Part shown: piece by piece, positions 1 through 64,000 of the stretch
How the letters are laid out: every line of letters begins with the position of its first letter
Position numbering within the stretch: the stretch's first letter is position 1
Source: Gordius sp. MW1
Lineage: Eukaryota > Nematomorpha > Gordioida > Gordea > Gordiidae
Direction of reading: 5' to 3'
NCBI GenBank assembly: GCA_964036665.1
Contig: OZ038527.1
Location: 22,539,901-22,603,900 of the forward strand
Length of the DNA stretch: 64,000 nt
The notes under the pieces: model-generated
What the model saw: only the letters and a program-made list of their open reading frames with translations
Databases searched by the model: none
What the model was told of the DNA's origin: nothing
Program-made: the position numbers and the translations under genes

Positions 1-1783
1 TGGGTATGATCGTACTTTCCCTCCATTGGTCAGGGATATGACTCTCATACAGCATAGCGTTAAATAGGCCTGTCATTATGTCGATTCCTTCTCCTTTGCA
101 CCCAAGCTAAGCTTCAATCGGTAAATCATCGGGACCTAGCGCTTTCCCTTTCCGCATCTTCGTTAGTTGCGCTCCTACTTCATAAGCCTGCAACGGTAAA
201 ACCAAGTTCGAGTTCGGTTCCACCCTCTCAAGCGGTCTTCTATCATTCGTTTTGTTCATCATGAAATAATCTTTCCATCTTTTGATGACTTCCTTCGGTT
301 TGCACAACGTTCGTCCCTCTTCACTTTTAATGTCTTTCATCCTGACATCTCGACTTTTTTTCTCCCTAATCTTTGCGAGTTTATACATGACTATGTCGCC
401 GCCCTTGGTATCGAGCTTGTTTGCCATCTCGGTGAAAGCCTCGTTCTTCGCTATCGCAACCGCTATCTTAGCTTTGCGTTTCGCTTCACGATATGCCACG
501 TAGTCTTCTCCTTTCTTCGTTTTGTACCATCGTAGTACAACGCCTTCTTTTTTTCTATAGCCTCTTTGACCGAGTCATTCCACCACCATAGCACACGCTT
601 GTGAGCTCTGCGGCCCTTAGTTCGTCCCAAGATTTGAAAGGCCGTTTCCTTTTGAACATTTGCAACGGTGTCCCACCTTTTGTTAATGTCGCCCCCCAAG
701 CCTGCAACCTTCAAGAGCGGAGTTGCTCGAGCGTCAAACATTTCATTTGCACGATCATCCTTAAGCTTTTCGTACTTTGTCCTTGGTGTGTAGACTTTTC
801 TCCTTTCGGGAAAAATCTTTCTTGCTATATCAAGGACAACTGGCCGATGTTGTTTGGCGATTTCTTCCCCGGGTATAACCTTGCAATCTTTAACTTGCCA
901 CAAATTTTTGCGCTTCACTAGGATGTAGTCGACCTGTGTAAGGTGATCCCCACTGCTGTACGTCGCTAAATGTTCGGTCCCCTTCTGAAAGAAGGTATTC
1001 ACAATGGCCATATCTTCAGCTTGCGCCATCTGTAGTAACTTCTCTCCCTCTTTATTCTTCACCCCATAGCCATGCCCGCCGTGATTTCGTTCCTACACGC
1101 CCCTTTCTTTCCCAACGTGCCCATTAAAGTCTGCTCCGATGATGAGATCCTCGTCAGGCTTCACGTAGCGTATTTCTTTTTCGAGCTTCTCATAGAATTT
1201 GTCCTTCTCATTTTCGGAACATCCAACCTGGGGCGAATACGCACAAATAACATTGACAAGGCCGCCTTGATCCGCCAGCTTTATGCACATCAATCTATCC
1301 GAGCATCGTTTGACTTCGACTACCTTGTCCCTAAAGGATTCGCTAATCACTATACCGACCCCGTTCTTCCGTGATGGGGAACCCGGGTAGTATAGCTTGT
1401 AACCATCTCCTAGCTCCCTGGGTTTTGTTCCATGCCACCGCGTTTCTTGTAGACACGCTATGTGTATCCTTCGCCTTTTTAGCATATGCGGAACCTCGAT
1501 GTTCTTCCCCGTCAGCGTGCCCAGATTCCAGCTGGCCACTCTTGTCCGTTCGACAACTAGATTCCTTAACCGCCTTTGTTGTGAGTGAGGCGGTAACCCT
1601 TGTATACTTCTCACATTGCATGGGCGGATGATGCAATGCGCGTCGTTTGGGGAGGACGTCCTAGCATTCTGGTATAAGTTCGTATTTGAAGCTGCCATGT
1701 TGTTTGGAGTTGCTTTTTTTACAGCCGGTTTCCGACCTGACTCCAACCCTCCACTTTACACGGACTTGGGACCGTCGTTGGTA
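1..1783 (-). mobile_element. RTE-like non-LTR retrotransposon, 5' part, running off the window start
   Basis: The minus strand reads from a 5' end near 1783, through an untranslated leader shared with the copies at 6815, 16384 and 48090, into the endonuclease and the start of the reverse transcriptase. The leader contains CCAACGACGGTCCCA and, nearer the coding part, AAACCGGCTGTAAAAAA. The rest of the reverse transcriptase lies outside the window. The shared leader in four places shows that this is a family 5' end rather than chance similarity. Confidence 0.88.
107..1746 (-). pseudogene. RTE-like endonuclease/reverse transcriptase ORF, frameshifted
   Basis: Three minus-strand reading frames (1746-1093, 1062-463, 499-107) together give one broken polyprotein. 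The first holds an APE-type endonuclease with motifs ASWNLGTLTGK, ACLQETRW, GVGIVISE, ICAYSPQVGC and IGADFNGHVG. The second holds the end of the endonuclease (DYILVKR, QHRPVV) and a linker with WWWNDSVKEAI. The third is the linker before the reverse transcriptase, ending in KMRKGKALGPDDLPIEA, which matches motif 0/1 of the copy at 8071-9459. Frame changes near 1070 and 480 make it non-coding today. Such ORFs are often annotated as craniofacial development protein 2-like. Clade assignment to RTE is from motif memory, not a tree. Confidence 0.85.
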
Positions 1784-2850
1784 TAATAAAAAAATGATTA
1801 TTATATTTGTTATAAATTTGTATATATATTCAATAAAATTACTAGATAAATTTTTATTGCAACTTCCAAAAGGAAAATATTATGTTTTTTTTAATTTAGA
1901 AGTTGATTTTTGTTTAAAATTATAAGGTATCATGAAATTAATAATTTAATTTTTAGCTCTTTTGCAAACATGTTCTTACAAATGATAAGCTAAGTTTATG
2001 ATAATGTAGTGTAACAAATTGAAATATTAATTTGCTAAGTAAAGATTTTTTATATTCATATCTAATTTTTTAGTTAAATTTAATTTTGCCAATAATGGTT
2101 AGAATTTATTGTATCTATAAAAAAACATTAAAATTATATGTCTCATCAACTTCTTTGAAATTAAAATGATGAAAATCTTAAGGCATAATAAACGAATGTC
2201 AGCTACAGTTTATTATTTTTAAACAATAAGATACAAGGGTGAATCAACTATTAATTGATGTATTTGTAATCGTAAATGAGACAAATATGTTGAACATTTG
2301 AATGGTTGATGTATTTTTACCACCTCTTTTGCAATTGATCTAAGAAAATAGTTTATAAATTTATTTATCATACCATTCATTATATAATAAACCCAAAAAC
2401 TGTTAATTAAATGTAAAAATCATTTGATATTATATGGATTAGAACAAAATTGGCGAATTTAAAAAATGAAGTGCAAGGCGTGTTATTATTTGTAAACAAT
2501 AGCACACAAATTAACGAACGCAATGTTTGCTCGGGAATGGAACGTTTAATAAATGCGTTTTTACGATTTGTTATTTATCACTTTGAATCGATAATACATA
2601 GCCTAGGCCATTTAATAGCAAGTAAACTGGTGTACATTCAAAACATAGCGAGCACAATTATTGTCTAATATTCCTTTAAAGAAGTAGTTAAGAACTTGGA
2701 TGCATTATGAATTTTTGTTTGCAGTTTGTCTCAAATTTGCTTATAATTTTGTGTTAGGCATAGTCATTTTATTGGGCAAGTTTAAGTTGGGAATAGTGGC
2801 AGAATTAATGTAATGTAAGGCGATTAAAGATGAAGTCATAAATGGCTGCA
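1784..2850. other. AT-rich intergenic stretch, nothing recognised
   Basis: About 1.07 kb of AT-rich sequence between the LINE and the Gypsy element. Only short chance ORFs are present, such as 72 codons at 2450-2668 with no recognisable motif. I see no repeat, RNA gene or conserved element. Confidence 0.6.
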
Positions 2851-2855
2851 GATAT

Positions 2856-3005
2856 TGTAATAAATGATTATACAATGTTATTACCTAAACATATTTATAT
2901 AAAACAACATGGCATTAACACGTGACAATGTAATCAATTGCGCATTATTGGGAGCTTATGATATATTTGAATAAACTATAAATCGGAACTTCAAGCTTTG
3001 TAATA
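2856..3005 (+). repeat. left LTR of the Gypsy element
   Basis: This 150-bp LTR begins TGTAATAAATG and ends TTTGTAATA. It differs from the right LTR at about five positions by eye (about 3%), which indicates a moderately recent insertion. Confidence 0.9.
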
Positions 3006-3038
3006 TTGGCGACGAGGTAATACTATTATAAATATATT

Positions 3039-5087
3039 ATGCCAAGAATGGATGAGCAACTGAAAAGAATATCAATGGCTGAATTTAATCCAGAAATTCA
3101 TTCAATTGTACAATTTAGATGCCATCCTAGACATAAAAGGAATTAAATCTAGTTTAATAGTTAAAAAGAAGATAGTTGTGGCATACATAGGATTACCAAT
3201 AATCAAGGAACTGAAAGAAATTTTATATCCCATGACTTTAAATGATGCAAAATGGGAATATCTTGAAAAGGCCTTATATCAAAGATATCAACCAATGAAA
3301 ACTATTTTTGCTCATAGGTTAGATTTGATGAACTTAAGCAGATTGCCTGGTGAAAGTATTTTAGAATTGTCAAAAAGAATTAGAATATGCTTAAGTAAAT
3401 GTGCATACAAGCATGACTTTGATGAAAGAGCCCGAGATCATTTTATCTTTGCCCTTAAATTTAAACAACTAGAGATGGAACTTAAGACAAAATATCCTGA
3501 TACTCTAGATGAGGAAGGCAAGCCCCTTACGTTTGAAAGAATAATAAATATGGCTTTATGTATGGAGAGAGCTGAAGTAGAGACAAATGGTGATTCTGAG
3601 GAAAGACTTTGTAAACTAAAATATGACACTAAGAAATAGGTGAATGATCACAACAAGAATGATAACAAAACATTATTTAAATGTTCAAGGTGTCTAAAAC
3701 AACATGCAAAATTTCGTTGTCCAGCCTTTACAGCAACATGCTTCAGATGTCAAAAGAAAGGTCATTTAGCTATAGCTTGTCGTAGTGTATTCAATCAAAT
3801 GACTCTCGAAAATGATAATGATGATTCTGGTGATTCTATCAAGCGTGTATGTCAATTATCTAAACGAGCCACAATAGAGGTTTAATTAAATGGTCAAAAT
3901 TTCATAATGGAATATGACACGGTAGCTCAGATTAGTCTTATCAACCTTAAAATGTGGAAACAAATAGGCAGACCCAGATTGACCAAATGTATGTCTCCCA
4001 AAGCTTATGGTAACCAACCAGTAGAAACGCTGGGCAAAACATTATTAAATGTCCAGATGGGGAAAATTAATCATAATTTGACAGCTGTGGTTACAAAGAC
4101 AGATGATGTCCCCTTGTTTGGATTACCATGGATTATAAAATTCGGGTTAAATATTCCACAAGAAGTAAAAATTCATCAAAAAAATAGATGCAACAAGTCC
4201 GAAGTTCCACTGTATTCGTGGAATGTAACAGAACAGCCTGGGGAACGTATACATATGGACTACGCGGGTCCCATAGATGGATATTTTTGATGCATAGCTG
4301 TTGATTCATATTCAAAATGGGTCGAAGTGCAGCTACAAAATAGCTCCACCACTACAACGACCATTAAAACCATGCCCCAATGGTTTGCAAGATGGGGAGT
4401 TCTAAAACAGATTGTTACAGACAACGGTCCTCAGTTTCGAAATTATGAAATGGAACAATTTTGCAAATCTTTGAACATAAAACACATCAGATCTACGCCA
4501 TATCATCCAAAAACAAATGGATTGGTGGAAAGAGCTATTAGAACTATAAGGAGCGGATATCAAGCATGCAGGGAATACACCAAAGATCCCGAGTCATGTA
4601 TGCTTGACGTGTTGATGGGGTATAGAATCAGTGAACACTCAGCAACTGGGAGAACACCGTCGAAAGTGATGATGGGGAGAAACCTAAAAACGTCACTCGA
4701 TTGGATACAACAACAGTCGGCAATTACATAAAACAAAAGACAGAGAAAAGTGAAAACAGGCAAAGGGACAAAGCTGTTACCAGAGAGTTTATTCCAGGTC
4801 AGGCTGTATGGGTAAAAAATGAGATCAAAAAAGGATGGCGGCTGGGGAAAGTCCTTAAGCGAAATGGACCTTATTCCTACGTGGTCGATACGATGAATAG
4901 AACCGTGAAAAAGCATAGTGACCAGCTAAGGGAACGATACCAGCCAACCAAGAATGTTAGAGAAGAGAGCGATGACGAAATAAATTGCGATGACGAAGGT
5001 GTTGAAGATATCGTTACAGAAAGCACAGGGCCTCGAAGGTCAAATCGAGAAATACATCCTCCTAAGCGGCTTATTCAAGAAATTTAG
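3039..5087 (+). pseudogene. Gypsy gag-protease-integrase remnant lacking RT and RNase H
   Basis: Most of the coding remnant lies in one frame (3106-4731), broken by in-frame stops at 3637, 3883 and 4288. An earlier ATG at 3039 joins it through a frameshift near 3105. A further frameshift near 4715 leads into 4701-5087. Order: gag (3106-3639); a CCHC zinc knuckle, CFRCQKKGHLAIAC, near 3750; a degenerate aspartic protease region (YDTVAQISLI near 3910, LFGLPWI near 4115). It then jumps directly to integrase: MDYAGP near 4257, TDNGPQF near 4420 and NGLVERA near 4518, a D-35-E spacing for the last two acidic residues. A C-terminal chromatin-binding-like tail follows. About 2 kb of pol (RT, RNase H, integrase zinc finger) is missing between protease and integrase. 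Confidence 0.88.
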
Positions 5088-5113
5088 TTCTAACTAAAAT
5101 TAGCGAAGGGAAA

Positions 5114-5263
5114 TGTAATAAATGATTATACAATTTTATTACCTAAACATATTTATATAAAACGACATGGCATTAACACGTGACAATGTAATCAATTGCG
5201 CATAATTGGGATCTTATGATATATTTGAATAAACTATAAATCGTAACTTCAAGCTTTGTAATA
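5114..5263 (+). repeat. right LTR of the Gypsy element
   Basis: A 150-bp direct copy of 2856-3005, followed immediately by the GATAT target duplication. Confidence 0.9.
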
Positions 5264-5268
5264 GATAT

Positions 5269-5957
5269 CATCTAGGCCACGAGAATGACTTTATTTATTC
5301 AATTAATATTAATTATATTTCGATTTGTTATACGTATTCTAGTTTAGAAGTAACTCAGTTCTATCTTATCATCTAAACAACAGCTTTTATATGCATGCGC
5401 GTAGCCAGTGGACTTAAGGCGGCCAATACCCCTCCCCCCCATCCGAAGGCCCAAATTTATTTCCCTTTATATATCAAAAAAATTTATCAAATAAATTAAA
5501 AGTAAGCATAAAAGTTATTTGGTGATATCTCACAAGTCTATAAATTAGTTATTTTTTACTTTTGACAAATTTAGCATAGCATTTTGTTATTTCAACTTGT
5601 TTGCTTAAAAAATCTGAGAAAAATCAGTATATTAAAAATATAATATCAATAAATCTCAGAGGCTTATAACGTGTTTAAATATCCAAAAAGATATGTTTTG
5701 AGCAAAATTTAAAACACTGAAAGTGAAGCTAAGATGAAAACTTAACCCCAACTCGGTCTGACCCAACTCGAGGTTGGGTCGGGTTCGGGTAGGAAATTTA
5801 AAATTGCTTTTGGGTCGTTGGGGTTGAAAAATTTTAAACGCTTTTGGGTCGAGTCCGGGTCGGGTTGAAGGTTATGAATTCAAATCAACATTTAGCATGT
5901 CACACACAACTGTTTGGAAATAAACCTTTATTATTAGTAAAAAAAATCATATAATTA
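5269..5957. other. intergenic stretch with decayed MITE end and CGGGT-rich patch
   Basis: A truncated GCGTAGCCAG MITE-type terminus followed by a C run lies at about 5397-5445. A patch rich in GGGTCGGGTTCGGGT at 5750-5865 resembles the GC-rich ends of the hAT elements elsewhere in the window. No gene is seen. Confidence 0.5.
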
Positions 5958-6814
5958 ATTGCTATGCAATTTATGGGCTCGTTTTTTAGTGTCCGTTGTC
6001 CGTCCGTTGTCCGTTACCCTTCACTGTTTTTTATCGATTTTTTAAATTAATGCATAAGAGGTGCCCCTCCCCTCATCTCTATCTCCCTCGCTGTGTTAGA
6101 ATAGTAATACATACGCGTGTCTCCTCCCCACATCATATCTCTCTCGTTATCGATTTTTCAGGCGGGGTCGGGTTTTAATATTATTTCATTATCTATATTG
6201 TCACGCTCTTCGGTGTCTTGCACCGAATGTCTTGTCACGTACCGAATGTCTTGTCACGCTGTTTACTTTGAATTTTAATTAATTTAACTAGTTTGTGGGT
6301 TCGAATCCCGGGTTTTTTTGACTCTTATGATTGTTCTTGTTACTACCATTGATAATAAGACTTTTTGGCCGTCCGCTGGCTGCTGACCAATGGCAAATGA
6401 CCATTGGCCAAAATGTGAATCGAAATTATTTTTTTCGTTTTTTTGGCTAACATTGACAATTACCCTATGCCCTCCCCTTGCAGAGCCTATGCCTCTACTG
6501 ATATGGGTCCCTGTGCCCCCCCGCCCCCACAAAAGCCTATGCCTCTACTGATGTGGGTTCGAATCCCGGCGAGGGCAAATTCTTAATTGCTGGTTCGATA
6601 TTAAAGAGGGCCAAATTTTTTTGTTATTTTTTTTAAATTAATATATTGTTCTTGTTACTACCATTGATAGTATGGCTTTTTGACCGTCCGCTGGCTACTG
6701 ACCAATGAAATATATTGATTTTCTAAACATAAAACACATCTTTATTATTTCATTATCTATATAAATAACATAAAAACTTCTACCATTTTAATACCAGCAG
6801 GGTGTGAGTGGGTA

Positions 6815-9800
6815 ACACTACCAACGACGGTCCCATCCGTGTTCAAAAAGTGGAGGGTTGGCGTCAGGTGGGAAACCGGCTGTAAAAAACCTTTTCCAAA
6901 TTATGACAGTTTCTAATAATAAAGTGCAACAAAAGAAAGGGCATCCTCTCCAAACGACGCGCAGTGCATCATCCGCTCGTGCAATGCGAAAAATTTACCA
7001 GGGTTACCGCCTGACTCACAACGAAAGCGGTTAGGGAATCTAGTTGTGGACAAATTACGGGTAGCAAGCTGGAACGTGGGCACGCTGACGGGGAAAAGCA
7101 TTGAGGTCGCACAGATGCTCAAAAGATGAAAGATACACATCGCTTGCCTGAAGGAAACGAGATGGAACGGAACAAAGGCACAAGAGCTAGGAGAGGGTTA
7201 CAAGCTATTTTACAGCGGGTCACCCACAGGTCGAAACGGGGTCGGTATCGTTCTCAGCGAATTTTTCCAGGACAAGGTTGTTGAAGTCAAAATATGCTTA
7301 GATAGGTTTATGTTGGTTAAGATCGCAGATCAAGGTGGCCTCCTAACCGTTGTTTGTGGCTACGCACCACTAATTGGGTGTTTGGAATCCGAAAAATACA
7401 CCTTCCTCGAATCATTGGAAAAAGAAATACAAGGAATACGACAGGAGGAAAGGCTAATTATTGGGGCAGACTTCAACGCCCACGTGGGAAAAGACCGTCA
7501 AAATTACGAAAGAAATCATGGAGGGCATGGGCATGGCATGAAGAACAAGGAAGGAGATAGACTTCTACCAGTTTCCCAAGCATATGACATGGCGATCGTT
7601 AACACTTATTTTCAGAAACGTGAAGAACATATCGTGACGTACAGAAGTGGGAAGCGGTTTAGTCAAATTGATTATCTGCTTATACGACGAAGAGATTTAA
7701 GGACGATTAAGGACTGCAAAGTAATACCGGGAGAAGAAATCGCCAGGCAACATCGGCCACTGGTCATGAATCTTGAAAGAAGAATATTTCCCGAAAGGAG
7801 AAAAGTTTATGAGCCCCGAATCAGGTACGAAAAGCTTGAGGATATGACAACAAACGAAAAATACCATCAGAAAGCCTCTACGTTGTTTAATGCCAAGACT
7901 CTGGAACGGAACGTGAACGACAATTGGACAATGATCACCGCTCATCTAAAACAAACGGCCATTCAGGTGTTAGAGCAGACCAAAGGGGGCAAAGCGCTGA
8001 ATAGAGAACTATGGTGGTGGGACCAATCCGTTAGAAACATCATCGAAACCAAGAAAGCGCTATATAAGCGGTGGCATATATCAAAAAAGTCGGAGGATTA
8101 TCAAGATTAAAGGAGGCAAAAAGTTCTGCTAAGAAGGCGGTTGCCATAGCGAAAAATACGGCGTACACAGAGATGGCCAACAAACTCGATCAAAGAGGGG
8201 GTGACAAGCTTATGTACAAATTGGCCAAGATAAGGGAGAAGAAAGGTCGTGACGCCGGGGTACTTAAAGTAATCAAAAATTCAGAAGGTCACACATTATT
8301 TAAGCCAAAGGAGGTGTTGGAAAGGTGGAAAGGATATTTCAACGAGCTCATGAATGTTGCAAATGACAAAGAACCCCTTCCCGATATAGAGCCTAACATG
8401 AATATGGTCGAACTATTTCAGGAAGAAGAAGTTAGGGTACAAATGAAAAAGATGCAAAAAGGAAAAGCTAATGGACTAGACGGAATTCCGTTGGAAGCGT
8501 TGGTAGGGTGCAGGGAAGAAGGAATCACGACTATGACGAAGCTATTCAACAAGATATTGGCCGAAGAACGCATCCCTGATCAATGGAGACAAAGCACGAT
8601 CATACCCATATTCAAAGGAAAAGGAGACCCTCAAGATTGTGGTAATTACAGAGGCATCAAGCTGACATGCCACTCCTTGAAACTGATGGAAAGAATCTTA
8701 GTAGCAAGGTTGAAGACGGAGGTGGACATATCGACTAACCAATTTGGTTTTGTGGCCGGTAAATCCACAATCGACCCGATCTTTGCGCTAAGACAAGTTA
8801 TGAACAATTATGGAGGGAAAAGAAGGAATCTACACATGGTCTTCATAGATTTGGAGAAATATGACACGGTTCCCCGCGAATTGATTTGGTGGTGCTTGAG
8901 AAGACAGAGCATCTCGGATGCATATGTACGGCTAATCAAAAACATCTATGAAGCCTCAACATCGTACGTTCGAACGACAGTTGGAGAGTGTAAGCCCTTT
9001 CAAGTCAATATTGGTTTACACCAAGGTTCTGCCCTAAGTCCGTTTCTATTTAACGTTATTATAGACACGATAACGAGGGACTTACAGAAGTCATCCCCTT
9101 GGTGTATGCTATATGCCGATGATATAGTATTATGCGAGGAAAATAAGGATATCGTATTAGAAGAAGCCGATAAGTGGTTTAAACGTTTGGCTAGATATGG
9201 GCTCAAAGTCAATGACCGAAAGACGGTATACATGGAGATGAACGCAGAAGGCACACAATCGATGAATGAACAATTGAAATTTCCAAGAGTTGACAAGTTT
9301 ACGTACCTCGGCTCGATGCTGCATCAAGAGGGAGGTTGCGCGAAAGAAGTTAATGCAAGAATTCAGAAGGGATGGTTAAAATGGCGTAGCGTATCCGGAG
9401 TAATGTGTGACAAGAAGATGCCAATATGGTTGAAGAGTAAAGCTTCAAATCTATCGTAAGACCGGTATTACTCTACGGAAGTGAAACATGGGCCTTGAAC
9501 GCGACCCAAGAAAAACTATTACAAGCGACGGAAATGAGAATGATACGCTGGAGCTTGGGATACACAAAGTTGGACCATATGACGAATGAAAGTCTTAGAG
9601 AAAAATGGGTATTCAGCCAATAGCCGACTATATTAACTGAAATCGGCTAAGATGGTATGGGCATATCTTGAGAAGAAATGCGAGTGACGTCAATCGAATA
9701 GTACTAGACATGGAAGTGCCGGGAAAAAGAGGAAGAGGTCGACCTCGTGGTACCTGGAAAGGACAAGTGGACAAAGTTATGCTCAATAAGAAGATCGATC

Positions 9801-9887
9801 CCAATATGGCTATAACACGATCTAGATGGAAGAAACTGATAAAAACCCCCACGAATGTGGGACCTACGAATTGATAAAGAAGAAGAA
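6815..9887 (+). mobile_element. full-length RTE-like LINE with 15-16 bp target duplication
   Basis: It is flanked on both sides by GGGTGTGAGTGGGTA (6800-6814 and 9888-9902). It starts at the family leader (CCAACGACGGTCCCA at 6821) and ends in a short GATAAAGAAGAAGAA tail, typical of RTE elements, which lack a long poly(A). The host repeat without the LINE is seen at 21592-21640, where ATACCAGCATGGTGTGACGG continues uninterrupted. Confidence 0.92.
7037..9874 (+). pseudogene. RTE-like endonuclease-reverse transcriptase polyprotein, broken
   Basis: The endonuclease reads in one frame from about 7037 to 8110, with an in-frame TGA near 7126: ASWNVGTLTGK, ACLKETRW, NGVGIV, VCGYAPLIGC, IGADFNAHVG, SQIDYLLI, RQHRPLV. 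A frameshift near 8090 leads to the reverse transcriptase (8071-9459). It has IIPIFKGKGD, NYRGIKL, NQFGFVAGKST, motif A HMVFIDLEKYDTVPRE (an alanine before YD appears lost), motif B GLHQGSALSPFLF and motif C MLYADDIVL. Another frameshift near 9445 gives LLYGSETWAL. The last frame (9668-9874) gives the basic tail GKRGRGRPRGTWKGQVDK. The element once encoded one long ORF for target-primed reverse transcription in the nucleus. The stop and frameshifts make it inactive. Confidence 0.92.
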
Positions 9888-10501
9888 GGGTGTGAGTGGG
9901 TATAACGCACGGCTTCTGTCCTGTAGGCTCGTGTTCAATTCCAGGAGAGGACGAATTTTTTTTAATTTTTTTTTATATTAAATTAATATTTTGTTCTTGT
10001 TAATACCATTGATAATATAAATTTTTGACCGTCCGCTGGCTACTGACCAATGAAAAAATGATGGCCAAATAAACCGAAATTTATTTTTTAGTTTTTGAAT
10101 TGGGTATATTAGGTTAACATTGATAATTACCCTATGCCCTTTCCTACAAGGGCCTACGCCTCTACTGATATGGGTCCCTGTGCCTCTACAAAAGCCTATG
10201 CCTCTACTGATGTGGGTTCGGACCCGGCGAGGGCAAATATTTTTATTTTTTAAATTAATATATTGTTCTTGTTAATACCATTTAACTTTTTAAATATTTG
10301 TATAAATTAATAATTAACTAATAATTTTGCATTTAATACCCCCCTATGGGCATTCTCGCCCCTTCCCACCTTTCTCGCCCATAAATTGCATAGCAAATAT
10401 GCTACGTTTATACGGAGTATTGATGAGTCGTCCCCCCTTCCCTTCCCCTCCTCCCCTTCCCCTTCCCTTCTCCCCCTTCCCACGAGGGCCGAAGGCCCGA
10501 G

Positions 10502-11838
10502 TATTCTTTAAACATTAAAATTTTATTTTAAAATTAATATCGAAATTTGATTAACTTAATTCAATCATTTATTTATATTATTTTTTGTAATTTACATATC
10601 ATTTTTAAATTTGCGCACTTTTAGACTCAAGAAATGTAAAATATATTGATTGATGTTATAAATGTTGACAAACATATATTTTATAATCACAAAACTTATT
10701 AACGATTTTATGAACTCTCATAATGTCTCACCTTGTTTTACCACCAACACTAAAAAAATATATAATGATTTTTTATTAAACCAATTATTAAAATGTATAA
10801 AAAACATAATTTTACAAACATGATTTTAAAAATTAGAGTTTTTAAAAAAATGATATAATTTTCTCCTTTCATTTCAGCAAAATATTGCCACAACATTAAA
10901 ATCAAAATTGTTTCATAATTCAAACTAACTCATTCTATTTTATCTAAATTTATATTACTCATCTGATGATGTTTTCTATGAAAAAATATTATAATAACTA
11001 AAATTTGTTTTTTACACCATCGACAATTCCCGATAATATATCTATAAAGAACATTAACTCATTCTAATTTAGCAAAAGTTTAAGAATATCTTACTTTTAT
11101 TTTTTATGGTGCCTACTGAAAATAATGAATGGCTTGTTAAGAGAGATACTCAAAGGACAAAGGGAGGAGTCGTTGTGTTAGTAAACATCATGTAAGTGGT
11201 ATGTAACCTAGAGCCCTGCACGGGTGACCTGAAACTCGATCCGATCCAAGAAAAATGTTGCTCAGTCGTCTTTTAAGGATTTATCCGGTTGGGAGGAATT
11301 ATATGGGGATGATAATATCCAAGAAAAGAATAATCTTGGTGAATATATCAACCATAAATTGACAAAAAGGATGTAATTTACGACATTTAAAAATGGTAGA
11401 AAATTCATTCCTGTAAATATTTTGTTTTAGGGCTGTTGGCTCGTGATTTTATGGTCATACCTGCCACTTCAAGGTCTAGCGCGAGGCCCTTTTCTACGAA
11501 TTATAGAAGAGAGGAGATCGATTTTGAGGCCTGAAATTTTTGACGCAATTATATTTATACATAATATAAAAATTCTCTCATATAAATTTAGTCTTTAAAA
11601 TAGTGATAATTTGTTTCTGAAACCTGCCAATTTAATTTGGCAAATAAATTTTACACCATTAACATTTTTTTACTTTCGGGTCGCGTTCGGTTCGAAATAT
11701 TTAAAACGCTTTGGCTCGAATTCTGGTTAAAACGAGTGACTTTACACTAATATGCATGTTGAATTATATGTACCTAATAAAAATTTATATATTTAAATTA
11801 CTTTTTGCCAGAGCCAACGAAATGTAAATGGTGTTAGC
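10502..11838. other. AT-rich intergenic stretch with one decayed hAT-type terminus
   Basis: No gene is seen. At about 11211, TAGAGCCCTGCACGGG matches the left end of the hAT family found at 61369 and 50628. A GGTCGCGTTCGGTTCG patch at 11678-11695 fits its GC-rich interior. No partner end or target duplication was found. Confidence 0.5.
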
Positions 11839-12009
11839 TATGGGCGTATCCAGGATTGGAACTAAAGGGGGGCATTAAACCTTTAGAGAGGGGCAAAATG
11901 TTCATTTTTAAAATCTAAGGCTTAATTATTTTATTTTGAGGGAATTTTGGATCTAGGGGAGAGGGGGGTGGCAGCCGCCCCTCTTTGCCACCCCCTAGCT
12001 ATGCCCATG
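11839..12009. mobile_element. CATGGGCGTAGCC-type MITE (hAT-like, 171 bp)
   Basis: The ends are TATGGGCGTATCCAGG and CTAGCTATGCCCATG, an imperfect inverted repeat. The interior has G and C runs that can fold on each other. Flanks GTGTTAGC and GTTTCAGC agree at 6 of 8 positions, consistent with an aged 8-bp duplication. The family recurs at 15065, 36915, 41202, 46602 and 48672. Confidence 0.65.
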
Positions 12010-12504
12010 GTTTCAGCCCAAACAGTTGAATGGTCTCGTAAGATCCAGGTAGACCCACATTTAGCTAGCATGTGTTTTTATTTTTTTATATCTTTTTTAA
12101 TTTAATCCAATTAAATAAGCATCTTTTAATGTGTTAGACAACATAAGAATAGCGCATTTTGAGTTTATAATAGTGATAATTATCAAAATGAATTCAAGTA
12201 TTAAAGATACATAAATTGTATTTAATTTATCTAAGATTATTATTTTTAGATATAAGCGCTTCAGCAATTATAGAAATTTAAAACACTATTCAATAGTGAT
12301 GATACTTTAAAAAATATATTTGCTTTTGTCGTTCTTGAAGCCGATTTTTTAACATGGACCCAGAAATCAAAATTTAAGTGAGAAAGCTTAAGTGAATGCA
12401 TGAGATGAAATAAATACAATATTAGAAATTGCAGACTATCCAGTACAATTGTTAGTTTACGTAGCCCTATCCCGATCAGAGACCTTTGCCCGGATCCGAA
12501 ATTA
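12010..12504. other. AT-rich intergenic stretch, nothing recognised
   Basis: About 0.5 kb to the left edge of the segmental duplication. I see no gene or repeat in it. Confidence 0.5.
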
Positions 12505-13350
12505 AAAATTAAAACTTGAATTTTAACTTAAATGATATAGGGGTAGACTAAAATTAATGTGAGGTTAAAAAAAATAAATACTAATATGATTGCAAAATTG
12601 CTCATATATTTTTATTTTTTACTGATAACTTATGCTAAATATAAAAAATTTATGCAGAATGAAAGTTGTTTTAAAAAATTTTGCTTCCTAGTTGTGACCA
12701 TTTTTAATTTTAATTAAAATTAAATTATTATTTGGTTACTTGCCCACCGCGTAGATAAAAGTTCAAAATTTAAGTTGATTTTTAATCCAATATTATTTAT
12801 TTACCATATAATCTTTATAAATTTGCAATTTGATAAAAAACAAACATCATAATATGTTCTTGTGATAATTGATTATACCGCCATCTATAAATATTTTTTG
12901 TGGAAATGTAATTTTTTGAATGCTCCCAAACTTTTTATGATTAAATATGATAATGGATAAAGGAGCGCATATTGAGAAATTGGTGATTTTATATAAAGGG
13001 TAAATATGTTTTTAAGATTTTTCACTAATTTGACCACAAAAAATTAACCGTAAAAGTTTGAGGGTTTGGTTAAATCATTTCGATAGAGAATTTTTTAGGA
13101 ACAAAATGCACCAAAATTTGAGTGAATAACACAATTACTTTTAAAAATATGACAAAAGTAAAATCTATAAAACGCTCCCGAACGTGATTTTGGCCCTTTA
13201 AAACGTCCATAACTTAGAAAGTATTGGCCCAATGGCTAAAATTTTCAGAAATTACTCTAATAAATGAGGCCTACACCCTTGCCAAAAATTATCCTGATCT
13301 AAGATGGTCAGTCAAAAATCGTCTTTTTTTGACGAATCGACATGGAATGA
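12505..13350 (+). repeat. single arm and centre of a foldback element (complete at 42187-43690)
   Basis: This arm matches 43090-43690 directly and 42190-42780 in inverted orientation. In copy 1 the left arm is missing: the duplication starts in the centre of the foldback. Confidence 0.7.
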
Positions 13351-13774
13351 TGACCCATATATAACATTCCTTTATTACAAATTAATAAACTTTATTGTAC
13401 AATTAAGTTTGGGTCTATAAAAGTACCCTTAATGTAAAACCTAAATTTTGAAGTGATTTCAGGGCCTTATTTGCATCCAAATGTTAAAAAAATGATCATC
13501 GGGTCTTTCAACCAAAATTAACACAAAAGTAATAGCTAAATTTATTTTAATACTAAGATTTAGGAATAGATTTTTGCATCTTTAAATTTTAATCAAATTT
13601 ACATCTAAATTTTATACTAAATTATTACAAGTTGACATTTAAAAGCACATATACAAATCATTCTAACCAGGTTCAAGCAACACTAAATTTAAATGTTTAT
13701 TTTAAATGACTGTTAACAGTTAACGATTACATAACTAAACACTTTAAATATAAAAAAAAGTTAAAATTAAAAAA

Positions 13775-14306
13775 TTATTTAGATTTGACTGCAGCATTTG
13801 AAGTCACTCTCTCAATAGGAATTAACTTTGCTGAATCCTTTTTTTCACCAGTTTCTCTAGGACACTCAATTGACAACATGCCTTGATTATTGAATGCAGA
13901 TTTAAGTTGATCCAAAACACAACCCTGTGGCAACAGGTAAGTACGAGTAAACTCTCTCTTGATAAATCCATGTTGATCTTGTTTCTCTTCATGCTTTCCA
14001 CTGATAATAAGTCTAAATAAATGTATAAAAACAATATTTAGAAAATACAATCTACTTGTTGTCAAGCAATTTAACACGCAGGTCTTCAGGCTTGAAATGA
14101 TGGCAATCCAAGTTGACTTGAAATTTGTTTGGATCAATTTTCATCTCTGAAAGGCCTCTATCAGCTCTAGACATTATGCCAGCATCGCCTTGAGCCAGAT
14201 TATCTAGGTCAGATCCAAATAATTGTCCAAATACACGGGATGGTGTATCCGCCCAAGGATCCCAACTAAGCATGCGAGGATAGGATGGAATAGGAATGAT
14301 GTTCAT
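13775..14306 (-). CDS. small heat-shock protein (alpha-crystallin family), intact, two exons
   Basis: Two exons, 14306-14056 and 14012-13775, are joined across a 43-nt GT-AG intron (14055-14013). They give 162 residues plus stop. The N-terminal region (1 to about 55) has MNIIPIPSYP and RVFGQLFG. The alpha-crystallin domain (about 56-135) has [17 protein letters not shown], then [27 protein letters not shown] and GMLSIECPR. The C-terminal tail holds an I-x-I motif (IPI) used for oligomer assembly. The family binds unfolding proteins in the cytosol without ATP. The start at 14306 is preferred over the in-frame ATG at 14348, because the TATA box at 14355-14370 would place transcription start between them. 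AATAAA lies about 75 bp beyond the stop (13696-13701). A duplicate at 45312-45841 is broken. Confidence 0.9.
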
Positions 14307-14354
14307 GGTAAGATTTGTTGGGAACAATAGATTGACAATAGAATTCAATTGACG

Positions 14355-14429
14355 TTATATATATATATAAAAATTTAGAGTTCAAAGAAAATTCTAGAAA
14401 AATCGGGAATTTTTTTGAAAATTCTAGTA
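14355..14429 (-). promoter_or_regulatory. TATA box and nine-unit heat-shock element of the sHSP gene
   Basis: TATATATATATAA at 14355-14370 lies about 50 bp upstream of the start codon. Beyond it, units of GAA/TTC repeat every 5 bp: GAA 14387, TTC 14392, GAA 14397, aTC 14402, GAA 14407, TTt 14412, GAA 14417, TTC 14422, GtA 14427. Six of nine units are perfect and the phase never slips. Alternating nGAAn/nTTCn pentamers bind trimers of heat-shock factor, so strong heat induction is expected. The array is conserved upstream of the second copy. Confidence 0.88.
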
Positions 14430-15064
14430 CATGGATGTAAAGATACAAGCATATGATTACAAATTAAATGAATTCGTGTAATAAATTTTGACCTAAATCT
14501 TGATATATAATACACTTTAGTTAATGTTTCAAACATATGTACAATATATACACTTCTTAATCCTGAATATATACAGTAATAGTTCAAATACGTTAATAAT
14601 ATTAACTCTAATATAACAAATATCTAATCTAACAATAATCTAATAAAATCAATTATGAAGTAGGTGATTGGATTTTATATAAATAATAAGATTAAAAATA
14701 TAGAATTGATGGTGAGTCAAATAAAATTTGCTAAATGTTATAACTTAACTGATTATGGAATAGGAATATATTTAAAATAAAGTAGTTTATGAATAAAAGT
14801 GTAATTTATGCCGAGACTCAATGAAATACAATGAGTACGCATAAACGCAATGATATAGAAAATATTAAATAAATAGTAAATAAACAACATCTATGTGATA
14901 TATATATCTTTATAATTCTATATGAGATAGTAATTACAATTATAAAGTTAGCACGAAATATAGGAATGACAATATGTGTATAAATTATAGTAGAAAAGCA
15001 ATAATATATATTAAGAGGCTATAATTATACAGCAAAAAAGTACAGCATATCATAATAAAAAAAT

Positions 15065-15213
15065 AGCATGTGCGTAGCCAGCATTGTAAGAAGGGGGCAA
15101 TGATTTAGGGAGGGGTAGTATACTCGTTTTTAAATTTTGGCCCTAATTTTAATAAATTTCAACAGATTTAAAGGGGGGAAGCCGCCCTTGCCCCCCCTTG
15201 GCTACGCCCATGA
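15065..15213. mobile_element. CATGGGCGTAGCC-type MITE, older than the duplication
   Basis: Ends CATGTGCGTAGCCAGC and TTGGCTACGCCCATG enclose G- and C-rich tracts. It is present at the matching position in the other copy (about 46602-46753), so it inserted before the duplication. Flanks AAAAATAG and AACAATAA agree at 6 of 8 positions. Confidence 0.65.
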
Positions 15214-15689
15214 ACAATAAACTTAATATATGTATAAATTAAGGTCGATAAAAGTTGAAATAGGAACATAAGAGTTTTGAGGTTTTAATAATTTGCACAT
15301 ACATAATTAAATTACAAATATTTCACGTTCAATAAATAAAAGATTCCATTATAGCGTTAGACCCCGTAAAATGTTTTAAATTTTTTGAAATTGAGCCAAA
15401 AGCTAAATTATCTGCTTTAAATCGGATATATTAATTTTTATAAATTTGAACCAATGGTAAAATTAGATAAAGAGGGTCTTTATAATAATTTGTTACAGCC
15501 CCAATTATAAAAATTATATTATACATATTAGATTTAAGTTACTGTTTGCTACTTAACAATACGTTGATATTTATCACTAGGTTTTTTTATAGTGTTATTA
15601 AACCAGCTTTTCGCTGTATAGCAAAGAGTCAAAGGCTTCTCACTTCTATATTTCACAAGTATTTAAAATGCGTATTAACGATCGCTATG

Positions 15690-16384
15690 TAAGATGCTTA
15701 TGATACTTGGAGAAGTTTTTTCTCTTCCTTGTTTTTCAGACAAGCCTTTCACGATTTTGCTATACTCGAGGCGATCTTTCCCAACGTGGGCGTTGAAATC
15801 CGCCCCAGTAATTAGCTTTTATTCCTGTCCTATTTATTGTATTTCTTTCTCCAATAGATCGTAGAACATGTCTTTCTTTTCTTCCATAAACCCACTTTGA
15901 AGAGCATAAGCACACATAAGAGTTAGGAGGCCCCCTTACCTGTCTAAACAACGCATGACTTCCACCACCTTGTCCCTGAACAATTCGCGTAGAACGATAC
16001 CAACCCCGTTACGATTTGGTGACCCACTATGGAATAGTTTGCATCCTTCTCCTAACCCCCATGCTTTAGTTCCATTCCACCTAGTCTAGGAAGGCAATCT
16101 GTACCTTTCTTTTTTAGCATTTGAGGGATTTTGATGCTATTCCCGTTAAGGTACCCTCATTCCAGCATGTTATTTACCTTCGCTCTGACTCAGGCAGGAA
16201 ACCTAGTCTATTTTTCACATTGCACGAGCGGGAGATGCAGTGAGCGTCGTTTGTGGAGGAGCCCAGCTTTGTCATAAAGTTTTGTTTAAAACTATCATCA
16301 TTTTCGAGTTGGCTTTTACAGCCGGTTCTCGACCTGACGCCAACCTTCTACTTATTGCACACGTACTTGAGACCGGTGTTAAAT
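15690..16384 (-). pseudogene. RTE-like LINE relic, 5' leader and endonuclease fragment
   Basis: The minus strand starts with the family leader (AGCCGGTTCTCGACCTGACG seen on the plus strand at 16319) and runs into a heavily decayed endonuclease. It is truncated at about 15690. Recognisable pieces include SIGERNTINR and GIKANYWGGF (15951-15760), which align with the shadow frame of the intact copies. It is duplicated at 47275-48090. Confidence 0.75.
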
Positions 16385-16654
16385 AAGCAAAATTATGATT
16401 CCACTTTTTTATTTATTATTAATTTAATAATCATCTGTTATGATGGCTGCTTGTGACTAATTATAAAAAACTGATTATATTTAAACTAAAATTCTTCAGC
16501 TAATCCCTAACCTCTTACATATTTTAATTGGACTACAATGCTCTATTAAACTTTAGTTTTTTCCTATATCTTATATATAAAAATGAAACTATGTATGTAT
16601 GTTTGTGTGTTTGTTTGATTGTGTTTGTTTGTATCTATGCCACCACCAAATTTG

Positions 16655-17765
16655 AAAAACTATCAGACCGATTTGGCTCAAAATTTCACAGTTTATTCCC
16701 CATACTCTGGAGCATGTTTTAAGATTTGTTTGAGCCAAATCGGTCCAGTAGTTTTTGAGGGGTCACGTTCTTTTGTTTTATACATTTTGGCACTTAATAA
16801 AAACGTCCCTCAAAAACTACTAGACCGATTTGGCTCAAAATTTCACAGTTTATTCCCTATACTTCGGAGCATGTTTTAAAATTTGTTTGAGCCAAATCGG
16901 TCCAGTAGTTTTCGAGGGGTCACGTTTTTTTGTTTTATACGTTGGTTTATACGTTTTGACACTTAATAAAGACGTCCCTCAAAAACTACTCGACCGATTT
17001 GGCTCAAAATTTCATACTTTATTCCCCATACTTCGGAGCATGTTTTAAGATTTGTTTGAGCCAAATCGGTCCAGTAGTTTTTGAGGGGTCACGTTTTTTT
17101 GTTTTATACGTTGGTTTATACGTTTTGACACTAAATAAAGACGTCCCTCAAAAACTACTGGTCCGATTTGGCTCAAAATTGCATACTTTATTCACTATAC
17201 TCCGGAGCATGTTTTAAAATTTGTTCAAGCCAAATCGGTCCAGTAGTTTTCGAGGGGTCACGTTTTTTTGTTTTATACGTTGGTTTATACGTTTTGACAC
17301 TTAATAAAGACGTCCCTCAAAAACTACTGGTCCGATTTGGCTCAAAATTGCATACTTTATTCACTATACTCCGGAGCATGTTTTAAAATTTGTTTAAGCC
17401 AAATCGGTCCAGTAGTTTTTGAGGGGTCACGTTTTTTTGTTTTATACGTTGGTTTATACGTTTTGACACTTAATAAAGACGTCCCTCAAAAACTACTCGA
17501 CCGATTTGGCTCGAAATTTCATACTTTATTCCCCATACTTCGGAGCATGTTTTAAAATTTGTTTGAGCCAAATCGGTCCAGTAGTTTTCGAGGGGTCACG
17601 TTTTTTTGTTTTATACGTTGGTTTATACGTTTTGACACTTAATAAAGACGTCCCTCAAAAACTACTGGACCGATTTCGCTTAAAATTTTATACTTTATTC
17701 CCTATACTCCGGAGTATGTTTTAAAATTTGTTCAAGCCAAATCGGTCCAGTAGTTTTTGAGGGGT
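16655..17765 (+). repeat. 169-bp tandem repeat inside the Helitron, about 6.5 units
   Basis: Units repeat with a period of 169 bp (phase marks at 16830, 16999, 17168, 17337, 17506). Each contains both orientations of the motif GACCGATTTGGCTC, so every unit has an internal palindromic relation. The 72-codon ORFs that recur here are a by-product of the repeat length and not genes. Confidence 0.9.
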
Positions 17766-17939
17766 TAATAAGTTTTAATATGCTCTTTACCAATTAATTA
17801 CATATATGCTTTTTATTCCATATGATAAAAGATGCTTTTCCGTGTAAATTATATTATTGGATAAACTTATTTGGGTTATATCTACACTGCGTTATGAATA
17901 TTTTGTTTTTAGTCAATTATTCATAAAGTGTAAGTCGGA

Positions 17940-18201
17940 GAAATTTTGTCTATTTTTACATTTTATGAAACTTACATAAACGATGAAAATAAATCCTTTA
18001 TGCGCCCGCCATAAGCCAAATCGGTCCAGTAGTTTTTGAGGGACGTCTTTATTAAGTGTCAAAACGTATAAACCAACGTATAAAACAAAAAAACGTGACC
18101 CCTCGAAAACTACTGGACCGATTTGGGGTGGAGAGGAGGGATGGCGGGCGCATAAAGGATTTATTTTCATCGTTTATGTAAGTTTTAAAAAATGTAAAAA
18201 G
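17940..18201. repeat. 60-bp inverted repeat inside the Helitron 3' part
   Basis: The segment around 17950-18012 (ending ATGCGCCCGCCA) recurs inverted at 18141-18201 (starting TGGCGGGCGCATAAAGG). Between them is a reversed half-unit of the 169-bp repeat. A diverged piece of the same module also lies at 47940-48009 in the other duplicate. Confidence 0.8.
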
Positions 18202-18301
18202 TAGAACATATAGATATTAATTGGTAGTTTTTTTCTTATTTAAATTTTTTATTTTTTTAATATTTTTAATAGGGCAAAACAACGTTTGCCGGGTCAGCTA
18301 G

Positions 18302-19162
18302 TCCTTTATATTTTTTAATGTGGCTAGAGAAAATAAAAACGAATTATTCTTTTCCATATTTATTTGACAAACTCCCTTATATCGAAACAATTCATGGCAA
18401 TTTACTTTGGCCCAAGGCTCAACCCGGTTGTGCTTAGCGGCCAACTTATTACATTAATGCCCCTTTGGAATTATAAACCATGAATTCTTGGTGGACGGCG
18501 TTATCCTATACCCTCTACCCCCTTAAAAATATTGATTCAGAATAGTACCATACAATCTATAGAAATCATGCTGCTTTTTAATATGTAATTATAAAACAAA
18601 GTTAATTATTGACAATCATATTTTAAAAATATAGACATCATTTGATATGGAAATTTTCAACTTGGCTGGGGTAAGACGCTAACTATCCCTAGTTTTTATA
18701 TGTGTTTTGATCATGGCGTAGCCAAGCTTGTTTTAAGAATTCACCTGATTTATGCAACAAAATGCACCTTTTTTAAATCAAGCACCACTTTATTTCTGTA
18801 TACATTTTTTTATTATCGAGGAGACCAGGGATCTTTGCTATTATTTTTAAAACTAATCTTAATAAAAATTATAAATTGAACCCAGTGTGTTTTTTCCTAA
18901 GGTATAAATAACAAAAAAATTTATCGGAAAAAATAAAAGATACTATAGGCGAAAAAGGGTTCATTGTGACAGATAGTAGCCTTGCCACAATTGTGTATAT
19001 TTTTATTTGATATTTTCAACTAATTTTGATTTTATCTTTTAGAGGGGAATTTAATTCTTAATTACCCTGCTTTCAATAATTGATTTTAGAATATTGTTCT
19101 GTTATAATAAAATCCATACAAGACTTAATAATTACGATATTGCTACTCAAAGCTGCTATACC
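18302..19162. other. duplicated AT-rich sequence with the stump of a MITE
   Basis: No gene is seen. At 18713-18726 CATGGCGTAGCCAA is the left end of the MITE that is complete at 48672-48819. The rest was deleted in this copy. Confidence 0.6.
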
Positions 19163-19611
19163 TATAGACTACATAGACTGCTCATCACGGTATAAAATGT
19201 GTGTGTTTTTTTCCGCCATTTTGATGAACAATACCGTCCTATATCACATAATGGCGTTTTGCGCTCTGCCGCAGGAGAGGTAAAGAAAAAAGGTTTTGAT
19301 TCCATAAATAAGTAAGATATTACTAAATATATGATATTTTTAAAAAATTTTAATAACATTACAGTTTTTACATTTTTAATTTTTATGAAATGTGTCAATA
19401 ATAAATTTTTTAAAAATATCATATCTTAAGTAATATCTTACTTATTTATGGAATCAAAACCTTTTTTCTTTACCTCCCCTGTTCGAAAAAAACGGCAGAG
19501 CGCAAAACGCCATTTGTGATATAGGACGGTATTGTTCATCGAAATGGCGGCAAATTTCACACACAATTTGCCATATGGAATATATGACATGAGCAGTCTA
19601 TGTAGTCTATG
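19163..19611. mobile_element. long-TIR MITE (449 bp) with GCTATACC target duplication
   Basis: Flanking 8-bp repeats GCTATACC lie at 19155-19162 and 19612-19619. Ends TATAGACTACATAGACTGC and its inverse lead into inverted arms of about 180 bp. The other duplicate (near 49290) has the empty site, GCTATACCATACCTAC. The 8-bp duplication suggests hAT-type mobilisation. Confidence 0.9.
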
Positions 19612-19619
19612 GCTATACC

Positions 19620-20809
19620 ATACCTACTTTGTTTTAGTATATGAAAGACATAATTGTTAGAAAATATGGTTGTAATAATAAAAAAAAATTTTCAACTATT
19701 TATATTATTTTTTAAAATAATAATGTATTACTTTATAAAATCTCGTACTTTTAATGTAATTACATTAAAAATTTTTAATGTAATTACATTAAAATTATAA
19801 CATTTGAAAATGGGAAGAACATGTTAATAGTTAGAGCGATGATAAAGTTAGTGAAGAAATTACACCTCGAATAGGGCTCGATGATTGGTATTCCGCACGA
19901 ATTCAATAAAAATGATTCATGATCATCACCTAACTTTTTGAAAACATAGGATATCAAATTAATGTTCATTAATGCTTGATACAAATTTATTCTTGTTGTT
20001 AAAAATTTAAAAACTTTGAACTGGAAATGTAAGAGATTTAAGCCTTAATTATTTAAGGCTTATATGCAATCAATTCTTAATGATGGCTGTTGTAGTAAAC
20101 CTGGTATTGATGTGTCTGTAGTTTTAAATTTTTATGGGCCATAATCACATATGTAAAATTTTAAAAATGTCAATTTCAATTTTAAAATGAATGATTCTAA
20201 TGACTAAATTGAGAAGGTGGCAAGCCACGCATATTAATGTTGTATGACATAAAAGTTGAGAAAAAATTGTTTATAAGGAATATGGATAATGAAATTAGCT
20301 TCTACCAAATACATATTTAAAATTTGATTTTATAATAAGCTATAAATAATAAAATCTATGCTATAGTTCGATTGACGAATAAAAATATATACAAAGCACG
20401 AACAAATTTTTTAGTGTCCAGTTTATAATTTTATATAAAACAATCCTTAACGCAATACATTTAGGCTTTAAAAAATAAATTGTATTAAAAAGTAGTTGAT
20501 AACTACTTCTTTTTAAAATAATTATTTATATTCTTAGGTCATACTTTTTCTCTGCTGTTGCCCGTTAACAATAACAGTATTAACGCCTGCCTATGTTTAG
20601 CCTTATATTAAAACGCTCGGCATTGAAACAAATAAATAAAGAAGGGAGTTAAGTTAGTTAATCTAGCATCTGCATACATGGCTGCTATATTATCGAATTT
20701 TTAGGCTAAGCATATATAACATAAAAAAGCAAATATCAAGTAGCTTATTTTAAAATTATAATTTGAAGGTTGCAATGGGCAATGGTAAGAGTGGGATGTA
20801 CTAGCTTTT
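19620..20809. other. duplicated AT-rich stretch, no gene recognised
   Basis: It is shared with 49290-50430. A conserved plus-strand open segment follows an AG at about 19834 (SDDKVSEEITPRIGL in both copies). A minus-strand ORF of 66 codons overlaps it (19784-19984). Neither has a recognisable family, and conservation may simply reflect recent duplication. Confidence 0.4.
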
Positions 20810-22333
20810 AATTGCTATGCAATTTATGGGCTCGTTTTTTGATGTCCGTCCGTTGTCCGTCCGTTACCCTCCATGTTATTGGCGCCAGCTTTATGACCTG
20901 GAGATCTTGAGTTAGGAGAGGACGAATTTTTTTTTTATTTTTTTTAAATTAACTTAATATTTTGTTCTTGTTAATAAGATCGATAATATAAATTTTTGAC
21001 CGTCCGCTGGTTACTGACCAATGAAATTTTTTTTTATTTTTTCGTCTTTGAATTGGGTATATTAGGTTAACATTGATAAATACCCTATGCCCTTTCCTAC
21101 AAGGGCCTACGCCTCTACTAATATGGGTCCCTATGCCCCTACAAAAGCCTATGCCTTTACTAATGTGGGTCCCTGTGCCCCTACAAAAGCCTATGCCTTT
21201 ACTAATGTGGGTTCGAATCTCATCTCTCTCTCGTTATCGACATGTGTTACTTTTATTACTTAATTTAAGTAAATAAATTGCTTGAGTATAAAGTATATAA
21301 TTACTGTAAAACGCAACTTGAAAGCAAAACAATTGTTGTTTAATCGGATTTTGCCTAAAATATAATTTATAAAAATCTTGCTCTAGTAGATAATTAGTTT
21401 TATAAACTAAAATAAATATAATTTCGTAGTAATTTCTTGGCCAATTTTAATTAAATAATGAATCCTTTCCATGCTTTTAGAAGTATCTCACACCTAGCCC
21501 CAAATTTTTATTTTTATAAAGGAAAACGGTACTAGCACAACTTTATTATTTCATTATCTGTATAAATAACATAAAAACTTCTACTATTTTAATACCAGCA
21601 TGGTGTGACGGGTTATAGCGCACGGCTTGTAAACAGATGCATTTACTGATGTGTGTTCGTATCCCTGCGAGGGCAAAATTTTTATTTTTTTTTTAAATTA
21701 AATTAATATTTTGTTCTTGTTAATAACATTGATAATATGACTTTTTGACCGTCCGCATGCTACTGACCAATGAAAAAAATGACCATTGGCCAAAGTATAA
21801 ATAGAAATTTTTTTTTCGTTTTTGAATTGGTTAACATTGATAATTACCCTATGCCCTCCACTACCAGGGCCTATGCCTCTACTGATATGGGTCCCTGTGC
21901 CCCTACAAAAGCCTATGCCTTTACTAATGTGGGTTCGAATCCCGGAGAGAGCAAAGTTTTTATTTTTTTTTAAATTAAATTAATATTTTGTTCTTGTTAA
22001 TACCATTGATAATATGGCTTTTTAATCGTCCGCTGGCTACTGACCAATGGAAAAAATGACCATTGGCCAAATAAATCGAAATTTTTTTTTCGTTTTTGAA
22101 TTGGTTAACATTGATAATTACCCCATGGCCTCTCCTATAAGGGCCTATAACTAATTAACTAGTTATTTTGCATTTAATACCCCCCTATAGGCATTCTCGC
22201 CCCTTCACACCTTTCTCGCCCATAAATTGCATAGCAAATATGCTACGTTTATACGGAATATAGAAGAGTTCCTCCTTCCCTTCCCCCCTTCCCCTACTCC
22301 CATTCCCCTTCCCACGAGGGCCGAAGGCCCGAG
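20810..22333 (+). mobile_element. Helentron-like non-autonomous element, uninterrupted copy
   Basis: It has the same GCTATGCAATTTATGGGC start, the inverted subterminal copy at about 22218-22236, and the terminal GGGCCGAAGGCCC hairpin as the element at 5958-10501. The interior has modules with GGTTCGAATCCC (tRNA B-box-like). The other duplicate lacks it: AGCTTTATTCTTTAATG near 50432 is the empty site. Insertion at a T-rich site with no clear duplication fits Helentrons. Confidence 0.7.
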
Positions 22334-22762
22334 TTTTTTTCTTTAATGCTAGATTGCGTGCAATCTAAGTTGCATATTAAATGATTTGGCAAATTATGTT
22401 TATCTAAAGCAAACAAAACACGAATGAACTTAATTATATTCGTTTCTAAACTTTTAAACTATTAAAGTTATAATGTAATTATCAGAAAATCTTCATGTAT
22501 TTATTTTAAGTCTTACTGCTCAAGGCTATAATATGGCTATATAAAATTAAGCGATTAGTAAGTTTATAAAGAGAGACTCTAAAAGGGCAAAATGAAATTG
22601 GTTCATGTACTATGAAAATTCTGATTCCTCTTAATTCAGTTAGTAAATATATAAAACAAAAAACGATTTTAGTTATTAATTCGTATTGCCTCATTCCTCA
22701 AGAATTATAAGTCACAAATCACAAATATCAAGGAAACATGCATTGTTGTGTTTTTGAATCAG

Positions 22763-23493
22763 GATCATAGTGACAATAATTGGAATCAATCTAATGATAG
22801 CGTCGAAGGTGAGTTTATTTATTATAACTAAGCTATTATGTAGGATTAAATGTACGTATGAAAGTTAGACATTATCCTTTCAACATTTAATTTAAACCCT
22901 TAAAATTAACAACTATTTGCATCAATTAACTATTTAGCAAATGAACCTAAAATATAGTACATGGTGTTTTTTTTCCAAGCAATTTTAACCTAGTCTATAG
23001 CTAGCGAAGGTTGGATATAATTCAAATGTTTTGGGCCCTCAAATCCGCTTTGATTTGTCACGTGGAGCGGGATATGTTTAAATACGTGTTTAATAAAAGC
23101 GATCTTTTACGAGAGTATTATAGATAGGTTCAATATTATTTTAATCAAATAAATAAAAGAAATATCATATTTTATAAGTGGAAAAATTTGCACATCAAAT
23201 TTTATGGTAAAAACTTTGATGCGAATATACCAATGTGCACTCAGACACCCACTCCCCCCCCCCCCCTATTCTTATTTCGTTATTTATTATGTAGGGGGCA
23301 TTTCTTACTTGCGCGTTAGGTAAGGTTATCGCGTAATTTCTTATGTGTGTTACTGTGTTACTTTGTCTCGCTGACTTTACCATTTGGGAAGCAAGCGAAT
23401 TAGTGGATTCCTGAAAATATATTACGCGAAATTTATTAAACGCTTTTTCCTTTAGTGGTCTATGATTATATTTATGATTTAAATTCTGAATAA
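22763..23493 (+). other. candidate short-exon gene remnant (three exons), duplicated
   Basis: Three open segments between good splice sites are conserved in both duplicates. First, 22763-22808 (46 bp, GTGAGT donor) reads DHSDNNWNQSNDSVE. Second, 23295-23319 (25 bp, GTAAGG donor, long pyrimidine-rich acceptor) reads GAFLTCAL. Third, a terminal exon from 23456 after TTTTTCCTTTAG reads VVYDYIYDLNSE and stops at 23491-23493. The last two join in phase 1. The first needs an extra small exon to join, and none is certain. The partner is at 53948-54672. I do not recognise the protein. It may be a relative of the gene at 59374-63954 or a chance set. Confidence 0.35.
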
Positions 23494-25330
23494 CTTTGAC
23501 TTTTTTGATACTATGTCTTAGATAGTAGTCCCTTTGTTTATATTTTTAATAGTTATCATCATTAGACATCTAGCAAATTTCAGATCTTTTTTTTTAAATC
23601 AAGCGATTAATTGCGGATATTTATTCAAACCCTATTTTATTATTAATTTTAGTTTTAGAATTAATAATGTTGAAACTTAGTTAAATAAAAATATTATCAT
23701 AAGATAATTGTAAGCCTTTTATTAGATTTGAATAATATATCTTACTGTATTGGTTTTCCTTGTTATAAAGTGTGACAATCGTTATTTAGATTTTCTAATA
23801 GTTACTAAACTTATATATAAATTGACGTGATATGTTAGTATATTAATGTTGCTCCGTATTTAGTTTGTATTAATGTAAATATACCACCGTGTGTACCAGT
23901 TACCCATCTTTAACAAGCATTTGTATTCTATAGCCCTATTCATCATTAATAATTCAAATCTTCTTTATCAGATATCCATATTTAGCCCACAGCCTTAATT
24001 GGACTAGTTTATATGCCAAAGCATTGATTTTTTATTCGCAGAGTTTGAAATAAATTAATGATAGCCCTAAGCAACTTTTATCGGACTTCACCTCTTCACT
24101 TTAATTTATTAATTACCTTTAGGATAATATGTATATCACAATATTTGATTTAAGTTCTTATTTATAGCTAAGGATTTTAAACAAGTTAAGCCTGTTCGCT
24201 ACGATGCCCAAATATACTTCTTCCAAACAGTGGCGTAGCTAGCCCTTTTGCCTTGGGGGGGGGGGGGGGGGCTGAGCTGGTCAAATAAAGGGGGTGGGGA
24301 CAAAAAAAATTTCCTACCCACACCTTAAGAATAAAAAATATTTATGTTTTGCCCCCCCCCCCCAATCCAAAACTTATATACGACTATGGGTCAAATGCAA
24401 TTAAAAAAATTTTCCCTCATAAACGTTGGACAAACTTAAAATTCCGCTACTACTTTGTGTATTTTTTCTATTTGCATCACACTAATATGTCCCCTCATGT
24501 TTATAGGGCATAAAATAAATAAAATTTATTCATAAATAAAACAAAGTGATGTAGTTGAAACAATATAGAATATTTCACATGGTATAATAAGTTATTGTGA
24601 GGGTAAAAGTGGAACGGGGATATTGACAAGAAATCGTTGACATTTTAAAAAATAATGCAAATAGTTAAAAAAAAACTATATAACAAAGTTTTTATAAAAA
24701 TTATTGCCACAACCTCAAAAATCTTGGCCATATATATAACAAATATTAATTTTACATATGCAATATTGGCAGCATTTTCAGGCAACATTTATATCAGGAA
24801 AACAATGAGAACATTTAAAAGCCCTTTTTAGGTTAGATCCTCAAAAGGCGCAATTATAACATAAGATATAAAAAAAATTAATTATGAATTTAAAATTAGT
24901 ATTTAGAAGTTATCCCCTTGATATTATAGATATATTTGCACAACGACCCCTCCCCCCTTACACCACCTAAAAATTAAAAAGAACTAATAAATTTACCTGC
25001 TAAATGAACCTTAAAAATATTCTGTCAAAATTAAATGAATTAAAATTTTATTTGATAATTTTAGATGAAATTAGAGATGTGAGGTACAGCGTCAAAAGAC
25101 AAACATAATGAATTTTTTTAGGATTTTTATCCCTTGAAAGTTTTGATGCGTTAACAATTGTCTCTAAAATTCAGGAATTGGTTATTAATATTAATTTATT
25201 AAACTTATGATGGGATATCACTATTAAAGAAGAAAAAATGGTGTACAAAGAATTTTTTTGAAAACTATTAGCTTTATATGTGCATGTGGTACATAAAAAT
25301 ATGTAAGATATATTAAACAATAAGCATGTG

Positions 25331-26483
25331 CAGGCGCGTAGCCAGGATTTTCTCTCCGGGGGGGAAAAATTTCCAAAACTTTTTTATTTCAACATTAAAA
25401 TTCTAAAATTTGGTAGAAAACATAAAGAAAGTCATTATAAATAATTTAATATTTTCTTTTTCTCAGCGTCATCTGGTGATGGCAATTTTAGAACTCTTTT
25501 AAGGCACCGTGCTATTACTTAAGTCCTCACTTTCAAAATGAGCTTATATAAATTTGTAATGACCTAATTGATGTGCTCGATATATTGACTCTTCTACATT
25601 AACAATAAAGAGGGCTAGGCGACTTAATTATAAAGAGCATAAAAGATCTCAATATAAATGTAAATTTGCTAAGAGGCCAGGGATATGATGGAGCCAGAAA
25701 TATGAGTTAAAAGGTTGTCAGAAATGGAAGATAAACCAAATAAGGAGAAATTGAAGCAAGCTGGTATGATCACAATGTTGCAACAGAAGCTGCAACTTTA
25801 TAGCACCTAGATCTTCAGCAAGTTAGACAGTTAGCAGAAACTTTAGTATTAGTAGTCGAACCTAAGGGTAAGTTGTATGATTTTGAACTTAAGAAACAAG
25901 TTTTGGCAAATTTTTAAATAATATTACCTCTGAATCTTTGAATGTTTTGCCAGGATCGCGAATGAAAATAAATAATAGAAGGATTGCCTTCTTTACCTAT
26001 TAGCTTTTATAAGAAATACTATGTCAAAAAATAGATGAAATAGATTGGCCCTTTTTTATAGCATTTTCCTTTCAACACTAAAATTAAATAAAGAAAGTCA
26101 TTATAAAATAATTTATTTTCTTTTTCCCAGCTATAAAATACATGAATAATTTAATATTATAACAAATTACTAGATGTGGAAGGGCAAGGGTCGGATGATT
26201 TGACGGAGAAAAAATCGGAAATAAGGTTTCGTTTCATATCGCAAAAGGAAAACAACAATAATGGTTAATAGTCTTTTTGTCGAAATTTGATTCAAAAATA
26301 AAAAAAAGTATATATCGGTATATATTTAATAAATTGCATTGCATAGCAATTAATAAGTGTCTTACTTGGTCAGTTACGTTGCACAACTGTAAAATATAAA
26401 CTTTAGATCTAAAATATTTTTTTCATAAAAAATCTGCGGGGGGGGGGCGAATTTACGTGTCCCCCCCCCTATCTACGCCACTG
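25331..26483 (+). mobile_element. nested hAT remnant with AGCATGTG/AGCATGCG target duplication
   Basis: The ends are CAGGCGCGTAGCCAGG and CTATCTACGCCACTG. Flanking 8-mers AGCATGTG (25323-25330) and AGCATGCG (26484-26491) differ at one CpG/TpG position. A transposase scrap near 25662 reads LLRGQGYDGARNMS, matching the RGQxYDGAxNMSG motif of ZMYM-type hAT transposases, with a stop right after. A sub-repeat (AAAGAAAGTCATTATAAA) occurs near both ends. Confidence 0.72.
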
Positions 26484-26628
26484 AGCATGCGAGATGGACA
26501 ATTAAATTGAAACCAGGATGGAATTTTCGTAAATTTAATAATATTTTAATATATTTTGAAAGTGTTAAAAAGTTTAAAACAAGTTTATAAACCCAGATAA
26601 TTTTTCATTAAATATTAAAATTAGTCTT

Positions 26629-27360
26629 TTAATGTAGTTCATTAGGCCTTTTACTCGATGTTGCAAACGAATTTATAATATCATCTGGGGGAATAACATT
26701 TATAAAGTCATGTTCTAAGCTCAATAAAGCTAAGGAAGATAACCTATCTTGTCCAATTGTGGAACGAAGATAAATTTTAATCCTTTTAGCAATGAAAGAT
26801 CTTTCGCATGAACATGAAGTTATTAAGATAGTTAAAATTATTTTATTCAAAATAATACAATTTGGAAACCCGACTGAGGGCAAAATCTTAATAAGTGAAA
26901 AAATATCATTGCACTTTGTTTTATTTGAAGATAAAAGGTTATAATGTTTTACAAAAAATTTTGCCATTTTTATTTCCCCGTCTTCCAGATTTAATTTATA
27001 ATGGTTAATTATTTCAAGAGATTTATCGCAAAAAAAAGGGGATGAAGGGTTTAAATTCTAAAGACTTAAATATTACAATTAATTTCCAAAAATCTTATGT
27101 TTGATTCTGCTATTATTCTACCGATGATAGGATAATATAAATCAATTTTGAAATCAATTAATGAATTAGTAGATTTAAAAGAGTAAAATGTGTCATACTT
27201 TTTTAGTTTTTTAATACGTTTAGAAGGTAATAAATCAAAAATTGCAGCTAAATCTTTTGCCTTATTATAAAGAATTTGATAGTGGTCCTCATTTCTAATA
27301 TCATTTAAAGTTTATTAGGCTATTAACCGTTGTAATTGCATTTATTAAACAAATATTTGG
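26629..27360 (-). pseudogene. hAT transposase C-terminal dimerisation domain, degenerate
   Basis: The minus strand 26967-26629 encodes 112 residues with TSCSCERSFIAKRIKIYLRS and QDRLSSLALLSLEHD. This is the hAT C-terminal dimerisation signature (ZMYM-type subgroup). Upstream (27000-27360) the frame is broken by indels, though short matches continue. The ORF's own start Met is probably not the original start. It is non-functional. Confidence 0.8.
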
Positions 27361-27439
27361 GCTTTGAAACTCGTTAATTAAAACTTTTATTCAGAAACAG
27401 TAATAATAATCTTTATATGGTTTCTTAATTAAGAAAAAA

Positions 27440-29746
27440 ATAATGGCGGAAGGGGCCCGGGGCCCACGATTTTTCCCTTGGGGGGGCCATGGGGCCCGGT
27501 TTTTCAAAAGCATAGCTAAGCTTTTTTTTATATTTTTCTCTTCTTCAATCATTTTTAGACTTTCGTCTTTTCTTCTCTAATATAATCTTAAAAACCCTTC
27601 GTCTGCAATTCATCAAATTTTGGAGCCTTTTTATTTATTATAAAATCAGCCTGAAGATCTTCCTGAAAACTATCTTTTTCTAAGAATTTTAATTTTTTTA
27701 AGATTCTACGATTTTTGGTGACATCATCAAATTTTATTATTGAGCCACTCGTATTTTGTCGAGGCCTAGCTAAAAGTCAAAACTATTTCTATTTGCTTTT
27801 TATTCTTATTCTCTCTTGTTTTTGAACATCCATGGGCCTAAAACTTGAAATCAAATTGAGTCAACTCGCAAACATATGGTTCTTGCGATCCTAGCCATAT
27901 GGCGAAATGGACATGTGGCGAATTTGCTAATATTAGGCAACAAATAATCTAAAGTTAAGCAACATATAATATTAACACTAATTTTTGAATTTTCTGTCAG
28001 GAATATAAATAATCCTGTTTTGCAATTATCTTTTACAAGTTATAAATTATTGGAACATACATACACATGTTGCGTCAATTACTATATTGCTCGCGGCATA
28101 TTACTTGTGTTTTGAAACTTAATTGACTCATTTAAATTACCTTTCTATTTCGCGATGTTAATTGACCAATCACATATATACCTTGCGGATTTACCACTAA
28201 ATGTCATTGATTTATTGAATTAATTCGCGATTATATAAAGGGTTTAAAACACTTCTTCATCACTTACTTACTTTTCTCGCAAACGTTTGACTTATACTTC
28301 GATATATAATAAAGAATATATTACTTTATTCTTTGGTATTTACTTCCCGATACATACACTTAAGGTAAATTTTGTATAGGTTAGTTTAATATTACTATAT
28401 ATTGCAATTCCAACAAAAATAATATATATTGTATGTATAAATCGTATATTATATATATATATAAATAAGGGGAACTGGTCAGAGGCGCACAGAAATAGCA
28501 TCGAAATTCGTCATGATTGCTCAGATTTGCTCAGGAGTTTTTTGATATGGTGAATTTGTAACAAGTAATATATACATAAATTTTTAGAGAATTTATTGGA
28601 ACTTATCTCATATTATTCATTAGAATTTAACATATTGTCTTAGCACAAAATATTTTATATTTACATGTCCTAGTGAAATCATAACAAGTAAATATATGAA
28701 TATATAAAGATTGTATTGGAACATTTCTCATCATGTATATCAGAATTTAACATATTGTTTTAGCAAATACCTTATCCTGATGTTATACTTATAATAAAAG
28801 TCATTTATGTATGGAAATTGTATAATTTAGCACTAATATTTTTTAAATACCAACTATGGATCTTTATAAAATTACATATTTTATTTATCCTGATGTTTTT
28901 TCATACTTATAATAAAAGTCAATCACGTATGAAAAGATTTTATTGTATCATTTTGTTTATATACATGTGATATAATTGCATGATGTATATTGACATTTTA
29001 TGAGATGCTATGTTTTTAAAAAAAAATGAGGGACTGTTGATTTGGGTTAGGGTTATTTAAATTATTGATACACCCTTCTTTGTGTAAATTCTTCTAGGTT
29101 TGATAGTTTTGCCTTGATTTATTTGCAATAAAAAAAGTGTGCTCCTTTTTTTCCTGATGAGCTTTTTTGACCCCCACTCTAAATAAGCACACTTTTTTGC
29201 AACTTTTATGACCTTTCGCCAGCTGTCCATTTCGCCAGATGGATTGGATTCGGTTCTTGTCTTAGTCACACATGGTTTTGTTAAAACAAATAATGCCTTA
29301 ATCTCACAAATCTAAGGAATAATTGTTTGTTAATATCTATGGTGGAGTGGTTATTTCTTAAAAGACTATATGCAGCAATGTTTGTTATAATAACTCTCTG
29401 TCAAAGCTTTGTATATTCTAATAAAATCAAGGCTGAACTTGATACTGTAATTACTCTACATTCCAAGTAAATTCAATAATTTTATTGATCTCTTAGTCTT
29501 AAAAGTAAATTTGGGACGCTGCTATGCCAAATCATTTGTGAACATGGTTTTAAAGGCATTACCCTCTGACCCTAAACAACGGTGGCAAGCTAAATGGGAG
29601 ATCAAAGAGACTTTGTCCATCTAACGGCTTCCGCCCCAAGAATCCTTACCCCCTCCAACAAATCTTGGTTGCTTTATACTTTTAGCAAAATTTTTTTAAT
29701 AGGTTTAAGCGAAAATCACTTACCTTATTAATTAATATTTAACCCA
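27440..29746 (-). repeat. duplicated block C, copy 1, inverted relative to 55410-56345
   Basis: Read on the minus strand, 29746-29260 and 27885-27500 align with 55412-55905 and 55900-56330. The 27886-29251 element in between is absent from the second copy. The block includes a conserved coding scrap (IINKKAPKFDELQTKGF, minus strand 27660-27600), probably from the N-terminal part of a hAT-like transposase. Confidence 0.85.
27886..29251. mobile_element. non-autonomous TIR element (1366 bp) with GGTTCTTG target duplication
   Basis: GGTTCTTG occurs at 27878-27885 and 29252-29259. The terminal inverted repeats of about 37 bp share ATGGCGAAATGGACA and GTGGCGAA-like motifs. The second block carries the empty site (CTATAACC near 55909, inverted). 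The interior is AT-rich with a duplicated 'AGAATTTAACATATTGT' segment at about 28620 and 28742. No transposase is seen. An 8-bp duplication points to hAT or P-like mobilisation. Confidence 0.87.
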
Positions 29747-30366
29747 TTACCGCCCGCCGTACGCGCTTGTGTACACCTCTTCGGAGCGTCATTTCGTGTA
29801 TTCTTTCTATGATAATTATCAAACTAATTGCTTATTTTAAAACTATATGATAGTAATGAACTGTAAAAAAAGAAAATTTGACAATAAGGCTTAGATAAAT
29901 GTAATGGTTTATCATCGTAATATGGATTTGAAACACAATTAATTAGGTAAGATATTAATATCGTTTTTTATTATAAATAAAAAAATATTTTAACTTTTTT
30001 GTTGTTATGTATATATAGACCCTACTATTACGTGATGTAATATTAGTATGACAATATTTTTTAACTACGGTGTGCTGGGTTATATTTTATTGCCTTGTAC
30101 ACAAGCGTGTACAATGGGCACCTGCCGTCAATAATTGTTTAGTTTGTATTATTGTAAATTGCGCTCATACATACTTTGGCATAACAGTGATTCACGGATT
30201 TGCGTATTTTCAACGGAAGTAAACCAGTTTCAGTTCGCTTTTCCTCCTTGCAAAGGTCGCACGTGTTAAAACTATAGAGAATTTGAGTTTACAAAGATCC
30301 CACAATGGCGACCCGTCGCGCTTTCACAAAAAACAATAGCTATGAAGATTAGCAGAAGTCCTTGAA

Positions 30367-32065
30367 TTGATAATGTCCGATGATAACGAAGATATCGAAT
30401 ACGATATAGTAATAGTGCCACCGTCTGACGAAGAAGAAGGGAATGATAATGATTTGATATCCTCGACTTTTCTCAGAGATGTTCCTGGTACAATTGAAGT
30501 AAATCCACGTCACCCCGACCATGATGTTTCTGACTGGGACTACAGTGATAAAGAACCACTTTCTAATCACATAAGACTATCAAAACGAGCTAAAAGTCAA
30601 GATTTAAAAAATTGTTATTATAAATAAAAGAAATACAGCATACCCATACTGTTACCGAAGCCATTCAAAGCAGACAAAAAAATATTGTAGAATCAATGAT
30701 TGATCACAATCATACAATGTTGTTTGAAAAATTCTTTGATAAGGATGTTATGGACTTGATAGCAGAAAATAGTGTTTTGTACGCAGGACAAAATAATCGC
30801 CATAATTTTGAATTAAATTGTGAAGACTTGAAAAGTTTTTTGGGAATATTGATGCTAACTGGATATCATGAATTGCCTGCCGAACGTGTGGAGTTTGTAT
30901 GAAGATCTTAGAGTTCCATTGGTCGCAAATTGCACGTCGCGTAATAGGTTTTTGGGCATAAAAAGAAACTTGCACTTCGTCGATAATTCTCTAGCTGCAG
31001 ATTCGACTAATAAAATGTTCAAAGTGAACCCGTTATATAATCTCATTCAGAAAAATTCGTGCCAGTGGGGAGTCTTTCATAAAAATTTGTCTGTGGATGA
31101 GTCCATGATTAAATATTTTGGCCGTCATTCAGCGAAACAATGGGAAAACCCGTGCGATCCGGCTATAAGAATTGGGCTGCAACAAGCTCTAATGGCTACT
31201 GCTACACATTCGATGTTTATTGCGGCAAGTCATCTACTGATATTCCTCTTGATCCTCTCGGCGCGAGAGTCGTAAAATCTCTGCTGGCAAAGATGCCGAT
31301 TGTCCCAAGTGAGCATATAGTGTATTTCGATAACTTTTTCACGAACTATCAATGATTTGACTTTTGGGCTACAGGGCCACAGGCACAATGCGGGAAAATA
31401 GAACGAAGAAATGTCCACTCAGCACTTTAAAAATGATGAAAAAGCGACCCAGAGCAGAATATGATTAACGATTTGATTTGAAAAATGAAATATCAATTGT
31501 ACGCTGGAAAGACAACAATGTAGTCACTATAGGAACCAACTATGACACTATAGAGCCTCTGGGAAAAGTAAAAAGATGGTGCAAGCTTCAAAAGCAAAAG
31601 GTGGAATTTGATGTCCCAAGTCTAATAATAAACTACAACAAAGGAATGGGTGGCGTCAAACAAATGGACCATTCTATTAGTATTTACAGAGTGCTTATAA
31701 AAGGAAAAAAATGGTGGTGGGTAATATTTACCTACATCCTAGATATGGCCATACATATCTAACGCTTGGAGACTGCATGTTTTACTCAGCAAGACTGGAC
31801 AGGTGACATACATGGATCAATTATTATTCAGACAAACGATTCCTCGAGGATACATACAACGAAAAAAAAACTAAAAGTCGTCCACCGTCATCAACAATAC
31901 TTGGACTGGAGCGGAAAAATAACGGTCACAACCCCGAGCGCATCGAAAAACCCTTGCGTTGCGTCATTTCAATCGAGGTCGCTGGCGTTGCGTGCCTCGC
32001 GAGACGTTGTGTGTAGAGCGAACTTGCTTTGGACAATATCACTCCTTATCCGCCCATTGTACACG
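30367..32065 (+). pseudogene. piggyBac transposase, multiply frameshifted
   Basis: Fragments run in order across several frames. They are an acidic N-terminus (30367-30627, DDNEDIEYDIVIVPPSDEEE), 30696-30902 (LFEKFFDKDVMDLIAEN, LKSFLGILMLTGYHELP), 30868-31275, 31140-31355, 31478-31762 and 31766-32068. The three catalytic aspartates of the DDD transposase core are visible: LSVDESMIKYFGRHS near 31090, VYFDNFFTNYQ near 31325 and GGVKQMDHSISIYR near 31655. At least four frame changes plus stops make it inactive. In the original enzyme this core cuts and pastes at TTAA. Confidence 0.9.
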
Positions 32066-34736
32066 TAGTGTTGTAAAAAACCAAGGGTTTCTATTGGTCG
32101 CCTGCAAGCGTTGACGTTTATTTTCACCCAGCCTTATCAGTGTTAGGTGAATTTTCTTGGGAGAGCTTTGGCGTTTGGCGTTTTTGTAAAAAAGACCTAA
32201 AGCGTTCTGGGAATGTTTCGGGGTGACCTTTGGCGTTTAGGTTTGTGTGTGTTAAACACCTAAAGGGTGTGGGTGGATAATATTATTAACCTTTTGGTTT
32301 GGTTTTGGTCGTTTGGGGTGGGGCATGCAAATATATCAATTTTAGGTAATAAACTTTTAATTTAAGAAAATAAAAATAGTTATATCATGACGTCACTGAG
32401 TTTAAACTTTTCCCATTGTGACGTCATAATGAAAAGTATTATAATTTATAATCTAATCTCTAGTAAATTATAGTTAATTATTATGCTTTGCTTATGCTGC
32501 ATTATAGAAGTAGTGTTTTATTTATAAAAAAAAGATGGCTAAAATCCGTTTAATGATTTCAAAAATTATTTTTTAGACATGCCAAAAATTTATAAAAATT
32601 TATAAAAGGTGGGAAATTTCGCTTTGTAGAATCTTCTATATAGATGGCTAAAATCTGTTTATTGATTTCAAAATTTATTTTTTAGACATGCCAAAAATTT
32701 TATAAAAATCTATAAAAGGTGGGAAATTTCGCTTTATAGAATATTCTATAAAGATGGCTAAAATCTGTCTAATGATTTCAAAATTTATTTTTTAGACATG
32801 CCAAAAATTTTAAAAATTTATAAAAGGTGGGAAATTTCGCTTTGTAGAATCTTCTATATAGATGGCTAAAATCTGTTTAATGAATTCAAAATTTATTTTT
32901 TAGACATGCCAAAAATTTTATGAAAATTTATTGAAATATATATTTTTGAATTTTCTGCCTCAGGTTTGCTCTAATTATAGGCCTAAAATTTAAACCACTT
33001 GATCAAATAGGCAAATTAATATATTAATGAACGTATAAGAGTTGAAATATTATCCTTGCAAATTTTGACAAATTTATATTATAAAATATCTAAGTTATAA
33101 CTATTTAAAGTTTGGGTTAATTCTAATTATTACCCCAAATACCATCCGTGTTAGCATTTTTGACCCAACCTCTCAAGTGTTAAGAAAATAAATAAGGCAT
33201 TTCCAAAAAGCATATCATGCTATTCTGTTGACTTAGACCTAGCGTTTACAATGCTTATAAGGATCATAAAAAATATATAGCTACCATATGTGCTCGGACG
33301 CATAAGCTCTGTCATAAAGAGGGGTAAAATGCTGAGATTAAGGAATATTAATTAGCTTGTTTATAACTTTACAACTAAGCTTAGCAATACGCTGGGAAAA
33401 ACCAGCCAGCCGTTTTTACAACACTACTACAAATATAATATAAAAGGGACATTATATAACTAATAAGTCTTTATCTTTTACAAGAGCCGAGGAATTCAAA
33501 ATATATTTGAAATTAAATTTTGTGATTAATCGCAATTAATCTGCTTAGCAAATGTGTAAATTACAAAGTTAAACCATATTAAAATGTTCAAAAAAATTGT
33601 TATCACCTGGCTGAGGCAGAAAATTCAAAAATATATATTTAAATAAATTTTAATAAAATTTTTGGCATGTCTAAAAAATAAATTTTGAAATCATTAAACA
33701 GATTTTAGCCATCTATATAGAAGATTCTACAAAGCGAAATTTCCCACCTTTCATAAATTTTTATAAAATTTTTGGCATGTCTAAAAAATAAATTTTGAAA
33801 TCATTAAACAGATTTTAGCCATCTATATAGAAGATTCTACAAAGCGAAATTTCCCACCTTTTATAGATTTTTATAAAATTTTTGGCATGTCTAATAAATT
33901 TTGAAATCATTAAACAGATTTTAGCCATCTTTATAGAATATTCTATAAAGCGAAATTTCCCACCTTTTATAAATTTTTATAAAATTTTTGGCATGTCTAA
34001 AAAATAAATTTTGAAATCATTAAACAGATTTTAGCCATCTATATAGAAGATTCTACAAAGCGAAATTTCCCACCTTTTATAAATTTTTATAAAATTTTTG
34101 GCATGTCTAAAAAATAAATTTTGAAATCATTAAACAGATTTTAGCCATCTTTATAGAATATTCTATAAAGCGAAATTTCCCACCTTTTATAGATTTTTAT
34201 AAAATTTTTGGCATGTCTAAAATAATTTTTGAAATCATTAAACAGATTTTAGCCATCTTTTTTCATAAATAAAACATTACTTCTATAATGCAGCATAAGC
34301 CAGGCATAATAATTAACTGTAATTTACTAGAGATTAGATTATAAATTATAATACTTTTCATTATGACGTCACAATGGGAAAAGTTTTAACTCAGTGACGT
34401 CATGATATAACTATTTTTATTTTCATAAATTAAAAGTTTATTACCTAAAATTGATATATTTGCTTGCCCCACCCCAAACGACCAAAACCAAACCAAAAGG
34501 TTAATAATATTATCCACCCACACCCTTTAGGTGTTTAATACACCCAAACCTAAACGCCAAAAATCACCCCGAAACATTCACCCAGAACGCTTTAGGTCTT
34601 TTTTACAAAAACGCCAAACGCCAAAGCTCTCCCAAGAAAATTCACCTAACACTGATAAGAATGGGTCAAAATAAACGTCAACAACTAAGCTTAGCAATAC
34701 GCTGGGAAAAACCAGCCAGCCGTTTTTACAACACTA
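32066..34736. mobile_element. 2.67-kb foldback element with TAGTGTTGTAAAA ends
   Basis: The outer arms (32066 to about 32560 and 34240-34736) are near-perfect inverses of about 0.5 kb. Inside each arm are tandem units of about 108 bp beginning GATGGCTAAAATCTG (four on the left, about six inverted on the right). A unique centre of about 0.65 kb follows. The terminal TAGTGTTGTAAAA resembles the hAT at 39474 (TAGTGTTGTAAATG). Exact 8-bp flanking duplications were not found (TGTACACG versus GGACACAG). An extra copy of the terminal 55 bp lies at 33371-33426. It carries no coding capacity. Confidence 0.85.
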
Positions 34737-34879
34737 GGACACAGCCGTGTACACCCCTTTATTTTCATTGTTTTATGTTTTTATTAAATTTTTTTTCCTA
34801 ATATTTTTCTGTGCTCAATATCTCACAATATATACCATTAAAAAATAATTTTCACATGTAGTTTTCTTTTGTGCGTTTG

Positions 34880-36440
34880 GCAAATTGATCATGAAAAAGT
34901 TCCTATTTATTTTACTATAAAGGCCAAACCATCTAATCTCCCCCCAAGGCATTTTTGCTCAGTTTGTGGATATCCTTTTTAATGTTTTATATAATATTTT
35001 ATTAATCATAAATCCTGCTATTTATCTATAACTTATTGATTTACATTGCTTTCTAATTATGTATGCATTCAATGTGAGACAAGGTACTGCTCAATTAAAT
35101 ATTTGCATATTCACAAAGATACAAGGTACTTAGACGAATCTGGTGCAAAATGTACGAGTGCCAAAATATAATAAGAACTACATATTATCAAATAAATCAC
35201 TAAATCTAACCCTAACCCTTGCCTATATTACATTTTGCCTATATTACATGAAATTTACAAATTAAACAATAATAATCTTTACAAAATAAACGATAATAAC
35301 ATTTCAAAACTTACCAAACGCGGAGGTTTATAAATGCGCATGCGCATAAGCGATTCTTGCCTGTATTACATTTTAGCACTCGTACATTTTGCACAGAAGT
35401 GACTTAGACCATTCTAAAAATTTTTTTAGATGTTTAAAATGGACCGCATGATATTGAAATCTCTTATATATTTGAATGATTTATTTTATACATTTTTATA
35501 GCCTATATTTATGTGTTATGAGTGTCATGTTTTAATAAAATTATTATCTCTTAAAGTTTGGTATAATATTATTTTTAACTTTTATATATGTTTTTTTATA
35601 TGTATTGTTTTATAGTTGAAAATACTTGAAGTGCTGAGATATACTAACTTAGAAATTATATTGATTTATTATGTTTTGTTACCAATCTTGATCCCTTAGC
35701 CTACACAAGAAAGAGATTTCTATTTTTATAAGAAAATTGATGTCTCTTTTCAGTGATGTGTTGAAATTACAAATAGATAAACAACCTAATTTGCTTAAAT
35801 TTTTTTATTCTTTTTAAATTAAATATTCACCAAAAATATTAAGCCTGCTTTTATATAACGTTTTCCCCACTTTATAGGTGTTAATACATTGGAATATCAT
35901 TATCTTTATAATACTTAAGTTTATTACAAATACATCATTGTTTAAAATTAAATGATTCAATTTGTTGACATCAGGCACATACCCAGGATATAGCGTTTAT
36001 TTATCATATAATAAAGATGAGAAGAGTTTGGCCAGTTCTGCCTAGGTCCGGGCCAGGCCACTGTCATAAAATCAAATTTTCTTGTGGGTTCGGGTGGGAA
36101 CCTTGATAAGATTCGATAAATTTTGCCCTAATAAGATTATTTTATTATTTTTGTGTATTATTTGGTCACCTTAGTTTAGATATAATATATGTATTAAGTG
36201 TTTCTTATCTAAAAAACGACAATTAAATTTATAGTTTTTCGAAAAAATAGCGAAATTACTGCTAAACATTTGAAAAGCATGATATCAAGCCGTACTCTAA
36301 TAATTCGGGCATAGCCGTGCGGACTCTTAGAAGAGTTTGAGCGGGCCCGGGTGAATTTAGTTATGCGGACAGGGTTCGGGCAGAAAATTTGAACAAATCG
36401 GACCTCGAAAAGGTATGAAATCTGTATATGATATAAAACG
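34880..36440 (+). repeat. duplicated block B, copy 1 (direct partner 56352-57985)
   Basis: It aligns from GCAAATTGATCATGAAAAAG through GGTATGAAATCTGTATATGA. Copy 1 has a private MITE (35136-35401). Copy 2 has a private LINE fragment near 57240. The right part (36010-36420) contains GC-rich hAT-family sequence with a CCGTACTCTAATAATTCGG terminus-like end. Confidence 0.85.
35136..35401. mobile_element. 266-bp MITE with ACTTAGAC target duplication
   Basis: ACTTAGAC lies at 35128-35135 and 35402-35409. The inverted ends share GTGCAAAATGTACGAGTGC. The duplicated block B at 56595 has the empty site (GGTACTTAGACCATTTT). Confidence 0.9.
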
Positions 36441-36450
36441 TTATTAAAAA

Positions 36451-36760
36451 AACTCGGGCCTTCGGCCCTCGTGAAAAGGGGGAGGGGAGGAAGGGAATGG
36501 GGGAGGGAGGTGCAGGAGGGAAGGGGTAACGAAACTCGTCTATACTCCGTATAAACGTAGCATATTTGCTATGCAATTTATGGGCGAGAAAGGTGGGAAG
36601 GGACGAGAATGCCTATAGGGGGGTATAAAATGCAAAATTATTAGTTAATTATTAATTTTTACAAATATTTAAAAAGTTAAATGGTATTAACAAGAACAAT
36701 ATATTAATTTAGTTTAAAAAAATAAAAATATTTGCCCTATTTAGGTATCGAACCAGCAAT
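36451..36760 (-). mobile_element. 3' fragment of the Helentron-like element
   Basis: On the minus strand this is the last 0.3 kb of the family seen at 5958 and 20810. It has the GGGCCTTCGGCCC hairpin at 36459, the purine/pyrimidine tract, GCTATGCAATTTATGGGC at 36567, and the start of the upstream part. It is 5'-truncated. Confidence 0.75.
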
Positions 36761-36914
36761 TCAGTTTTTTTAATTTCGATTATATAATTTATAACAAAAA
36801 CTGTCATTTAAAAAATCATGATATTACAGTAAAGGTCCCATTTTGTATTTCAATCTAGTTACTTGGTTTATCTTTACCTAATTTTGCCATCTGCTAATAC
36901 AGCTTATGCTCATG

Positions 36915-37102
36915 CATAGGCGTACCCAGGTTTTGAATTAGGGGGGGGGGGGCAAAACGTTTAAAAGTTCATTTAGAGGGGGGCAAAACATAATTTTTTT
37001 TTAATTTTTCATGTTTTTGTATTGAAATTTTTTTTCTCGTAAATTAGGGGAAGGGGGGGGGCAGCCGCTCCCCCCTGCCCCCCCCCCCTGGATACGCCCA
37101 TG
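36915..37102. mobile_element. CATGGGCGTAGCC-type MITE (188 bp), TGYTCATG duplication
   Basis: Ends are CATAGGCGTACCCAGG and CCTGGATACGCCCATG. Flanks are TGCTCATG (36907-36914) and TGTTCATG (37103-37110), one mismatch in eight. The interior has long G and C runs that would pair. Confidence 0.82.
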
Positions 37103-37418
37103 TGTTCATGTATTCAAGTGTATTGCAAAATTAATTCTCGTCTCGATCTTTGCTCAACTTTTCCAATTCTCATCTCGTCTCGAACGAGATCTTTCTCGGA
37201 ATTTCCCTTACTTACATAAAGAATTTATTTATAAGAATTGTAAAGTTTCCTTGCTCAAAACACATTATTAATTTTCTATTGGTTAGACCAATCGCAATTA
37301 TAAGGGTTCTAAGTAGATTTAGTAAGAAAATGTTTAATTCCAATGTGAATAAAATAATCCTGCTATATACTATTAATTAGCCTATGGTTTATTGACCTGA
37401 ACAAAAATATACATATTA

Positions 37419-38998
37419 TCTATATATATAAAGTAAAGTGTATATATGTATGTAAGGGCTAATCTCTGAAACTACCGGCCCGATTCGCGCGAAAATTTAC
37501 CCCTAGGTTCCCAGGGCGGCCAGGGGTAAAATAGCTTTTTCAGATTTCTAAAATTCCTTTTAATTTTCGAGATATTGAGTTTTATACGTTTTGACGTTCA
37601 ATAAAATGTCAATCAAACGCACCTCCTCGCGTTCGTCGAAAATTTGAATATACAGACAGTTCTGTAGTAAAAGTGTATCACTTATAGTAGTTTGTAGTAA
37701 AACGTAATCTTTTCTTAACGGTGACAATATAAAATTTATGAATTAAATTTCTTAAACGTCATCTTTTCTTAACGGTGCCAATATAAAATTTATGAATTAA
37801 ATTTCTTAAACGTCATCTTTTCTTAACGGTGACAAGACAACATAAAATTTATGAATTAAATTTCTTAAACGTCATCTTTTCTTAACGGTGACAACATAAA
37901 ATTTATGAATTAACCTGAAATAAATAAAATTATAGATTATTTGAGAAAATATATAGGTGAAGAAGATGAATTTTTCTCAAAATCATTAAATGAGATATTT
38001 TAAATGAGAAAGATGAAAGAATATATAATTTAAATGTAATATAAAATAGTCCAACGTTGATTATTCTGAGTAAATGCTATTTATATATAAATGTCATTAT
38101 TTATCGATCATTAATTTTTATTAAATGAGATATTTAAATGAGAATAAATTCTGAAACTACCGGCCCGATTTGCGCGAAACTTTACCCGTAGGTTCTCAGG
38201 GCGGCCAGGTTTAAAATAGCTTTTTCAGATTGCTAAAATTCTTTTTAGTTTTAAAAATATCGGACATTTCTCGGCCTTTTGGTTTTAAAAAAGGGCTAAA
38301 TTCTGAAACTTCAGATCCGATTCGAGCGAAAATTTAGCCGTAGATGCCCAGATAGGCCAAGGGTAAAATAGCTTTTTTAGATTCCTAAAATACCTTTTTG
38401 TTTTAAAAATATCTGACATTTCCCGTCCTTCATTTATAGCAGCATATACAATAATGACGTCATACATACAAAGCTGAAGTTTTCTCGAATTAGATATTTA
38501 AAAGTATAATAAAAATGTTACAGTATACGGTTAAAATTATTGGGGTTTAACAGACTATTTAAATTAAATAAATAAAATTTAAATTATGCAGTTTTGTCAT
38601 TATTATCACGTGGTCGATCATAGAAGCATATTTTTAATAATTATCCATCCTTCAATTAATTATTTTATTATATTAAAGAAAATTGTATTTCAAATAAATC
38701 AGCTAACTAGAAAAATAAAATAATGGTATTATTGTATAATAAGTAACAGCATTAATAAGCAATTTTTTCAAAAACATTTAATTTTAGTCGGATTTGATGA
38801 CTAAAACAGAATTTGCATTTGGTTTGTCTTATTATATAAATATATACTAAAAATAGTGGGTTCATAAAATCATTCGGACCTTTCACATTATAAATTATTT
38901 CATATATGACCCCATTTTAGATAAGTCTTATTAATAGCTTATACTTAATTAACCACTTAAGGACTGAGCCAAAGCAACGCTTGGCCGGGCACAGCTAG
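37419..38998 (+). mobile_element. second Helitron (non-autonomous, 1580 bp)
   Basis: It starts TCTATATATATAAAG after A (37418), and ends CACAGCTAG before T (38999). The 3' hairpin is GCCAAAGCAACGCTTGGC (38968-38985), the same stem-AAC-stem form as the Helitron at 16569. The interior contains 'AAACTACCGGCCCGATT' modules and a 53-bp tandem repeat (37704-37915, four units, CGTCATCTTTTCTTAACGG). No coding region is present. Confidence 0.9.
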
Positions 38999-39339
38999 TT
39001 TGATATAAAAAGTTAATTTACCAAGCCATGAAGCATACTAAGTGATGAAGGCCTTTAACCTTTTACGAATATAACTTTTTATTATTCTATTATACTCGTT
39101 TTTGTTCATCACATAAGTGTATTACTTTTAGCTACATCTTAAAGACAAATTTGTGCACAATGTTTTTATAAATAAATATAATTACTTAGAAGTGCTAATT
39201 ATTTCGATAAAATTAGTTTATCTGATGTATTTAAAAATGATATTCTTGATATTTACTATTGTTTAACCTTTGTATTTAGTACGATTTTTGATTATTAAAT
39301 GAAAAATGCATCTGAACGTTAGCACCAAATCGCGAATCC
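38999..39339. other. AT-rich stretch, nothing recognised
   Basis: Short intergenic interval with no ORF, repeat or RNA gene that I can support. Confidence 0.5.
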
Positions 39340-39473
39340 TATATAAGATAATTTAGCGGGAATTATTTAGCCATTTTTGCAAACATCCGATATATAGCAA
39401 CAACTTAGACAAGTTGCAAAAAAAATTTATGTAAAGCTAATCAGTCGAGCCCATAAACAACGATGGAATTTGG

Positions 39474-41193
39474 TAGTGTTGTAAATGAACGCCGCGTTTA
39501 AAGAACGGCGTTTTTTTGGTGAACTTTGAACGTCGCGTTCCTTTTTTATGAACGCGTTCGAATTTAACGTTCGTTCAATTTTAAAAACCCTTTTTTATTT
39601 TTATTTATTTTAAAATTAATGTTAATCCAAATTTTTAACAAAAAAGTCTTATGTTTTTTAATCAGCTGTTTTTCCTGTTTTCTATTACCAATTCCGAAAT
39701 ACTTTTAAGAAGATAAGTGTTCAATTCAGGGAATATACAATACGCAATCCAAATTTATTATATCACAAGACCAAGATCACAAATAAAAATTAGTTTATTC
39801 CCGTATTCACGAGACCAAGACAATAAAACATATAATCGAATCCATCATACACAAAAAATAAATGTATTCATTATTCACGAGACAAAGATAACCATAAAAA
39901 TATTTGAATGCATCACTTCATAAAAACAAATGTGTGTGTCTGTTGTCTTCCCTTATCTTTCCCTTTTTCCTTTAATCACTTCATACGTCTATATACGACC
40001 AATGTTACACGATCCAAATTCTTGTACTGTATAAGCGATCTGACATTCCATTTTCTTATTTCCAAAAAATAACGAAGCGCCGATTTGTGTTTTTCGCATT
40101 CGGAAAAACACAAATCGTAAGAAATAAACAAAATTTCTTACTCACGTTTTCATATTGTGATTTCGGTCTCGCAAGGGCAGGTTTTGTAGGGTTAGGGTTA
40201 GAATTAAGTCATTTTAGGTTCAAGATACATGATTACTTTCTTTGGATAGAATAAGAAAATGGAATGTCAGATCGCTTATACAGTACAAGAATTTGGATCG
40301 TGTAACATTGGCCTCAATATACTTCGGTCATATTCTTTGTTTTTACTCCACACCCGCCTTTGTGTCGATACGTGTCGTTGACTAAACACAACAATAATTT
40401 AAAGTTTATTAATTTGATATTCTTAATTATATTTTAATTTATAGGTTAATATGGACAATCATATTATTAAATCGTCGTCATCTTCAGATTCTGAATATTA
40501 AAAACCAGCAGATGAATTGACATTACAATGACCAAAATATGATAAATATTTTTCACTCATTTCATATAAAGGACCGAATTCAATAATTACCAAATGTAAA
40601 AAAGAATAAACTTTTAGTTTTATTGAAAAAAGCGATTTAAACCCCTAGAATTGATAATGAAAGAGCTGTCAATCCCGAGATATCATTTTTTGACGAGGAA
40701 GTAGAGGGCGGATTGGAGGATGATATCTTATCTCAATTTTTTGAAGCGAGGGACAAAACGTTAAATGTTTTTAATAAACTTCCTCCTTTAAAAAATTTGT
40801 TTATTAAGTCTAATACTATAATCCCCTCTGCCCTGTGGAGCGTGTTTTTAGTATAGTTAATGCTGTATTAACTGCCAAGCGTTCCTGCTTATCAGACGAC
40901 AATTTTGAAAAACAATTATTATTAAAAATCAATAAGAAATTTTTTTTATAAATAAATAATCTTTATATTCGCTGTATTAGATTATATAGATTTATAATTA
41001 TATTGTCGAAATAAAACTATTATTTTTTATCATGGCTATTTATTGTATTAAAAATATAAGACATTTATTTATATAAATTAAATTTTTAAAAAATTTATTT
41101 TAAATTTTGAACGAACGTGAACGCGTTCGATTTTTGTTAATGAACGTTGAACGCTAACGCGTTCGATTTTTTTTAAAAATGTTTACAGCACTA
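39474..41193 (+). mobile_element. hAT transposon (1720 bp) with GAATTTGG target duplication
   Basis: GAATTTGG flanks both sides (39466-39473 and 41194-41201). Ends are TAGTGTTGTAAATGAACG and GTTTACAGCACTA, followed inward by repeated GAACG/CGTTC motifs. A degenerate transposase C-terminus at 40770-40950 reads NKLPPLKNLFIKSN then, after a one-base shift, VERVFSIVNAVLTAKRS and LSDDNFEKQLLLKINKK. This is the hAT dimerisation domain. Confidence 0.93.
40660..40950 (+). pseudogene. hAT transposase C-terminal domain, frameshifted
   Basis: It encodes the hAT dimerisation signature described for the parent element at 39474-41193. A missing base near 40833 splits the LFIKSN...P and VERVFS parts. Upstream coding sequence is mostly gone. 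This is the end of a once functional transposase that acted on the TAGTGTTGTAAA ends. Confidence 0.8.
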
Positions 41194-41201
41194 GAATTTG
41201 G

Positions 41202-41367
41202 CATGGGCGTAGCCGGGCCCCCCCCCCCCCCCCCCCTAAATGCGAAAAAAAATTTTTAATGAACCTTTAAAAATTAAAAAAAATTACGTTTTGCCTCCCC
41301 CCCCCCCTAATTGAACTTTCAAATGTTTTGCCCCCCCCCCCTAATCCAAAACCTGGCTACGCCTATA
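41202..41367. mobile_element. CATGGGCGTAGCC-type MITE at the same target as the neighbouring hAT
   Basis: Ends are CATGGGCGTAGCC and CCTGGCTACGCCTATA. The flanks are again GAATTTGG (41194-41201 and 41368-41375), so the 8-mer occurs three times around two adjacent insertions. Interior C runs are long. Confidence 0.8.
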
Positions 41368-41579
41368 GAATTTGGGCTCGGGCGAGGTCAAAAAATTAAA
41401 GCCAACCAGCGGTCATAGTGTATTTGCGAAAGCAAAATAAAAGTCGTCTACAAAAGCATAAGTCCACAGCCATTAAAACCCTTATAAGTTTCCATGGCAA
41501 TTACGCAAAAATTACAAGTTGGACACTCACTCAAGACAAGACAAACGAAAAGCGAGCCCATAAATTGCATAGCAATTAA

Positions 41580-42186
41580 TATCTTTTTTATAGTGTTGTA
41601 AAAACGGCTGGGTTTTGTTTGGTCGATTTATTTATGACAAGCCGTCGACTCTAGTCTATTTTTTAAATGTGGACTAAGCCTAGTGGTCGACTAAGAAATT
41701 TAGACCAAAAAATATTTGGACCGTTTATTTTTAGTCGACTAAAATCAAAGGCCGACCAAATGATACCCAGCCGTATGACACTACTTTTTTATTCGCATCT
41801 TAGGGCTTGTCTTAATTTCGGATTCAGATTCAAATGGCTCGAATTCATTTTTATCAAATATCCTATTTAATTTCATGTGCCAAACTCGGTTGTAATTATT
41901 AATATTTTGTTTTTTGAAATTTTTTGCTCCCACATACTATTTACATTTATAACCTCATAAATGAGCCATCTTAAATAATATTTAGTAATTTTGTCATGAC
42001 TTGCAGTCATAGGATTAAAATGCCCTCAAAAATATGACAAATTTTAGACCAATTCTGTTGGTTTTTGGGAGACAAATAAGATTTATACAAAGAATATAAA
42101 GAGGAATGAGTAAATGGTCATTATATGTGAAATACAAAGGTGATGTGATGAGAGTGATACTGGCTGATCAAAAGACTGAAACCAAT
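41580..42186. other. AT-rich stretch, no gene recognised
   Basis: Unremarkable sequence. A patch with repeated GTCGACTAA-like motifs lies at 41645-41775, and the ORF across it has no recognisable content. Confidence 0.45.
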
Positions 42187-43690
42187 ATGGGCCATTCCAT
42201 GACAAATCAAACGTTTTCGACCGACCATTTCAGATCAAAATAATTTTTGATTAGGGTGTAGACTTCATTTATTAGAGAAATTTCTGAAAATTTTAGCCAT
42301 TTTGGGCCAATACTTTTTAAGTTATGGAGGTTAAGGGCCAAAATCACGTTCGGGAGCGTTTTATGGATTTTGCTATTTTTGTCATATTTTTGAAACTAAG
42401 TGCGTTACTCACTCAAAATTTGGAGCATTTTGTTCCTAAAAAAATTCTCTATCAAAACAATTTAACTAAAAACCTCAAACATTTGCGGTTAATTTTTTGT
42501 GGTCAAATTAGTGAAAAATCATAAAAATCTATTTGTCAATTATTTGAAATCACCAATTTCACAATGTGCACTCCTTTATGACCCATTATCATATTTCAAT
42601 TATAAAAAGTTTGGGAGCGGCTACGAGATGGTTAAAAACTTGAAAAATTACGTTTCTCTGGAAAATATTTATAGATGGCGGTATAATCAATTATCTTTAT
42701 GACATATTATGATGTTTGTTTATTATCAAATTGCAAATTTATAAAGAATATATGGTAAATAAATAATATTGGAATAAAAATAACTTAAATTTTGATCTTT
42801 TTTACTGCGCAATGGGCAATTATCCGAGATTAAAAATTAGAACTTGAATTTTAACTTAAATGATATAGGGGTAGACTAAAATTAATGTGAGCTTAAAAAA
42901 AACTAATATGATTGCGAAATTGCTCATATATATTTATCTTTTAACTGATAATCCATGCTAAATATATAAAATTTGTGCAGAATGAAAGTTGTTTTAGAAA
43001 ATTTTGCTTGCTGGTTGTGACCATTTTTAATTTTAATTAAAATTAAATTATTTTCAAACTCGGTTACTTTTAAGTTGATTTTTAACAATATTATTTATTT
43101 AAATATATTCTTTATAAATTTGCAATTTGATAAAATATTTAAACATCATAATATGTTCTTGTGATAATTGATTATACCGCCATCTATAAATATTTTTCGT
43201 GGAAATGTAATTTTTCGAATTTTTGACCATCTTGTAGCCGCTTCCAAACTTTTTATGATTGAAATATGATAATGGGTCATAAAGGAGCGCACACTGTGAA
43301 AGTGGTGATTTTATATAAAGGGTTAAGTTTTTAAGAATTTTCACTAATTTGACCACAAAAAATCAACCGCAAAAGTTTGGGGTTTTTGGTTAAATTAATT
43401 CGTTGGAGAATTTTGTTAGGAACAAAATGCACCAAAATTTGAGTGAATAACACAATTACTTTTAAAAATATGACAAAAATAGTAAAATCCATAAAACGCT
43501 CCTGAACGTGATTTTGGCCCTTTAAACGCCATAACTTAATAAGTATTGGCCCAAAATGGCTAAATTTTTCAGAAATAACTCTAATAAATGAGGCCTACAC
43601 CCTCGTCAAAATTTCCTTCTGATCTAAGATGGTCGGTCGAAAATCGTCTTTTTTGACGAATCGACATGGAATGGAATGGCCCACATATAA
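42187..43690. mobile_element. 1.5-kb foldback element
   Basis: The arms are about 42190-42780 and 43090-43690, inverted, with outer ends sharing GGGCCATTCCATG. Each arm contains the same open segment (PLSYFN, GSGY, ENIYRWRYNQLS on the plus strand at 42499 and on the minus strand at 43356). Copy 1 of the duplication has only the right arm and centre (12505-13350). Confidence 0.75.
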
Positions 43691-43807
43691 CATTCCTTTA
43701 TTACAAATTAATAAACTTTATTGTACAATTAAGTTTGGGTCTATAAAAGTACCCTTAATGTAAAACCTAAATTTTGAAGTGTTTTCAAGGCCTTATTTGC
43801 ATCCAAA

Positions 43808-45006
43808 CAGGGATTTGTCTCGAACCCGAATCCCTGAACCAGGTAAAATTCGATATTTTACAGAACCCGAACCCATTTTTAAAATACCCTTAAAACCCGA
43901 ACCCGATAAAGGGTTCGGGTTTTTAATTCAAAAATATATTGTAAATTGAATATTTCAGTTTTCTCTATCATGACAATGTTACAAAAACAATACGATTGTA
44001 ATTTCAATATTTTTATGTTTCCGGTGTAGTATAACAGAGACCAGCCGTGTTAAATATGAGCTGTCAATCAATCAAAGGTCAATTTTGCTATTTTAAGCGT
44101 TATGTATATTCTTTTTAATAAACTAAGTTTAGACTAGCATTTTGGTTATAATATTTTAAGTTAAAAATTGCTTAAATTGTATTATATATATATTTATGAA
44201 TTTGGATAAAGCTGGGATCTAACTTAGGGTGATTTCTCCCCCTCCACCCCCCCCCCCCCCCCCCAAGCTGTAAAGGGAGCAATACAAAGAAATTTAGTAT
44301 GCAAAATAATAATAGTGTGCTTTTTGGTGTAGTTAAAGTTTAATAAATGGGTGGAATGATTTATTGCCTACTTAAAAACTCTCAGTAGTAACACGATGAA
44401 AGCTGACTGTTCACACGAGCTAAGATTCTCTCAAAAAATCTCCTCTACCACGCCTCTGCTTAATCACATTGAAGGGAGAGAGTGCGAAGAAGCAATTAAT
44501 CATGCTTTTACCCAATCAAAAGGGGTGTTTGGAGTTAGCACGCTGACTGCTGACACCCTACACCGGCATTTTTCATTCATTAGTCGATACTAATTATCTC
44601 AAGAATTATTTGTAAGTATTATATATAAATTATATACATAATTTATGTGTCAACTGTATTTATATTATGAGTGATGTATACGTAGAAAAAAAATATTTTT
44701 GTGTAATTTATAATATGGTATGGCTTTTATTAATTATATTTTTATTGCTTTTAAATCCAAAAATAAATTAGAACATTAAAAATTTAATAAATACATGCAC
44801 AATGAGATGAAATATTTGGCATGTGAATTTAATTAGTTGCTATTTAAAAATTTAGTTAACTATTCAATAATTTTTTGAAGGTAAAAATGTATTATTAGTA
44901 TAATATAATTTCTTGAACCCAAACCCAATTCCTTGAACACAAACGCGATTTCAAAATTTATGCCAAACCCAAAAACGATTTTATTTTGGGCAAATTCAAA
45001 CCCCTG
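43808..45006. mobile_element. hAT-like element (1199 bp) with CATCCAAA target duplication
   Basis: CATCCAAA flanks both ends (43800-43807 and 45007-45014). The termini CAGGGATTTG and CAAACCCCTG are inverted repeats of the CAGGG type usual for hAT. GAACCCGAACCC-rich patches lie just inside both ends. Copy 1 has the empty site near 13472. No transposase is recognised inside. The 65-codon ORF at 44396 has no family. Confidence 0.93.
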
Positions 45007-45311
45007 CATCCAAATGTTAAAAAAATGATCATCAGGGCTTTCAACCAATTTAACACAAAAGTAATAGTTAATTTTATTTTGGTGCCAAGATTAAGGAATA
45101 GATTTTTGCATCTTTAAGTGTTAATTAAATTTACATCTAAATTTTATACTAAATTATTACAAGTTGAATCATTTAAAAGCACATATACACGTCATTCTAA
45201 CTAGGTTCAAATAACACAATAAATTTAATAGTTTATTCTAAATGACTGTTAACAGTTAACGATCACATAACTAAACTCTTTAAAAATATAAAAAAGTCAA
45301 AATTCAAAAAA

Positions 45312-45841
45312 TTATTTAGATTTGACTGCAGCATTCGAAGTCACTCTCTCAATAGGAATTGACTTTGCTGAATCCTTTTTTTCACCAGTTTCTCTAGGAC
45401 ACTCAATTGACAACATGCCTTGATTATTGAATGCAGATTTAAGTTGATCCAAAACAACCCTGTGGCAACAGGTAAGTACGAGTAAACTCTCTCTTGATAA
45501 ATCCATGTTGATCTTGTTTCTCTTCATGCTTTCCACTGATAATAAGTCTAAATAAATGTATATATACAATATTTAGAAAAAACGATCTACTTGTTGTCAA
45601 GCAATTTAACATGCAACTCATCAGGCTTGAAATGATGGCAATCCAAGTTGACTTGAAATTTGTTTGGATCAATTTTCATCTCTGAAAGGCCTCTATCAGC
45701 TCTAGACATTATGCCAGCATCGCTTTGAGCCAGATTATCCAGGTCAGATCCAAATAATTGTCCAAATACACGGGATGGTGTATCCGCCCAAGGATCCCAA
45801 CTAAGCATGCGAGGATAGGATGGAATAGGAATGATGTTCAT
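45312..45841 (-). pseudogene. small heat-shock protein pseudogene (2-bp deletion)
   Basis: This is the duplicate of the intact gene at 13775-14306. Exon 1 (45841-45591) and the 43-nt intron (45590-45548) are intact. Exon 2 (45547-45312) has lost two bases near 45456 (AACAACCC versus AACACAACCC). The frame therefore ends soon after TRTYLLPQG, inside the alpha-crystallin domain, with the last strands and the IPI tail lost. The rest of exon 2 still aligns well, so the break is recent. The heat-shock promoter is retained. Confidence 0.9.
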
Positions 45842-45890
45842 GGTAAGATTTGTTGGAAACAATAGATTGACAATAGAATTCAATTGACGT

Positions 45891-45966
45891 TATATATATA
45901 TATATAAAAATTTAGAGTTCAAAGAAAATTCTAGAAAAATCGGGAATTTTTTTGAAAATTCTAGTA
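45891..45966 (-). promoter_or_regulatory. TATA box and heat-shock element upstream of the sHSP pseudogene
   Basis: A TA-rich TATA box (45891-45910) and the same 5-bp-phased GAA/TTC array (from 45924) seen at 14387-14429 are identical in all pentamer cores. A truncated transcript could still be heat-induced. Confidence 0.8.
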
Positions 45967-46601
45967 CATGGATGTAAAGATACAAGCATATGATTACAAA
46001 TTATATGAATTCGTGTAATAAATTTGGACGTAAATCTTGATATAATAATACATTTTAGTTAATTTTTCAAACATATGTGCAATATATACACTTCTTAATC
46101 CTAAATATATACAGTAATAGTATAAATACGTTAATAATATTAACTCTAATATAACAAATATCTAATAAAATCAATACGCAATATATGAACTAGGTGATTT
46201 GATTATATCTAAATAATAAGATTAAAAATATAGAATTGATGGTGAGTCAAATAAAATTTGCTAGATGTTATAACTCAACTGATTATGGAATAGGAATATA
46301 TTTAAAATAAAGTAGTTTATGAATAAAAGTGTAATTCATGCAGAGACTCAATGAAATACAATGAGTATGCAAACGTAATGATGAATATAGAAAATACTAA
46401 ATAATATAGTAAATCTTTAACAACATCTATGTAATATTATCTTTATAATTCTATATGGGATAATAAATACAATCATAAAGTTAGCACGAAATATAGGAAT
46501 GACAATATGTGATAAATTATAGTAGAAAAGCAACAATATAAATTAAGAGGCTACAATTATAAAGCCAAAAAGTACAGCATATCATAATAAAAAATAGCAT
46601 G

Positions 46602-46753
46602 TGCGTAGCCAGCATTGTAATTAGAGGGGGCAATAATGATTTAGGGAGGGGCAGAATACTCGTTTTTTAAAATTTTGACCCTAATTTTAATAAATATCAA
46701 CGGATTCAAAAGGGGGGAGCCGCCCTTGCCTCCCCCCCCTTGGCTACGCCCAT
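46602..46753. mobile_element. CATGGGCGTAGCC-type MITE, duplicate of 15065-15213
   Basis: It has the same ends and position within the duplication. The G and C tracts differ slightly in length from copy 1. Confidence 0.65.
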
Positions 46754-47274
46754 GAACAATAAACTTAATATATGTATAAATTAAGGTCGATAAAAGTTGA
46801 AATCGGAACATTATAGTTTTGAGGTTTTAATAATTTGCACCTACATAATTAAATTTCAAATATTTTCACGTTCAATAAATAAAAGATTCCATTATGGCGT
46901 TAGACCCCGTAAAATGTTTTAATTTTTTTTGAAATCGAGCCAAAAGCTAATTTATCTGCTTTAGAATCGGGTATATTTACAATAAATAATTTAATTTTTG
47001 TAAATTTTAACCAATGGTAAATTTAGATAACGAGGGTCTTTATAATAATTTGTTATAGCCCCAATCTCAAAGATTCTATTATACATATTAGATTTAAGTT
47101 ATTGTTTGCTAAGGGCCTTAACAATACGTTGATATTTATTACTAGGTTTTTTTCATAGAGTGTTATTAAACCAGCTTTTCGCTGTATAAGCAAAGAGCCA
47201 AAGGCTTCTCACTTTTATAATTCACAAGTATTAGAAAATGCGTATTAACGATCGTTATGTGGTATGCTTATGAT

Positions 47275-48090
47275 ACTTGGAGAAGTTTTTTCTCTTCCTT
47301 GTTTTTCAGATTATGCCCGGGGCCTTCATGATTTTGCTCATACCCAGGCGATCTTTCCCTACGTGAGCTTTGAAATCCGCCCCAATAATTAGCTTTTATT
47401 CCTGTCCTATTTATTGTATTTCTTTCTCCAATAGATCGTAGAACATGTCTTTCTCTCATTCCATAAACTCACTTTTAAGAGCATAAGCACACATAAGAGT
47501 TAGGAGGCCCCCTTACCTGTCTAAACAACGCATGACTTCCACCACCTTGTCCTTGAACGATACCAACCCCGTTACGATTTGGTGACCCGCGGAATAGTTT
47601 GTATCCTTCTCCTAACTCCCATGCTTTAGTTCCATTCCACCTGGTCTCTTGTAGGCAGGCAATGTGTACCTTTCTTTTTTTAGCATTTGTGGGATTTCGA
47701 TGCTATTCCCCGTCAAGGTAGCCTCATTCCAGCATGTTATTTGCATTCTTTCCACAACTAATTTGTGTAACAGCCTTCGTTGTGACTCAGGCAGGAAACC
47801 TAGTCTATGTTTAACATTTCACTAGCGGGAGATGCAGTGAGCCTCGTTTGTGAAGGACGCCCTAGCTTTCTGTCATAAAGTTTTGTTCTCCACCCCACCG
47901 TCCTTCGATTGGAAGATCTGGAAAAACATAATTTTGACAACTATAAACAGGAGAAATTTTGTCTATTTTTACATTTTTTAAAACTTACTTAAACGATGAA
48001 AATAAATCCGTGTTGGCTTATATAGCCGGTTCCCGACCTGACGCCAACCTTCTACTTATTGCACACGTACTTAGGAACGATGTTAAATAA
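47275..48090 (-). pseudogene. RTE-like LINE relic, duplicate of 15690-16384, with a small insertion
   Basis: It has the same 5' leader and endonuclease debris as copy 1. About 125 bp at 47886-48010 are extra. The end of that segment (47940-48009) matches the inverted module of the Helitron at 17940-17997. Confidence 0.72.
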
Positions 48091-48671
48091 TCAAAACTAT
48101 GATTCCACTTTTTTATATATTACTAATTTAATAACTCATCTGTTATGATGGCTGCTTGTGACTAATTATAAAAAACTGATTATATTTAAAAAAATCCCTC
48201 AGCTAATCCCTAACCTCTTACATATTTTAATTGGACTACAATGCTCTTTTAACTTTATTTTTTTCCTATATCCTTCATATTTTTTTATGTGGCTAGAAAA
48301 AAACGAAACCCTTTTCTAATATTTATTTGACAAACTCCCTTATTTCGAAACAAACAAGGCAATTTACTTTGGCCCAAGGCTCAACCCGGTTGTGCTTAGT
48401 GGCCATCTTATTACATTAATGCCCCTTTGGAATATAAACCATGAACTCTTGGTGGACGGCGTTATCCTATACCCTCCACAAAGAAACTATTGATTCAGAA
48501 TAGTACCATACAAGTTATAGAAATCTTACTGCTTTTTAATATGTATTTATAAAACAAAGTTAGTTATTGATAATCATATTTTAAAAAGACAGACATTTTT
48601 CATATGGAAATTTTCAACTTGGCTGGGCTAAGACACTAATTTCTATCCCTAGTTTTTATATGTGTTTTGAT

Positions 48672-48819
48672 CATGGCGTAGCCAAGGAGGGGGAGGAGCA
48701 GGGTGGAACCGCTGCCCCCTCTAAATCCTAAAATTTGTTAAAATTTATTAAAATTATGGCGAAATTTTAAAAAATGGATATTTTGCCCCGCTTTAATTCC
48801 AATGCTGGCTACGCCCATG
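48672..48819. mobile_element. CATGGGCGTAGCC-type MITE (148 bp), GTTTTGAT/GTATTGAT flanks
   Basis: Ends CATGGCGTAGCCAAGG and GGCTACGCCCATG, with flanks matching at 7 of 8 positions (48664-48671 and 48820-48827). Copy 1 keeps only its first 14 bp (18713-18726). Confidence 0.8.
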
Positions 48820-51605
48820 GTATTGATCAACTAGTAAAGTCCGGACTGTGCTTGTTCTAAGAATTCACCTGATTTATTCAACACATAAATGCATTTATAA
48901 TATCTTTTTTAAATCAAGCACCACTTATTACTGTATACATTTTTTATGATCGTGGAGACCAGGAATCTTTGCTATTATTTATAAAACTAATCTTAATAAA
49001 ATTATAAATTGAACCCCGTGTGCTTCAATAGGTATAAATAACAATAAATTTTATCGAAAAAAATAAAAAAATTAAAGGCGAAAGAGGGTTCATTGTGGCA
49101 GATAGTAGCCTTGCCGCAATTCTGTACATTTTTATTTGATATTTTCAACTAATTTTGATTTTATCTTTTAGAGGGGAATTTAATTTTTAATTATCCTGGT
49201 TGCAATTTTTAATTTTAGAATATTGTTTTGTTATAATAAAATCCATACAAGACTTAATAGTTACAATATTGCTACTCAAAACTGCTATACCATACCTACT
49301 TTGTTTTAGTATATGAAAAACATAATTGTTAGAAAATATATAAAATAATTTTTTCAACTACTTATATTATTTTTTAAAATAATAATGTAATACTTTATAA
49401 ATTCTCGTACTTTTAATGTAATTACATTAAAATTATAACACTTGAAAATGGGAAGAACATGTTAATAGTTAGAGCGATGATAAAGTTAGTGAAGAAATTA
49501 CACCTCGAATAGGGCTCCATGATAGGTATTCCGCACGAATTCAATAAAAATGATTCATGATCATCACCTAACTTTTTGAAAACATAGGATATCAAATTAA
49601 TGTTCATTAGTGTTTGATAAATTTATTCTTGTGGTTAAAAATCGAAAAACTTAAACTGGAAATGTAAAAGATTGAAGCCTTAAAAATTTAGGGCTTATAT
49701 GCAATCCATTTTTAATAATGGCTGTTGTAGTAAACCTGGTATTGATGTGTATGTAGTTTTAAATTTTTATGGGCCATATAAAATATGTAAAATTTCAAAA
49801 ATGTTAATTTCAATTTTAAAATGAATGATTCTAATGACTAAATTGAGAAGGTGGCGAGCCACGCATATTAATGTTGGATGACATAAAAGTTGAGAAAAAA
49901 TTGTTTATAAGGAATAAGGATAATGAAATTAGCTTCTACCAAATACATATTTAAAATTTGATTTTATAATAATCTATAATTAATATAAATTATGCTATAG
50001 TTCGATTGACGAATAAAAATATACAAAACACGAATAAATTTTTTAGTGTCCTGATTATAATTTTATACAAAACAATCCTTAATGCAATACATTTAGGCTT
50101 TGAAAAATAAATTGTATTAAAAAGAAGTTGATAACTAATTCTTTTTAAAATAATTATATCCTTAGCTCATACGTTTTCTCTGCTGTTGCCCGTTAACAAC
50201 AATATTAACGCCTGCCTATATTTAGCCTTAAATTAAAACGCTCGGCATGAAACAAATAAATAAAGAAGGGAGTTAAGATAGTTAATTTAGCATCTGCATA
50301 CAATGGCTGCTATATTTTCGAATTTTCAGGTTAAGCATATACAATATAAAAAGGAGTAAATGTCAAGTAGCTTATTTTAAATTTATAATTTGAAGGTTGC
50401 AATCGGCAATGGTAAGAGTGGGATGTATTAGCTTTATTCTTTAATGCTAGATTGCATGCAATCTAAGTTGCATATTAAATGAATTTGGCAAATCATGTTT
50501 ATCTAAAGCAAAAAAAAACCATGAAAGGACTTAAAAATTATATTCGTTTCTAAACTTTTAAACTATTACTACAGTTGTAATGTAATTAGCAGAAAATCTT
50601 CATGTATTCATTTTAAGTCTTACTGCCTAGAGACATGCAACGAGCCTGTTTAGATCAGTCGGCCCGCGGGTTATAAAAATTAAAAAGCCCGGGCACGGCC
50701 CAAACCTTTTTAAAAATCAAAGGTTATAGGCCCGGGCCCGCTAATTAATTGCAAAGCCCAAGCCCGGCCCAGGCCCGTATACAAAAATTTTTAATTTGCT
50801 AATTTCTGTTGGATTTTAATTTTTTTATTAAAATATTAAATCAATATATCTATATATTACAAACATTAATAATAATCATGTAAAAATAATAAATCAATTA
50901 TTTCAGGCTCAAGCGAGTTCTTCTTTCTTCAATCAAATACATAAGGCATAGTGGATTTTGCCTCTAAATGTGTGCTTGCTTTTTTAAATGGCCTCATTAA
51001 CTCATTAGTGGATTTTAGCAAAGGTTTGTTTATATTAACCAACATAAAGGTTTCATTCCTTTTTGTTAAAATCTCTTCAATTTCATCTAACACTTTCCAA
51101 AAGATTTAATTTAGAATTCCACCTAACAGCTACACCTTGATATAAACAATGGCTTAAATTTCTATTTAAGCCACTTTGTTTAAAGTACCGTACTAGAGTT
51201 TTAGTGTAATTTATCATGTTCAATACATCTGGACATTTTCCCCAAAAAATAATTCATTAAAAGCCCCTTTAATTATATTATTTATCTGGTAAGCCTTACA
51301 ATCCAGTCGTCTATAATTTTGTAGAGCTTTATGATATTTTCCCCTTGATCTGAAACAAATGTAATTTTAAAAATATCATTTAGAGATAATCCGAATGGTG
51401 TTAATTTATTTAGGATTTTACTTTTGATATTTTCTGCATTTTTTTTCATGTGGGAATTGTGCTGTGAACAATATCCTTTTAACAAGTTTATCATTAATGT
51501 AGTGTATACTTAATGTTATATAAGAATTCTTGGTATAGTCATCTGTCCACATGTGTGTGGTTGCCGAACACAATCTCCTTTTACATATGATATTACTTCT
51601 GGTAA

Positions 51606-52689
51606 TTTTTTTTTTTACTTTAGCAAAAAAAGTATTAAATATAAAGTGGAATTAATAAAAAGATACAAGAACGAAAACATTTATAAAAAAATGATTAAAA
51701 CGCATTGTCCGTTTCTTCTTCTAATTGGATTTAGCAATCGCAATGGCAATTGATTATCTTAGTAAGAAACTATTCGATATTTTAGAAGGGGGCGAGCGTT
51801 TATTGAGTTCTTTAAAAAAATTTAATGCGCTCTTTCCAAACGTCCCTGAGCACGACGAGACGATAGGAATAAAAACAGATCCGATAAAGCTGAGTATTTT
51901 AAGGATTTGCGATGCTCTGCCGATCCTAGGGGGTCGTGAGTATCGTTGGAGGGGGCAAACAGGTCAATACAGGTGTAGTCCCATTTTAAGAAAAGGCCTT
52001 TGTCCCATGGGATAAGTGACTAACCGTCAGGACGCATCCGCCCTTCGAGAGAGAAATCTGACGGTTCAAGGATGGAAGGAACTTTTGCCCGTTTGAGGGC
52101 AGCTTGAAGCAGTGTATTTATTTTTTGGTGCCTATTATATCGGCTTTTGTTAAATTTACAATGCAGAGGGTGACGCGCTTCCTCATCTACAAGTGAATTA
52201 CAAAGCCGGCAGGGGTATGGGGACGTGTATTTACGGCCCAAGCGGAGGGCTGTGTTAAAAGACAGGGTAGGATTCTCTAAAAACATCCCCAAAACTTACT
52301 AGGGTAAGCTTCAAGGACCGGAGTAGTCGAAAGCTAATGACCTAAGATTGCAATGCTGTTTGGCGTCGCATGTCGAGAGAAGCAACGGACCGCGACACCA
52401 AACTTGCATCCTAATCTTTTTAGGCATATGATTGTGGAATGTCAACTCCTAAATTGACATTCTCATTCCATAGAGATAAGGCTTGATTGATAGAGGGGTT
52501 GAGTGAGAAAGGGACAAGGTCGTTAATAGATTGTTTAAAAGAAAGGGAGGAGGAAATAAAGGCGGCTAAGGAAATCGCAGTTGGGGAGCAAATACCTAGA
52601 CCGCCGGATTTTGTGGGAGGAGTGGCTTGAAGCCAAGTATTCGTGTTAAAAGAAATATTTAAAATTCATTCAAGTGTGGATTTAAAAAA
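51606..52689 (-). mobile_element. 5'-truncated LINE with 17-bp target duplication, REL-endonuclease type
   Basis: GATATTACTTCTGGTAA occurs at 51589-51605 and 52690-52706. A T run at 51606 is the minus-strand poly(A) tail. The element carries only the 3' end of a LINE and interrupts the hAT transposase. Confidence 0.9.
51745..52660 (-). pseudogene. LINE reverse transcriptase C-terminus with CCHC and RPD motifs
   Basis: On the minus strand, 52650-52480 gives WLQATPPTKSGGLGI and AISLAAFISSSLSF, as found after the RT core of many LINEs. The frame 52292-52020 has a zinc-knuckle-like CRLCNSLVDEEARHPLHC, then NRHQKINTLLQAALKRAKVP and GRMRPDG. CCHC followed by RPD is the arrangement of site-specific LINEs with a restriction-like endonuclease (R2/R4/CRE groups). 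Then 51880-51745 reads FIPIVSSCSGTFG and ALNFFKELNKRSP. Clade is uncertain; several frame breaks are present. Confidence 0.7.
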
Positions 52690-53947
52690 GATATTACTTC
52701 TGGTAAAATTAGCTTTCTTACAGCAATGGCAGACTGCTTGACATGCCTGGCTACAGTAGTTGGATAAGGCATTATGTCCTCTATCTTCACTTGTCCAACT
52801 ATTGAAACACTATCCATCAGAAATTAGCAAAAATTTTAAATCCTTCTTTGGCTAAAGTTTCAAAGGGTCTTAAATCTTTGGCACAAAATTTAATTGCCTC
52901 ATCTATTATTTTGGTTTTAAAATTTTTGCTTTTTTTGTATCCATCACCGTAACAAATTGATCCATCGTTCCAGACTTTGATTCATTGCTAGCACATTTAC
53001 GTCTTTTAAGTTGGGATGTTCCATCAGATGGTTTAAAGGATAACTACATTTTGCAAGTTTTGCAGATGCAAATAGTAGCTTGGTTGTCATTTTTATCCAG
53101 TAGTATATCAAACTTTTTCCACACTTCACACTTCACGTTATGGTTTAATTTTATTTTGAGATTATTTTAAGTTCTTTTGTCAGCCATTATTAATTCTCCA
53201 GACATGCTAATATGCTATGTAATATTTCTAAAACAATTATTTAATTAAAATTTAAAATTTTGTTAGAGTGAAAATCTCAAATAGTTATATAACAAAGTTT
53301 TATAATGAGAACATTCATATTAATCTTGAAATTTTATTAACTTACTCTTAAGTTTGTAACTAGAAGGATAATGTGGTTTATTCCTGCATAAAGTGGCTAA
53401 AGAAAACTTATCTATTTGAAATTTAAATTGCGCGGTATTTTTGTAAATGAATGAATAAAGAAAGAAATTCAAATGTATTTTCATTGTCAATTAGAAAAAA
53501 ATCAATTAAAAAATAATAAAAAATAGTTTAACACATTTTTTGTTTTTATTTTATATTTCTAGTATAATAAGAAATTTAACTATTTTGCAATGGGCTTTTA
53601 GCGGGCCTCAGTTTAATCTAGGCCCGGCCCGAGCCCGCGGCCCGTTTATTTTTTTTAAACCTAAAGCCCGGGCCGAGCCGGGCTGTGCAAGTCTCTATTA
53701 CTGCCCACGGCTATAACATGGCTAAATAAAATTAAGCGATTAGTAAGTTTATAAAGATAGACTCTAAAAGGGCAAAATGAAATTGGTTCATGTACTATGA
53801 AAATTCTGATTCCGCTTAATTCAGTTAGTAAATATATAAAACAAAAAACGATTTTAGTAATTAATTCGTATTGCCTCATTCCCCAAGTATTATAAGTCAC
53901 AAATAACAAATATCAAGGAAACATGCATTGTTGTGTTTTTGAATCAG

Positions 53948-54672
53948 GATTATAGTGACAATAATTGGAATCAATCTAAAGATACCGTCGAAGGTGAGTT
54001 TATTTATAACTAAGCTATTATGTAAGATTAAATGTACGTATGAAAGTTAGACATTATCCTTTCAACATTTAATTTAAACCCTTAAAATTAACAACTATTT
54101 GCATCTATTAACTGATTTGCAAATGTACCTAAATTATAGTATATAGTGATTTATTTCAAACAATTTTAACCTAGTCTATAGCTAGCGAAGGTTGGATATA
54201 ATTCAAATGTTTTGGACCCTCAAATTCGCTTTGATTTGTCATGTGGAGCGGGATATGTTTAAATACGTGTTTAATAAAATCGATCTTTTACGAGAGTATT
54301 ATAGATAGGTTCAATATTATTTTAATCAAATAAATAAAGGTGGAAATATCATATTTTAAAAATGTAAAAATTTCCACATCAAATATGGTAAAAACTTTGT
54401 TGCGAATATACCAATGTGCACTCAGACACCCACTCCCCCCCCCCCTATTCTTATTCCGTTATTTATTATGTAGGGGGCATTTCTTGCTTGCGCGTTAGGT
54501 AAGGTTATCGCGTAATTTCTTATGTGTTCGTTTGTCCCGCTGACTCGCTCAAAATTACCATTTGGGGAGCAAACGAATTAGTGGGATTCCTGAAAATACA
54601 TTGTGCGAAATTTATTTAACGCTTTTTTCTTTAGTGGTCTATGATTATATTTATAATTTCAATTCTGAATAA
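53948..54672 (+). other. candidate short-exon gene remnant, duplicate of 22763-23493
   Basis: The same three segments keep their splice sites: 53948-53993 (DYSDNNWNQSKDTVE, GTGAGT donor), 54474-54498 (GAFLACAL, GTAAGG donor), and a terminal segment from 54635 (VYDYIYNFNSE, stop at 54670-54672). Differences from copy 1 are mostly amino-acid changing, yet no frame is lost. Confidence 0.35.
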
Positions 54673-55409
54673 CTTTGACTTTTCTGATATTATGTCTTAG
54701 ATAGTAGTCTCATTGTTTATATTTTTAATAGTTATCATCATGATTTTGACATCTAGCAAATTTAAGATCTTCTTAAAAATCAAGTGACTTAATGCGGATA
54801 TTAATTCAAACCCTATTTTATAATTAATTAGTTTTAGAATTAATAATGTTGAAACTATGAGTTAAAGAAAAATATTATCATAATATAATTGTAAGCCTTT
54901 TATTAGATTTGAATAATATATCTTACTGTATTGGTTTTCCTTGTTATAAAGTGTGACAATCGTTATTTAGATTTTCTAGTTACTAAACTTATATATAAAT
55001 TGACGTGATATGTTAGTATATTAATGTTACTCCGTATTTAGTTTGTATAAATTTAAATATAACACCTGTGTACCATTTACCCATCTTTAACAAGTATTTG
55101 TACCCTATAGCCCTATTCATCATTAATAATTGGCATCATCAAATCTTCTTTATCAGATATCCATATTTAGCCCACAACCTTAATTGGACTAGTTTATATG
55201 CCAAGGCATTGATTTTTAATTTCGCAGAGTTTGAAATAAATTAATGATAGCCCTAAGCAACTTTTAACCGGACTACACCTCTTCACTTTAATGATTGAAT
55301 ATATTAATTACCTTTAGGATAATATATATACCACACCTATTTGATTTAAGTTATTATTTATAGCTAAGGAAAATAAGTTAAGCTTGTTCGCTACGATGCC
55401 CAAATAAGT

Positions 55410-56345
55410 TGGAAAAAATAACATTTAATATTAATTAATACGATAAGTGATTTTCGCTTAAATATATTAAAAAAATTTTGCTAAAAGTATGAAGGAACCA
55501 AGATTTGTTGGAGGGGGTAACGATTCTTGGGGCGGAAGCCGGTAGAGGGACAAAGTCTCTTTGATCTCCCATTTAGCTACGCCACTGTTGTTTAGGGTTA
55601 GAGGGTAATTCCTTCAAAACTACCCTGTTCACAAATGATTTGGCATAGCAGCGTAATGAATTTTTATTTAAGACTAAGAGATTAATAAAAATTTTGAATT
55701 TACTTGGAATGTAGAGTAATTACAGTATCAGGTTCAGCCTTGATTTTAATAGAATATAAAAAGCTTTGACAGAGAGTAATAACAAACATTGCTGCATATA
55801 GTCTTGTAAGAAATAACTCCATCATAGATAATAACAAACAATTATTAATTAGATTTGTGAGATTAAGGCATTATTTGTTTTAACAAAACCATATGTGACT
55901 AAGACTATAACCATATGTTTGCGAGTTGACATTTATTTTCAATTTGATTTCGAAAGTTTTAGCCCCATGGATGTTCAAAAACAGGAGAGAATAAGTTTAA
56001 TAAAAAGCATATAAAAATAGTTTTGACTTTTAGCTAGGCCTCGACAAAATACGAGTGGCTCAATAATAAAATTTGATGATGCCACCAAAAATCGTAGAAT
56101 CTTAAAAAAATTAGAATTCTTAGAAAAGGATAATTTTCAGGAAGATCCTCAGGCTAATTTTATAATAAATAAAAAGGCTCCAAAATTTGATGAATTGCAG
56201 ACGAAGGGTTTTATAAAATAGTGTTTTTAAGATTATTTTAGATAAGAAAAGACGAAAGTCTAAAAATGATTGGAGAAGAGAAAAATATAAAAAAAGCTTA
56301 GCTATGCTTTTGGAAGAAGTATATTTCTGGTGTATTAATGTATTA
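55410..56345 (+). repeat. duplicated block C, copy 2
   Basis: The inverted partner of 27440-29746. It directly follows block A copy 2 and precedes block B copy 2. It contains the plus-strand coding scrap IINKKAPKFDELQTKGF near 56165, probably from a hAT-like transposase. Confidence 0.85.
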
Positions 56346-56351
56346 TTTTTA

Positions 56352-57985
56352 GCAAATTGATCATGAAAAAGTTCCAAATTATTTTACTATAAAGGCCAAA
56401 CCATCTAATCTCCCCTCAAGGCATTTTTGCTCAGTTTGTGGATATCCTTTTTAATGTTTTACATAATGTTTTATTAATCATAATTCTACTATTTATTTTT
56501 AACTAATTGGAATTACATTGCTTTCTAATTATATATGCATTCAATGTGAGACAAGGTACTGCTCAATTAAATGTTTGCATATTCACAAAGATACAAGGTA
56601 CTTAGACCATTTTAAAATTTATTTTTTTAGATGTTTGAAATGGACTGCATGATATTGAAATTTGGAATCTCATATATTTTTGGATGATTAAATTATTTTA
56701 TACATTTTAAGAGCATATATTTATCTGTTATAGTGTCATGTTTTAATAAAATTATAATCTCCTAAAGTTTGGTCTAGATACAGAATACTATTTTTAACTT
56801 TTATATATGATTTTTTATATGTATTGTTTTAAATTTGATTAAATACATGAAGTGTTAAGATATACTTACCTAAAAATTATATTGATTTAATATGTTTTGT
56901 TACCATTCTTGATCTCGTAGCCTACACAAGAAAGGGATTTCTCATTTTATGAAAAAATTGATGGCTCATTTTCAGTGTTGTGTTGGAACAAATAGTTAAA
57001 TAACCAAATTTTCTCAAATTTTTTTATTCTTTTTAAATTAAATTTTCACTAAAAATGTTAAGCCTGCTCTTACGTTTTTCCCACCTTATAGGTGTTCATA
57101 CATTGAAATATCATTATCTTTATACTCTTTAATTATACTTAGGTTTATTACAAATACATGATTGTTTAAAATGAAATGAAATATTGACACCAGGCACATA
57201 CCCAGGAATTTCTAAAGGGAAGATTTTCAATTTTTTTAATGGTTAAAAAGTTTATTTTCACGAAACAAGGTTACATAAATCTATATCATTATCTTCTAAA
57301 ACGGGCCATGAGTCGGCGAAGGATTTAAAGTTGTATCGTACAACAAGAATCCCTAGTTGTTGCCTGAGTAAAAAGGATGCAGAAATTTTAGATTTCGGTG
57401 AGCGTTTTCCGACTTCTTTAAAAAACCCCATTGCCTGTTTACCGAAGGAACCGGAGCACGAGGCAACGACAGGGATAAAAATATTGGATGCCAAAGGGCA
57501 GAGTACTTTGTAGTTTTAACCCCTTCCGCTGTAGCGATAGGGTCGTAATTAAAATGGGAATTTATTTATCATATAATGAAGATGAGAGATAAGAAGAGTT
57601 GGGCCCGTTCTTTGTAAAATCGAATTTTCTTGCGGGTTTGGGTGGGAACCTTAACAAGATTCGAGCAATTCCTGCCTAATACGATTATTTTATTGTTTTT
57701 GTTTATTATTTTGTCACCTTATTTTTAGATATAATAATATTTATTAATAGTGTTTTTTATCTAAAAAACCATAATTAAATTTATTTCGAAAATGTGCTAA
57801 AAAATTGGAAAATCATTATATCGGGCCGTGCAGCTCTAATAATTCGGATAGGCCGTGTTTTAGAGGAGTTTAAGCTGGCCCGGGTGCGTAATTTAATTAT
57901 AAAATCGGACGGGATTCGGGCAAAATTAACAAATTTGACCTCTAAAAAGGTATGAAATCTGTATATGAAATATAAAACGTAACTT
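56352..57985 (+). repeat. duplicated block B, copy 2 (partner 34880-36440)
   Basis: It aligns directly with copy 1, lacks the MITE of copy 1, and carries the LINE fragment at 57240-57540. The end near 57836 (GGGCCGTGCAGCTCTA) is the inverse of the TAGAG-type hAT terminus. Confidence 0.85.
57240..57540 (-). pseudogene. LINE C-terminal fragment, same family as 51606-52689
   Basis: The minus strand 57494-57258 reads FIPVVASCSGSFGKQAMGFF, KEVGKRSP and SFLLRQQLGI, parallel to FIPIVSSCSGTFG and FFKELNKRSP at 51880. It is private to block B copy 2, hence inserted after the duplication or lost from copy 1. Confidence 0.65.
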
Positions 57986-58181
57986 GTTGAATAAAGAATT
58001 TGCCAAAGAAAATAAAAAATGCTTATTTAAATAAACTTCAATAAATTTAGTTTATATATTAATATTAAAATTTTCCTCTTGGCAAATCAAGGTTTAGATA
58101 TAACATCTATATCATATAAGTGGAGCGTTAAGGTACCTGTCCGCGAGATCTACTTAGGTTACTTTACCAAGAAATATGTAT

Positions 58182-59290
58182 ACTAGAGAGCTGCAACGGC
58201 CCATTGAAGGTCGGCCCGTCTGTACGTTTTACAAACTGCTAGACCCTCCGAGTCCGCCCGTAATTTTTTTAAAACCAATTCAGGCCCGTCCGTACTCGCG
58301 CCCGGGCCGGACCTGCCCGTGCAGATCCCTCCTACATTTTTTATCGAGAGCCTTTTATACCATTGATAAAACGATTACAATCTTCTCTTTTACAGAGAGA
58401 AGGAAAGTGGAAAAATACAAATGTCTCAACAATTTCATTTTCGTCCTAGTAATGGCCACGACCCTTGGTAATTTAGGTCCCGAGGGTAGCCAATTCCTAT
58501 CAAAATTTATTACTTTTATTACACACGACCCTAAAGAATTTTTATATATTAAGCAGAAAATCTCCATGGAAATTGTAAAATTTAATAAAATTTCGATCCA
58601 TGGCTCTATCTATGCCTGCCCAAAACACCACGCATTTTGTATCATAAAAATTATTCATCACGCATTTTATATCTTCAAAAATTATTATTTTAATATCTCG
58701 AAAATTCAACACTGCTTCCGTTCATCATCAGCTTTTTTACTGCCCGAGATTTTAAAAAGCTACGATAGATTTACGAGAAACACTCTATCAGAAGTGAATA
58801 CATATTTAATTATTATATTTGCTATTAAATATTTAACAAGACTATACTATTTATAAATTCAGGGAATAATTATGTATATTAACACTGTGGCCTATACAAT
58901 AATTACATATGTTTTCAATGAAATTATAATTAAGTGTCCTTTCAAGATATTTCCCGCGGTTCTTTTTCCTAATTCAGTTAGGTTCACAATTCTTGTCTGT
59001 AGTCTGTACATCACACACGATGGCTTTGTCTGCCTACATATCAGAGGTCAGAAAAGTATGGGCTGGTCCGCTGCCCGATAATATGTATTAATCTTAATTC
59101 CTCTCCAAAACAAAAAGAATTAAATAGAAATTTTTTGGAAAATATAATAAAATTTTTACTTAAAATTTAAAAAAAATTTCCAGCTGGGCAGTTGGGGAAG
59201 CTCTATTCAAGCAGCGCCGGGCGGACACTTAATAGGTTACAGGCAATAAATTTTACAATCGGACCGTGTCGGGTTCGGGTAAAAATATCT
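58182..59290. mobile_element. TAGAG-type hAT debris with a LINE fragment
   Basis: The left end TAGAGAGCTGCAACGGCCC matches the family at 50628 and 61369. CGGCCCG-rich patches lie at 58205-58320, and a GTGTCGGGTTCGGG patch at 59267. The right terminus and target duplication were not found. A LINE C-terminal scrap (58376-58620) lies inside. Confidence 0.5.
58376..58620 (+). pseudogene. LINE C-terminal fragment
   Basis: Within a longer open frame, KYKCLNNFIFV is followed by TLGNLGPEGSQFLSKF and KISMEIVKFNKISIHGS. This is the pattern 'FVPV.ETLG..GPE...F' and 'ISMAIQRFN' seen at the end of the same kind of LINE ORF as at 51745 and 57240. The surrounding 226-codon ORF (58176-58856) is otherwise unrecognised and probably accidental. 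Confidence 0.45.
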
Positions 59291-59373
59291 AAACAACTCT
59301 GACTTCTGCTACATATTCCTTCAACCGTTGACTCTGCTACCTAGTCTTCTTGTTATTAAATCTCCACATCTAG

Positions 59374-62300
59374 TTAGTTTTATTAGTACTCTCCTGGAAC
59401 TTTTCAATCGACATATACAACACTATTAATAATGCAATTAAAAATTTTCAATTTTGCGTGATAGTTTTGGCTAATATTAGTAAGTGGCATCTTCAAATTA
59501 CACCTAGCATACAGTATTTCACCCCCAAAACAAATATATTTGTCTTAGGGGATTTTAAAAACAATCAACTGGACCAAAATAGATTGAATACCTTTTTTAT
59601 TTACTTCTATGAACAGAAGTCCCTTACCTTTCTGCAAAAATATGGTAAGGCTATTTTCATATTAAATGATATTATATAATAAAATAGCTCCACAATTAAA
59701 TTACCTACATGTTGTTTATCAGACGCCTTAAAATTTTTTTAAATTTAAATAAAACACAATAATTCTTTTCTCAATCTTTAAATAAGAACAGCTAAAGTTT
59801 TTTTATAAAATATTTCTACTACATTATATATTTAAGATAAGAATACATATTAAAATAAAAATACTATCTTAGATCATAGACTAAATTGTAAGTTTTCAAT
59901 TAATTTTGAAGATACCCATAATAATCAATTTACAATATAATACAGGGCTCAGTCATGAATTCTCAAAATTATGTAAATAAAAACCCATATTAAAATAAAG
60001 CGAATTCCTCATTTATTAAAAAAAATTATTTTTTTTCAATAATTTAGACGCCAACGGCAACGATTCAAGTTAAAATAAGCTAATTTATAATTATTTCGTC
60101 CAAACTTTTGAAGAGTGACGTATAATAAATAAATTTTGAATTTATAATAGATTATTTAGAAATTCTTGCGACGCGTAAGTACCTAAACTTAAATGTATGA
60201 CTTTTACTAATTCTCAGGCTCGAAAAATATAATTTGATGAAATCTTATTATTTGGGCTATATAGAATTTTTATTAATCTATTGAAATAAATAATAATTAA
60301 ATCTTAAATTACAAATTTATTTTTTGAAATCTCCAGTAAACATGTACAAATTTGGCGGGAATTTAATTTACAAAAAAATAATTTCTATCTTAACCATCTC
60401 ATTAAATTCTTAAGTTTTCTACTTTCAAAACATTGTTATAAAAATCGTAAGGCATATTAATCACATGTTTATATAAAAATTGTTATTAAAGTTATAAGTT
60501 AAATAACAAATTATTTTATCTGCAGATGATTTAATCGAAAACATTTATGAAGAACGTAAAAGTAAATAAATATTACTTGAATTATATAAAACATATTTGA
60601 ATAATGTAATTGATTTTGTGTTTTAAATACAATAGATTCTTCAAGTAAAAACATGATATATTGTGGAAATTTCAAAAAATTGAAAACCAATAATATATAT
60701 TTTAATTTTATGAACCATAGTACGGATAGTTAAAGGTTTATTTATACAATTTATCATAAAAAAGATGTTTAAAATAACTTTCTAAATAACGGTTAAAAAA
60801 CCAAATAATTAAATGATTTAGTACTAATAATAGCCATTTAAAAATAAAATGAAATTTACTTAGAATTATTTGGTGAGTACAACTTAGAAAAATATATAGG
60901 AAACCAATCGAAAAGACTTCAAAGTAAACTTAAGACTAATCAACTTAAAATCAGTTAATGTGTTTATTTAGATATCAAAAACATATCATTCAATGACCCT
61001 ATTTCTAAGGATGATGGTACATAACATAATATTAATCTATATTAAACTTATTAAGCACTTATAATTTGTAGGTTTATCAAAAGTATAAAAATGTTGCAAA
61101 AAATTTGTTTTTTTATTAATATAAAAAAACGACTTTTATTCTATACAATATAAATTTTTTATTATATTTTTTTGCAGGATTTCACATGCAACGATCTGCC
61201 ATTCAGCACAAAGTAAACTTTATAAAAATATTTTAATTTAATTTTTTTCATTTGTTTTAGATCAAAGCATTCGTATTTGTAAATGTAAGACAAAATTATA
61301 TATTTTGTATAAAAATTAATTAAAAAATGGATATTTGTTAATTACTTGTATAATATTGTTGTGACAAATAGAGCCCTGCACGGCCCGGCCCGTCCGCAGG
61401 GCTTGGACAGGCTTCTTGTTAAAAATAAAACAACGGGCCGGGCCTGGACGGGCCAATATATAGCAACGGGCTCGGGCCGGGCCTAGTTATACTTAAGGCC
61501 CGTTTAAAAAATTAATTAGATTTAGTATAAAAGAAGGTGTTTTATAATGTTCTAATTTATAATTTTTATGCATATTAAATTAACAAGGAAAGTTAAGTTT
61601 CTATCCTAGTTCATTAACTCATCAATATATCAAACCGCATTATAAATTTATACACGTGATCCCGTGGGCGGAGCCAATTTAAATTAGATGGGGGCATAGC
61701 AAAAAAATGTTTTTTTCGTTAAGAAAGGATTTGGAGGGGCACTTGCCCATTCTTGCCTCCCCATTTATACCCTCTAGCAATATTGAGTGAATTAATTTAA
61801 TATTATTTAAGATTATTTATAATTGCTATGCAATTTATGGCCTCGCTTTTGGTAATCTATCCTGTCCTGTCCAACGTAATTTTTCAATAATTTTTATGGA
61901 AACTTATACGGGTTTTTAATGGCTGTGGACTTATGTTTTTGTAAAAAAACTTTTATATTGCTGACCGCTGATTGGCTTTACTTTTTTCGACCTCGCCCAA
62001 GCTCAAATTCCATTATTATTTTTGTGCCCGACTGATTACCTTTATTAATGAATTTCTTTGGGCAACTTATCTAGGTTGTTGCTATATATCGGATAATTGC
62101 AAAACTGGCTATAATTCCCTGCGAATTAATACTAACCGTTGTTTACAGCTATTTGTCTGACCCGTCCAGAGGCCACAATTCTGGTTAATTCCGATTTATA
62201 TTTGCTGCTTTGTGAATTTCTTTTGGCAATTTGTCTAAGTTGTTAATGTTAATAATGGATGAATGCAAAACTGGCTAAATAATTCCCTGCAAATTATTGC

Positions 62301-63954
62301 TGGCCGTTGCTAGCTTCTACTTTATCTGATTCCGGCCAAATGCCAAAATTTATATACTCATCATCATTAACAAATTCAAAAACAAATTCTAAAATTTATT
62401 TCTTCAAGTTACTTTTATCACTGTTTTTTCATTTTATATCAATAACCTAATTATTTAAAATGGTGGAAAAGGGAAGAAACCAAGTAACTTTATTAAAAAC
62501 ATTGAAACCTTAAATAAGGGTTTTGAAAGTTTATTTGGCTTATAAGGTTTTATATATCCTGAAGTGTCACTTGTACTAGGTCGTCTTAAAAGATAGAACT
62601 CGAGTGACCGCGAATTACCAAATAATTATTTTTACAACATCTTTATTAACATTTTGAACACATACATATTGTTTACCAAAAAATTAAAAAAAAAGATAAA
62701 AAAATTTACGGGCCCGGACGGTATTTATATAGCCGGGCCCGGGCTTATAAATTAATATTTTCACGGGTTCGGCCCGCTAAATTTATACAAAGCCCGAGCC
62801 CAGCCCGAGCCCGTAATTTTTTTTTAATTTTTTTTTATTTTTTTTTATCGATATGGTAAACAATATGGATGTGTTAAAAATGTAAATAAAGATGTTGTAA
62901 AAATACTTAATTGGCAATTGGGCCGGGCTGGGCTTTTAAATTTATATTACGGGCGGGCCGACTGACCTAAACAAGCCTGTTGCAGGTCTTTAGTAACAAA
63001 TATGTTTTATAAATAAGCATTTTAAAGTTTCTGGCCAAACGGTAAGAGATATCCCTAACATTTAAAATTCTAACATGCTATTATAATTGACCCAAACCTC
63101 TATATAATATGTGCTTGTTGAATATCTATTTCAAAATAAAAGAAGCCTTTTGAGTTTTTTGATACACAATATGTAAATCCTATTTATATATTGTTACTAT
63201 TTTGTGTTGTTAGGGGACAGAGTTGATGTTATATAATTAAATTAAACTTAAATTCGCACAAACTTATTAAGTTAAAATAAAAAGCTGTTGTCAAATTTTT
63301 AGATCTTTTATGTAACGGTAAGGTTATATTAAAAGATTCATTTAAAACTGCAGAAAAAGAAAAAATTTCGCTTTATTAATAGATAAATTTAATGATAATA
63401 TCAATAGATTAAAATAATAAATTCAATTAAAACTTTATATTTCTACATATATAAAACGCTAAAATTTTGCTTAATATTTAGATTTGAAAGAATTTGTGAA
63501 ATCAGCCAGTAAATGGGATTATTAATTTATTACGTTAATATATGTATTTAAAATGCTTTAAATGAAAATTTAAATGTTTGATTAGGTAGAACCAATCAGA
63601 ATAACTTTAAAGCTGGTAAATTAAATTTCGGAATTGAATTTAAAAAACAATATTAAAAAAGGATGACTAAATTTTACTTTTAATTTTTTATAGTATTAGG
63701 TGAGTTAACGATACCTAATAAATTATATTTCTTGATAATTAAATAATTTTACCATTATAGAAGCCATCAATAATACATTTGTCCAGCGTAAGTTTTTAAT
63801 GTAAAAACTTGAAATTTTAAGCTGTAAATGTTATTTTTGCATAATAAAACTTCTGAACACATAAAACTTTAACTTTTAATTTAAGTTTAAATATGTATTT
63901 TGAATCATAGAGTTTTATCATGCAGCAAAAACTGCAATAAACAAAAATGACTAA
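59374..63954 (+). CDS. candidate micro-exon gene, about 20 short exons, 5' end unresolved
   Basis: I do not recognise the product. Exons (AG before, GT after): 59374-59644; 59873-59887; 59946-59972; 60048-60068; 60160-60174; 60526-60561; 60636-60644; 60721-60735; 60864-60923; 60972-61016; 61072-61082; 61178-61212; 61261-61278; 63028-63041; 63303-63317; 63482-63508; 63586-63615; 63694-63699; 63761-63787; 63911-63954 (stop TAA). Sixteen of the nineteen introns are phase 1, and the joined frame has 246 codons without a stop. Donors include GTAAGT, GTGAGT, GTAAGG and GTAAAT. Introns are 48-351 nt, except one enlarged by a hAT. The first segment opens with LVLLVLS, like a signal-peptide core, so a start exon is expected upstream. 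Exons 61072-61278 are ambiguous: another consistent path exists through 63214-63221. The large first segment might instead be a LINE endonuclease scrap. Confidence 0.55.
61369..62992. mobile_element. TAGAG-type hAT element (1624 bp) inside an intron, GTRACAAA duplication
   Basis: Flanks are GTGACAAA (61361-61368) and GTAACAAA (62993-63000). Ends are TAGAGCCCTGCACGGCCCG and TGTTGCAGGTCTTTA, with GGCCCG-rich patches near both ends. No transposase is seen. Another inverted GC-rich pair lies at 62580-62960. It is inserted between exons 61261-61278 and 63028-63041 of the candidate micro-exon gene. Confidence 0.85.
61822..62140 (+). mobile_element. element sharing the GCTATGCAATTTATGG start, nested in the hAT
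   Basis: It aligns with the minus strand of 41579-41376 plus 39465-39340. It shares the first 20 or so bases with the Helentron-like family and then diverges (GGCTGTGGACTTATG, ATATATCGGATAATTGC). It is probably a second non-autonomous family using the same terminus. Confidence 0.55.
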
Positions 63955-64000
63955 AAACCGTGATTTTGATTTTTTAAATTTCCATTTAATACTTACAGTA

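Follow-up and report, generated by a model that had tools for sequence, protein, structure and literature searches.

The window, as the whole 64,000-nucleotide stretch of DNA analysed here is called, contains a gene, W, whose core includes within the window 10 symmetric plus-strand micro-exons of 6-45 bp, running from 60151 to 63787, flanked by GT-AG sites and each starting at codon position 2. A sequence-only reading had described a micro-exon gene opening with a segment at 59374 and closing with a TAA at 63952-63954; the serial micro-exon core of that gene stands, but neither of its ends does. By COX1, which is 95% identical to that of Gordius sp., 87% to Gordionus alpestris and 67% to arthropods, the genome is that of a horsehair worm (Nematomorpha) near Gordius, and an aphid, a scale insect or a fluke is ruled out as its source. 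Gene copies were read in ~323 kb surrounding the window, with splice-site weights that are approximations rather than values trained on the Gordius genome. The pieces of W are as follows, with partners in copies A, B and E of the downstream cluster and paired splice scores.

59873-59887: candidate micro-exon, 15 bp, outside the core list, among the ten scored symmetric phase-1 candidates
59946-59972, plus strand: candidate micro-exon, 27 bp, phase 1, LSHEFSKL, outside the core list; splice scores 2.9/0.3; paralog partner not found
60151-60174, plus strand: micro-exon, 24 bp, phase 1 on both sides, YLEILAT; splice scores 1.8/4.8; no same-length paralog partner here
60526-60561, plus strand: micro-exon, 36 bp, DLIENIYEERK; partner in paralog A also 36 bp, BLOSUM 17
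60636-60644, plus strand: micro-exon, 9 bp, SS; 9-bp exon of A at the same place and of the same length, residues differing (BLOSUM -3); acceptor weak
60972-61016, plus strand: micro-exon, 45 bp, IKNISFNDPISKDD; partner IKNVTFPYPISTDR of A, BLOSUM 38; donor weak, 0.1
61178-61212, plus strand: phase-breaking 35-bp segment; acceptor 7.4; a 36-bp piece there in the paralogs
61261-61284, plus strand: micro-exon, 24 bp, QSIRICK; partner ESISLCL of A, BLOSUM 18
61369-62994 (approximate limits), no strand assigned: dispersed transposon-like repeat within a 2018-bp intron; numerous matches (70-94% identity) spread over 8 contigs, with 40 candidates scored
63303-63317, plus strand: micro-exon, 15 bp, LLCN; splice scores 2.5/4.4; counterpart in A not seen
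63482-63508, plus strand: micro-exon, 27 bp, LKEFVKSA; partner LKEKIDRA of A, BLOSUM 16
63586-63615, plus strand: micro-exon, 30 bp, RTNQNNFKA; partner LTLQSNIKA of A, BLOSUM 21; not found in B or E
63694-63699, plus strand: micro-exon, 6 bp; splice scores 4.5/6.1; a 6-bp piece in place in A, B and E, with weak donors there
63761-63787, plus strand: micro-exon, 27 bp, AINNTFVQ; partner AINDTFIA of A, BLOSUM 28
64191-64205, 64377-64409, 64465-64488 and 64538-64552 (extended coordinates): four exons beyond the window end, in-frame continuation of W

The tiny serial segments, bounded by GT-AG sites, a multiple of three in length and open in one phase, were confirmed. Between 59301 and 64000 lie 10 non-overlapping symmetric phase-1 candidates with a score of at least 2.5, whereas 400 equally long Markov-3 simulations yield at most five in phase 1. 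That they are AG...GT pieces strung together by chance in an AT-rich sequence has almost no prospect of being right: simulated DNA does yield such candidates, on average 1.8 symmetric phase-1 ones per 4.7 kb, but the window's top chain reaches a score of 47.1, whereas the maxima of 60 simulated 64-kb windows averaged 14.6 and peaked at 26.3, and the exon-by-exon pairing with paralogs and the exon conservation within both paralog types, described below, make chance very unlikely. The window's second-best chain location (22.0) is a tandem repeat, and an apparent minus-strand run at ~33.7-34.2 kb is one 33-bp piece repeated, not a micro-exon gene. The core list (14 exons) differs from the ten scored candidates: 59873-59887 and 59946-59972 are absent from it, and 60636-60644 and 60972-61016 are included because a paralog has partners for these two. 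The lower AT content claimed for the exons was also borne out, with a GC content of 30.3% in W's core exons (14, four of them beyond the window end) against 20.7% in its introns, the transposon-bearing one excluded, and the exon value was matched by 7 of 5000 random intron draws. In CCT genes of the same genome, exon-sized segments have a median of 186 bp (n=49).

The opening segment at 59374 forms an open stretch that reaches a fair donor at 59480 in phase 1, but it contains no in-frame ATG, and the paralogs do not appear among the DNA matches listed for it. Nothing convincing as a start exon was found in 20.5 kb upstream, two candidates at 42324 and 47700 lying far from the other exons, and a signal-peptide first exon for W was not found. 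The TAA is probably not the end of W, because in-frame exons, one of which pairs with a paralog exon, go on at 64191-64552; seven candidates for the stop exon exist, none settled. Two segments named earlier as example exons were not confirmed: the donor of 60048-60068 is very weak (-3.0) and this segment has no paralog partner at that place; 61178-61212 carries the region's strongest acceptor but, at 35 bp, breaks the phase. Since a convincing start is lacking, the stop is unsettled and this segment breaks the frame, W may be a pseudogene or decayed copy; it is probably a divergent, perhaps incomplete member of a clustered family.

Further serial phase-1 micro-exon loci, for which a search had been proposed, were indeed found: six copies of W's build lie on the minus strand within 160 kb downstream of W, type 2 (C, D, F) and type 1 (A, B, E) alternating, in a cluster that contains paralogs and duplicated blocks. 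One signal-peptide-like hydrophobic first exon is common to A, B and E and another to C, D and F, as judged from hydropathy without a dedicated predictor; because each unit has its own such exon, a single giant gene spanning the cluster was dropped as a reading. Sequence comparison shows the six copies open across the compared exons. The bulk of the modelled coding region comes from some 21-24 symmetric internal exons, 6-51 bp long, which start at codon position 2. Model A has 26 exons, of which 24 are internal (6-45 bp, mean 27 bp, 27 bp being also the commonest length), and all 24 start at codon position 2, a uniformity that is partly by construction since the models were assembled from symmetric phase-1 candidates. 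Two candidate stop-bearing last exons, of 110 and 59-62 bp, are both common to A, B and E, and model A takes the one with the weaker acceptor; the type-2 models have no settled last exon. Six sequons occur in A and three in C, a 45-bp exon common to A and E has another reading in B, and transposons are also present in introns of copies other than W.

Types 1 and 2 show no homology to each other, and in protein searches with A and C all matches (7 of 7 and 7 of 7) fell inside the cluster. With W as DNA query, the sole match in each of two transposon-free searches was W itself; a peptide search with its pieces missed even W, and therefore the genome-wide absence of distant members is uninformative. 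The cluster proteins had no homolog at E <= 1 among 5.8 billion proteins, in a database that may lack bicycle, MEG and nematomorph nuclear proteins. Pfam gave nothing above cut-off (best 0.12 and 0.012), and the PDB gave no match for type 1 and six weak ones for type 2, the best (E 0.015) to fibrinogen alpha chain.

Sequence comparison shows that W shares with type 1 the exon order, many lengths and the frame: for nine of the 14 core exons of W there is a partner that agrees in order and length; the other five have no same-length partner. In the paired exons of W and A, 31 of 70 residues are identical, and the nine equal-length pairs reach a BLOSUM sum of 147, whereas shuffling residues within exons gives a mean of -42 (sd 19) and attains that sum in 0 of 20000 trials, a result that is overstated because the pairs were selected for order and likeness. 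The true partner scores highest for all seven W exons of at least 24 bp, but not for the 9-bp and 6-bp exons. Frame 1 of the paired exons has no stop, whereas the other two frames have 12 and 21, and W/A identity at codon positions 1, 2 and 3 is 0.59, 0.66 and 0.47 (intron control 0.36), third positions being the least conserved.

Among the paralogs, the 23 type-1 exons show no indel in 646 sites and 3.4-5.7% substitutions, whereas the introns show 57-93 indel events and 4.8-11.3%; in the 22 type-2 exons, length differences number 0 between C and D, 2 between C and F and 2 between D and F, of 3 bp each. Substitutions are thus rarer in the compared exons than in introns, and no indel in these exons breaks the frame; for both types the comparison favours exons, since these were chosen as open and alignable. 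The type-2 set is what was kept of 25 exons of C that were mapped onto D and F. Dropped were a 45-bp exon with a mapped length of 55 bp in D and of 60 bp in F, a 6-bp exon whose GT donor is absent in F, and a 21-bp exon that has a 25-bp counterpart in D but none in F; one kept 39-bp exon has a junction stop in C and D. The pN/pS ratio is 0.49-1.29 in type 1 and 0.81-2.0 in type 2.

On these comparisons, W is rather probably a divergent, perhaps incomplete member of a clustered secreted multi-micro-exon family in a horsehair worm. In the proposed mechanism, a pre-mRNA of ~8-13 kb would be spliced into an mRNA encoding a secreted protein, probably N-glycosylated and, for type 1, of ~260 residues. 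Internal exons, because they are symmetric, could be skipped, gained or lost without frameshift, and splicing and exon turnover would therefore vary the protein by a few residues each time. The proteins might act outside the worm, most likely on the arthropod host, although this host-directed function is the weaker part of the proposal. As to secretion, which had been read from an LVLLVLS stretch in the first segment, that stretch lends no support because it has no ATG; the hydrophobic first exons of the six paralogs do.

That the family is real but W itself a decaying type-1 pseudogene is a serious though doubtful possibility. Besides the unconvincing start, the unsettled stop and the 35-bp segment in place of 36 bp, several weak splice sites, the transposon in an intron and the five core exons lacking a same-length partner speak for decay; yet W is old, as the divergence from A indicates, and nine paired exons have nevertheless retained splice sites, length and open frame, third positions are the least conserved (in pairs selected with length in view), and the transposon loses weight as other copies bear them too. 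Concerning function, the proteins could be secreted to serve the worm itself, in cuticle, gut or reproduction, which appears somewhat unlikely. Signal peptide and sequons indicate only that a protein is secreted, and rapid evolution and tandem duplication are seen in reproductive proteins too, which counts for a worm-serving role. Against it stands, by analogy only, that the products of the best-known classes of this architecture, MEGs and bicycle genes, are thought to be host-directed secreted proteins according to PMC9168663 and PMC4350168, and that horsehair worms are described as parasitic on arthropods (PMC10380579).

Descent from aphid or coccid bicycle genes, through horizontal transfer or an older origin, is very unlikely. 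Exon phase and size are equal, and the structural GLM of Stern and Han for bicycle genes is passed with logits of 16.8 (A) and 16.3 (E) at a published cut-off probability of 0.72, with one of the two candidates as last exon; this classifier, however, uses structure alone and cannot separate descent from convergence. The phylum is another one, no homolog appeared at E <= 1, and the CYC motif is absent, there being no Tyr-Cys pair in A or C, although coccid and phylloxerid bicycle homologs are likewise reported without obvious CYC motifs (PMC9168663).

It is tentatively proposed that hairworms independently evolved serial micro-exon effector genes, clustered, orphan, secreted and fast-evolving, whose one-phase internal exons let splicing and exon turnover tune the protein. 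If true, these genes would provide a short list of concrete candidates for the secreted molecules by which hairworms, a phylum famous for host manipulation, handle, and might even steer, the arthropods they parasitise. Blood flukes and sap-sucking bugs are already known to have serial symmetric micro-exon genes whose products are secreted and fast-evolving; a third case, in an unrelated parasite phylum and with bicycle-like phase, would argue that the architecture itself is a recurrent, favoured solution for host-facing proteins, which is testable. No literature report of micro-exon genes of such build in Nematomorpha was found, and standard annotation may miss them.

The suggested likeness to Schistosoma MEGs and aphid bicycle genes holds for exon architecture, and fast evolution is supported. 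As described in PMC4350168 and PMC10526429, schistosome MEGs are fast-evolving parasite genes with a signal peptide and a coding region mostly of tiny symmetric exons, generally 6-81 bp long and divisible by three, apart from one or two exons in a few instances, and their isoforms arise by exon skipping; model A and the six paralogs agree in exon size and symmetry, fast evolution and signal peptide, the last here by hydropathy. MEGs belong to another phylum and show no sequence match, within the database limits given above; most of their exons are described as 15 bp, against a commonest length of 27 bp here, and type 1, having no Trp, cannot carry the motif that follows their signal peptide. 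Bicycle genes (with megacycle; aphid, phylloxerid and coccid) are reported to have ~17 exons on average, nearly all internal ones beginning at codon position 2 as in model A, with an N-terminal signal and rapid divergence (PMC9168663), and their proteins to have saposin-like folds (PMC13041983); they are hemipteran, unlike the nematomorph genes. The pea aphid KQY/KHI cassette effectors, described in PMC7495047 as large miniature-exon genes, resemble the Gordius family in joining many miniature exons to a conserved secretory signal with a divergent remainder. In KQY1a, however, 33 of 37 exons are reported at 15 bp or less, against 3 of the 24 internal exons of model A, and KQY loci are mostly scattered, whereas the Gordius genes are clustered; exon lengths and the nematomorph genome do not fit KQY/KHI membership. 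Membership in the MEG or bicycle family is likewise not borne out, and the alternative of an independent family fits best: in the best reading of these sequences, this would be an orphan, secreted, rapidly evolving parasite family that has converged on the build of schistosome MEGs and of aphid bicycle genes.

The micro-exon gene of the window (W, plus strand, from about 60151 to past the window end) was detected by scoring all AG...GT pieces of 6-75 bp with simple, approximate splice-site weights not trained on this genome, and by chaining the pieces on both strands and in three phases. Between 59301 and 64000, 10 non-overlapping open pieces scoring at least 2.5 were found to be symmetric (length divisible by three) and in phase 1 (first two bases completing a codon), against a phase-1 maximum of 5 pieces in 400 Markov-3 simulations. 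The chain score at this locus was 47.1, with 22.0 for the runner-up elsewhere in the window, while maximum scores in 60 simulated windows averaged 14.6 and reached at most 26.3, upholding the sequence-only reading of serial short exons in one codon phase. The second-best place, 33748-34216 on the minus strand, was rejected as a head-to-tail repeat whose units each carry a 33-bp exon-like piece, mimicking a micro-exon run. The core list of W, 10 exons in the window and 4 past its end, differs from the ten scored pieces, since two partnerless pieces were dropped and two weaker ones with paralog partners were added.

The search for other serial phase-1 micro-exon loci, which that reading had called for, covered about 323 kb around the window and revealed six further genes of W-like build, all on the minus strand. 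Their starts on contig OZ038527.1 are:

22651940, minus strand, type-1 gene A
22691494, minus strand, type-1 gene B
22745092, minus strand, type-1 gene E
22675990, minus strand, type-2 gene C
22713769, minus strand, type-2 gene D
22758283, minus strand, type-2 gene F

Along transcription the order is F, E, D, B, C, A, so that the cluster is a tandemly duplicated unit of one type-2 and one type-1 gene, present three times. First exons of both types encode hydrophobic, signal-like leaders and end in phase 1, reading MRLVIKITLIFCALV... or MRLLIKITLIFCALV... in type 1 and MNFLFANFYVLLCAPLLSK or MNFWFANFYVLLCAPLLSK in type 2. For the stop-bearing last exon, genes A, B and E have two candidates in common, of 110 bp and of 59-62 bp; the type-1 model uses the latter, although the former has the stronger acceptor, and for type 2 no last exon was settled. 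Gene A was modeled with 26 exons in 12.8 kb, the 24 internal ones measuring 6-45 bp (mean 27 bp), and the type-2 models contain 21 internal exons of 9-51 bp. Ordinary genes of the genome are unlike these: the 49 segments recovered from CCT genes had a median length of 186 bp and the shortest measured 78 bp, in a search that under-detects short exons. A weaker run at 22441676-22448742 of the same contig, minus strand, has 13 symmetric phase-1 pieces and, over 158 kb, a score of 27.2, just over the simulated maximum for 64 kb; it is retroelement-like in parts.

Comparison of paralogs indicated that the reading frame is conserved in the exons compared, which were selected as open and alignable, a selection that favours exons. 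The type-1 set comprised 23 exons, namely the first exon and 22 of 39 candidate rows, with overlapping and weak ones excluded. Pairs among A, B and E showed 0 indels and 3.4-5.7% substitutions over 646 exon sites, and 57-93 indel events and 4.8-11.3% substitutions in introns. For type 2, 25 exons of C were searched for in D and F and 22 retained; the dropped ones measured 45 bp in C, 55 in D and 60 in F, 6 bp (without a GT donor in F) and 21 bp. Lengths were unequal, by 3 bp, in 0/22 (C-D), 2/22 (C-F) and 2/22 (D-F), whereas the flanking introns had 36-75 gap events over some 2800 sites; differences in the three pairs were 4.8, 12.7 and 12.0% in exons and 8.8, 15.6 and 13.6% in flanking introns. 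A retained 39-bp exon creates a stop at a junction in C and D, and the proteins used later omit it. Both types appear to change rapidly in protein sequence, judging from pN/pS ratios based on small counts (0.66, 1.29 and 0.49 for type 1; 2.0, 0.81 and 0.92 for type 2, where C-D has 25 N and 3 S). Introns of C and B contain transposon-like stretches matching many genome places, and the surrounding micro-exons are still open.

At the DNA level, W up to about 61.8 kb in the window gave nothing better than E = 0.036 against A, B and E among the matches listed, and two transposon-free searches returned its self-match only. Nine of the 14 core exons of W nevertheless have counterparts in A of equal length and in the same order (36, 9, 45, 24, 27, 30, 6, 27 and 33 bp, the last beyond the window end), and five do not. 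Identity in the paired exons is 31/70 residues, with a BLOSUM sum of 147 that none of 20000 shuffles reached (mean -42, sd 19), odds that are overstated because order and length had guided the choice of pairs. In a 9x9 exon matrix the true partner ranked top for 7/7 exons of at least 24 bp; for the 9-bp and 6-bp exons it did not. The phase-1 frame is stop-free in both genes while the other two frames hold 12 and 21 stops, and identity at the first, second and third codon positions is 0.59, 0.66 and 0.47, compared with 0.36 in adjacent intron. Where the paralogs have a 36-bp piece, W has one of 35 bp with a strong acceptor, which was kept at that length. In 20.5 kb upstream, the only two candidates for a signal exon lie at 42324 and 47700, both distant from other exons; downstream, seven candidate stop exons were found. 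Transposon-related features noticed in the window are:

61369-62994, a roughly 1.6-kb transposon-like repeat inside W's largest intron, with inverted-repeat arms close to one of its ends; present many times over 8 contigs
7130-9459 and 107-1755, a pair of RTE-like non-LTR retrotransposon copies in opposite orientations; reverse transcriptase confirmed by Pfam in the former
3064-5087, apparent LTR-type element fragments, with an integrase core domain at 4291-4731
26629-27057, 30859-31275, hAT dimerisation domain, DDE_Tnp_1_7 transposase fragments

The assembly (211.8 Mb, 12 contigs) comes from an animal that is, by its COX1 sequence, a horsehair worm of the phylum Nematomorpha; the window occupies 22539901-22603900 of its contig C1. 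COX1 of contig 12 (14,798 bp) matches Gordius sp. VVA-2019 at 95% identity, Gordionus alpestris at 87% and two further gordiids at 81 and 80%, with arthropods next at 67%. The assembly holds 24 COX1 matches, 23 of them off contig 12 (3 below the family cut-off), on contigs C1 (OZ038527.1), C3, C4, C5 and C8; the match at C8:2829490 is almost full length with TGA codons only, and is therefore likely to be mitochondrial DNA that was recently copied into the nucleus. In the proposed working, about 25 exons would be spliced into an mRNA whose coding sequence is about 0.8 kb long, the protein would be secreted and probably glycosylated (A has 6 sequons and C has 3), and exons might be freely skipped or swapped. 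That the proteins act on the arthropod host is a conjecture.

At the sensitivity of the searches used, a database of 5.8 billion proteins gave no homolog at E <= 1 for either type 1 (227 candidates) or the type-2 profile (2969 candidates). No Pfam family rose above cut-off, the PDB gave no convincing match, and the two types had no detectable relation to each other (hhalign probability 0.1). Among the papers listed, none dealt with hairworm micro-exon genes, in a literature coverage outside which most subscription papers fall, leaving novelty unproven; the one paper joining Nematomorpha and microexon concerned an unrelated gene family. W had been proposed to belong to a family comparable to the schistosome micro-exon genes (MEGs) or the aphid/coccid bicycle genes, or to an independent one. 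Internal bicycle exons of aphids and related insects are tiny and nearly all begin at codon position 2 (PMC9168663), the same phase as in the hairworm genes. The published bicycle classifier coefficients gave logits of 16.8 and 16.3 for models A and E with one of the two candidate last exons, in a structural classifier that does not separate descent from convergence. The likeness of architecture stands; membership of the bicycle family is disfavoured by the organism, by the lack of homologs and by the CYC motif, absent in A and C. The KQY genes, pea aphid effectors, are another aphid parallel (PMC7495047). The schistosome MEGs combine tiny symmetric exons, a signal peptide and fast evolution (PMC4350168, PMC10526429), all of which they have in common with the hairworm genes.
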